A stretch of 39,303 bases of DNA, from contig JACPIO010000013.1 in the NCBI GenBank assembly GCA_016188075.1, forward strand, positions 1-39,303, read 5' to 3'. This document shows, one piece after another, positions 1-39,303 of the stretch. The stretch is from Candidatus Wolfebacteria bacterium (lineage in GTDB: Bacteria; Patescibacteriota; Minisyncoccia; UBA6257; UBA9933). The notes beneath the pieces are model-generated. The model did no database searches. It saw nothing but the letters and a program-made list of their open reading frames with translations, and had not been told where the DNA came from. The position numbers were made by a program, and so were the translations under genes. Each line of letters begins with the position of its first letter. The stretch's first letter is position 1.

Positions 1-506
1 CCAACGGAAGCTATTTTACCGGTATCAATCCTTTAAAATCGAGCTGGGATCTGTATGACAACACAGCTAGTCTTACGAGGCTGACTGTGCAGGCTGATGG
101 CAACGTCGGCATTGGGACAACGACGCCTGATTCTAACTACAAACTGACCACTTCCGGAGGCGGGGTCAAAGCGGAAAATAGTTCTGCTCTTCAGTCAGCC
201 GGCTATTTCTCCAATGCTGGCGGCGGCCCAGCCATAACAGCAGGTACTGGCGGCATGACCTTAGGCGGCGTCAACAAAACCGCGTGGCCTTCTGGCGGTA
301 CTAGCCAATGGGTTGATGGTACTGGCGGCATCATCTATTACAATGGCGGTAATGTGGGGATCGGAACCTCGACACCTCTTGCTCAATTGCATTTATATAG
401 TAATACTTCCAATGGATTATTTATTCAAAATACAGGTACTGGTTATGCTGGCGTGAGAGTACAGACCTCCAACGGAAGCTATTTTACCGGTATCACAATC
501 CTTTAA
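1..506 (+). CDS. Surface/tail-fibre-like repeat protein with GNVGIGT(T/S)TP repeats, 3' part; 5' end lies outside the window; frame broken at ~496
   Basis: Open frame from nt 3, in phase with the 87..506 ORF; repeated GNVGIGTxTP motifs. Confidence 0.75.
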   Translation, partial: NGSYFTGINPLKSSWDLYDNTASLTRLTVQADGNVGIGTTTPDSNYKLTTSGGGVKAENSSALQSAGYFSNAGGGPAITAGTGGMTLGGVNKTAWPSGGTSQWVDGTGGIIYYNGGNVGIGTSTPLAQLHLYSNTSNGLFIQNTGTGYAGVRVQTSNGSYFTGITIL

Positions 507-727
507 AATCGAGCTGGGATCTGTATGACAACACAGCTAGTCTTACGAGGCTGACTGTGCAGGCTGATGGCAACGTCGGCATTGGGACACCTGCGCCAAC
601 TAGTAAATTGCAAGTTGTGGGATTGCCTGTATATGCGAATAATGCGGCGGCAGTAGCTGGAGGCCTTACTGCCGGAGCTTTTTATAGAACTGGAGCAGAT
701 CCAGACCCCGTAATGATAGTTCATTAG
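499..727 (+). pseudogene. Out-of-frame C-terminal continuation of the same repeat protein (NPLKSSWDLYDNTASLTRLTVQADGNVGIGTPAPTSKLQVVGLPVYANNAAAVAGGLTAGAFYRTGADPDPVMIVH*)
   Basis: Manual translation after removing a 2-nt insertion relative to the 1-119 copy. Confidence 0.75.
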
Positions 728-878
728 TTCGCAAACATAAGGATTTGTGAGGTAAGTAAAATAACTTATATGTCCAAATCAAAGATCATCTTTGGCCATC
801 TATCGAGGTTGAACCTCGATAATTTTGAGAAATCAGGCATATTATCGTGGTGAAATCTTTATCAAATTCGGATAGTAC

Positions 879-1508
879 TTGAACAAGTTGCCTAGAAAAC
901 TTTTTATACCTTCTTTGATTTTAGCCGCGGCCGTGGCGATATTTTTTGCTGGAAATACAATCTATCAAATCTATGGAGATTCAACTCCTACAATTTATCG
1001 AGGTTCAACCTCGATAAATTCTACAGACTCCCCGCCCCCTCCCGCAAGCCCCGAGCCTAACTGCCCTTATCAAGAAGAAAAACGCGCGGTCCGCGGCGAC
1101 TCGCTCTCGGGCTTAATTGAAAACGGCGCCACGGTAAAAATTCTTTTTAATTATTACAAGTGCCGCGATCCCCAAAGAGGTGATATCATTGCCTATCATT
1201 ACGCCGCGAAAACCGACCCTATTATAAAAATCGTCAAGGGCGTTCCCGGAGATACTCTCGGTTTAAAAACCCAAAATGGCAAATGGCTGATTTTATTGAA
1301 TGGCGAAATCGTCAAAAATTCCAAAGGCGAGGAGTATGAAATAGACGGGTCGGGTGAGCGGATGCTCTCGCTCTATATCAAAGATTACAAGGGCGTGATT
1401 CCCGAAGGAGCCTATCTCCTCCTTGGCAATTTAAAAAACGGCAGCCTGGACAGCACCCGCTTTGGTTTAGTCGGCAAAGAAGATATATTGGGAAAAGTGG
1501 AGCAGTAG
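879..1508 (+). CDS. Signal peptidase I-like (S26 family) protein, TTG start
   Basis: N-terminal TM, RGDSLSGLI Ser motif, KIVKGVPGD Lys motif, LLLGNLKNGSLDSTRFG. Confidence 0.8.
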   Translation: MNKLPRKLFIPSLILAAAVAIFFAGNTIYQIYGDSTPTIYRGSTSINSTDSPPPPASPEPNCPYQEEKRAVRGDSLSGLIENGATVKILFNYYKCRDPQRGDIIAYHYAAKTDPIIKIVKGVPGDTLGLKTQNGKWLILLNGEIVKNSKGEEYEIDGSGERMLSLYIKDYKGVIPEGAYLLLGNLKNGSLDSTRFGLVGKEDILGKVEQ

Positions 1509-1538
1509 AGTCTTGAATAAGAGCTTTAAAATTGTTTA

Positions 1539-1564
1539 CCTTATATAAGATTAATCTTTTATAA
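1539..1564. repeat. Palindrome-centred dispersed repeat, copy 1
   Basis: CCTTATATAAGATTAATCTTTTATAA. Confidence 0.85.
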
Positions 1565-1651
1565 TAGACACAATTCGGAGAGAAAAATTCGTGGCCAATG
1601 CGACCAGGGCACGCCCTTTACGGCGGGCAAAAATTGCTCTAAAATAAATCA

Positions 1652-1888
1652 ATGGAAAAATTAATCCTGCATATTGAAGGTATGCACTGCGGCGCTTGCG
1701 CCACTGGGATTCAGATGTTAGTCTCCCAGATGGAAGGCGTGAAATCAATTTTTGTGGACTACGAAAGTAAAAAAGGCGAGGTGGAATTCGACCCTGTTAA
1801 GGTTTCCCAAGAAAGCATCTTTAAAAACATCGAAGATTTAGGCTATAAAGCCTCGGCTGCGCCCGCGGAGTTGCAAAAAAATACCTAA
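1652..1888 (+). CDS. Heavy-metal-associated (HMA, CopZ-like) domain protein
   Basis: IEGMHCGACATGIQ motif. Confidence 0.85.
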   Translation: MEKLILHIEGMHCGACATGIQMLVSQMEGVKSIFVDYESKKGEVEFDPVKVSQESIFKNIEDLGYKASAAPAELQKNT

Positions 1889-2313
1889 TGCTTATACTAC
1901 AGACGATGAAACCTTCCATCTCTTTAATTATCGCATTAATTTTTATTCTGCTCGCGGTTTTTGGGTTTAGCGCCATGAGCCACAGCGAGGAGCACGGCCA
2001 CATCGGCTGTTTGGCCGCCACCGCCTCAAACGCCGATTGCCCAGCGAAAAGCGATGCCTTTGATTTCTTTTCTTTCCACTTGGGCGCCTTAAAATTTTTT
2101 TCCACGGCGGTTTTCAGCAAAAATTTAATCGCGGCGTTTTTCTTAATTTTTGCCGCCGCGATTCTACAGCTCATCTTTTCCAAACCAAGCGAAACGCAAA
2201 AAAACACGCCTGACGCCCATCCCTCTCAATTCTTAAAATCCGCTGTTCCCCTCCGACACCGACAAAATTTTTCCTGGCTTAGCCTTTTAGAGTCGAGCCC
2301 CAACGCCGTTTAG
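1888..2313 (+). CDS. Hypothetical membrane protein with His/Cys-rich loop
   Basis: Two hydrophobic segments; HSEEHGHIGCLAATASNADC; start overlaps the upstream stop. Confidence 0.6.
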   Translation: MLILQTMKPSISLIIALIFILLAVFGFSAMSHSEEHGHIGCLAATASNADCPAKSDAFDFFSFHLGALKFFSTAVFSKNLIAAFFLIFAAAILQLIFSKPSETQKNTPDAHPSQFLKSAVPLRHRQNFSWLSLLESSPNAV

Positions 2314-2358
2314 GAGCGCGATTAAAAATCGTCTATTTTTGATCGCGCCCATTCTCGA

Positions 2359-2382
2359 ACCCTTAATAAGGGGTCTTTTTAC
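2359..2382 (+). terminator. Intrinsic terminator upstream of the DUF1573-like gene
   Basis: ACCCTT AAT AAGGGGT CTTTTT. Confidence 0.6.
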
Positions 2383-2400
2383 TTTTAAAAATCAAAAAAT

Positions 2401-2895
2401 ATGAAACAACTGATAAACATCGCAATAACTATCGCCATCAGCTTCGCGGTCATCGCCGGATTAATCTGGCTTAGCCGAACCGCTCCCCCAAAAAAATCGA
2501 GCGCGACCTCCCGCGGACTGCTTGAGGCCAGCGAAACATTTTTCAATTTCGGAGAAATTTCAATGGCCCAAGGAAAAGTGAGCCGTAACTTCCCGATCAA
2601 AAACTCCGGATCAGAATCAATAGAGCTAAACACTCTTTATACCTCCTGTATGTGCACCACTGCTTCATTTATAAAGGCCGGCTCCAGATTCGGGCCTTTT
2701 GGCATGCCCGGACACGGCTTTGTGCCGCCGCTAAACCAAAGTCTCACGCCCGGAGAAGAAGCCGGAGTAGAAGTCGTTTTCGACCCAGCAGCGCACGGAC
2801 CAGCCGGAGTTGGTCCAATAGAAAGAGTGGTTTATTTGGAGAATAACGCCGGTCGGCCGCTCGAGTTAAAATTTAGAGCGGTGGTAACCCCGTAG
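2401..2895 (+). CDS. DUF1573-like protein
   Basis: FNFGEISMAQGKVSRNFPIKNSG...CMCTTA...; N-terminal TM. Confidence 0.75.
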   Translation: MKQLINIAITIAISFAVIAGLIWLSRTAPPKKSSATSRGLLEASETFFNFGEISMAQGKVSRNFPIKNSGSESIELNTLYTSCMCTTASFIKAGSRFGPFGMPGHGFVPPLNQSLTPGEEAGVEVVFDPAAHGPAGVGPIERVVYLENNAGRPLELKFRAVVTP

Positions 2896-2911
2896 CCGCA
2901 ATAACTTCAAA

Positions 2912-3709
2912 ATGCAGACAAACCATCCAAAATTTAAAATTGCCATTTTGCTTTCGGCCGCCCTACTGCTCATTGGAATCATTCTTTTTTTCCGACTGAC
3001 GCCCGCCGGGACAACGACACTCTGGAATCTGTCAGGCGGCGGTAGATGGCTTTTTCCATTAGTGACCGTGGCAGCGCTTTTGGACAGCGTGAATCCGTGC
3101 GCTTTCTCGGTTCTTCTTCTGACAATCGCGTTTCTTTTTAGTATCGGGAAGGCGCGATCCGGTATTCTCAAAATCGGCAGCGTGTACATCTTGGGCATCT
3201 TCATCATCTACATTCTTATTGGCTTGGGCATTCTTCAAGCGCTTCATCTCTTTAACACGCCGCATTTTATGGCCAAGGTCGGGGCAGGGCTTTTAATCGC
3301 GCTGGGGTTAATCAATCTCGTGAATGAATTTTTTCCGTCATTCCCGATTAAGCTAAGAATTCCGGCTTCGGCTCATCAAAAAATAGGCCAGTTGATGCAA
3401 ACAGCGTCGCTCCCCGCCGCTTTCTTTTTGGGAGCGCTGGTTGGCCTTTGCGAATTTCCCTGCACCGGCGGTCCGTATCTTATGGTTCTGGGACTGCTTC
3501 ACGATCAGGCGACCTATCTCAAGGGCTTGAGCTATCTTCTTTACTACAACTTAATCTTCGCTCTGCCGCTTGCGATCATTCTTTTAATCGCGAGCGAAAA
3601 AACTCTTCACGACAAAGTGGCGCGATGGAAGAAAGAAGAATCAAAAAATATGAGGCTCTGGGGCGGAATTATTATGGTCGCCTTAGGCGTCTTAATCTTT
3701 ATGTTTTGA
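2912..3709 (+). CDS. CcdA/DsbD-like thiol-disulfide transmembrane protein
   Basis: LLDSVNPCAFSVLL and GLCEFPCTGGPYL paired Cys motifs in TM helices. Confidence 0.8.
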   Translation: MQTNHPKFKIAILLSAALLLIGIILFFRLTPAGTTTLWNLSGGGRWLFPLVTVAALLDSVNPCAFSVLLLTIAFLFSIGKARSGILKIGSVYILGIFIIYILIGLGILQALHLFNTPHFMAKVGAGLLIALGLINLVNEFFPSFPIKLRIPASAHQKIGQLMQTASLPAAFFLGALVGLCEFPCTGGPYLMVLGLLHDQATYLKGLSYLLYYNLIFALPLAIILLIASEKTLHDKVARWKKEESKNMRLWGGIIMVALGVLIFMF

Positions 3710-3716
3710 CTTCAAT

Positions 3717-4217
3717 ATGAATACTCGAATTGAATTCGACAACTTAATCAAAAAAATCGAGGAGCTGAAAGAGACAGGTCAGACCCCGGATCTCGCGACT
3801 GAAGAAGATTTAAGTCTGGCTATTATGAACCTCTTGAGTCTTGAGGAACATTTCTTCTTTACTGGAGAAAAAACCGGAAAGTCGACGTATTTTGACCTAC
3901 TTGCTGAAGTGCGCGAAATCCGCAAAGCGCTTTTGGCGAAAATGATTCCCCGCCACGAAGGCGAAACATGGTGCATTTCAAAACATTTGCTGGCGACAAC
4001 CATGCGCCTGATTGAGGTGGGCACCAAACTCCAGTCGGACAAAAAAACCGCTGACGCGAAAGAAATGTTTGATCGCGCCTACAAAATATATTCTTTGTTC
4101 TGGGCGCTGCGACTAAAACTAATTGACACGGCCGGACTCAAAAAAACGGCTGCCGAAGAAAAACCCTGGACGCTCGAGGATATCGTCAATAAACTCGTGG
4201 ATTGCTGCGACGAATAA
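3717..4217 (+). CDS. Hypothetical helical protein in the metal/redox cluster
   Basis: ORF directly downstream of the ccdA-like gene. Confidence 0.6.
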   Translation: MNTRIEFDNLIKKIEELKETGQTPDLATEEDLSLAIMNLLSLEEHFFFTGEKTGKSTYFDLLAEVREIRKALLAKMIPRHEGETWCISKHLLATTMRLIEVGTKLQSDKKTADAKEMFDRAYKIYSLFWALRLKLIDTAGLKKTAAEEKPWTLEDIVNKLVDCCDE

Positions 4218-4238
4218 AAAAATTATGAAGCATGAAAT

Positions 4239-4613
4239 ATGAAGCAGGGTTATACCTTAGCAGTGATTGCCGTTGTCATAGCTCTGACTGCGATCTGGTG
4301 GCGAATGGACGCGCCGCGAAGCGATCAAGCGCTCGACGCGTTCGCAAAGTGCTTAACGCAGAAAGGCATCGTGATGTACGGCGCGGATTGGTGCGGTCAT
4401 TGCCAAAATGAAAAATCAGCGTTCGGCAGCTCGTTTCGATTCGTGAATTACATTGAATGCCCAAAAGAACCGGAACGTTGTTTAGCCGCGGGAATCAACG
4501 GATATCCGACATGGACATTCTCCGACGGCCGAAAACTTGAAGGTGAACAGGGCCTTGAAAAACTTGCGGAGGAAAGCGATTGCCTGCTCGAAAATATAAA
4601 AGCTAGAAAATAG
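4239..4613 (+). CDS. Thioredoxin-fold protein, membrane anchored
   Basis: VMYGADWCGHCQNEKSAF (CxxC), GYPTWTF cis-Pro region. Confidence 0.85.
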   Translation: MKQGYTLAVIAVVIALTAIWWRMDAPRSDQALDAFAKCLTQKGIVMYGADWCGHCQNEKSAFGSSFRFVNYIECPKEPERCLAAGINGYPTWTFSDGRKLEGEQGLEKLAEESDCLLENIKARK

Positions 4614-4676
4614 AATTTAAGAATTGGATTCTAAAAATCAAGAATAAAAAATTAGGCGGAAAAATAAAAAACTAAA

Positions 4677-5567
4677 ATGGATAACGAAAAAAATAACCAA
4701 ACAATCGAAGAAAAACCCAGAGATTACTTACTTTCTCTAAGCATTTTCGTATCAGCGCTCTTAATCGCCGGCGCCTGGATTTACACAGCCGGCTTGAAAT
4801 ACCAAGCAAATCAAGCGACGGGTTCGATCGAGAAAAACATCTTACCGCCGGGAGGAATCAATTTGCCGATTAGCTGGGGCGACTTGGGAGTGAAGATGGT
4901 AGACGCCGGCGTCATTGACAAAAAGAAATTTGAATTGCTCTACCCGTCCGAGAGAAACGAGATGGAGCGGCTTCTTTCTGGATCGACCAGCGAAAATCTT
5001 CAAATTAATTCCGAAAATTCGGGAATGATTTTAAATCTTCTCTGGGCATTGGGGCTGGGCAATAAAAACGATATTTTAGAAAAAGGGCCAATGACGGATA
5101 TGCGCTACGGCGGCCCGCAAAATTTCGCCTCGACCGCCGGCTGGACAATAGCTCAAGGCAATCCAATGGATCACTATTCGAAACATGAGTTTATTGTTCT
5201 TACCCCGGAAAAGCAGCAAATAGTGGAGCGGATAGCGAAAAACATTTACCGTCCCTGTTGCGACAACGCGACTTATTTCCCGGACTGCAATCACGGCATG
5301 GCAATGCTCGGACTCCTCGAACTCATGGCTTCGCAGGGAATTTCCGAAGAAGAAATGTATAAGGTCGCCCTTCAAGTAAATGCCTACTGGTTCCCGGACA
5401 CCTATCTCACTATCGCGCAATATCTCGCCTCCAGAGGCATTGATTGGAACGAGGCTGACCCCAAAGAGATTTTAGGAGCGAATTATTCGAGCGCGTCCGG
5501 CTACAAACAGATTCTTTCTCAAGTTACCACTCCAACTAAAAGTAGCGGCGGAGGTTGCGGAGCGTAA
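4677..5567 (+). CDS. Uncharacterised membrane-anchored protein with CC...DCNHG motif and GGGCGA C-terminus
   Basis: PCCDNATYFPDCNHGMAMLGLLELMASQG; TM near N-terminus. Confidence 0.7.
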   Translation: MDNEKNNQTIEEKPRDYLLSLSIFVSALLIAGAWIYTAGLKYQANQATGSIEKNILPPGGINLPISWGDLGVKMVDAGVIDKKKFELLYPSERNEMERLLSGSTSENLQINSENSGMILNLLWALGLGNKNDILEKGPMTDMRYGGPQNFASTAGWTIAQGNPMDHYSKHEFIVLTPEKQQIVERIAKNIYRPCCDNATYFPDCNHGMAMLGLLELMASQGISEEEMYKVALQVNAYWFPDTYLTIAQYLASRGIDWNEADPKEILGANYSSASGYKQILSQVTTPTKSSGGGCGA

Positions 5568-5613
5568 GGAGAAGATATAAAGGTCGGATAAAAATAACTA
5601 ATTCGTAAAAATT

Positions 5614-5889
5614 ATGGAACTAAATAAACAAAAACTTTCGCTTGCGGCCACGGCAACCATGACAATAACATACATCATTTGCGGCATTTTTACCGCTCTT
5701 TTGCCGGATGTCGCCCTAAAATTTCTCGGCTGGATGGTTCACCTCGTTAATGTAGAGAAGTTTGCTGGCGGGGTTGAAGTAACCCTTGACAGCTTTATTC
5801 TTGGTCTATTACCGATCTTGTTTTACACTTATCTCGCTACCTATCTGTTTGCGTGGTTGTATAATAAATTTATTCAATCACGGCCGTAA
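5614..5889 (+). CDS. DUF5676-like small membrane protein
   Basis: Two TM segments, YLFAWLYNKF C-terminus. Confidence 0.6.
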   Translation: MELNKQKLSLAATATMTITYIICGIFTALLPDVALKFLGWMVHLVNVEKFAGGVEVTLDSFILGLLPILFYTYLATYLFAWLYNKFIQSRP

Positions 5890-5892
5890 TAT

Positions 5893-8130
5893 ATGGATCA
5901 CAATCATACGCAAATCTTCTATACCTGTCCAATGCATCCGGAAGTCGTGAAAGACGCTCCCGGCAAATGCCCGGGATGCGGAATGGACCTTATAGAAATT
6001 CAAAATTCATTTTTGCGAAGCAAATCCCCGGAGGGTCAATTCAAAAATCAAAATGGCACTGCAAAATCTACAAATCACAGTGAACACGCCGATCATGAAA
6101 TGCGGAAAGCAAGCCATCGCGATCACGAGACCGCAATGACCAATCCGCAGATGGCGAAAAAAATGGAGGCCGATATGCGCCGCCGGTTTTGGATTTCCTT
6201 TCTTCTTTCCATTCCGATTGTTTTGTATTCTCCTTTAGGACTCAACTACTTTAAACTCAATCTTCCGACCCCGATCCCGGCGAGTTGGCTGCTTTTTCTC
6301 TTAACTACCCCAATCGTTTTCTGGACCGGTTCGATTTTCATTACCGGCACCTACTGGTCGCTCAAGGCCCGCAAACTCAATATGTCGGTTTTGATTGCTA
6401 CCGGCGTTCTGGCAGCCTATCTTTTTAGTGTTTTGCTTTCGGTGGCGCGCCCAGGTTCAGACACATTTTACGAGGCGGCGGCGCTCCTTGTTACTTTTGT
6501 TTTATTCGGCCACTGGATGGAAATGAAATCTCGTCGCGGCACCTCCGAGGCCTTGCGCGCGCTTTTTGATTTAGTGCCGCCGCAAGCGAAGGTAATCCGC
6601 TTAGGCAAAGAAATTACAATTCCCAGCGCCGAAATTGTTCATAACGACATTGTGGTTCTGCGGCCCGGCGATAAGGTACCGGTGGATGGAGAAATTATTG
6701 AGGGCGAAACATCCATTGATGAATCCCTGGTAACCGGGGAATCTATGCCGGTTTTAAAAACCATCGGCGATAAAGTCATCGGCGGTTCAGTGAACCAAAC
6801 CGGCGCGGTAAAATTTAGAGCTACAGAGGTTGGATCAGAAACGGTGCTGGCGCAAATCATCAAACTTGTGGAAACGGCGCAAAATTCTAAAGCGCCGGGT
6901 CAGCGGATTGCCGACAAAGCGGCCGGGTGGCTTGTGATTGTCGCCATTGGTTCGGGGACGGCTGCGTTTTTAGGATGGTATTTCGGCGCCGGGGTCGGAC
7001 TTCTTGCCGCGCTCACTTTCGCGGTTTCAACAGTGGTAATCGCCTGCCCGGACGCGCTTGGACTTGCCACTCCTACGGCAGTTGCCGTGGGCACCGGCAT
7101 CGGGGCCAAATACAATATTCTTATTAAAGACGCGGCGACGCTCGAAAACACTTCGCGAATCAACGCGATTATTCTGGATAAGACCGGAACGCTTACAGAA
7201 GGAAAACCAAAGATCACTGACGTCATAGCGTTTAACGGTTTTACTGAAAATGAATTGCTTAAATACGAAGCCAGTCTTGAGGCCGGGTCCAATCATCCGC
7301 TTGCCAAAGCGATTTTGGAAGAAGCCCAAAGACGCAATGCCCTGCCGCTTAAACCGATGGAAAATTTTGAGTCTGTTGCCGGCTATGGGCTTAAAGCGCG
7401 GATTCACGGTAAAATCGTCTTGGCCGGAAAAGAAAAATTGCTCAAGGATAATGCCGTCGCGACTGAAGACGCGAGAGCCATCCTTGATCGGCTTGCCGGA
7501 GAAGGAAAAACATTGAGCTTGCTGGCTATTGATGGAATTTTCGCTGGCGTTATCGCCGCCGCGGATCCGCCTCGAGTAAATTCCAAAAAAACGGTTATGG
7601 CGCTCCAAAAATTAGGCCTGGAAGTGGTGATGATCACAGGCGATCACGCCAAAGTGGCTGAAGGCATCGGGAAAGAATTGGGTCTTGACCGAGTGTTTGC
7701 CGAAGTTCTCCCGGAAGATAAAGCGAGGTATGTCAAAAAATTGCAAGATGAAGGCAAATTTGTCGCTATGGTTGGAGACGGCATTAACGACGCGCCGGCA
7801 TTGGCCCAGTCGGATATCGGCATTGCCATTGGCGCGGGCACAGACGTCGCGATTGAGACCGGCAATATCGTTCTCATGAAATCCGACCCCTACGATATCG
7901 TCGCGGCCATTCGTTTAAGCAAGGCGACGGTTGTCAAGATGAAGCAAAATCTCTTTTGGGCGGCTATCTACAATGTTCTTTCTATTCCTGTCGCAGCCGG
8001 GGTGTTTTATAATACGCTTGGCTGGTCTCTCCGGCCAGAGATTTCCGCGCTCCTAATGTCAGCTTCTTCTATTATCGTAGCCACGAACGCGGTGCTTCTA
8101 AAACGAGTTGAGCCTTATTTAAAAAAATGA
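5893..8130 (+). CDS. Heavy-metal translocating P1B-type ATPase with N-terminal YTCPMHPEV domain and CPD motif
   Basis: YTCPMHPEVVKDAPGKCPGCGMDL, TGES, CPDALGLATPTA, DKTGTLTEGKP, GDGINDAPALAQSDIGIAIG. Confidence 0.95.
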   Translation: MDHNHTQIFYTCPMHPEVVKDAPGKCPGCGMDLIEIQNSFLRSKSPEGQFKNQNGTAKSTNHSEHADHEMRKASHRDHETAMTNPQMAKKMEADMRRRFWISFLLSIPIVLYSPLGLNYFKLNLPTPIPASWLLFLLTTPIVFWTGSIFITGTYWSLKARKLNMSVLIATGVLAAYLFSVLLSVARPGSDTFYEAAALLVTFVLFGHWMEMKSRRGTSEALRALFDLVPPQAKVIRLGKEITIPSAEIVHNDIVVLRPGDKVPVDGEIIEGETSIDESLVTGESMPVLKTIGDKVIGGSVNQTGAVKFRATEVGSETVLAQIIKLVETAQNSKAPGQRIADKAAGWLVIVAIGSGTAAFLGWYFGAGVGLLAALTFAVSTVVIACPDALGLATPTAVAVGTGIGAKYNILIKDAATLENTSRINAIILDKTGTLTEGKPKITDVIAFNGFTENELLKYEASLEAGSNHPLAKAILEEAQRRNALPLKPMENFESVAGYGLKARIHGKIVLAGKEKLLKDNAVATEDARAILDRLAGEGKTLSLLAIDGIFAGVIAAADPPRVNSKKTVMALQKLGLEVVMITGDHAKVAEGIGKELGLDRVFAEVLPEDKARYVKKLQDEGKFVAMVGDGINDAPALAQSDIGIAIGAGTDVAIETGNIVLMKSDPYDIVAAIRLSKATVVKMKQNLFWAAIYNVLSIPVAAGVFYNTLGWSLRPEISALLMSASSIIVATNAVLLKRVEPYLKK
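6010..6043 (+). repeat. 34-nt repeat inside the P1B-ATPase gene (FLRSKSPEGQF)
   Basis: TTTTTGCGAAGCAAATCCCCGGAGGGTCAATTCA, identical to 26120-26153. Confidence 0.95.
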
Positions 8131-8142
8131 TAAAATAAATTT

Positions 8143-8526
8143 ATGAATAATACTAAACTTGTTGAATGGGTTTTGCGAATATCAGTCGCCGGCGAATTCA
8201 TTGGTCACGGCGTTTTCGCATTGCAGGGCAAAAAAGATTGGATTGGCTGGTTCGCCCAATTCGGAGTTGCCGATACCGGTCTCGCAACCCAGATTCTTTT
8301 CTTTGTCGGCGCTATGGATATCGCGCTCGCGCTTCTCGTTCTCATTAAGCCGGTTCGTCTCGTGCTTTTGTGGATGACGTTTTGGGGATTATGGACCGCT
8401 CTTCTGCGGCCCGTAGTCGGTATGCCAGTCTGGGATTTTGTCGAGCGCTGGGCAAATTGGGGCGCGCCGCTAGCGCTGCTTTTACTCGTTGGCTGGCCGA
8501 AAAATTTAAAAGAGTGGTTCAAATAA
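8143..8526 (+). CDS. Hypothetical membrane protein (DoxX-like topology)
   Basis: Four hydrophobic segments. Confidence 0.55.
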   Translation: MNNTKLVEWVLRISVAGEFIGHGVFALQGKKDWIGWFAQFGVADTGLATQILFFVGAMDIALALLVLIKPVRLVLLWMTFWGLWTALLRPVVGMPVWDFVERWANWGAPLALLLLVGWPKNLKEWFK

Positions 8527-8621
8527 AATATGACGAATTGCAAAAAGCGGATAAAAAATTAAAGTGAACCCGTCCGCGCCGCAAGCGGCGCGGAATTACT
8601 GGCGCTTAAATTAAACCTACT

Positions 8622-9272
8622 ATGAAAAAAATAACTGCTTCGATTTATTTTATTATTTTTCTTCTGACAATCCTTTCTTCTTTTTCTTACGCCGAGATGA
8701 TGAATAGCGCCGATCCAACAGTTTCCGAGAATCACACTGCTCGGGAAGAGATGGAAGGCAAAGAAATCTGGGAAAGATTCCAAGCCAAACAAATCGCGTG
8801 CGGAGACCTAAAAGACGATAATTTTGGAGCGCTCGGCGAATACTTTATGGGATTGATGCTGGGGCAATCCCACGAAGCAATGAACAATATGATGATTCAG
8901 ATGATGGGCGATGAAGGCGAGGAACAAATGCATGTTGTGATGGGCAAAAGACTTTCCGGATGCGATGTCGCGGCTCAATTTTCCGGACCTGCCATAGGTT
9001 TTATGCCGATGATGATGGGAGGTTGGTCGTCTCCCTTTGGTTATAATGATAAAAATATGATGGGCTATGGTTACGGCGCTGGAACATGGTTCGGCGGCGC
9101 GGGAATGATCTTTTGGTGGATCCTTATCGTTGTCGCTATCGTTTTAGTAATCAAGTGGGCAGTTATAAAACCCGGAAAGGGAAATTCCGCCATGGAAACC
9201 TTGAAGGAGCGCTACGCTAAAGGAGAAATATCAAAAGAAGAATTCGAGGAGAAACGCCGAGCAATCTCTTAA
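8622..9272 (+). CDS. Met-rich membrane protein with C-terminal SHOCT-like motif
   Basis: LKERYAKGEISKEEFEEKRRAI; signal peptide; MMG/GYGYG-rich segment. Confidence 0.7.
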   Translation: MKKITASIYFIIFLLTILSSFSYAEMMNSADPTVSENHTAREEMEGKEIWERFQAKQIACGDLKDDNFGALGEYFMGLMLGQSHEAMNNMMIQMMGDEGEEQMHVVMGKRLSGCDVAAQFSGPAIGFMPMMMGGWSSPFGYNDKNMMGYGYGAGTWFGGAGMIFWWILIVVAIVLVIKWAVIKPGKGNSAMETLKERYAKGEISKEEFEEKRRAIS

Positions 9273-9871
9273 TTTCCCTTTTCTATCCGCTCGGCGTATT
9301 CGCCGGTTTGCGTATTCACTTTTATTACATCCCCTTCGTTTATAAAAAGCGGAGCTTGGATTTTGGCGCCGGTTTCAATGACCACGGTTTTCGTGCCGCC
9401 TGCCGCAGTCGAGCCGCGGATGGCCGGCGGCGCTTCGACAACTTTGTAATCAACTTTGATTGGTAATTCGATGCCTATGATTTGGCTGTCTCCGCCAGAG
9501 GCGGATCCGCCTTCGGCGGAGAACTTAATCGCCAGAACATCTAAATTTGATTTTAGAAATTGAGCCGAGTCGCCAAGCGTTTCCGCTTGCAGGGCAAAAC
9601 GATTTTTTGGATTGCCAATCTCATCAAACCACCACTCGCCGCGATTCTCGTATAAAAATCTGGATTTCATTTTTTCGATTTCCGCTTCTTCAAATTCGTC
9701 CGCCGGCTTAAAATTCCGCTCCAAAGCCTGACCGGTTTTCAGGTTTTTTATTTTAGTCTGCACGCTCGAACCGCCGCGTCCCATGTGCAAATGCTTGACT
9801 GACAAAACAACGTAGGGATCGCCCTGAACTTTTATGATTATTCCGTTTTTGAGGTCGTTTATAGAAAGCAT
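9269..9871 (-). CDS. efp: Elongation factor P
   Basis: MLSINDLKNGIIIKVQGDPYVVLSVKHLHMGRGGSSVQTKIKNL...; start taken at MLSIND because the longer ORF runs into an upstream repeat. Confidence 0.93.
   Translation of the reverse strand: MLSINDLKNGIIIKVQGDPYVVLSVKHLHMGRGGSSVQTKIKNLKTGQALERNFKPADEFEEAEIEKMKSRFLYENRGEWWFDEIGNPKNRFALQAETLGDSAQFLKSNLDVLAIKFSAEGGSASGGDSQIIGIELPIKVDYKVVEAPPAIRGSTAAGGTKTVVIETGAKIQAPLFINEGDVIKVNTQTGEYAERIEKGN
9491..9520 (-). repeat. In-frame palindromic insert in efp (SAEGGSASGG)
   Basis: TCCGCCAGAGGCGGATCCGCCTTCGGCGGA, near-perfect palindrome, 27/30 identical to 25721-25750. Confidence 0.85.
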
Positions 9872-9884
9872 AGCAACTTTACGA

Positions 9885-9972
9885 GCATCGATGCCAATAT
9901 ACAAATAATGCGAATTATACGAATGAAACTTTATTCGTATCATTAGTAAATTCGTATATTCGCATCGATACC
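9885..9972 (-). repeat. Intergenic quasi-palindromic repeat, copy A (upstream of efp)
   Basis: GCATCGATGCCAATATAC...ATTCGTATCATTAGTAAATTCGTATATTCGCATCGATACC; related to 19856-19932 and 21900-21976. Confidence 0.9.
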
Positions 9973-9976
9973 CTTC

Positions 9977-11338
9977 CTAAAACAAGCTTTTTTGCGCATC
10001 CTCCTTTTGGCCAGATAAATTTAATTCTGTAAACACCATCTTTCCGTATTCGCCGTCATAGCCCGGTGGGTCGAATCTTATTTTACCTTCGCGGATGGCC
10101 GTAATGCCGGCGATTATTTTCTCATCAACTCCGCCAGCTCTCAATTCCTCCGCGCTTTTTTCCATCAAAACCGGAAATTCGCCCCCAAACCGCTTGATCA
10201 AATTTTCATATTCGTCTTTCACTTTACGCGAAGCAGTGCCCATATGATAAACCTTGGCAATCACTTCGTCCAACGGAACAAGATTATAATACGGCACGCG
10301 ATTTTCGTACTTGTGGAGATAACCATCTACTTTAACGTCAATCAGCGGCCGATCCGCCAATACTTCGACGCGGTTCAAGACGCCGATGGTTAATTTTTTG
10401 CCGCACTTGGGACAAAGGTTTTTATGTTTTTTGCTTTCTTCCGGCGAGAAAACTATACCGCAATCCCGATGGCCGTCAAAGTGATATTTGCCCTCTTCGG
10501 GAAAAAATTCGATCGTAGCCACGAACTTCGCGGATTCACGCTGATTATTATCCGCGCTGATCCGCGCTGCGGGAACACCATCTTTGATAGCTTCGATTAT
10601 CCCATCATACGACAGGTTAGTATCAAAAATATTCGCTTCTCGACCGATGCGCGGCAGAGAATGAGAATCGGAATTGGAAATCAAAGAAATATTGTCTAAT
10701 TGCGAGAGCCGCCAATTCATCGCCGGGTCGCTCGAGAGTCCGGTTTCCACCGCAAAAATATTTTTCGCGTACTGGCCAAAACATTCTTCGATTGAATCAA
10801 ACCCCGACATCGAACCGAACAGGCTAAACCAAGGAGTCCAAGCGTGCGCTGGCACAATCACAGCCTCGGGATTAATATTAAAAACAATTTTGGCGAGTTC
10901 CTCACTGTCTAATCCTAAAATCGGCCGGCCATCCGAAGCCAAATTTCCCACCCAGCTTAGTTGAGTATTAATTTTCTCCGCAGTCTCCATATCCGGGCTG
11001 AAAATCATATTGTGAATCCGGTAAACTTTTTTAACTCCGCTTTTTGAGAGCCGCGAATAAATTCCGGAAATTTCTACTGTCAGCATAAACCGCGTTTCGG
11101 AGAAAGAGCCACGAACCGTTGGCCACTTGAATTCTTTTTTTAGTTTAAAAAGCCCGGGCTCGGCCGGCTCTAATTTCGTTTTGATTTCATTGAACCAGGC
11201 CGGATGAGTAAAATCTCCGGTGCCCATCACTAAAATGCCTTTGTTACCGGCCCAGCAGTCGATTTGCTCCAAAACCATATCTTTCGAGGTGGCGCGGGAG
11301 TATTTGGAGTGGATTTGCAAATCAGCGATAAAACGCAT
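9977..11338 (-). CDS. PHP-domain endonuclease Q (EndoQ)-like protein
   Basis: MRFIADLQIHSKYSRATS..., SNSDSHSL, TIEFFPEEGKYHFDGHRDCG, CPKCGKKLTIGVLNRVEVLADR. Confidence 0.8.
   Translation of the reverse strand: MRFIADLQIHSKYSRATSKDMVLEQIDCWAGNKGILVMGTGDFTHPAWFNEIKTKLEPAEPGLFKLKKEFKWPTVRGSFSETRFMLTVEISGIYSRLSKSGVKKVYRIHNMIFSPDMETAEKINTQLSWVGNLASDGRPILGLDSEELAKIVFNINPEAVIVPAHAWTPWFSLFGSMSGFDSIEECFGQYAKNIFAVETGLSSDPAMNWRLSQLDNISLISNSDSHSLPRIGREANIFDTNLSYDGIIEAIKDGVPAARISADNNQRESAKFVATIEFFPEEGKYHFDGHRDCGIVFSPEESKKHKNLCPKCGKKLTIGVLNRVEVLADRPLIDVKVDGYLHKYENRVPYYNLVPLDEVIAKVYHMGTASRKVKDEYENLIKRFGGEFPVLMEKSAEELRAGGVDEKIIAGITAIREGKIRFDPPGYDGEYGKMVFTELNLSGQKEDAQKSLF
10516..10572 (-). repeat. CGCGGAT-type repeat embedded in the endoQ-like CDS
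   Basis: cgcggattcacgctgattattatccgcgctgatccgcgctg; similar words at 29595-29676. Confidence 0.6.
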
Positions 11339-11388
11339 TTAAGAAATTTAGCAGAATTTTAATGGAACGGCAAATTTAGAAATACAAA

Positions 11389-11446
11389 GGGCGCCGGTTG
11401 GGGTTGGGTATCCGTAGCATTGCGATACCCTATCCAACCGACGCCC
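11389..11446 (-). terminator. Long GC-rich hairpin downstream of the pyrE/pyrF/Zn-ribbon gene group
   Basis: GGGCGcCGGTTGGggtTGGGTATC...GATACCCtatCCAACCGaCGCCC. Confidence 0.65.
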
Positions 11447-11459
11447 GAAACAATGTGCA

Positions 11460-11699
11460 TCAGCCTTGCGTGATTGATGGCTCCGGCTCCGGAGCCACGA
11501 GTCGCAACCCACAACCGCCGCAGTAGCGGTCGGCCACGAGACTATACCGACCACAGACGCAAGGATCCTTGCACAACTCCCTGATCTCCGGCTCGGGATA
11601 AGAATATATCTTCACCCCGCAGTTTGTACAGCGGCGCTTTGATTCACGCACCACCGTCCGGAGCCCGGGAGAAGAATCGAATTGACCGATAGCACCCAT
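11460..11699 (-). CDS. Small zinc-ribbon-like protein
   Basis: CTNCG...CVCGRYSLVADRYCGGCG; start chosen at MGAIGQF. Confidence 0.5.
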   Translation of the reverse strand: MGAIGQFDSSPGLRTVVRESKRRCTNCGVKIYSYPEPEIRELCKDPCVCGRYSLVADRYCGGCGLRLVAPEPEPSITQG

Positions 11700-11734
11700 C
11701 TCACCTTCCCCCTTCCATCGCCGAGGCGATCGAG

Positions 11735-12469
11735 TTACGCGGCCAGGATCTGGGCAGTCAGCTTGATGGCCGCAGCTTTGATGTTCTCGACGCCTTCGAG
11801 CCCCACGAGGGCACGACCAACGATGGCATTCCACCTGGGGCCAGCGACGCGCCCGGTCTCGGTGATGTCGCCGGTTTGGGAAACAAAACCAGGCGCATTG
11901 AGCGAGTACTTACCTTCTCTCAGGCGTCGGTCGAAAATCTCCTCTCTGTACTTCGCCACGAAGCCGGGCTGATTCCCTGGTACCACGAAGTCGGTCACCC
12001 CAAGATCCACGGCACGGTTGTAGATCAGTGCCGGAGCCTCGTCAGCGATATAGCCACCCTCGGAGACGAGGAATCCTTTCTGGGTCATGTGGCCACCGAC
12101 GAGAACCTTGAGCCCCTTCGCTTGAGCCGCGCGGATCCATTCGCGCTGTGTGACCAGTCCCCCGAACGGAAACAGGATCACCGCATCAGCCCCGGCATAC
12201 TTCACGTCTTCCGCGAACCCGTCTGCTAGGTCTGGGATATCGGTCCCAGCCTTTTGGTGATCGTAGATGATCTCGGGGCCAGGAGCGTATTCCCTGATGG
12301 TTTGAACCACCAAGGGAAGACCGAATCGAAGAACGAGCCGGAATCCGACCTTGAAGGCTCCGACGCCAGGGATGCCTGCAGTAGCTCGAGCTAACTCCTC
12401 GAGCTTCCACAGACTCTTGAAGTCGCAGGCGAGGATAACGCTTTTCGGAACTGTAGCCATCTGCTTCAT
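11735..12469 (-). CDS. pyrF: Orotidine 5'-phosphate decarboxylase
   Basis: ILACDF...FKVG...IIYDHQKAGTDIPD...; SD GGGAGGGAT. Confidence 0.85.
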   Translation of the reverse strand: MKQMATVPKSVILACDFKSLWKLEELARATAGIPGVGAFKVGFRLVLRFGLPLVVQTIREYAPGPEIIYDHQKAGTDIPDLADGFAEDVKYAGADAVILFPFGGLVTQREWIRAAQAKGLKVLVGGHMTQKGFLVSEGGYIADEAPALIYNRAVDLGVTDFVVPGNQPGFVAKYREEIFDRRLREGKYSLNAPGFVSQTGDITETGRVAGPRWNAIVGRALVGLEGVENIKAAAIKLTAQILAA

Positions 12470-12574
12470 ACCGATCCCTCCCTAATTGTCTATGTTCACC
12501 AAATCCACAGCAGACCATTCCGCCGTGGACTTGTTGAGGGAATGGTATATTGAGAGAAAAGCGAAGTCAATTAT

Positions 12575-12614
12575 GCGCTACCGCGCGGTAGCGCTACTAC
12601 TACATGTAGTAGTA
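12575..12614. repeat. Two abutting perfect 20-bp palindromes upstream of pyrF
   Basis: GCGCTACCGCGCGGTAGCGC followed by TACTACTACATGTAGTAGTA. Confidence 0.95.
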
Positions 12615-12671
12615 AGCACGGATGCGTTGCGAGGGAAATATTGTAAGACCGAAACATTGTAGGCGCAACAA

Positions 12672-12705
12672 AAAAAGGGGCGGCAGTCAGCGGACCGCGC
12701 GCCCC
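12672..12705 (-). terminator. Intrinsic terminator downstream of pyrE
   Basis: Minus strand GGGGCG...CGCCCC followed by TTTTTTT. Confidence 0.7.
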
Positions 12706-12735
12706 AGACTATCCCCTGTAGAGACGTCGCTCTTG

Positions 12736-13470
12736 TTAGACCTGCGACGTAGTGAGCATCTGCCAATTCTCGGCGCTAACTTTCGGCTTGATGACCTCTG
12801 AACCACGAACGCAAAGAGGACAATCGGTAGGATCCCAATCTTCGATTCTCCATTCTACAACCGGGAGAATTTCGAAGCTGCCAACGCCCTCGACCGAAAT
12901 TTCCTTCAGACTGCCGCGGTTCACGATTACCGGGGCATACGGCATGAATCTCGCAGGTGGCTGCCTGCGTTTTACTTCCGTGACGGCTTCCGTAAAGCCC
13001 GTACCGCGCGTACAAAAATCCTCGACAAGAAGCAGGGTCGCCCCTTTCGGGATTTCTGCCGCGAGAATAATTTGGCCGTCAACCTTCTCCAGGCGCGCCA
13101 CCGGAACCCTAAGCATCTCGGCGATACTCTCGCCGAGTAAAGTGGCGCCGTTAGGCACGCCAGCCACGTAATTTGGTGCTGGGATATCTAAAGCCTGCAG
13201 TTGCCAAACGATTTGGTGCGCGATAATGCTCCGGATGTTTTCCGGCGCGAGAAGAATCTTCGACTCAAAGAATCCATCGCTGTGACGGCCGGACTTCAAA
13301 AGCGCGTGCATGCCGACTCGACCCTGCGTAGCGGCTTCGTAATCATACGTCCAAAAAGCATTGAGGGTTTTCGCGAGATACATCATGTCTCTGGCAGTCA
13401 ATAGCCAAAACACCTTCTCGGCCTTAAGAGCGAGAAGATCCTCGTGAGTCATACCGCAGAGAGTATTCAT
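12736..13470 (-). CDS. pyrE: Orotate phosphoribosyltransferase
   Basis: LLKSGRHSDGFFESK, YVAGVPNGATLLGESIAEML, LLLVEDFCTRGTGFTEAV. Confidence 0.85.
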   Translation of the reverse strand: MNTLCGMTHEDLLALKAEKVFWLLTARDMMYLAKTLNAFWTYDYEAATQGRVGMHALLKSGRHSDGFFESKILLAPENIRSIIAHQIVWQLQALDIPAPNYVAGVPNGATLLGESIAEMLRVPVARLEKVDGQIILAAEIPKGATLLLVEDFCTRGTGFTEAVTEVKRRQPPARFMPYAPVIVNRGSLKEISVEGVGSFEILPVVEWRIEDWDPTDCPLCVRGSEVIKPKVSAENWQMLTTSQV

Positions 13471-13603
13471 TATCCCTCCTTATGATTGGCAAGGCAAAGA
13501 ATGCCTGTGCCGGATTTTCCAATGTCCGCCAAACCCAACAATTTGGGTTTACTCCCAAGATATTACTGTAAGAGCTTGCTTGATGTCAAACGTTTTTTCT
13601 TGT

Positions 13604-13676
13604 GGACGCGCCCCGATTCGAACGGGGGACCCTTCGGATGTAAACCGAATGCTCTAACCAGCTGAGCTACGCGTCC
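13604..13676 (-). tRNA. tRNA-Val(TAC)
   Basis: GGACGCG acceptor paired with CGCGTCC; anticodon loop TTTACAT; T arm GTTCGAATC; no encoded CCA. Confidence 0.93.
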
Positions 13677-14273
13677 CTATCTTCCAGCTTCCGGCATTTT
13701 AATCCATTTATTGTTTTTCAAATGCCAATCAGAGGGATCTGCGTCCTGAATCAAATCCCATATTTTTTTGGCTGATTCGGTGTAAAGTTTCTCGTCACGG
13801 ACTTTTCTTCTAAATCCAGCCCACTTTCTCGGTAGTTTTGACCCACGCTCGTCAAATTCTTTGGTTTCTAAATCAATATCTAAATTATCGGCATCTTTCA
13901 CAATTTTTGCCTCAACAGACTTCCTTTTTTCGTACTCGAGGAAAATATTTTTGTAGAAATCAAGAAGTGCTGTCCGGTTAAAAATATCGCGAGCTGCCGC
14001 ATCCTCATCTCGTTTGGCATACAAAGCTTGAGTATAATTCGCGTCGCCAGTACGAGATTCAGCCAAATCATGAACCAGCGCCATTTTCATAATTTTCTCT
14101 TCATTTTTGACACCCTCCATTCTGGCAATAATCAAAGCAAGCCAGACGACCCTAAACGTGTGCTCGGAAATACTCGCCGAGTCCATGCCTAAGCTTTGCG
14201 TCCAAGCTCTGGACATATTCCGCAAAGACCCGATTTCAAACAAAAATTCGATGTCGCGTTGATTCTTAGCCAT
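13677..14273 (-). CDS. HD-domain (YfbR/HDDC2-like) phosphohydrolase
   Basis: ISEHTFRVVWLALIIA...MALVHDLAESRTGD; start at MAKNQ. Confidence 0.8.
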   Translation of the reverse strand: MAKNQRDIEFLFEIGSLRNMSRAWTQSLGMDSASISEHTFRVVWLALIIARMEGVKNEEKIMKMALVHDLAESRTGDANYTQALYAKRDEDAAARDIFNRTALLDFYKNIFLEYEKRKSVEAKIVKDADNLDIDLETKEFDERGSKLPRKWAGFRRKVRDEKLYTESAKKIWDLIQDADPSDWHLKNNKWIKMPEAGR

Positions 14274-14398
14274 GAATAATACGAAAAAGAGTAGCACAAA
14301 AACCGGAGAAATCCAACCCAACCCTAAAACTTTTATAGATAGGCCTTCGTATTATATAATATAAGCGCAAAGTCGGGACGAGGTCGCTTCTGAAATTA

Positions 14399-15055
14399 AT
14401 GGCGAGAAAAATAGGCATTATGGCTCCGTTCGTGGACCGCGAAACATTGGTGGATCTCAAAAAAGGCGATACGACCGCGTTTGAAAAAGTGCTTTACCTC
14501 TACGAAGGCCCGATTTTAAACTACATTTACAGATTGATAAAGCACCGGGAGAACGCGCGGGACTTAACCCAAGATACCTTTGTCCGGCTCTACGAAAAAG
14601 CTTCGAATATTGACCCGGACGGTAATTTTCGCGGCTGGATTTATAAAGTAGCAACCAATATTGTTTGGGACTGGCTAAGAAAAGAAACCAAAAGAAAAGA
14701 AGTTCCCTTAATTAGCGAGGAGAGCGGGGAGGAAAATTCCTATTTGATTTTTCCGGAAAGCCTGCCGTCTTACGAAATGTCGCATCTCGAAACCGCCGAG
14801 GATACCGCTCGAACGCTTCAAAAACTAAAACCAACCTATCAGACGATTCTAACGCTTTTCTATTATCACGAATTTAAACAAACGGAAATCGCTGAAATGT
14901 TAAATACGCCTTTGGGAACCATAAAAACGAACTTGCGCAAAGCCAAAATCGCTTTTCGCGAAACACTTTTTGCCGAAGAAAAAAATCTGGCAAAAGCGAA
15001 AGTCGAATCCAATAAACAAAAACTGGAACATGGACTATCTTTTTCAAAAAATTAA
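14399..15055 (+). CDS. RNA polymerase ECF-type sigma factor
   Basis: ARDLTQDTFVRLYEKA...FRGWIYKVATNIVWDWLRK...FKQTEIAEMLNTPLGTIKTNLRKAK. Confidence 0.88.
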   Translation: MARKIGIMAPFVDRETLVDLKKGDTTAFEKVLYLYEGPILNYIYRLIKHRENARDLTQDTFVRLYEKASNIDPDGNFRGWIYKVATNIVWDWLRKETKRKEVPLISEESGEENSYLIFPESLPSYEMSHLETAEDTARTLQKLKPTYQTILTLFYYHEFKQTEIAEMLNTPLGTIKTNLRKAKIAFRETLFAEEKNLAKAKVESNKQKLEHGLSFSKN

Positions 15056-15470
15056 AACTCTTGGCCGGCTCGAGCCGACACCGAAGATGCACCGCGATAT
15101 TATGCGCCGGGTTTTATATCTCCGATTCCGGAAATTCAAAGAGCCGTTTTTAATCTTGGCTTATCTCGGAAGTTTAAGCTTGGTGATTGACGCTTGGCAT
15201 CTCTTGAATTTAAAGGGCCGGGCAATGCAGGGCTTAATCGTCAATACTGATTGGGGCGGAGCCGCTTTTCTGAAATTACCAGCGGCCATCATAGCAAAGG
15301 GTATGAATAATCCGGATCTTTTGATTAGTTTTGCCGCCGACGCCCTGATTGTCGCTTATCTTTTGTACCTTTTCATCCGGTTCGACAAAATTTTCAATCC
15401 TCTGAACGCTCAAAATAAAATGCGGTGGTATGAGTTTATATTCCGAATTTTCCGGGTGGCGAAAAACTAA
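15030..15470 (+). CDS. Membrane protein overlapping the sigma factor gene (candidate anti-sigma factor)
   Basis: ATG at 15030 inside the sigma ORF; two TM segments. Confidence 0.6.
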   Translation: MDYLFQKIKTLGRLEPTPKMHRDIMRRVLYLRFRKFKEPFLILAYLGSLSLVIDAWHLLNLKGRAMQGLIVNTDWGGAAFLKLPAAIIAKGMNNPDLLISFAADALIVAYLLYLFIRFDKIFNPLNAQNKMRWYEFIFRIFRVAKN

Positions 15471-15491
15471 ATTTTGAAAAAGGTCGAGTTA

Positions 15492-15525
15492 AATCACAAA
15501 AACCCCTTACGGGGTTTTTGTGATT
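15492..15525. terminator. Bidirectional intrinsic terminator, 15-bp perfect stem
   Basis: AATCACAAAAACCCC TTAC GGGGTTTTTGTGATT. Confidence 0.9.
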
Positions 15526-16250
15526 GCGGCGAGATAATAATATTCTTTTTCCCAAAAGGCCTTTTTTAGTTCCTCCGGCATTTCCAAAAACCATTTGGGA
15601 TTCTGGGATTTATGCATTTGGGCCGCCTGATTTTTAAGGTGAACCACCGGCAAAACATCAATCGCAATAAAATCCTCTTCGGAATAAGGCAGGGGAATTT
15701 TACTTTCCTCGTAGTGCCCAGCCGTTTTTTTCCGGCCCGACACTACTGCTGCCTCACGACGCAATTCCCTGACTGCTTTGGGCGTTGCCCGGAAATAAAG
15801 TTCTCGGGGCGGCTCGCCGAATTGCTGGGCTTCCTGAAAAGCCCGGCAAGCAAATTTATGGATAGCAATATGGTCCCGGTGGCCGGTGCCACCGTCCGGG
15901 CCAAAGGTTAAAATCGCGTAAGGAGAAAATTCTTTTATAATTTCTAATAATTTTTTTACCACTTCGTTTTCGGATTGTTCATCAAGACCGCCGTCCGGAT
16001 AGGTAAGCGCGTGGACGCGACTGACGCCTAAAATTTTAGCCGCGGCCATCAACTCTTCTTCGCGCAACTTCGCAAGTTCTTCCGGTGCCATAGGAATATC
16101 GAGATGCAATTTTCCTTTTTCGCCCCGGGTGGCAGAAATGACCGCGGTTCTTCCGCCGGCGCGATTAATATGCGCGAGCAAACCGCCGGCTCCGAAAGTT
16201 TCATCGTCCGGATGAGCAAAAATAGCCAGAAGGGATTTAGTGAAGTCCAT
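15507..16250 (-). CDS. PIG-L/LmbE family deacetylase
   Basis: AIFAHPDDETFGAGG, GPDGGTGHRDHIAIH. Confidence 0.9.
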   Translation of the reverse strand: MDFTKSLLAIFAHPDDETFGAGGLLAHINRAGGRTAVISATRGEKGKLHLDIPMAPEELAKLREEELMAAAKILGVSRVHALTYPDGGLDEQSENEVVKKLLEIIKEFSPYAILTFGPDGGTGHRDHIAIHKFACRAFQEAQQFGEPPRELYFRATPKAVRELRREAAVVSGRKKTAGHYEESKIPLPYSEEDFIAIDVLPVVHLKNQAAQMHKSQNPKWFLEMPEELKKAFWEKEYYYLAAITKTP

Positions 16251-16254
16251 ATTT

Positions 16255-16800
16255 TTACTCTAAAATATATCCCCAGCCCGGTTGCCATGCTTTCGTTTTT
16301 CTCCAGTCTTCCGCCCACGCTTCTTCCCACGTTTTGCCCTTGAGCAAAACATCAAGCGCGAGCTGCGGAGCTTTATGCGCCACTACGGCAACGCTTTTGC
16401 CGTCGTAATTTTGTTTTAAGAAATTGAGAAAATTCGCGATTCGCGCTTTAACATCTTCGTAACTTTCTCCTTCGGGAAATTTCTCCGTTATCATCTTTTC
16501 TTGCATCGGTTCGACAACAGCTGACGGCTGACCGTTATATTTACCATAGTTGCACTCACGCAATCGCTCGTCTGGAATAATTGGCGCTATTCCCTCAAAT
16601 GTGAACTTTGCGGAATCAACTGCTCTTTTTAAATCAGAGCAAAATACTATGTCAAATCTCTTGTCTTTGATGAGGTCTTTAAGTTCGATTGACTGCTTTA
16701 TTCCTAATTCCGAAAGTCCAACGTCAGACCAACCAGACGAGATTTCCTTTTCGTTATCTATCGTCGTGCCGTGCACAAAATAAGTGATTTTTACAGACAT
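16255..16800 (-). CDS. Histidine phosphatase superfamily (phosphoglycerate mutase-like)
   Basis: TYFVHGTT...SDVGLSELGIKQS...FCSDLKRAVDSA...RLRECNYGKYNG; note the catalytic RHG appears as VHG. Confidence 0.8.
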   Translation of the reverse strand: MSVKITYFVHGTTIDNEKEISSGWSDVGLSELGIKQSIELKDLIKDKRFDIVFCSDLKRAVDSAKFTFEGIAPIIPDERLRECNYGKYNGQPSAVVEPMQEKMITEKFPEGESYEDVKARIANFLNFLKQNYDGKSVAVVAHKAPQLALDVLLKGKTWEEAWAEDWRKTKAWQPGWGYILE

Positions 16801-16804
16801 ATTT

Positions 16805-17842
16805 TTATTTCAACCAGGGCTCTACTAATTTCACTTGCTTTGTTTCGCAATCAATTTCGGCCCTAACTCCAAGCGGCAAAACCAACTGCGGATCAGTATG
16901 CCCGACATCAAAATTGGCAACAACCGGCAAATCCGGCTTGCCGAATTCTTTTGCAACAATCGAAACAATTTTTTCCTCCAATTCTTTCTTTTTCTCGTCG
17001 GAATAATCTCTGGCGCGAGAGAAAATAAAGCCGCTGATTCGGTCAAATACGCCCAACATTCCATAATTTCTCAAAGCATGATCAACGAAATGAATTGACG
17101 GCTTTTCTTCGGAAGTTTCGAGGAAAAATATTTTGCCTTTCCAGAAATCTTGCGACGGCCAAAAGTCCGTTGCTTTCATCATTTCCAAAACCTCGATACA
17201 GCCGCCAAACAGCTCGCCTTGAACTTTCGCGCTTCCTTGAAGCCAATGCCAGCCGTCATCCGATTTTAGCGGATTAACTTTTCCAAGATTTTCCTTATTC
17301 GCCCAATCAGGATAGCCGTCGCAGTATTTTTGATACGGCCGATACTCATAGCTTTCTTTCGGCTCAAAAAGAATTTCTCTCACATGATTTTTGAAACTTT
17401 CCGGCAAGCTATCCATCTGCGAGAACCCCGCCATTATTGAAGGGCCATAGAAAGTTATAAGCCCTTGCAAATTTGCAAACACATGAAGCGTCGAGATATC
17501 GGAATACCCCATTAGTATTTTGGGATTATTGGCAATAATTTTTTTATTTAGAAAAGGTAAAATCCGAACAGAATCATCGCCGCCGATCGAAGCGAAGACG
17601 GCTTTAACTTCGGGATCGGCAAAAGCGTCGTTAATGTCTTTTGCGCGAATTTGACGATTGGCTCTCAAAAAACCGGCCTCCATTCTCGCAGTGGGAAATT
17701 CTTTAATTCTCAAACCCCATTCTTGCAAAACTTTAAGGCCGTTTTCGTAAATATGCGGAAATACGCTCGGGCCTCCCCAAGACGGGGACACGATCGCTAC
17801 GGTGTCGCCCTGTTTCAATCTTTCTGGTTTTTTGTAGTTCAT
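16805..17842 (-). CDS. S66 LD-carboxypeptidase/MccF-like peptidase
   Basis: GDTVAIVSPSWG, IGGDDSVRILP, LMGYSDISTLH. Confidence 0.88.
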   Translation of the reverse strand: MNYKKPERLKQGDTVAIVSPSWGGPSVFPHIYENGLKVLQEWGLRIKEFPTARMEAGFLRANRQIRAKDINDAFADPEVKAVFASIGGDDSVRILPFLNKKIIANNPKILMGYSDISTLHVFANLQGLITFYGPSIMAGFSQMDSLPESFKNHVREILFEPKESYEYRPYQKYCDGYPDWANKENLGKVNPLKSDDGWHWLQGSAKVQGELFGGCIEVLEMMKATDFWPSQDFWKGKIFFLETSEEKPSIHFVDHALRNYGMLGVFDRISGFIFSRARDYSDEKKKELEEKIVSIVAKEFGKPDLPVVANFDVGHTDPQLVLPLGVRAEIDCETKQVKLVEPWLK

Positions 17843-17918
17843 AATTATTTCAAAATTCCATCAACAGCATCTCAAAATTTACCCTAAATAAAGTCTGGGA
17901 ATCCCGAAGGACTAACGC

Positions 17919-17993
17919 TGGTGGGCGCGGAGGGAGTCGAACCCCCAACCATTCGGATATAAGCCGAACGCTCTGCCATTGAGCTACGCGCCC
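17919..17993 (-). tRNA. tRNA with anticodon TAT (predicted Ile, AUA codon), CCA encoded
   Basis: GGGCGCG/CGCGCCC acceptor, anticodon arm TTCGG-CTTATAT-CCGAA, T arm GGGGG-TTCGACT-CCCTC, 3' ACCA. Confidence 0.9.
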
Positions 17994-18002
17994 CCTACCC
18001 GT

Positions 18003-19844
18003 CTATATAGTAATCGCGATCGGCTTCAGTCTAAAGCCTTTTATCAAAGCGTCAAATTCCTCGCGCTCCAAAGTTTCTTTTTCCATTAATTTTTTGGCGA
18101 TGGCTTTCAAAACGTTTTTTCGCGAGGTGATAATTTTTTTCGCGGTTTGGAGAGCGCCATCAATAAAGCCTTTTACTTCCTTGTCGATGTCCGCCGCTAC
18201 TTTTTCCGAGTAATTTTTTTCCGTGGCGATTTCCCGGCCCAAAAAAATCAGCTCCTCGTTTTTGCCGTAGGTAATGGGACCGAGTTTTTCGCTCATTCCA
18301 AACTTGGTAACAATCCGCCGCGCCAAATCAGAAACGCTTTGGAGATCCGAGGACGCGCCGGTTGAGATATCTCGGAAAATCAGCTTTTCGGAAACATAGC
18401 CGCCGAGAAAAACCGCCAAGTCAGCCATAAATTGTTTTTTGGTGCGCAGATGAGTTTCTTCGATGGGCAACTTCAAGGTATAGCCGCCGGCCCGTCCCCG
18501 AGCCACAATCGAAACTTTATGAACCGGATCCGCGTCTTTAATTGAAGTCGCAACCAAGGCGTGGCCAGCCTCGTGATAGGCGATAATTTCTTTTTCTTTC
18601 TGCGGCAAAACCCGGCTTCGGCGTTCCGGCCCCAGAAGAACCTTTTCAATGGAATCAAAAATATCCTGCTGGACAACTTCTTTTTGATTTTTCCGCGCGG
18701 CAAAAATCGCGGCCTCGTTCATTAAATTAGCCAGATCCGCGCCGGAGAATCCGGGGGTTCGCTCGGCCACTTTTCGCAAAGCAATGGCTTTGGCCAAAAT
18801 TTTTCCGCGGCTGTGAATTTTTAAAATTTCTTCGCGGTCATTGATGTCCGGCAGATCCAGAAAAACCCGGCGGTCAAAACGACCGGGCCGAAGCAGGGCT
18901 GGGTCCAAAATATCCGGGCGATTGGTCGCCGCTATTACGATCACCTTCGTGTCTCTTTCGAATCCATCCATCTCCACCAAAATTTGATTTAAGGTTTGTT
19001 CTCGCTCGTCGTGTCCTCCGCCAATGCCAGCGCCGCGCTCCCGGCCGATAGCGTCGATTTCATCAATAAAAACGATGCATGGAGCCGCGCGTTTGGCGGT
19101 CTGAAATAAATCTCTGACTCGACTTGAACCAACTCCTACAAACATCTCCACGAACTCCGAGCCGGAAATATGAAAAAAGGGGACATTTCCTTCGCCGGCA
19201 ATAGCCCGGGCCAATAAAGTTTTTCCGGTTCCGGGGCTCCCTAAGAGCAAAACACCTCTGGGAATCCGCGCGCCAATATCCAAATATTTTTTGGGATTTT
19301 TCAAAAAATCCACCACTTCCATCAATTCCTGTTTTACCTCTTTAAGTCCGGCCACGTCGTTAAAAGTGATTCGATCTTTAAATTGGGTAAAAAGCTTGAC
19401 GTTGGCTTTGCCAAAAGTGAAGGCTTGGCTCATTCCGGTTCGGGCCTGCCGAAACATCATCCAAAAGAAAACACCGATGATAATAAGGGGCAAAAGCGAA
19501 GGAATTAAAACGCTGGCCCAAAAATGCAAACCCGACTCCTCTTTAATCTGAAAATTAACGTTTTTTAGGGCTGCTGGCTCCAGGCCGTAATTCCGCAAGG
19601 TCTCGGTTAATCCGGCTTCCGCTTCTTTTTTGGAAACCGCTTTCTCGCCGTTTTTAAGTTCAATCGTGAGATCGTTGCCGGAAACAACAATTTTCGAAAC
19701 CCCGCCGCTATTAATTGCCGAGGCAAGATCACTAATGCTTAAAGTTTTTGGACTTCCTTCGGTAGAGTAAAAAAGAGAAAAAATAAAAGCCACGAGAAGA
19801 AACGTCCCGATCGCCCAAAGGATATTTTTAGAAAGGAGTTTCAT
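18003..19844 (-). CDS. ftsH: ATP-dependent zinc metalloprotease FtsH
   Basis: [35 protein letters not shown]; start at MKLLSK. Confidence 0.97.
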
Positions 19845-19855
19845 GCTTCGCTCGC

Positions 19856-19932
19856 GTATCGATACCAATATACAAATGTACGAATTATACGAATTCGTAT
19901 CATTAGTATAATTCGCATATTCGCATCGATAC
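19856..19932 (-). repeat. Intergenic quasi-palindromic repeat, copy B (between S1 gene and ftsH)
   Basis: GTATCGATACCAATATACAAATGTACGAATTATACGAATTCGTATCATTAGTATAATTCGCATATTCGCATCGATAC. Confidence 0.93.
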
Positions 19933-20994
19933 TTATTTCTTTATTTTCAAAATAATTCGTTTCTCTTCGGGTTTTACTGATTCGATAATAAATCTATACT
20001 CTTTGCCCGGTTCCAATTCTTTTTTCATTTCTTCCAGGCCGCCGAATTCAGAAACATGAACCAGGCCGTGAAGATCGTGGTCTAAACTGATGTAGGCGCC
20101 AAAGGGGTTAAATTTAGAAAGCCGGCCGCCAATTTCCTCGCCAGCCCGGAATACCTCGCCGGCCTTATCCCACGGGTTGGGAGTTAGCGCCTTGATAGAC
20201 AAAGAAACCTGACCGTCTTTTATGTCTATAATTTTAACTTTTACCGATTCATCCACCTTTAAAACTTCTTTGGGACTATCAATCAAACGATGGTCAATTT
20301 CCGAAATATGAACCAAGCCTTCAATGGCCGGGGTATCGACAAACCGGACAAAAGCGCCGAAATCGGCCAAGCCGGAGATAACGCCGTCCACCACATCGCC
20401 TACGGCATACTTGCTTACCAGCTCTTTAAGATTTTCTCCCACCGCTTCTTTTTCGGAAAGGATTAACTTGGTAGTTCTCGGATTAAAATCCAAAATTTTC
20501 ACCTTGAGATCCTGTCCGACAAATTTTCTTAAGGACACCGGCAAAAAGGCCTTAATCTGGTTGACTTCGGCGACCAGGCCGCCGCTGTTGGCTCCAATCA
20601 CCTTCACTTCCAGAACCTCCCCGCTGTCTCGCCACTCCTTAAGCTCTTGCCAATTCTTCTGCTTATGAGCGCCGGCCAAAGAAAGTTCAACCAGCCCCTC
20701 TTCGCCGTCCAGGTCCGCCACTTTGGCGCTTATCAAAGAGTCAAGCTCCAAATCTTTAACCAAATTTCTGGCGTTTAAAAATTCCGAGCCGTAGAGAATG
20801 CCGGTTCCGAATTTTCCCAAATCAAAATAAATCCGCCGCGGCGCTTTTTTTAAAAGTCTTGCTTCTATCAAATCTCCGATCTTTAAAAAAGAAACTAAAT
20901 CGGCTTCATTTTTGATGAGCTGGCCGATCGGAGAAGTTAATCTTTTATTCGTAATCACTGCCATAGGTTGAATCGCTGGAGGTAAATTCGCCAA
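19933..20994 (-). CDS. S1 RNA-binding domain protein (ribosomal protein S1-like)
   Basis: Repeated S1 motifs, e.g. GDVVDGVISGLADFGAFVRF...GLVHISEIDHR. Confidence 0.88.
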   Translation of the reverse strand: MANLPPAIQPMAVITNKRLTSPIGQLIKNEADLVSFLKIGDLIEARLLKKAPRRIYFDLGKFGTGILYGSEFLNARNLVKDLELDSLISAKVADLDGEEGLVELSLAGAHKQKNWQELKEWRDSGEVLEVKVIGANSGGLVAEVNQIKAFLPVSLRKFVGQDLKVKILDFNPRTTKLILSEKEAVGENLKELVSKYAVGDVVDGVISGLADFGAFVRFVDTPAIEGLVHISEIDHRLIDSPKEVLKVDESVKVKIIDIKDGQVSLSIKALTPNPWDKAGEVFRAGEEIGGRLSKFNPFGAYISLDHDLHGLVHVSEFGGLEEMKKELEPGKEYRFIIESVKPEEKRIILKIKK

Positions 20995-21068
20995 ACGCAG
21001 GTTTTATTATAGGGAAAAATGGGACTATGTCAATTGACTTTGGAAATCGGTTGGGATAAAATTAGGAC

Positions 21069-21335
21069 ATGCTTACGGCTCGAAAAAAGAAGAATATCAT
21101 CGAAGAGCATCGGCGGCACGAGACTGACACCGGCTCAACCAATGTTCAGGTTTCCCTTTTGACGCGGCGAATTTCCGAGGTGACGGACCATCTGAAAAAG
21201 AATCTCAAAGACCACCATTCGCGGAGAGGGCTTTTAATGATGGTTGGCAAGAGAAAAAGACTCTTAGATCATTTGGCCAAAAGCAATCCCAAAAGCCACG
21301 CTTCTCTCATAAAGAAGCTTGGCCTCAAGAGATAA
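21069..21335 (+). CDS. rpsO: 30S ribosomal protein S15
   Basis: DTGSTNVQVSLLTRRISEVTDHLKKNLKDHHSRRGLLMMVGKRKRLLDHL. Confidence 0.97.
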   Translation: MLTARKKKNIIEEHRRHETDTGSTNVQVSLLTRRISEVTDHLKKNLKDHHSRRGLLMMVGKRKRLLDHLAKSNPKSHASLIKKLGLKR

Positions 21336-21344
21336 CAGCCCTTC

Positions 21345-21899
21345 GTGATGACGACTACAAACAAATATCAGCGAGTTGGGGTTTTTATAGACATCCAAAA
21401 TCTCTACCACTCGTCCAAACATCTTTATCGGGCTCGGGTCAACTACCGAGAACTGATGCGCGAACTCACCATGGGCCGGCAGCTTATTCGCGCCATCGGT
21501 TATGTGGTAAAAAGCGAGGAGACTTCGCCGACAAGAGAGGCGCCACGAGCTGACGGCCAGAGACTGACCTCTTCCGAGGCGGCTTTTTTTGACGCCCTGG
21601 GGAAAAGCGGGATTGAGCTTCGAGTAAAAGATCTCCAAATTTTTCCGGATGGAACCAAAAAAGCGGATTGGGATGTGGGGATGGCAGTAGATGCCATAAG
21701 AATGGCCGGATTGCTGGACGTAATAATTCTGGTTACCGGCGATGGCGATTTCGTACCCTTGGTTAATTATCTTAAATGGGGTCTGGGCCGAGTAGTGGAA
21801 GTGTCTGCCTTTGGCCGAAGCGCTTCGGCAAAGCTCAAAGAAGCGGCGGATGTTTTTGTAGACCTGGACCAAATACCAAAAGTGATATTAAAAAGATAA
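21345..21899 (+). CDS. NYN domain (LabA/DUF88-like) protein
   Basis: GVFIDIQNLYHSSK, DWDVGMAVDAIRMAG, VTGDGDFVPLVNYL. Confidence 0.88.
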   Translation: MMTTTNKYQRVGVFIDIQNLYHSSKHLYRARVNYRELMRELTMGRQLIRAIGYVVKSEETSPTREAPRADGQRLTSSEAAFFDALGKSGIELRVKDLQIFPDGTKKADWDVGMAVDAIRMAGLLDVIILVTGDGDFVPLVNYLKWGLGRVVEVSAFGRSASAKLKEAADVFVDLDQIPKVILKR

Positions 21900-21976
21900 G
21901 TAGCGATTCGAATATACGAATGTACGAATTATACGAATTCGTATCATTAGTATAATTCGTATATTGGCATCGATAC
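21900..21976 (+). repeat. Intergenic quasi-palindromic repeat, copy C (upstream of pnp)
   Basis: TAGCGATTCGAATATACGAATGTACGAATTATACGAATTCGTATCATTAGTATAATTCGTATATTGGCATCGATAC. Confidence 0.93.
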
Positions 21977-21984
21977 ATTTATTA

Positions 21985-24114
21985 ATGAATCTTAACAAAA
22001 AACAATTTAATCTCGATTTTGGCGGACAGCCGGTCAGTCTCACTATCTCCCAAATGGCTGAGCAGGCCAATGCCGCTGTTTTAGGGCAGCACGGGGAGAC
22101 CGCGGTTTTAGTCACTGTTACACTGGGCAAAGAAGACCGAAATATCGACTATTTCCCGCTCGTAGTTGATTACGAAGAAAAATTTTACGCGGCCGGAAAA
22201 ATCATTGGCAGCCGATTTATCAGGCGCGAGGGTCGGCCGTCAGAAGAAGCGGTTTTATCCGGCCGCTTGATTGACCGAAGCCTACGGCCTCTTTTCCCCC
22301 AAAATCTGCGGCGCGACGTGCAAATTATTATCACGGTCCTTTCTTACGACGAAGAAAATGATCCGGAGTTTATCGCGCTTTTATCGGCCTCCGCCGCGCT
22401 CGCTATATCCGAAGTTCCCTGGAACGGGCCAGTGGCCGGCGTAAGAATCGCGGTAAAAAAAGACGGCGAGATCGCCGTAAGCCCCAAAAATTCTTTAATT
22501 AAGGAATTTGGAGAATTCGCTCTCGAAACCTTTGTTTCCGGCACCGAAGAAAAAATAAATATGCTTGAGTTGGCCGGCAACGAATCAAGCGAGGCGGAAA
22601 CCGTTCGCGCCTTCGGAGCAGCCCAGACCGAAATCGCAAAATTAATTCAGTTTGTAAAAAGCATCGTGAAGGAATACGGCAAAGAAAAGATTAAAGTTCC
22701 GGACTCTGAAGAAAATTTAGAACTCAAAAAGAAAATCGTAAATTTTCTGAAAGATAAGATAGAAAACGCGATTTACCAAAAAGATAAAACCGAGAGATTT
22801 AGAGAAATCGCGGAAATGAAAGAAGCTCTAAAAAACCATCTAACCGAAGAGGGATTAAGCGGCGCTGATCTCGCTCCGGTCAACCGTCTTCTGGAAGAAG
22901 AAGTGGGACGCATAGTAAGAAAAAATATTCTGGAGAGCGAAAAACGGCCGGACGGCCGAAGACTCGACGAAGTGCGCGAACTCCACGCCGAAGTCGGTTT
23001 ATTTAAACGGCTGCACGGATCAGCCTTATTTGCCCGGGGCAATACCCAGGCATTAGCCGCGGTCACCCTGGCTGCTCCCGGGGCAGAGCAATTAATCGAG
23101 ACAATGGAAATTTCAACCAAGCGCCGATTTATGCTTCATTATAATTTTCCGCCTTATTCCGTGGGCGAAATCGGGCGCTTGGGCGCGCCGGGACGGCGGG
23201 AGATCGGCCACGGCGCTTTGGCGGAAAAAGGATTAAGACCCCTTATACCATCGCAAGACGAATTTCCGTACACCATTCGTTTGGTTTCGGAGATTCTGTC
23301 TTCCAACGGTTCGTCCTCTATGGCAACTGTTTCGGCCGGTTCTCTGGCTTTAATGGACGCCGGCGTGCCCATAAGAAAAGCAGCGGCTGGTATCGCCATG
23401 GGGCTCATCACAGACAAAACCAATAACCAACAACTAACAACCAACAACTATAAGATACTGACCGACCTTCAAGGGCCGGAGGATCACCACGGCGATATGG
23501 ATTTCAAAGTGGCCGGCACCAAAGACGGCATCACCGCCATTCAGCTTGATGTAAAAATCGAAGGCTTAACCATAGAAATAATTGGGGCAACCTTGACCCA
23601 GGCGAAAAAAGCCCGGCTCGAGATTCTTGACGCTATGAACGCGACCATTGCCCAGCCCAGAGCAGAGGTTTCCTCCTACGCGCCGGTTATTATGACAACC
23701 AACGTAAGGCCGGATCAGATTGGCGAGGTCATCGGGCCAGCTGGGAAAATAATCAACGGCATTATTGCCGCAACCGGCGTTTTAAGCATTGATATTGAAC
23801 AAACCGGAAAGGTTTTTGTCGCGGCTCACGACATAGACAAAGCCCGGGCCGCCATCGCGCAAGTCCAAGCGATAACGCGCACTTTCGAGATTGGCGAAAT
23901 TATCGAGGGAGAGATTATAAAAATTTTAGACTTCGGAGCGATTGTGGACTTAGGCGGCGGCAAAGACGGAATGATTCATGTCTCGGAATTAAAAGAAGGC
24001 TTTGTCCAGAAAGTGGAGGATGTGGTGAAATTAGGCGATAAGGTAAAAGCGAAAATCATAAGAGCCGAGAATGGAAAAATCGGACTGTCGATTAAAGCGC
24101 TGCCCCACGACTGA
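21985..24114 (+). CDS. pnp: Polyribonucleotide nucleotidyltransferase
   Basis: GRLIDRSLRPLFP, LTDLQGPEDHHGDMDFKVAGT, KH then S1 C-terminal domains. Confidence 0.96.
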   Translation: MNLNKKQFNLDFGGQPVSLTISQMAEQANAAVLGQHGETAVLVTVTLGKEDRNIDYFPLVVDYEEKFYAAGKIIGSRFIRREGRPSEEAVLSGRLIDRSLRPLFPQNLRRDVQIIITVLSYDEENDPEFIALLSASAALAISEVPWNGPVAGVRIAVKKDGEIAVSPKNSLIKEFGEFALETFVSGTEEKINMLELAGNESSEAETVRAFGAAQTEIAKLIQFVKSIVKEYGKEKIKVPDSEENLELKKKIVNFLKDKIENAIYQKDKTERFREIAEMKEALKNHLTEEGLSGADLAPVNRLLEEEVGRIVRKNILESEKRPDGRRLDEVRELHAEVGLFKRLHGSALFARGNTQALAAVTLAAPGAEQLIETMEISTKRRFMLHYNFPPYSVGEIGRLGAPGRREIGHGALAEKGLRPLIPSQDEFPYTIRLVSEILSSNGSSSMATVSAGSLALMDAGVPIRKAAAGIAMGLITDKTNNQQLTTNNYKILTDLQGPEDHHGDMDFKVAGTKDGITAIQLDVKIEGLTIEIIGATLTQAKKARLEILDAMNATIAQPRAEVSSYAPVIMTTNVRPDQIGEVIGPAGKIINGIIAATGVLSIDIEQTGKVFVAAHDIDKARAAIAQVQAITRTFEIGEIIEGEIIKILDFGAIVDLGGGKDGMIHVSELKEGFVQKVEDVVKLGDKVKAKIIRAENGKIGLSIKALPHD

Positions 24115-24367
24115 CAACCAATAACTTGCTCAATCTCGATTTCAATCGCGACGCTCTATTTTTCTTGATTGAATTCACTTTAGCGGCTTTATCCAGTTTT
24201 TTATAAACCTGCGATAAAAATTTCTTCGCCCCCTCTTTATCCCCGGCAACCACCATTTTTTTGTATTGTTTAATAGCCGATTTCAATTCGGTTTTTCTCT
24301 TGAGATTTCTCATTCGGCGCCGGATATTCTGGCGTAGAGCTTTTTTTGCTGATTGAGTGATGGGCAT
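24092..24367 (-). CDS. rpsT: 30S ribosomal protein S20
   Basis: MPITQSAKKALRQNIRRRMRNLKRKTELKSAIKQYKK. Confidence 0.92.
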   Translation of the reverse strand: MPITQSAKKALRQNIRRRMRNLKRKTELKSAIKQYKKMVVAGDKEGAKKFLSQVYKKLDKAAKVNSIKKNRASRLKSRLSKLLVVSRGAAL

Positions 24368-24372
24368 ACAGC

Positions 24373-24530
24373 GCAGTAATTAGTAAATGGTAATTAGTAA
24401 TTAGGCTATAATAAGAAGGTTTTAATGTCAATCATTTTCAAATATAATAAGAATCAGAGGGCAGTTGAGCGGCGCCCTGTTCCCCAACTACTTTAATTGC
24501 TAATTACTATTTACCAATTACCGATTAATG
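24373..24530. repeat. Imperfect inverted repeat arms (AGTAAATGGTAATTAGTAATTA type) bracketing the divergent rpsT/ruvA promoter region
   Basis: Left taattagtaaatggtaattagtaatta; right arm is its near reverse complement. Confidence 0.7.
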
Positions 24531-25106
24531 CTTTATTCCATTTCCGGAAAACTGCTCGCTAAAAAATCCGATTTTGCCGTTATGGAAACCAACGGTTTGG
24601 GACTCGCAATTTTCGCTTCGGGGCAAACGCTCCGCAAATTGCCCAAAATCGGCGGCCGGGCGAAGTTATTTATTTATCTCTACAATCATCAGAACGGCGC
24701 GGAAATTTACGGCTTTTTTTCGGAAAAAGAGCGCGAATTTTTTGAATCCCTAATTTCTATAAATGGAATTGGGGCTCGGGCCGCTTTAAAAATTTTAGGC
24801 GTTGCCAGATTCGAAAATCTCATCTCCGCCATCAAAACCGGCCGGAGCGATTTTTTGGTTAGGGCCGCGGGCATCGGCAGGAAGAAAGCCGAACGCATCA
24901 TATTAGAACTTAAAGACAAAAAAGGGGGGGCGTTGCTGGCAAAGGGCGATAATTCTTTAGAGCTAAATTACGAAGTAAGCGAAGCTCTCAAAGCCCTGGG
25001 ATACAGGCGAAACGAAACCGAGGAAGCGATTCAAAAAATATCGCCCAAGGCTAAAACTCTCGAAGAAAAAATAAAATCCGCCTTAAAAATTTTGAGCCGC
25101 CAATGA
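24528..25106 (+). CDS. ruvA: Holliday junction branch migration protein RuvA
   Basis: LYSISGKLL...LFIYLYNHQNGAEIYGFFSEKEREFFESLISINGIGARAALKIL...GIGRKKAERIILELKDK. Confidence 0.93.
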   Translation: MLYSISGKLLAKKSDFAVMETNGLGLAIFASGQTLRKLPKIGGRAKLFIYLYNHQNGAEIYGFFSEKEREFFESLISINGIGARAALKILGVARFENLISAIKTGRSDFLVRAAGIGRKKAERIILELKDKKGGALLAKGDNSLELNYEVSEALKALGYRRNETEEAIQKISPKAKTLEEKIKSALKILSRQ

Positions 25107-26557
25107 ACCGGGTCCTCCAATCTCTAAAAAAAATAATTCCTTCGGCACTTTTTGATTTTTTCGCCCCTTTTTATCATTTGTTACTTAGTTTTTGCGGGGC
25201 GTTTTTTTATGGATTCCCGTCGCTGGAACTGACGGTTATCGGCGTAACCGGCACCAAGGGCAAAACCACGACTTGTAATTTAATCGCTCAAATTCTCGAA
25301 TCCGCCGGACTAAAAACCGGCCTCATGACCACGGTCAATTTTAAGATCGGAGAGCGCGAGTGGATTAATGATACCAAACAAACAATGCTTGGCCGATTCG
25401 AACTGCAAAAATTATTACGGGAGATGGCTCGGGCCGGTTGTCGCTACGCAGTGATTGAAACCTCATCCGAAGGAATTCTGCAATATCGCCATCGCTTTAT
25501 TGATTACAGCGTTGCGGTTTTTACCAACCTAACACCGGAGCATATCGAACGGCACGGCAGTTTTGAAAATTACCGCCGAGCCAAAATAAAACCTTTCGAA
25601 AAAGCGGCTAAAAAAGAGAATGGCGTTGGGGTTTATAATCTTGACGATCCCAATATCAATTATTTTTTGAAACCGTCAATAAAAAACAAATATGGATACG
25701 GCGCGAAAATTTCTAATTTTTCCGCCAAAGGCGGATCCACCTCGGGCGGACAATTTCTCCCGATTCGCAAAGCGAATCGAGGATCCTCGATTCTGCAAAG
25801 CAGAATCGGGATAATTTCTAATAAATTTCAAATATCTAATATCGAATTGTCTCCGGAGAAAACGATATTTAATTTTGATGGTGAGAATTTTGAAATGCCG
25901 CTTATTGGCGAATTTAATGTTTATAACGCCGCGGCGGCAATCTGCGTTGCTCTGTCACAAAACATTCCGATGGAGCAAATTAAAAAAGCGCTTGCTTCGG
26001 CCAAGCCGCCGCCGGGCCGAATGGAAATTATTGACAAGGGCCAGGATTTTACCGTCATTGTTGACTACGCTCACGAACCAGCCAGTCTGGAGGCAGCGTA
26101 TAAAGCTATTCATAATTCTTTTTTGCGAAGCAAATCCCCGGAGGGTCAATTCATAATTCGTAATTCAAAACTAATTTGTTTACTGGGAGCGCAGGGTGGC
26201 GGCCGAGACAAATGGAAGCGGGCGGAGATGGGCAAGATCGCAGCCCAATACTGCGACGAGATTATTTTGACGAATGAAGACCCATATGACGAAAACCCCT
26301 CTACTATTTTAAATGACATCGAGGCGGGGTTTTCGTCAATTTCTAATTTCCAATTTCTAATTTCTAACCTCTATGAAGTTATAGACCGCGAGGAGGCTAT
26401 TCAAAAAGCTATTTTTCTAGCTCAAAAAGGCGATGTAGTGATTTTAACCGGTAAGGGCGGCGAGGTTTGGATGTGCGTGGAAGGCGGAAAGAAAATTCCC
26501 TGGGACGAGAAGAAAATCGTAGAAGAAATATTATCAGCGAAGCGATATGAAATATAA
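25103..26557 (+). CDS. murE: Mur ligase family protein, UDP-N-acetylmuramyl-tripeptide synthetase-like
   Basis: GVTGTKGKTTTCNLIAQIL, ETSSEGILQYRH, FTNLTPEHIERHGSFENYR, NAAAAICVAL, VDYAHEPASLE. Confidence 0.8.
   Translation: MNRVLQSLKKIIPSALFDFFAPFYHLLLSFCGAFFYGFPSLELTVIGVTGTKGKTTTCNLIAQILESAGLKTGLMTTVNFKIGEREWINDTKQTMLGRFELQKLLREMARAGCRYAVIETSSEGILQYRHRFIDYSVAVFTNLTPEHIERHGSFENYRRAKIKPFEKAAKKENGVGVYNLDDPNINYFLKPSIKNKYGYGAKISNFSAKGGSTSGGQFLPIRKANRGSSILQSRIGIISNKFQISNIELSPEKTIFNFDGENFEMPLIGEFNVYNAAAAICVALSQNIPMEQIKKALASAKPPPGRMEIIDKGQDFTVIVDYAHEPASLEAAYKAIHNSFLRSKSPEGQFIIRNSKLICLLGAQGGGRDKWKRAEMGKIAAQYCDEIILTNEDPYDENPSTILNDIEAGFSSISNFQFLISNLYEVIDREEAIQKAIFLAQKGDVVILTGKGGEVWMCVEGGKKIPWDEKKIVEEILSAKRYEI
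25721..25750 (+). repeat. In-frame palindromic insert in murE-like gene (SAKGGSTSGG)
   Basis: TCCGCCAAAGGCGGATCCACCTCGGGCGGA, related to 9491-9520. Confidence 0.85.
25759..25810 (+). repeat. Compound palindrome inside murE-like gene (PIRKANRGSSILQSRIG)
   Basis: CCCGATTCGCAAAGCGAATCGAGGATCCTCGATTCTGCAAAGCAGAATCGGG. Confidence 0.9.
26120..26153 (+). repeat. 34-nt repeat inside the murE-like gene (FLRSKSPEGQF)
   Basis: Identical to 6010-6043 and read in the same frame. Confidence 0.95.
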
Positions 26558-26639
26558 AACCCCAGCGTGTTTGATATTTGAAGAAAATTTGAGTATTTTA
26601 TAAGCAGATCGTCGTCAACCGCATAAGGAGGAAAAGGCG

Positions 26640-26834
26640 ATGAGCGTCAATCGAATCGTCCTGATTTTGCTCGTGATCGGAGTAGCGGGAGCCCTCGCGG
26701 GATCGTTCGCTGCGCCGCAGCCGTACAATCAAAAAATGAAAACTGCGAGAAACAGGCTATCTTTGATGCTTTACTGGGGAGGAATAGGCCTCTCGGCTTG
26801 CGCCGGCGTTCTGGCTTATTTTTTCCTAAGCTAA
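26640..26834 (+). CDS. Small two-TM membrane protein
   Basis: SD AAGGAGG then ATG; two hydrophobic segments. Confidence 0.6.
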   Translation: MSVNRIVLILLVIGVAGALAGSFAAPQPYNQKMKTARNRLSLMLYWGGIGLSACAGVLAYFFLS

Positions 26835-26944
26835 CACTCGCCCTCAATACTTTTTTTCACAGCGCCCTCTCTCGGGGCGCTGAACCATTTAGAGAGCAGA
26901 AACGAGTAGAGACCCCACGAGGAGTCTCTATCGAAAGAGCAAGG

Positions 26945-27226
26945 CTAAAAAAGAACCAGTTGCGGACTGAGCTTGGGACCGGTCTGCTCATCCGCTTGTT
27001 TTTGTATTTTTTGCCGCTTTTGGTCCCGGAGAATCGCGGCAGCCTGACGGCGAGCCGCCAAAAAGAGATGCATGGGAACGCGAGAGGAGACAGGGTCGTG
27101 AATCCGCGAATGCCGATACTTGGCAACCATTCGCGGCACACCATCAATCAATGAGAAGCAGAAAAAAGTACCGAAAACTCTAATGGTTACGGAATTGACC
27201 GCAACAGACTCAATCTCGATCTCCAT
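26945..27226 (-). CDS. Hypothetical protein
   Basis: SD-like GAGGAUGAGGCG before ATG (MEIEIESVAVNS...). Confidence 0.45.
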   Translation of the reverse strand: MEIEIESVAVNSVTIRVFGTFFCFSLIDGVPRMVAKYRHSRIHDPVSSRVPMHLFLAARRQAAAILRDQKRQKIQKQADEQTGPKLSPQLVLF

Positions 27227-27243
27227 CGCCTCATCCTCCTCTC

Positions 27244-27438
27244 TTATGGAATGAGCATGGCGAATCGCAACAACCACCGCCATGGCTCATGCCAGAATGG
27301 CATAAAGGGAATGTCGGCGCCGTTTGCTACGGCGAGAAGAGAAACGAGCCCGATCAAAATGTAGGCAAAGAGAAAGAGTCCAGCGGTATCCAAAAATACC
27401 AGGCACCACGGTTCCTGCCCGAAGAGATGATTCTTCAT
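27244..27438 (-). CDS. Small membrane protein
   Basis: SD GGAGGAGGGG before ATG (MKNHLFGQEPWCLVFLDTAG...), TM segment. Confidence 0.5.
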   Translation of the reverse strand: MKNHLFGQEPWCLVFLDTAGLFLFAYILIGLVSLLAVANGADIPFMPFWHEPWRWLLRFAMLIP

Positions 27439-27630
27439 CTCTTCCCCTCCTCCACTTAACTCGCCAAATATTGGCGAGGCGCCCATTACGTCAAGTGCCC
27501 CTTAATGGGGTTGCTGATTAAAGTAAATCATAGAAAATCCAATTTGTAAACCCCCACGCCTACCGTAGGGGATGCTCTTAATTTTAGATAAATTTTTGCG
27601 TTTTCACTTAAAAATTTATAAAATTAAGAC

Positions 27631-28986
27631 ATGAAACTTACTTTTCACGGCGGGGCCAAAACCGTAACCGGCGCCAACTACCTTTTAGAAAACGATTCGA
27701 CCAAAATTCTCGTTGACTGCGGCCTACATCAAGGTTCGAGCTTTTGCGAAAAACATAATTTTGAACCCTTCCCATACGACCCCAAAACCATTGACGCGGT
27801 TTTTGTGACCCACGCCCATATTGATCACATCGGCCGCTTACCGCAACTCGTAAAATCCGGTTTTCGCGGAAAAATTTTCTCCACTCCGCCCACCAAAGAT
27901 TTCGCCGAATATCTCTTGATTGATTCAGAACATTTACTGACCAAAGAAGCCGAGTCAAAAGGCCTAGCGTCGATCTACGGCCTTCAAGACATTCCGCCTA
28001 CAATGGCAAAGTGGGAGAGAATTCCTTATCATCAAAAAATTAAAATAAAAAATTTTTCCGCAGAACTCTTTGACGCCGGACATATTCTGGGGTCCAGCTT
28101 TATTTCGATAATCTCCGAGGGAAAAAGAATTGTTTTTTCGGGAGACTTGGGGAATATCGCGACGCCGATCGTCCGAGACACCGAGCCGCTTCCCAAGACC
28201 GATTACGCCCTGATTGAATCGACTTACGGCGCGAGACTCCATGAAGACCTAGACACTCGCCAAGAGGTCTTGGAAGACTTAATTGAAGATACGGTCAAGG
28301 CTGGCGGCGTTTTGATGATCCCGGCTTTTGCCATGGAGCGCACGCAGGCTCTTTTGTTTGAATTGAACGAACTCGCGGAGAACGGCCGGATTCCGCGCGT
28401 GCCGATTTTCATTGACAGCCCGCTCGCGATTAAATTAACTTCCGTTTATCAAAAATATTCCGGCGATCCGCGCTACTTCGACGAAGAAGCAACGGCTCTT
28501 CTTAAAAAGGGCGACGCGATTTTTGATTTCCCCGGCTTAAAATTTACGCTGACGCCGGAGCAATCAAAAGAGACAAACAGAGTGCCGCCGCCCAAGGTGG
28601 TTATTGCCGGCGCCGGAATGTCCCAAGGCGGCCGAATTCTTCATCATGAGAGCCGATATCTTTCGGATCCCAAAAGTTCCATTCTTTTTATCGGCTACCA
28701 GGCCCAAGGATCTTTGGGTCGGCAAATTTTGGACGGCGCCAAAACCGTGAGAATTTTTGACCAGGAAATTCCGGTCCGCTGCAGGACAAAATCTATCGGC
28801 GGTTATTCGGCCCACGCCGACCAGGCCAGACTGCTTCAATGGCTCACCCCTCCTCGATCTTCCATTAAAAAAATTTTTGTGGTGCAAGGCGAAGAAGAAC
28901 AAAGCGCGGCTCTGTCTCAAAAAATTAAAGATGAATTAGCCATTGACGCCCACATCCCCTCGCAGGGAGAAAGCGTTGTGCTATAA
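27631..28986 (+). CDS. MBL-fold/beta-CASP RNA metallo-hydrolase
   Basis: THAHIDHIGRLP, DAGHILGS, FSGDLGN, GYSAHADQARLLQWL. Confidence 0.92.
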   Translation: MKLTFHGGAKTVTGANYLLENDSTKILVDCGLHQGSSFCEKHNFEPFPYDPKTIDAVFVTHAHIDHIGRLPQLVKSGFRGKIFSTPPTKDFAEYLLIDSEHLLTKEAESKGLASIYGLQDIPPTMAKWERIPYHQKIKIKNFSAELFDAGHILGSSFISIISEGKRIVFSGDLGNIATPIVRDTEPLPKTDYALIESTYGARLHEDLDTRQEVLEDLIEDTVKAGGVLMIPAFAMERTQALLFELNELAENGRIPRVPIFIDSPLAIKLTSVYQKYSGDPRYFDEEATALLKKGDAIFDFPGLKFTLTPEQSKETNRVPPPKVVIAGAGMSQGGRILHHESRYLSDPKSSILFIGYQAQGSLGRQILDGAKTVRIFDQEIPVRCRTKSIGGYSAHADQARLLQWLTPPRSSIKKIFVVQGEEEQSAALSQKIKDELAIDAHIPSQGESVVL

Positions 28987-29017
28987 TAAGGTAGCAATTC
29001 GAATATACAAAACATTT

Positions 29018-29611
29018 ATGGACTACTATAAAAAATATAAAGTTTGCGTTTCCGGCGCAGCCGAAACAACTGATTGCGGCCAAAGCGCTTTCGAGAAAGC
29101 CGAAGCCCTTGGCGCCGAAATCGTAAAACAAGGAGCAATCCTTATAACCGGCGCCACCACCGGCTTTCCTTATTGGTCTGCCAAGGGCGCCAAGGAAGCC
29201 GGCGGTTTAGCGGTAGGGGTGTCTCCGGCTCAAACCGAAAAAGAGCATGTCAAAAATTACGAACTGCCGATTGATTACCATGATTTTATTTTTTATACCG
29301 GCGCCGGATACGCCGGCCGAAATTTGCTTTTGACGAGATTGGCTGACGCGGTTATTGTCGGCTGCGGCCGAATCGGCACCATCAACGAATTCACCATTGC
29401 CTTTGAAGACAGAAAGCCTATCGGTATTCTCGAGGGCGAATGGGAAGCCGACGAAGTCTTAAAAATGATTATTGAAAAATCTCATCGGGCCGAAGAAATG
29501 AAGGGGAAAATTATTTTCTCAAGCGACCCCCGAGAACTGGTTCGAAAAATCATTGAACTCGTCCGCCAAGAAAAAGAAAACAATCACAAAGGTCGCAATA
29601 GCGCGGATTAA
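29018..29611 (+). CDS. LOG/TIGR00725-like Rossmann-fold protein
   Basis: VCVSGAAETTDCG...ILITGATTGFPYWSAKGAKEAGG...GCGRIGTINEFTIAFEDRKPIGIL. Confidence 0.8.
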   Translation: MDYYKKYKVCVSGAAETTDCGQSAFEKAEALGAEIVKQGAILITGATTGFPYWSAKGAKEAGGLAVGVSPAQTEKEHVKNYELPIDYHDFIFYTGAGYAGRNLLLTRLADAVIVGCGRIGTINEFTIAFEDRKPIGILEGEWEADEVLKMIIEKSHRAEEMKGKIIFSSDPRELVRKIIELVRQEKENNHKGRNSAD

Positions 29612-29676
29612 CGCCGATCAAAACGCAGATAAACGCGGATGATTTAAAAACTATCAGCGTCAATCGGCATCTACGT
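29595..29676 (+). repeat. CGCGGATNAACGC-type dispersed repeat overlapping the stop of the LOG-family gene
   Basis: gcgcggattaacgccgatcaaaacgcagataaacgcggatga...atcagcgtcaatcggcatctacg. Confidence 0.7.
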
Positions 29677-29677
29677 T

Positions 29678-29926
29678 ATGGAACAAAAACCCATCGGTTC
29701 AGTCACTCATTACTACGGCGGCATCGGGGTAGCCATTGTAAAATTTAAAAAGGAAGTTTCGGTTGGCGAAACGCTTCATTTTAAAGGCGCCCACACTGAC
29801 TTTACTCAAAAACTTGATTCAATGCAGTTTGATCATAAAGAAATCAAAAGCGCCAAAAAAAACCAAGAAGTAGGAATCAAGGTTAGCGAAAAAGTAAGAG
29901 AAGGCGACGAAGTGTACGAAGCATAA
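29678..29926 (+). CDS. EF-Tu domain 2-like small protein
   Basis: IGSVTHYYGGIGVAIVKFKKEVSVGETLHFKG...VGIKVSEKVREGDEVY. Confidence 0.8.
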   Translation: MEQKPIGSVTHYYGGIGVAIVKFKKEVSVGETLHFKGAHTDFTQKLDSMQFDHKEIKSAKKNQEVGIKVSEKVREGDEVYEA

Positions 29927-29940
29927 AATCGATACCATTG

Positions 29941-31080
29941 ATGTATAAAGGGGTAATCTTGCCGGCGGGCTTGCTCGCCGCCACCATTATTGGCGCGGGA
30001 ATTTTCGCCCTGCCCTATGTTTTTGACAAGGCTGGCTTGGGAGCCGGCCTATTTTATTTAACGCTTTTCAGCTGGGTCTTTTCTCTGATTCACTTGATGT
30101 ACGCGGATGTCGTTTTGCGCACCCGGGGCGATCACCGGTTTGCCGGCTACGCCGAAATTTATTTGGGATCAGCCGGCAAATGGATTAGCGGCCTCGTTAC
30201 CATTCTGGGAGAGATTTTTATTCTCACGATTTATTTGGTTCTTTCTTTAAGTTTTTTTAACTTGCTTGCCCCGACCCAGAACTCGCTTTATCTGATTTTG
30301 CTATTTTGGTTTCTGGGTTCCATCCCGATATTTTGGGGAATCAAAAAAATAGCTGTTTCGGAATTTTTACTCGTTTCCATAATTCTTATTATAATTTTTT
30401 TAATTTTCTTCTACGGCTGGGGCAATCTCTCGAAAGCGAGCTTTGAGCCGGTTTTAAATTTTTCTTTTTTATTTTTGCCTTACGGCGCGATACTCTTCGC
30501 CCTGAATGGCCGGACCGCCATTCCCGGACTCGTGGATTATTTCCGAAAAAATAATCTTGGGATTTTAAAGGTAAAAAGGGCGGTTATTTTGGGAACTCTT
30601 GTTCCGGCTTTTTTCTATTTTCTTTTTGTTCTGGGAATACTGGGCATCTCTCCCGAAGTATCGCCGGATTCCATTACCGGAACTTCGAAGAACCTGCCGC
30701 CGATGCTTCTTTCTTTCGTCGGCATCCTTGGTCTTCTATCCCTCTGGAGCACTTACTTTATAATCGGCCAAGACATCAAAAAAAGTCTGGGGCTCGATCT
30801 GCGTTTTAACAAAATCTTCGCGGCCATGGTTCCGCTTTTTCTGCCTCTCTTTTTTTATTTTTCCGGATTCCAGAACTTTCTAAAACTGGTGGAATTGACC
30901 GGCGCTGTTTTTTTGGGACTTGAAGGATTTCTTATTATTTTAATCTGGCTCAAAGCGAGAAGAGTTGTCGCGGAAACGGAAGACGCAATTTTCCTAAAAT
31001 TAAATCCGCTCGTACCCTATCTCTTATTGCTTATTTTTGGAATGGGAATAATATTAGAATTAATAAAACAGCTCTCGTAG
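29941..31080 (+). CDS. Amino-acid permease-like protein (aromatic amino-acid/HAAAP-like)
   Basis: PAGLLAATIIGAGIFALPYVF and ~11 TM segments. Confidence 0.75.
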   Translation: MYKGVILPAGLLAATIIGAGIFALPYVFDKAGLGAGLFYLTLFSWVFSLIHLMYADVVLRTRGDHRFAGYAEIYLGSAGKWISGLVTILGEIFILTIYLVLSLSFFNLLAPTQNSLYLILLFWFLGSIPIFWGIKKIAVSEFLLVSIILIIIFLIFFYGWGNLSKASFEPVLNFSFLFLPYGAILFALNGRTAIPGLVDYFRKNNLGILKVKRAVILGTLVPAFFYFLFVLGILGISPEVSPDSITGTSKNLPPMLLSFVGILGLLSLWSTYFIIGQDIKKSLGLDLRFNKIFAAMVPLFLPLFFYFSGFQNFLKLVELTGAVFLGLEGFLIILIWLKARRVVAETEDAIFLKLNPLVPYLLLLIFGMGIILELIKQLS

Positions 31081-31142
31081 TTGAATGGATACAACGCCTC
31101 CCTCCGAAGGAGGTAGTGCGCGTTCGATTCGCGCCGGGAGCA
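31071..31142 (+). tRNA. tRNA-Arg(CCG)
   Basis: GCTCTCG/CGGGAGC acceptor, anticodon arm CCTCC-CTCCGAA-GGAGG, T arm GCGCG-TTCGATT-CGCGC. Confidence 0.93.
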
Positions 31143-31224
31143 CACGAGCGAGTCCCGATCGCAATCAGGACGACGAGGGGCCACAAATACAAATCACGAA
31201 TAAAAATTTCGGTATAACCCCCAC

Positions 31225-31275
31225 CTAAAATGTTTCCCTTATAAAAGATTAATCTTATATAAGGTACAAATTTTT
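31225..31275. repeat. Palindrome-centred dispersed repeat, copy 2
   Basis: CTAAAATGTTTCCCTTATAAAAGATTAATCTTATATAAGGTACAAATTTTT. Confidence 0.9.
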
Positions 31276-31315
31276 AGAGAAAAATTAAGCAAGAATCTGC
31301 TTATCTTGTCTTAAC

Positions 31316-31894
31316 CTACAATCGTTTTTGAAATTGCTTCGCTACGACAAAATTCCAAATTAAGAAAAATAAAATTAGTCCCATTAAAAGCGCGATTTCG
31401 GCAAAGCGAAGATAGCGCTTGACTGACTCGAATGAGGCGCCGGATAAATATCCCAAGCCAGCCACTGTCAAAACCCAAACTATGGTTGCCCAAATATTCG
31501 CTTTAATATAATCAGCTAAACGAATCCCGAGAGTGCCGGCTCGCATCAAGGTTAAGTGGTTAAATCCATAGGCGAATTTAGAAATAAAAATGGTGCGGCG
31601 AGGCCGATCCCGAAGATGATTATCCAGAAGCTCGAGATGGCCAAGCCATTTTTTAATAAAAGGCGGCGTTTTATCTCCATTCAACTTGCGGCCCAACCAA
31701 TACCAAATAAAATCTCCGATTAAGGCGCCGAAAAATGCCAGTGTCAATGAATAAAAGGTATTTAAAAAGTGCTGCTGGCTCAAAAATCCGGCGGTGAACA
31801 AAAGAATATCTCCTTCGAGCATCATCCCGAAAAATACAATGAGATAGCCAACAGGCTTCCACCAAATCAGATAGTGAAGCAAAAAGGAATTCAT
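31316..31894 (-). CDS. DedA family membrane protein
   Basis: PVGYLIVFFGMMLEGDILLFTAGFLS...FFGALIGDFIWYWLGRKLNG. Confidence 0.85.
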   Translation of the reverse strand: MNSFLLHYLIWWKPVGYLIVFFGMMLEGDILLFTAGFLSQQHFLNTFYSLTLAFFGALIGDFIWYWLGRKLNGDKTPPFIKKWLGHLELLDNHLRDRPRRTIFISKFAYGFNHLTLMRAGTLGIRLADYIKANIWATIVWVLTVAGLGYLSGASFESVKRYLRFAEIALLMGLILFFLIWNFVVAKQFQKRL

Positions 31895-31973
31895 AAACTA
31901 GAGAAATGAGAAAATAAAAAAATACCGTTTCGGTATTGCAATTCATTATAGATGATAAAAAATAAATAGAGTA

Positions 31974-32013
31974 GGGGCGTTCCGACTCGCAGGCTTGCAA
32001 GTCGGAACGCCCC
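31974..32013 (-). terminator. Strong GC hairpin downstream of the 32036-32650 gene
   Basis: GGGGCGTTCCGACTcGCAggctTGCaAGTCGGAACGCCCC; T-rich on the minus strand after it. Confidence 0.8.
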
Positions 32014-32035
32014 GTGATCATCGCGGTTTCGCGGC

Positions 32036-32650
32036 TTAGCCCCGGCCGTCAGTAGGCGGGCCGCCACTCGTCGCAGGCGGTACTGGCCAAGGCTCGCCGT
32101 ATATCACCAGCGTCCGAATAGTCGGCTCGCTGGCAAAAGGGTTTGCAGGGTTCCGTAATTCCGACTCCGCATAGCCTCCAATGGGTCGGATTAGGAACCG
32201 CACGCATCCCCGATTCGTTTCGAATAAGCCGAGGACTCCAGCGATCATTCCAGCCAGGTTAGCGCTATGCCCCGATACCGAGCTGGTCTCGAACCTAACC
32301 ATGGGAATAAAAACCCTTCTGTCGCTCTGGTCCAGTATCTCGGAGGCTCCAAACTCCGAGATTTCGAAAACTACTCCTATCCCAGAAACCGCTGGTTCGG
32401 CCGGAGTAGGACCATCGAATTGCGTCGGGAACGATCGGAAACGAAAAGCGCAAGAGGTCCAATCCAGAAGAATCGGCTCCGACGGGAGTATTGGGGCAGA
32501 AATCTGCCCTCCACTCACCGAAACCCGAAGCAAGGAAACGTACTCCCTCGCTTCCATGACGGGAACCAAGAGGCCCCTCTCCGCAGCCAGCGCCGGGAGC
32601 GCCAGCGCGACCACCAACAGCCCGACCAACGCCCGCATCGCCTTTTTCAT
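32036..32650 (-). CDS. Secreted hypothetical protein
   Basis: MKKAMRALVGLLVVALALPALAAE signal peptide; SD AAAAGGAG. Confidence 0.6.
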   Translation of the reverse strand: MKKAMRALVGLLVVALALPALAAERGLLVPVMEAREYVSLLRVSVSGGQISAPILPSEPILLDWTSCAFRFRSFPTQFDGPTPAEPAVSGIGVVFEISEFGASEILDQSDRRVFIPMVRFETSSVSGHSANLAGMIAGVLGLFETNRGCVRFLIRPIGGYAESELRNPANPFASEPTIRTLVIYGEPWPVPPATSGGPPTDGRG

Positions 32651-32941
32651 TACCCGAGACTCCTTTTATTTTGGCCTCCCTGCATCCGCAGAGGGCCGGT
32701 TTATCCCTGGCGCCAAACCCTTTGGCCCAGGGGTTTACGAAACCGCGTTTATGTCAATGAACAACACGAAGTCTATATAATAATAGATAAGTTTAACTTT
32801 GTCAATAGCGGCGACGCGCTCAAAGCTTCTAGAGCGTTTGCCGGGGGTGTTTGTCAAAAGTGCTTAACGCCCGGACCGCACCAACCCCAACTTGGGCCAA
32901 TTTCCCCGAATTCTAAAAACCCGCATAAAACCTCATTTTAC

Positions 32942-32970
32942 TTGACAAAAAAGCGGCAAACATCTGTAAT
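32942..32970 (+). promoter_or_regulatory. Sigma70-like promoter of candidate hairpin RNA
   Basis: TTGACA - 17 nt - TGTAAT (alternative -10 TAATAG at 32967). Confidence 0.65.
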
Positions 32971-32975
32971 AGTGT

Positions 32976-33052
32976 CTTCACACGCAAAACAGCCTATCCA
33001 AAAAACCCGCGTTAAACGCGGGTTTTTTGAGGAGGCTGAAAACCATGTGAAG
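32976..33052 (+). ncRNA. Candidate 77-nt rod-shaped structured RNA
   Basis: CTTCACA/TGTGAAG, 7x7 loop, CAGCCT/AGGCTG, 4x4 loop, AAAAAACCCGCGT/ACGCGGGTTTTTT, TAA loop. Confidence 0.6.
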
Positions 33053-33143
33053 TGATTACATAGGTGATACAAAGCCTTGCGGTAAACAATTCGACAAACC
33101 ACCGTGTAAACCATATGCAATGTCTTCATATGTCTTACAAATA

Positions 33144-33614
33144 TTATTCTTTGAATCTCTCTGTAAACTTGGGATAGGTATCATACATACCCCACTTATA
33201 TAATCGATACAATGATTTAAATCTATCGGAAATTAAAGGATCGCTACCCATCCATTCAAGCCATTCCATAAACTGCTTAGCTTTATAACCCTTAAGTTTT
33301 TTATAAAAAAAGGGTATTATTATATCCTTTAAGTTAGTAAATTCTCTCACTATTAATCTAGCCGATGGCCCCCTTTTGATACCGTCACCCCTGTAAGGCG
33401 GGTATATATAAATTTTATTTTTTAAGCCCAGATGATCGGGAACAGCCTCTATTAATTCCGTGTCTCGAATATTCATCTGTAGTATAAAGGCTGGTACCTT
33501 ACGTTTTCTGTGGGTTTTTTTATCGGAATTCACACTGAAAGTAAAGCACCCTTCTCCGCCTACCAACCCTCGAATATATTCATTAGTAAGTTTTAAGTTT
33601 TTATTGATTTCCAT
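33144..33614 (-). CDS. LAGLIDADG-type homing endonuclease-like protein (freestanding)
   Basis: NEYIRGLVGGEGCFTFSV motif; no host gene interrupted. Confidence 0.8.
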   Translation of the reverse strand: MEINKNLKLTNEYIRGLVGGEGCFTFSVNSDKKTHRKRKVPAFILQMNIRDTELIEAVPDHLGLKNKIYIYPPYRGDGIKRGPSARLIVREFTNLKDIIIPFFYKKLKGYKAKQFMEWLEWMGSDPLISDRFKSLYRLYKWGMYDTYPKFTERFKE

Positions 33615-33696
33615 GTTTTTATTTGTTTTTAATGTTTGTCGGCAAACCCAATGTTTAATGTGAATCGGTTTTACATTATGCTATAATTATAACACA

Positions 33697-34107
33697 ATGA
33701 ATAGCAAATCCGAACTTGGCCAATTAGGCGAGGATCTTGCCTGTAAATATCTCGTGGAAAACGGCTATAAAATTATTGAACGGAATTTTTGGAAGCCGTG
33801 GGGCGAATTAGATATTGTCGCAAAATATAAAGACGGCACCTTAGTGTTTGTCGAGGTGAAAACTATGCAAGGTCGCAACTATAACCATGACGATGACCGC
33901 GACGAGATAAAACCGGAAGATCAATTAACGAAAGCCAAGCTTCGCAAACTTAAAAGAACCGCGTCGCTTTACGCCGGCCATCGTCCGGAATTAATTAATG
34001 ATAAAAAAGGATGGAGAATTGATTTAATCGCAATCAACGTAGATAGTTCTCGTGACTTGACAGATTATAAAAAAGATTGTGATATAAGATATTACGAAAA
34101 CATCTAA
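33697..34107 (+). CDS. YraN/UPF0102 family nuclease-like protein
   Basis: GQLGEDLACKYLVENGYKIIERNFWKPWGELDIVAKYKDGTLVFVEVKT. Confidence 0.92.
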   Translation: MNSKSELGQLGEDLACKYLVENGYKIIERNFWKPWGELDIVAKYKDGTLVFVEVKTMQGRNYNHDDDRDEIKPEDQLTKAKLRKLKRTASLYAGHRPELINDKKGWRIDLIAINVDSSRDLTDYKKDCDIRYYENI

Positions 34108-34154
34108 AATGTTTCCCTTATAAAAGATTAATCTTATATAATGTACAAATTTTT
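34104..34154. repeat. Palindrome-centred dispersed repeat, copy 3
   Basis: CTAAAATGTTTCCCTTATAAAAGATTAATCTTATATAATGTACAAATTTTT. Confidence 0.9.
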
Positions 34155-34157
34155 TAT

Positions 34158-34628
34158 TTAACGGCTAAGTAAAAATTTTATGCCGCGGACCTTCTCCCTT
34201 TCGCCGTGTTCGAATTTTATCCAAATTGAATTTTTCGGCAAGATACTTTTTATTTTTTCCGGCCACTCGACCAAGACGATGTTTCGCGAATCTTCTAAAA
34301 TTTTTTTGAGCCCGAGTTTCAACAAAACTCTGGCTCCGTGGATTCTATAACAATCTACGTGGTAGATTCGTTTATAGTTCCCACAATTCCTTCTTCTTAA
34401 TTCATAATTCTTAATAAGGACGAAGGTGGGGCTTGTAATCTTTTTCTTCACGCCGAGCGCTCGCAAAAATCCCTGTGTAAAAGTTGTTTTGCCTGATCCT
34501 AAATTTCCAGCCAAAGCAAAAACCAGCGCCCCGCGTCTTTTCTTCCGGCTGCTGATTTTCAAAAATTGCTTAGCCAAACTGCCTGCCAGTTTTTTGGTTT
34601 CAGCCGAAGAAAACGTTTCCTTAATCAT
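34158..34628 (-). CDS. tsaE: tRNA threonylcarbamoyladenosine biosynthesis ATPase TsaE
   Basis: GNLGSGKTTFTQGFLRALG, SPTFVLIKNYE, YHVDCYRI, VEWPEK. Confidence 0.9.
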   Translation of the reverse strand: MIKETFSSAETKKLAGSLAKQFLKISSRKKRRGALVFALAGNLGSGKTTFTQGFLRALGVKKKITSPTFVLIKNYELRRRNCGNYKRIYHVDCYRIHGARVLLKLGLKKILEDSRNIVLVEWPEKIKSILPKNSIWIKFEHGEREKVRGIKFLLSR

Positions 34629-34631
34629 TTT

Positions 34632-35159
34632 TTAGTTTGGAGATAAATTTAGTTTTTTATATAAAATTACAAACGTCAAAGCAAAAACGATGGACAAAAA
34701 AACGCCGGTGAAAATATGAGCCGCAGGAAAGAGCTGGCTTTCGGCGACACGAGAAGCGGACGCCAAAGAATTTGTATCTTGATTTTCTTTGGGAAGCAGG
34801 TTCGTTTTCCCCGGAGTCGGAGATTCGCTCACCGTGAAGGCGCCGTCTTTTCGACTAAAAGATTTTCCCGCTGGCGCGTTGCCAACATACTCGCCTTTGT
34901 CAACCAAAATTCCCTCGGGGTCGTAAAGAAAAATTTTTTCACCGTTGTTGTTAAGAGTAATTTTGGTTGTCTCGTAATTCAAGAGAAGATAATCGCGAGG
35001 CGAAACAATTATGTCTCCAAAAACGAATTTCTTATTCGACGCGTCCTTGAGTGTCCAGCCGCGAAGATTTTGCGCCGAACCGCTCTCGTTAAATAATTCA
35101 ATCCACTCGTCAGCCGGGTCTTTGCCGGCCGGGTTAGGAAAAAATTCGGAAATGAGCAT
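34632..35159 (-). CDS. Lamin-tail-domain-like protein with C-terminal TM
   Basis: LISEFFPNPAGKDPADEWIELFNESG...LRGWTLKDASNKKFVF. Confidence 0.82.
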   Translation of the reverse strand: MLISEFFPNPAGKDPADEWIELFNESGSAQNLRGWTLKDASNKKFVFGDIIVSPRDYLLLNYETTKITLNNNGEKIFLYDPEGILVDKGEYVGNAPAGKSFSRKDGAFTVSESPTPGKTNLLPKENQDTNSLASASRVAESQLFPAAHIFTGVFLSIVFALTFVILYKKLNLSPN

Positions 35160-35182
35160 AAAAGTATCGATGCCAATACTTT

Positions 35183-36163
35183 TTAGTTGATTTTTAGATG
35201 TCTACGCGCCGCTTCGGTCGCGACGCGGCCAGAAGGCCGGCGCTCTAAAAATCCGAGCCTAATCAGATAGGGTTCGTAAACTTCTTCAATTGTTCCTCTG
35301 TCTTCGGATAAGGCAGCCGCAAGAGTATTTAAGCCAACCGGATGATTGTTAAATTTTTTTATTATGGCGAGGAGCAGTCTCCGATCATCCGACTCCAAAC
35401 CCAAAGAATCTATGCCCAGAAGATCAAGAGTTTTTTGAACCGTATCCGCGGTTATTTCTCCAAAGCCTTTTACCTCGGCGAAATCGCGACTTCTCTTAAG
35501 AAGCCGATTGGCCAGACGCGGCGTAAACCTTGAGGCTTGGGCCACAAGAGAAACAGCGTCATCTTTGATGCCTATACCCAGAAGCCCGGCCGAGCGGTTC
35601 ACGATAGCTCCAATTTCGTCTGGCGTGTAATAATCAAGGTGGAAGGCGCCGCCAAACCGGGATCGGAGAGGGGATGAAAGCAAGTTGACTCTGGTCGTCG
35701 CGGCGATTAAAGTAAATGGCGGCAAGCTAAGCGAGACCACCCTTGCTCCCAGCCCTTTTCCCAAAATCAGCCGAAGATTTCTTTCTTCCATCGCCGGATA
35801 AAGCATCTCCTCGATGGTTCGATTGAGCCGATGACACTCGTCAATAAAAAGCACGTCTCCCGGTTCGATAGCCGAGAGAATGGCGGCCAGGTCGCCGGTT
35901 TTTTTCAAGGTTGGGCCGGCGACAACTTTTATTTCCGCCCCCATCTCTTTGGCGACGAGCGAGGCAAGAGTGGTTTTTCCAAGTCCGGTTGGTCCAAAAA
36001 AAAGAAGGTGATCCGCCGACTCGCGCCTTTTTCGGGCGGCTCTCAAAATTATCTGGAGATTCTGTTTTATTTTTTCCTGGCCAATGTAATCTTCAAAGCA
36101 ATTAGGACGCAAAACTGCGTCAATAAAACGATCGTCGCGGGTAAAACCCTTAGCTATTGACAT
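35183..36163 (-). CDS. ruvB: Holliday junction DNA helicase RuvB
   Basis: LRPNCFEDYIGQEKIKQNL, GPTGLGKTTLASLVAKEMG, FIDECHRLNRTIEEMLYPAMEE. Confidence 0.96.
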   Translation of the reverse strand: MSIAKGFTRDDRFIDAVLRPNCFEDYIGQEKIKQNLQIILRAARKRRESADHLLFFGPTGLGKTTLASLVAKEMGAEIKVVAGPTLKKTGDLAAILSAIEPGDVLFIDECHRLNRTIEEMLYPAMEERNLRLILGKGLGARVVSLSLPPFTLIAATTRVNLLSSPLRSRFGGAFHLDYYTPDEIGAIVNRSAGLLGIGIKDDAVSLVAQASRFTPRLANRLLKRSRDFAEVKGFGEITADTVQKTLDLLGIDSLGLESDDRRLLLAIIKKFNNHPVGLNTLAAALSEDRGTIEEVYEPYLIRLGFLERRPSGRVATEAARRHLKIN

Positions 36164-36185
36164 TTAGTAGAAAGTGTGATATCCT
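36157..36185 (+). promoter_or_regulatory. Sigma70-like promoter divergent from ruvB
   Basis: TTGACA - 17 nt - TATCCT. Confidence 0.75.
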
Positions 36186-36190
36186 AAGAT

Positions 36191-36341
36191 AAATTGGGCC
36201 TCTAAACCTGTGGGCTTGAGGAATTTCTTTTAGTCTTCGGCTAATCCGGTTCCGGCTAGATTACGCCTCGGAGAAATTCTTAATTTCCTTGGACAAGGAT
36301 TAACTGCCCACAGATTTAGATCGCCCAATTTTTATTTTTTT
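36191..36341 (+). ncRNA. Candidate structured ncRNA, 6S-like architecture
   Basis: AAATTGGGC/GCCCAATTT and TCTAAACCTGTGGGC/GCCCACAGATTTAGA long-range pairing, internal helix, 3' U-rich tail. Confidence 0.65.
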
Positions 36342-36383
36342 CATCTTTAGATTAGCGAATAGTTATCCACTCCGCAATAGGAC

Positions 36384-38075
36384 TCACTCCCAAATCAAAG
36401 GACCGGTTGCTGATTCAATTTCCTCAAAAGTAGTTATGCCGTTTATCGCCTTAAGAATTCCGTCTGCCTGAACCGTTACCATCTCGCGCTTTAACGCGTA
36501 CTCCTGAAGGCTGGCTTCGTTGGTTTCTTTATCTATCAGCTCTTCCATCTCCGGACCAATCAAAAGAAGTTCGTAGATGCCAACTCTGCCTTTGAAACCC
36601 ACGCCATTGCATTCCGAGCATCCCCTAGGCTCATAAATGCTTGGTTTTTTAAACTTGTCTCGACTTACTCGAGACGGCAGATTATCTACGAATTTTTTTA
36701 TTTTTCGAGCCAGATCGTCGCTTAGCTTTGATTCCGTTTTGCATTTTCCGCAAAGCCGGCGAACCAATCTCTGAGCAATAATTAAATTTAAGGCTGGCCC
36801 GATACTGGAAGATCTTACTCCCAAATCCAAGAGCCGGGGGATGGCGCCGGCTGCCTCGTTCGCGTGCACCGTGGAGAAAACCAAATGCCCAGTCAGCGCC
36901 GCCTGGATGCTGATCTCGGCCGTTTCTTTGTCGCGAATTTCGCCGACCAAAATAATATCCGGGTCCTGACGCATCAGCGACCGAAGTCCGTTTTGAAAAG
37001 TGTAGCCGGATTCCTCGTCCACTTGGGTCTGCTCGATTCCGGGCAGTTGATATTCGATCGGGTCCTCGATGGTAATAATTTTTACCTCGGGGGTTTGTTT
37101 GTGCTTCAGAAAAGCGTAAAGAGTGGTGGTTTTACCTGACCCGGTGGGACCGGTATTCAAAATCATTCCATTGGGCTTTTTAAGTTCATTCTCGACTATG
37201 ACTGAATCATCTTCTCTTAAGCCCAAATCAGATAGGCTTAGACTGATAACGTCCGGGTCTAAAAGCCTCATTACTGCCACTTCGCCGAATTCCGCCGGAG
37301 CAACAGCCACGCGAACCTCGATTTCTTTTTGAGGAAATTTAATGGCGAACCGGCCGTCTTGGGCTTCGTCGTGAACATTAAGCTTTAACTCAGAAAGGAG
37401 TTTGACGCGCGACAAAATATAAAGATAGATGTTTTTTTTAAGTTCCGAAAAGACGTCGTGGAGCAAGCCGTCGATCCGGAATCGCAGCTTGATAAATTCT
37501 TCTTCGGGCTCAAGATGAATGTCGGAAGCGCGATTGGCCAGGGCGCCGGCTAAAATAATTTCCAAAAGATCGCTCGTGAAGGCCGCGCCGGCCGACGCCT
37601 CTTTTAAAACATTTTTCACGTCTTCAAGGGAAGTAAGTTTTTTTTGAAGTTCCAGAAGTTTCTTTTGGGCGATCTCGATTGATCCGGTAATATGCTCGGC
37701 TTCTTTAGAAACAAATTTATAAAATCCCCAGATATGACTTAAACTGCTTAGGGACGCAACGCGTATGTCCAGCTTGTAGTTTTTAGCCTGGAGCTTTTCG
37801 ATGGCTTTTAAGAATGTCTTGCTTTGCGGATCAAAAGCAACGACTACGGCTTCTTGTTTTTGATGCCGAATCGCGAGCACCGCCATCTTGGCGTTTTTCG
37901 CTTCTTCTTCCGGAACCAAAGCCAAGGCTTCAATACTGATTGGCGTTTTTTTGACGTCGAGATAGGGGTGGCCGGATTTTTTGGCGCGGCGCTGGGCATC
38001 GCGCTCCTCGGCCTCACGCTCCATCTGTTTTAATTTTCCTTGAGCCGCAGACTGATTTTTTAAATCCATACTCAT
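36384..38075 (-). CDS. pilB: Type IV pilus/type II secretion ATPase (PilB/GspE)
   Basis: NTGPTGSGKTTTLYAFL, RQDPDIILVGEIRDKETAEISIQAALTGHLVFSTVHAN, CxxC zinc motif. Confidence 0.94.
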   Translation of the reverse strand: MSMDLKNQSAAQGKLKQMEREAEERDAQRRAKKSGHPYLDVKKTPISIEALALVPEEEAKNAKMAVLAIRHQKQEAVVVAFDPQSKTFLKAIEKLQAKNYKLDIRVASLSSLSHIWGFYKFVSKEAEHITGSIEIAQKKLLELQKKLTSLEDVKNVLKEASAGAAFTSDLLEIILAGALANRASDIHLEPEEEFIKLRFRIDGLLHDVFSELKKNIYLYILSRVKLLSELKLNVHDEAQDGRFAIKFPQKEIEVRVAVAPAEFGEVAVMRLLDPDVISLSLSDLGLREDDSVIVENELKKPNGMILNTGPTGSGKTTTLYAFLKHKQTPEVKIITIEDPIEYQLPGIEQTQVDEESGYTFQNGLRSLMRQDPDIILVGEIRDKETAEISIQAALTGHLVFSTVHANEAAGAIPRLLDLGVRSSSIGPALNLIIAQRLVRRLCGKCKTESKLSDDLARKIKKFVDNLPSRVSRDKFKKPSIYEPRGCSECNGVGFKGRVGIYELLLIGPEMEELIDKETNEASLQEYALKREMVTVQADGILKAINGITTFEEIESATGPLIWE

Positions 38076-38145
38076 TGTCTATTTAGTATTAGTATGAATT
38101 ACGGCGGACCAACTATCAAGTAGAAAAATCGGCTTTGACAAAAAT

Positions 38146-38174
38146 TTGACAAATTGAAAAAAATTACTTATAAT
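38146..38174 (+). promoter_or_regulatory. Perfect consensus sigma70 promoter
   Basis: TTGACA - 17 nt - TATAAT. Confidence 0.85.
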
Positions 38175-38237
38175 TTTGGGCATCGAACGCTGCTCTTTAC
38201 TTGCTCTTTTCCAACTGAACAATGAAAGGGAGGGGCG

Positions 38238-38372
38238 ATGAGGAAGCTCGAAAACACGGCTTCGGCCATCGCCACTCTCGTAGCGATGGCGCTATTTTTC
38301 GGGTGTTGGTTGGTAACGCTTTTTTGGTGGGTATGGCCACGGAGCCAGCCCGCCGAAAGGAGGGGGCGATGA
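38238..38372 (+). CDS. 44-aa membrane peptide MRKLENTASAIATLVAMALFFGCWLVTLFWWVWPRSQPAERRGR (absent from the ORF track)
   Basis: SD GGGAGGGG before ATG; ATGA overlap with next gene. Confidence 0.6.
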   Translation: MRKLENTASAIATLVAMALFFGCWLVTLFWWVWPRSQPAERRGR

Positions 38373-38941
38373 AGACGGCGCGGTGGTTTTTGGGAATCGG
38401 CGTTATCCTGTTTTTCATCTTCGGCGGGGTTTTCGGCTGCGCCACGCAGCCGATGACAACCAAGGAGATGTTCCCGGTCTTTAATACCGACCCACGGAAG
38501 GGGATTGTTGTTATCGAGGGCAGTCAGTCTGCCCTGGTTACCTTCCGCAATCAGACCGGAGTGGTTGAATCATGGTCCGAGCTGGGCTCGAATCCGTCCT
38601 TGACTTACAACGGTCGGGGCCCGGTTCGAATCTACTTGAAAACTTTTGAAAAGGGGCAGTACTCCGTGAACGTGGAAACTTTTTATTATCTCACGGAGTC
38701 ACTACCGCCTTTCCGGCGACACCCGATTGAAGGTCAAAAACTGCAGTACGGAGTGACGGTAACCGATAACCCGAAAACCTGCCAGGACACGACATATACC
38801 AAAGCCTGGTGGGGATGGTGTCTTATTATCTATACCGGGGAGGTACCTCGAGACCGGTTCCCATATCTCCAAGCGCCGGTGGTGGATATAACCTGCACCG
38901 GCATTCTAGAGGCGTTTTGTCGGCGCCTCCAAGGGAGGTAG
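38369..38941 (+). CDS. Lipoprotein
   Basis: MKTARWFLGIGVILFFIFGGVFGC lipobox; SD AGGAGGGGG. Confidence 0.75.
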   Translation: MKTARWFLGIGVILFFIFGGVFGCATQPMTTKEMFPVFNTDPRKGIVVIEGSQSALVTFRNQTGVVESWSELGSNPSLTYNGRGPVRIYLKTFEKGQYSVNVETFYYLTESLPPFRRHPIEGQKLQYGVTVTDNPKTCQDTTYTKAWWGWCLIIYTGEVPRDRFPYLQAPVVDITCTGILEAFCRRLQGR

Positions 38942-38944
38942 ACG

Positions 38945-39303
38945 ATGAAAAAAAGTCTAGTTCTGCTTGGCCTCCTGCTGCCGGTAGTGATTGCGGCTGG
39001 ATGTGTCAGCGGCCCGCCGCAGGTCATTATCCGCTACGAGCGACCGCCAACGGCAGGGTCCGCGCCGATTCCCAGTCCTGGAGTTGGCCAACCCGGGCCA
39101 GCAATTGTGCCGCCACCACCAGCAGTCGGCACATCTCCTTATGTCTACCCGCCGCCCCAGCCACCGCCACCTGGTTACGGTTACCCCCCGCCCGTAGCCG
39201 ACCCCCGGACAGTCTGGTTTGTAAACCACACCTACGGAGCTGTCCGGGTTCGAGTACCTTATCAGCCAGAAATAAAACTGATAGGGTACCAGGCGACGGC
39301 CCC
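38945..39303 (+). CDS. Pro-rich lipoprotein, truncated by window end
   Basis: MKKSLVLLGLLLPVVIAAGC lipobox, PPPPAV...PPPQPPPPGYGYPPP. Confidence 0.7.
   Translation, partial: MKKSLVLLGLLLPVVIAAGCVSGPPQVIIRYERPPTAGSAPIPSPGVGQPGPAIVPPPPAVGTSPYVYPPPQPPPPGYGYPPPVADPRTVWFVNHTYGAVRVRVPYQPEIKLIGYQATA

Follow-up and report, generated by a model that had tools for sequence, protein, structure and literature searches.

How did a 30-nt palindrome come to lie, in frame, inside the gene for elongation factor P (EF-P)? The window analysed here, a 39,303-nt stretch of DNA from a Candidatus Wolfebacteria bacterium, carries such a segment at positions 9491–9520, where the minus strand codes for the ten residues SAEGGSASGG. 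It is likely, with a probability of roughly 0.8, that the segment belongs to a family of dispersed, non-autonomous palindromic repeats that code for protein: insertion, dispersal, a bias in reading frame, stem compensation and clean 30-nt empty sites are all shown.

A 30-nt double hairpin in efp

The efp gene occupies 9269–9871 on the minus strand (start codon set by orthologue alignment; the mechanical open reading frame starts at 9943), and its product matches EFP_N and Elong-fact-P_C (Pfam). On the plus strand the element reads TCCGCCAGAGGCGGATCCGCCTTCGGCGGA, a perfect double hairpin built from two 15-nt units of the form TCCGCC-NNN-GGCGGA: (i) TCCGCC-AGA-GGCGGA at 9491–9505 and (ii) TCCGCC-TTC-GGCGGA at 9506–9520. 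The coding strand, read in phase 0, is TCC GCC GAA GGC GGA TCC GCC TCT GGC GGA. A preliminary description, made from the sequence alone, had reported a 30-nt palindrome with these coordinates and letters, which held exactly. Its view of the element as one palindrome held only in part, as the pairing kept in evolution is a 15-nt hairpin, present twice, and not a single 30-nt foldback. Folded alone as single-stranded DNA, the element is predicted to form two hairpins with 6-bp stems and 3-nt loops (−12.5 kcal/mol, z −4.1), whereas a long foldback has the lowest predicted energy when 60 nt of context are folded. Either fold is possible in the cell, the prediction depending on context length.

The evolutionary record speaks for the smaller unit. 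The consensus of the copies described below is TCCGCC-RRA-GGCGGA-TCCGCC-TYY-GGCGGA, two tandem 15-nt hairpins, each with a 6-bp stem and a 3-nt loop. Double stem changes re-pair within the same 15-nt hairpin in 28 of 34 cases, against ∼1.4% expected, and compensatory changes occur at all six stem positions with nine different pair changes. The variant list for this test was hand-typed from copies in the insert's own genome and its order; these copies share ancestry, so the counts are not independent events and the p-value overstates independence. More compensated stems are found in other phyla (TGCGCC/GGCGCA, TCAGCC/GGCTGA, TTCGCC/GGCGAA). Compensatory stem change thus takes place inside the individual 15-nt units, and a single 30-nt foldback was rejected as the conserved structure. 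Coding and noncoding copies agree in their loops, one unit having mostly RRA and its partner mostly TYY; the first scan pattern fixed RRR/YYY loops, and the third-position A was not imposed. Noncoding copies also share the flank consensus of coding copies.

An efp gene was detectable in 54 of 61 genomes (the insert's own and its relatives). The ten residues are absent from all 29 aligned EF-P orthologues of the order, and solved EF-P structures in the PDB have a gap at the same position. Three orthologues have short, different fillings of ∼4–5 residues there; two of these could be decayed single units, which is not proven. The reading of the palindrome as an insertion inside EF-P was therefore upheld, being supported by the orthologue gap. 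The result that would have refuted it, orthologues broadly coding for the same residues without a palindrome, was looked for and not met (0/29 aligned). In the structure model that the preliminary description had proposed (AlphaFold2, 25 sequences, mean pLDDT 84.9), the insert, residues 119–128, is a low-confidence turn joining the strands 111–118 and 129–135, with pLDDT <50 at residues 122–126, and is accordingly predicted to be a disordered beta-turn. Against PDB homologues, copies in GlnA, AtpD, TsaD and Tgt from other genomes likewise stand opposite a ten-residue gap; the joints in AtpD and Tgt differ slightly in length. The EF-P insert is probably just tolerated, without a regulatory role; its near-neutrality is inferred.

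Copies, reading frame and empty sites

A second copy lies at 25721–25750 on the plus strand, where it codes for SAKGGSTSGG in a murE-like gene (25103–26557, plus strand; Mur_ligase_M, Mur_ligase_C). It is 27/30 identical to the efp copy: compared on their coding strands, the two differ at 3 of 30 positions, have identical codon phase, and the second unit of the murE-like copy has one broken pair. The match of 27/30 on the opposite strand in the same coding frame, as first reported, held, and the link between the two inserts is now widened to a repeat family across phyla.

Exact matches to the 15-nt unit number 20 in the genome of origin (676 kb), and a reversed-pattern control gives none, which places the element far beyond chance. 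Nine double elements are present with ≤2 mismatches, seven of them in phase 0 within genes. The seven hosts are efp, murE and a cobalamin adenosyltransferase (the last by Pfam), together with genes which by eye we take to be a TlpA-type thioredoxin, a glycosyltransferase, an RluD-type pseudouridine synthase and a CCA-adding enzyme. The double element is present in 67 of the 244 genomes of the order, and three congeners have 22 (G112), 1 (G113) and 0 (G114) copies.

When 84,980 species genomes were scanned, at least 119 stretches with the element came to light; going by record titles, ∼69 are from Patescibacteria and 35 from groups outside it: Omnitrophota, Firestonebacteria, Elusimicrobia, Ignavibacteria, Chloroflexota, Kiritimatiellae/Lentisphaerae, Auribacterota, Zixibacteriota, Margulisbacteria, Deltaproteobacteria, Bacteroidetes and Brocadiia. 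Metagenome-assembled genomes (MAGs) of about a dozen phylum-level groups outside Patescibacteria are thus carriers, and the closely similar copies number in the hundreds. Copy number is mostly low, 1–22 per carrier genome in the order and up to 83 elsewhere, the whole-genome maxima being 71 copies in a Kiritimatiellae MAG and 83 in a Chloroflexota MAG. Mis-binning may account for single contigs, but is unlikely to explain 71–83 copies per MAG. An assembly artefact was rejected on three grounds: the copies come from independent projects, they show an in-frame bias, and one lies in a 1.55-Mb single-contig chromosome record. One viral contig carries the element; among plasmid records none reaches 80% coverage of the element, and it was not matched in E. 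coli. In open-access full text, no paper contains the peptide strings and just six, all on unrelated subjects, contain the DNA strings, and topic searches found no description of the element; subscription papers were outside the scope, and the claim of novelty is limited accordingly.

Most copies are read as protein. By codon-usage score, 89 of 122 lie in coding frames, and 75 of these 89 are in phase 0 (p about 5e-23 against one third expected), which reads SA(E/K/R/G)GGSA(S/F)GG; some of the coding copies in other phases are close to ORF ends. Phase 0 is again commonest in the Chloroflexota MAG (14/25), where long ORFs are likely to arise by chance owing to the high GC; two copies lie in one gene of this MAG which, by look, we take to be mutS. 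Inversion leaves the phase-0 frame unchanged, since the palindrome spans 30 nt and is in register with the codons. It follows from the sequence that the element is a multiple of three, stop-free in phase 0 and codon-symmetric under inversion, and so adds a Ser/Ala/Gly linker in either orientation. It is inferred that phase-0 insertions would be near-neutral, becoming a flexible loop at a turn, and that the other two phases (PPxADPPxA or LRxRRIRxWR) would mostly be removed by selection, save at gene ends and in spacers.

Sister-species comparisons show insertion into pre-existing genes, as a clean 30 nt without target duplication, at TTY|RAA-like sites. The empty sites in congeners are CTT|GAA (prfB), TTT|GAA (infB), ACG|GAA (serS site 2) and ATG|AAG (in a family of paralogues), and each of these four lacks exactly 30 nt; another serS site lost 6 nt as well, and an fmt site is untidy. 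The names prfB, infB, serS and fmt were given by eye and are what we take these genes to be. The TTY|RAA-like preference is seen on both sides over 165 copies. On between-species comparison only, the element thus shows what is required of a mobile element, an uneven distribution with undisturbed empty sites in closely related species. Simple target-site duplication is not seen at the clean empty sites, but a small unexplained class remains: exact 7-nt direct repeats flank 7 of the 165 copies, other lengths being near zero, and at least four of the seven are in period-7 arrays. These flanks are not explained by clean insertion, and either target duplication or insertion into heptamer arrays could account for them, with no ground for assigning one over the other.

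Some copies are associated with larger repeats. Five intergenic copies in G112 share longer flanks (TAAGGTTGATTC ... AATAACGCGAAT), so that there the element travels inside a larger repeat, and some copies in the Chloroflexota MAG lie inside a TCGACA|GGCTCA repeat. The genus of G112, G113 and G114 has a large paralogous gene family with tens of matches per genome (CQNCK...FCWLCRAQRRMAFRNER), one G112 member of which carries the element and has matches in G113 and G114.

Other palindromes occur in the window and in similar genomes. The murE-like gene has at least three palindromic inserts within 25721–26152: SAKGGSTSGG, a GATTCGCAAAGCGAATC hairpin (LPIRKANRGSS) just downstream, and FLRSKSPEGQF. 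The last is a second coding repeat, TTTGCGAAGCAAATCCCCGGAGGGTCAATTC, found in frame in a P-type ATPase gene (6012–6042) and in murE (26122–26152); 413 kb of the same genome hold five copies (≤3 mismatches), and one more lies in a 699-aa ORF. The palindrome ATTTATCGAGGTTCAACCTCGATAAAT, at 993–1020 and 798–825, reads IYRGSTSIN in a signal-peptidase-like ORF. Palindromes of its GAGGTT.AACCTC type occur beside and within a RAYT gene of contig C18, and one is in frame in a 647-aa ORF, so that it resembles a RAYT-linked REP which can enter genes as well. Two repeats are intergenic: a 77-nt imperfect palindrome (19856–19932 and 21900–21976, 92% alike; part at 9887–9971; relatives at 28991 and 35138) and the AT-rich palindrome CCTTATAAAAGATTAATCTTATATAAGG (1524–1577, 31222–31275 and 34101–34154). 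Further short in-frame palindromic peptides, LPTGQAG, STGSGQA and RQGFGGQ, occur in similar genomes.

What the element is and what might move it

The rival that survives best concerns mechanism only and is compatible with the dispersed-repeat reading. It is possible, though rather unlikely, that no dedicated transposase is involved and that host processes act on single-stranded DNA hairpins, by template switching or by recombination of short DNA from natural transformation. The clean 30-nt insertions without duplication, the continued complementarity of the stems, the many copies in genomes without Y1_Tnp and the cross-phylum range all favour this. However, template switching alone does not bring one sequence to many unrelated genes, and the TTY|RAA target preference suggests an enzyme.

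It is unlikely that the element is a REP-type repeat moved in trans by a RAYT (a Y1 tyrosine transposase, IS200/IS605-like), a mechanism proposed for GTAG REPs. Elsewhere, hairpin repeats do occur together with RAYTs (PMC3733652), the genome of origin has four Y1_Tnp genes, and carriage of the element goes with that of Y1_Tnp in the 244 genomes (OR 3.0, p 4e-4, without phylogenetic correction), with Y1_Tnp present in 14 of 15 non-Patescibacterial carriers. Against this, the element adjoins a Y1_Tnp gene in none of 36 loci, many of which have their own, different palindromes (in the genome of origin, CGAGG-type palindromes flank three of the four Y1 genes). Y1_Tnp is also missing from 11 of the 21 genomes with ≥5 copies, including G112 (22 copies, 97% completeness). 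The element has no GTAG or CGTC tag: at the 330 ends of 165 copies, in both readings, GTAG was found 0 times, CTAC 0, CGTC 1 and GACG 0. A statistical association exists, but in the 36 loci tested the RAYTs are not the cognate partners of the element.

A functional nucleic-acid signal kept in place by selection (an mRNA hairpin, a processing or pausing site, a DNA-binding or uptake sequence) would account for the maintained stem pairing. It is very unlikely all the same: the element sits in unrelated genes and is absent from sister species, its ∼one copy or fewer per 30 kb is too rare for an uptake signal, its symmetry means that it carries no strand information, and an Rfam search with it gave no match. 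Selection for SAEGGSASGG as a linker, the palindrome being a by-product of codon choice, is all but excluded: a Ser/Ala/Gly loop makes a good flexible linker and the phase-0 bias is strong, but the DNA itself is conserved and not just the peptide (the stems show compensatory changes, and copies outside coding frames share the loops and flanks), and orthologues do without it.

Under the preferred reading, a dispersed protein-coding palindromic repeat, it is inferred that the element spreads as selfish DNA, within genomes and horizontally between phyla, and that its hairpins may be recognised or copied as single strands. The putative mobiliser would not be one of the RAYT/Y1 transposases tested; no mobiliser was found and no transposition was seen. 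A bolder reading can be neither favoured nor set aside on present evidence: that this 30-bp double hairpin is among the smallest known self-spreading protein-coding elements, moved through about a dozen phyla by an undescribed, RAYT-independent and hairpin-dependent mechanism, and that its codon-symmetric, stop-free, multiple-of-three make-up lets it live in essential genes in either orientation. The sharp question raised is what moves a 30-bp hairpin between phyla. The copies are also natural experiments on where proteins tolerate a ten-residue insertion, and annotators meeting such peptides in metagenome proteins should recognise them as DNA-level inserts.

Comparison with known palindromic repeats

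On the criteria tested, with the CGTC tag of RPE-4/6 as the only sequence feature compared with RPE or Wolbachia (WPE) families, the element behaves as an RPE does, or as a REP dimer inside a gene would, yet it fully satisfies neither definition. RPEs are palindromes of 100–150 bp that also occur inside ORFs without breaking the frame (PMC3767692, PMC2229807). Like the element, RPEs and the Wolbachia protein-coding palindromic repeats lie in frame in conserved protein genes and also between genes, and are tolerated (PMC3767692, PMC2229807). In contrast, RPEs are long stem-loops of 84–192 bp (typically 100–150) from Rickettsia and Wolbachia, whereas the element has 30 bp, two 6-bp hairpins and ten residues and ranges over about a dozen phyla. 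A CGTC tag is present in RPE-4/6 (PMC3733652) and absent from the element.

The REP/BIME/REPIN repeats, with their GTAG and CGTC super-families, are likewise short, non-autonomous palindromes, often in adjacent units and in some cases intragenic (PMC3733652, PMC3116915). Among GTAG and CGTC REPs some are intragenic, and CGTC REPs are reported to have no dedicated transposase (PMC3733652). The element meets the copy criterion for a REP, a 20–40 bp palindrome with many copies per genome, but REPs are mostly intergenic whereas it is mostly in coding frames (89/122), and it does not lie beside RAYT genes, a trait of the GTAG class. MITEs (Correia/NEMIS, ERIC, RUP) resemble it as small non-autonomous repeats, some of which carry ORFs fused in frame (PMC2229807). 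They are ∼100–200 bp long, end in inverted repeats and usually duplicate their target, whereas the element has 30 bp and shows no duplication at its clean empty sites. Double-hairpin elements and repetitive hairpin-forming elements of mitochondrial DNA consist, like the element, of adjacent small hairpins, dispersed and patchy among relatives (PMC2800124, PMC5910586). They are organellar, and the comparison covers architecture and distribution alone.

The invasion of protein genes by palindromic DNA has so far been known mainly from Rickettsia and Wolbachia, along with some intragenic REPs. A 30-bp version in efp, infB, prfB, serS, pheT, dnaJ, atpD, glnA and mutS, across about a dozen phyla, would be a general route to protein loops.

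Follow-up and report, generated by a model that had tools for sequence, protein, structure and literature searches.

The window, a stretch of 39,303 nucleotides taken at its full length, carries three quasi-palindromic elements of 77 to 87 bp, each filling a gap between the stop codon of one gene and the start codon of the next, before efp, ftsH and pnp (Table 1). They had been described in an earlier account made from the letters of the DNA (here, the sequence-only reading), and direct reading of the sequence confirms that they are real, with the coordinates given in the table. As that account had it, each lies between co-directional genes and presents the end TATTGGYATCGATRC to the start codon. 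In the three copies the upstream stop ends 0 to 5 nt before the element and the ATG follows 8 to 13 nt beyond it. The two 77-bp copies are 92% identical. A motif, CGTATCATTAGTA, sought with at most two mismatches, occurs five times in the window (0.36 expected), all within the three copies. Decayed remnants are listed with the full elements.

Table 1. Palindromic elements, remnants and neighbouring genes in the window
Feature	Position	Strand	Details
Palindromic element between NYN gene and pnp	21900..21976	+ (strand of flanking genes)	77 bp; stop TAA ends at 21899, pnp ATG at 21985
Palindromic element between S1-domain gene and ftsH	19856..19932	-	77 bp; abuts the stop; 11 nt before ftsH ATG
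Palindromic element between endoQ-like gene and efp	9885..9971	-	87 bp, longer loop; 5 nt after the stop, 13 nt before efp ATG
Decayed left-arm remnant (GTAGCAATTCGAATATAC...) in a stop-to-start gap, without right arm	28990..29010	+	90% match to element bases 1-21
Right-end remnant TATTGGCATCGATAC	35164..35178	-	Exact 15-base match; 4 nt before ATG (35159, minus strand)
Upstream neighbour, NYN-domain protein	21348..21899	+	PF01936, 107 bits
Downstream neighbour, polyribonucleotide nucleotidyltransferase (pnp)	21985..24114	+	RNase_PH, PNPase and S1 domains
Upstream neighbour, S1-domain RNA-binding protein	19933..20964	-	PF00575
Downstream neighbour, FtsH protease	18003..19844	-	Peptidase_M41, AAA, FtsH_ext
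Upstream neighbour, endoQ-like (PHP-type) protein	9977..11338	-	453 aa; weak Pfam support, PHP_C below cut-off
Downstream neighbour, elongation factor P (efp)	9269..9871	-	EFP_N, Elong-fact-P_C

Other repeats are also present in the window. Inverted arms with a TAATTAG-type array, another short-unit family, lie 95 nt apart downstream of pnp (24373-24404 and 24500-24531), and palindromes of the TATCGAGGTTNAACCTCGATA type at 798-825 and 969-1020 are similar to a repeat found beside RAYT-like genes.

Read toward the downstream gene, the element consists of a foot, three units of the ATACKAAT type, a loop, three inverted units and a second foot, so that each arm combines a foot with 7-9 nt units repeated in tandem. 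Mismatches between the arms fall in fixed columns and, as judged by eye from aligned copies, the central part of some copies is flipped relative to the ends. The polarity seen in the window is general in this genome: about 14 of the 15 copies with an assignable end agree (by eye). It is mostly reversed in a related genome, G004, and is therefore probably a founder feature of each genome. A small GC hairpin (GCGAAGC, GCGTAAGC or GCTTTAGC) is often found between element and ATG in several genera (for example, at 19846-19855 in the window); it is recurrent and variable.

The genome to which the window belongs (G000) lies within the Patescibacteria (CPR), as judged by its relatives. The assembly comprises 676 kb in 26 contigs and is 96% complete; genome statistics were computed on about 370 kb of contigs. 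A genome-wide count of copies, suggested in the sequence-only reading, gives 18 full-length copies, a half copy, a number of decayed ones and more divergent array families. The element is present in 39 of 101 related genomes. When 85,488 species genomes were scanned, every one of the 73 matches with a named lineage proved to be CPR; a few carry only the label 'bacterium'.

Copies are far from randomly placed with respect to gene orientation and start codons, in keeping with the sequence-only reading. Seventeen of the 18 full copies have flanking genes that run in one direction; the remaining copy is between convergent genes, and no copy separates divergent ones (in this count L35|L20 was assigned by eye). 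Most are in conserved operons, about 0-8 nt after the stop and 3-14 nt before the start. The flanking pairs, named by eye, include hisS|HIT, greA|lysS, S14|S8, rpoA|L17, S19|L22|S3, S6|ssb|S18 and L35|L20; several of these are conserved operon neighbours, which implies that the element was inserted between them. Among AT-rich palindromes in general, 24 of 53 leave no more than 25 nt of the gap unfilled, whereas gaps that short account for only 2.5% of the empty co-directional gap sequence (p=2e-24), and more than the expected share falls in ribosomal-protein gaps (14 of 25 versus 32 of 251, p=2e-6); both sets of counts are approximate, having been obtained with a simple gene caller that misses small genes. 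Elsewhere in the CPR, co-directional genes flank 58 of 63 classified copies, against a background of 437 of 508 gaps. These copies are mostly close to the upstream stop, and their distance to the start peaks at about 10 nt (9-11 nt).

Translation starts in this genome show little sign of a Shine-Dalgarno site: GGAG is found upstream of 5% of ATG starts compared with a background of 5.8%. Since few genes have such a site, extra sequence beside the start may be tolerated, and the near-absence of Shine-Dalgarno sites probably helps a segment of 80-500 bp to sit beside a start codon with little harm. T occupies position -1 in 49% of ATG starts in this genome.

Comparison of the S10-spc operon in 20 relatives identifies the palindromes as insertions. 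The corresponding gaps mostly measure either about 0-20 nt or about 75-115 nt, and the set that is filled differs from genome to genome; in one relative (G009) the same operon has almost no gaps. Many of the fillers are inverted arrays of other units (TACGAAT, TACGAAA, GGACTAC, AACTAAC, CACTAGC, ATGAAAC, AAATCGC and others). Because relatives leave these gaps unoccupied or have other families in them, each copy represents an insertion into a gap of an ancestral operon; the copies have been amplified within genomes and are decaying. Copies within a genome are more alike than copies from different genomes, arm identity being 0.89 within the window's genome versus 0.70-0.84 between most genomes. 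No target-site duplication was found for this palindrome family (mean shared flank 1.5 versus 1.78 for shuffled sequence). Other insertions in this operon have precise empty counterparts in two congeners. Start codons of the S10-spc operon in G018 and G008 (L171, L173) are also the site of further MITE-like insertions, whose inverted ends are of the ordinary kind (CCCGTTAGAAAT.. and CCCAGTATTACAACTTCGA..) and which come with an apparent ATGA or TATG duplication that restores the start.

Compensatory changes in the stem, for which the sequence-only reading had proposed a search, do occur: the arms covary across genomes, with 54 double-changed cells versus 25 in shuffled data. Mismatches between the arms on the mRNA strand include 268 G-U and 298 A-C pairs. 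Since these mismatches show no G-U bias, the pairing is not RNA-specific, and its preservation suggests a cause in the DNA or in copying and not in mRNA structure. These figures bear directly on the alternative that the palindromes are cis-regulatory intercistronic RNA hairpins with a REP/BIME-like function, selected to stabilise, process or translationally tune operon mRNAs. Nearly all copies lie within operons and near both stop and start, and the excess in ribosomal-protein operons, the covarying arms, the preferred distance to the start and the frequent GC hairpin before the ATG would all suit such a role. However, selection for mRNA pairing should yield an excess of G-U over A-C, which is not seen, so that a function in mRNA structure is unsupported; in addition, the orthologous gaps of relatives are empty or hold unrelated arrays, the operon of G009 has almost no gaps, and long versions of the element contain a nuclease gene (see below). 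We regard regulatory hairpins as unlikely. The sequence-only reading, which spoke of a dispersed MITE/REP-like element with a possible promoter, RNA-processing or translation-control role, was right as to the kind of element, while the proposed roles draw no support from the mismatches or from the orthologous gaps.

Long versions were sought as arms of the kind found in the window's palindromes (A-type) lying far apart. At six loci in six other CPR genomes, each of a different genus, such arms flank an insert of 376-400 bp (about 385 bp) containing a single reading frame of about 130 codons, which starts within the left arm or beside it. The encoded protein is GxxExxY (TIGR04256/PF13366), a member of the PD-(D/E)XK nuclease family, with scores above the curated cut-offs (60.7 bits versus 35 for TIGR04256; 63.6 and 107.8 bits versus 22 for PF13366). 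The residues of the nuclease active-site pattern (D, ExK and QxxxY) are invariant in nine aligned GxxExxY proteins.

The window's genome contains three GxxExxY genes, all bounded by inverted short-unit arrays. One has C-type arms and sits directly after a stop and just before an ATG, a second has TACGAAA arms, and the third, which has arms of the ACGCGGA type, is an in-frame insertion in lepA (L253, contig C11:31660-32001). Palindromes of the C and TACGAAA types occur without a gene in the same genome, at EF-Tu|S10, L5|S14 and S8|L6, so that arms are found there both with and without a gene. No full-length A-type GxxExxY element is present in this 96% complete assembly. In relatives, GxxExxY domains are also seen in frame inside recG-like proteins (L257, L258 and L269), two of them (L257 and L258) at the identical place between helicase motifs; some in-frame insertions have arms of the ACGCGGA/CGCAGATT type.

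Across relatives, flanking inverted repeats score above the 99% control level at 19 of 32 GxxExxY loci (p=3e-16); the other 13, some of which are cut off by contig ends, do not surpass it. Full elements measure about 430-540 bp and mostly obey the same stop/start rule as the palindromes, and the nuclease gene is co-oriented with both neighbours in all 20 full elements where this was called. Beyond the CPR, plasmids of Bacteroides and Bernardetia carry GxxExxY genes that have inverted ACAGAG-type arrays and co-directional genes on either side; in four of the six plasmid cases outside the CPR (Treponema, Gemmatirosa, Persicobacter and Fusobacteria) no arms above the control level were found. The literature searched contains only two incidental mentions of GxxExxY and no functional study, no paper on PDDEXK_3 and nothing matching these elements among work on CPR palindromes or heptamer hairpins; no structurally solved relative of GxxExxY was found.

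The explanation that we consider likely, on the evidence of sequence comparison, is that GxxExxY elements, which would themselves be mobile, gave rise to the palindromes by internal deletion, as short, non-autonomous, MITE-like derivatives. The full element, put at about 450-540 bp in this account, has at either end a foot joined to an inverted array of 7-9 nt units, with a single GxxExxY gene in the middle; its left arm runs into the 5' end of the gene. The nuclease would be expressed by read-through transcription of the host operon and would cut gene junctions, into which the element would be copied with no duplication of the target. If the interior were lost, the two arms would remain and form a palindrome, and this gene-less form may still move in trans. 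Both the sense orientation and the preference for operon gaps could then arise because a promoterless nuclease gene needs a transcribed operon for its expression.

A different account makes the arrays an independent repeat system (self-amplifying short-unit palindromes or template-switching copies), in which GxxExxY genes have settled as passengers or parasites. Many array families are known here as palindromes only, both the units and their numbers vary, and one genome (G020) has many arrays and no GxxExxY match at E<=1e-6. Settlement of this kind nevertheless fits poorly with the matched arm pairs and constant 376-400 bp interior of the GxxExxY elements in six genera, with a start codon in or beside the left arm, and with the similar arms that flank a GxxExxY gene in Bacteroidota; we think it rather improbable. 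That the palindromes are REPIN-like and mobilised by Y1 (RAYT-type) tyrosine transposases, as proteobacterial REPs are, seems very improbable. The genome has four RAYT-like genes and one IS200-like Y1 gene, and REPs too lie between unidirectional or convergent genes, near the upstream stop (PMC3733652), but the RAYT genes adjoin a different palindrome, TACGAGGNTTAACCTCGTA, and two genomes with arrays (G005 and G016) have no Y1 match at E<=1e-3. A RAYT/REPIN origin was accordingly rejected, there being no consistent co-occurrence of the arrays with Y1 genes. Also rejected were a DNA uptake sequence (ATACGAAT occurs 78 times in 370 kb, on both strands, and is not dispersed in very many copies outside palindromes), integron-like cassettes (the flanking pairs are ancestral operon neighbours), an RNA element under selection (no wobble bias), a known RNA family (an Rfam search of the window at the gathering score gave only three tRNAs, none on the element) and a phage-borne origin (no match to the element pattern in viral contigs and none to GxxExxY in phages).

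The new point is the link between the palindromes and GxxExxY. A wider proposal, again drawn from sequence and to which we give about even chances, is that an undescribed class of minimal mobile element, with one PD-(D/E)XK nuclease gene between inverted short-unit arrays, has GxxExxY proteins as its enzymes. Such elements would enter the stop-start junctions of transcribed operons in sense, or coding genes in frame, without target duplication; palindromic derivatives left behind by them would crowd the CPR ribosomal-protein operons, and the elements would occur in Bacteroidota as well. A widespread and little-studied protein family would thereby gain its first role, one that the matched inverted arrays and the precise insertion rule make directly testable. 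The proposal also offers a possible origin for the repeat-filled ribosomal operons of the CPR, and possibly for other palindromes without a known transposase, and a picture of mobile DNA that does little damage when it settles between the genes of an operon, in a lineage that hardly uses Shine-Dalgarno sites.

Several known systems share features with these elements. Integron attC sites form a hairpin right after a stop codon, with conserved mismatches and a variable loop, and the palindrome does the same; unlike shuffled cassettes, however, it lies between ancestral operon neighbours, and no attC-type end boxes were seen. Free-standing homing endonuclease genes are small nuclease genes placed between, or in frame within, conserved genes without disrupting them. 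GxxExxY genes are likewise found between genes or in frame (lepA, recG), but they have inverted short-unit arrays on both sides and many gene-less copies alongside them; for these genes, homing and cleavage are putative.

REP, BIME and REPIN sequences are palindromic and extragenic, lie between unidirectional or convergent genes, and are often less than 20 bp from the upstream stop, sometimes supplying its last bases (PMC3733652, PMC3116915). The elements described here resemble them in being palindromic, in their extragenic placement and in their proximity to the upstream stop. They differ in having neither the GTAG/CGTC tag system nor a RAYT link, in being longer and tight to the downstream start too, and in that the long versions encode GxxExxY.

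In kind the palindromes are like MITEs, which are also short, gene-less, multi-copy derivatives, with inverted repeats, of a longer coding element that has the same ends. Ends common to a longer coding element are found for the A-type arms in six other CPR genomes and for the C- and TACGAAA-type arms in the window's own genome; the palindromes are multi-copy (the 18 full copies), and the S10-spc gaps are empty or occupied according to the genome. The palindromes depart from MITEs in that no target-site duplication was found for them and in having ends made of arrays of 7-9 nt units. Their placement is sense-oriented at stop-start junctions, and the parent gene encodes not a DDE or Y1 transposase but a nuclease of the PD-(D/E)XK family.
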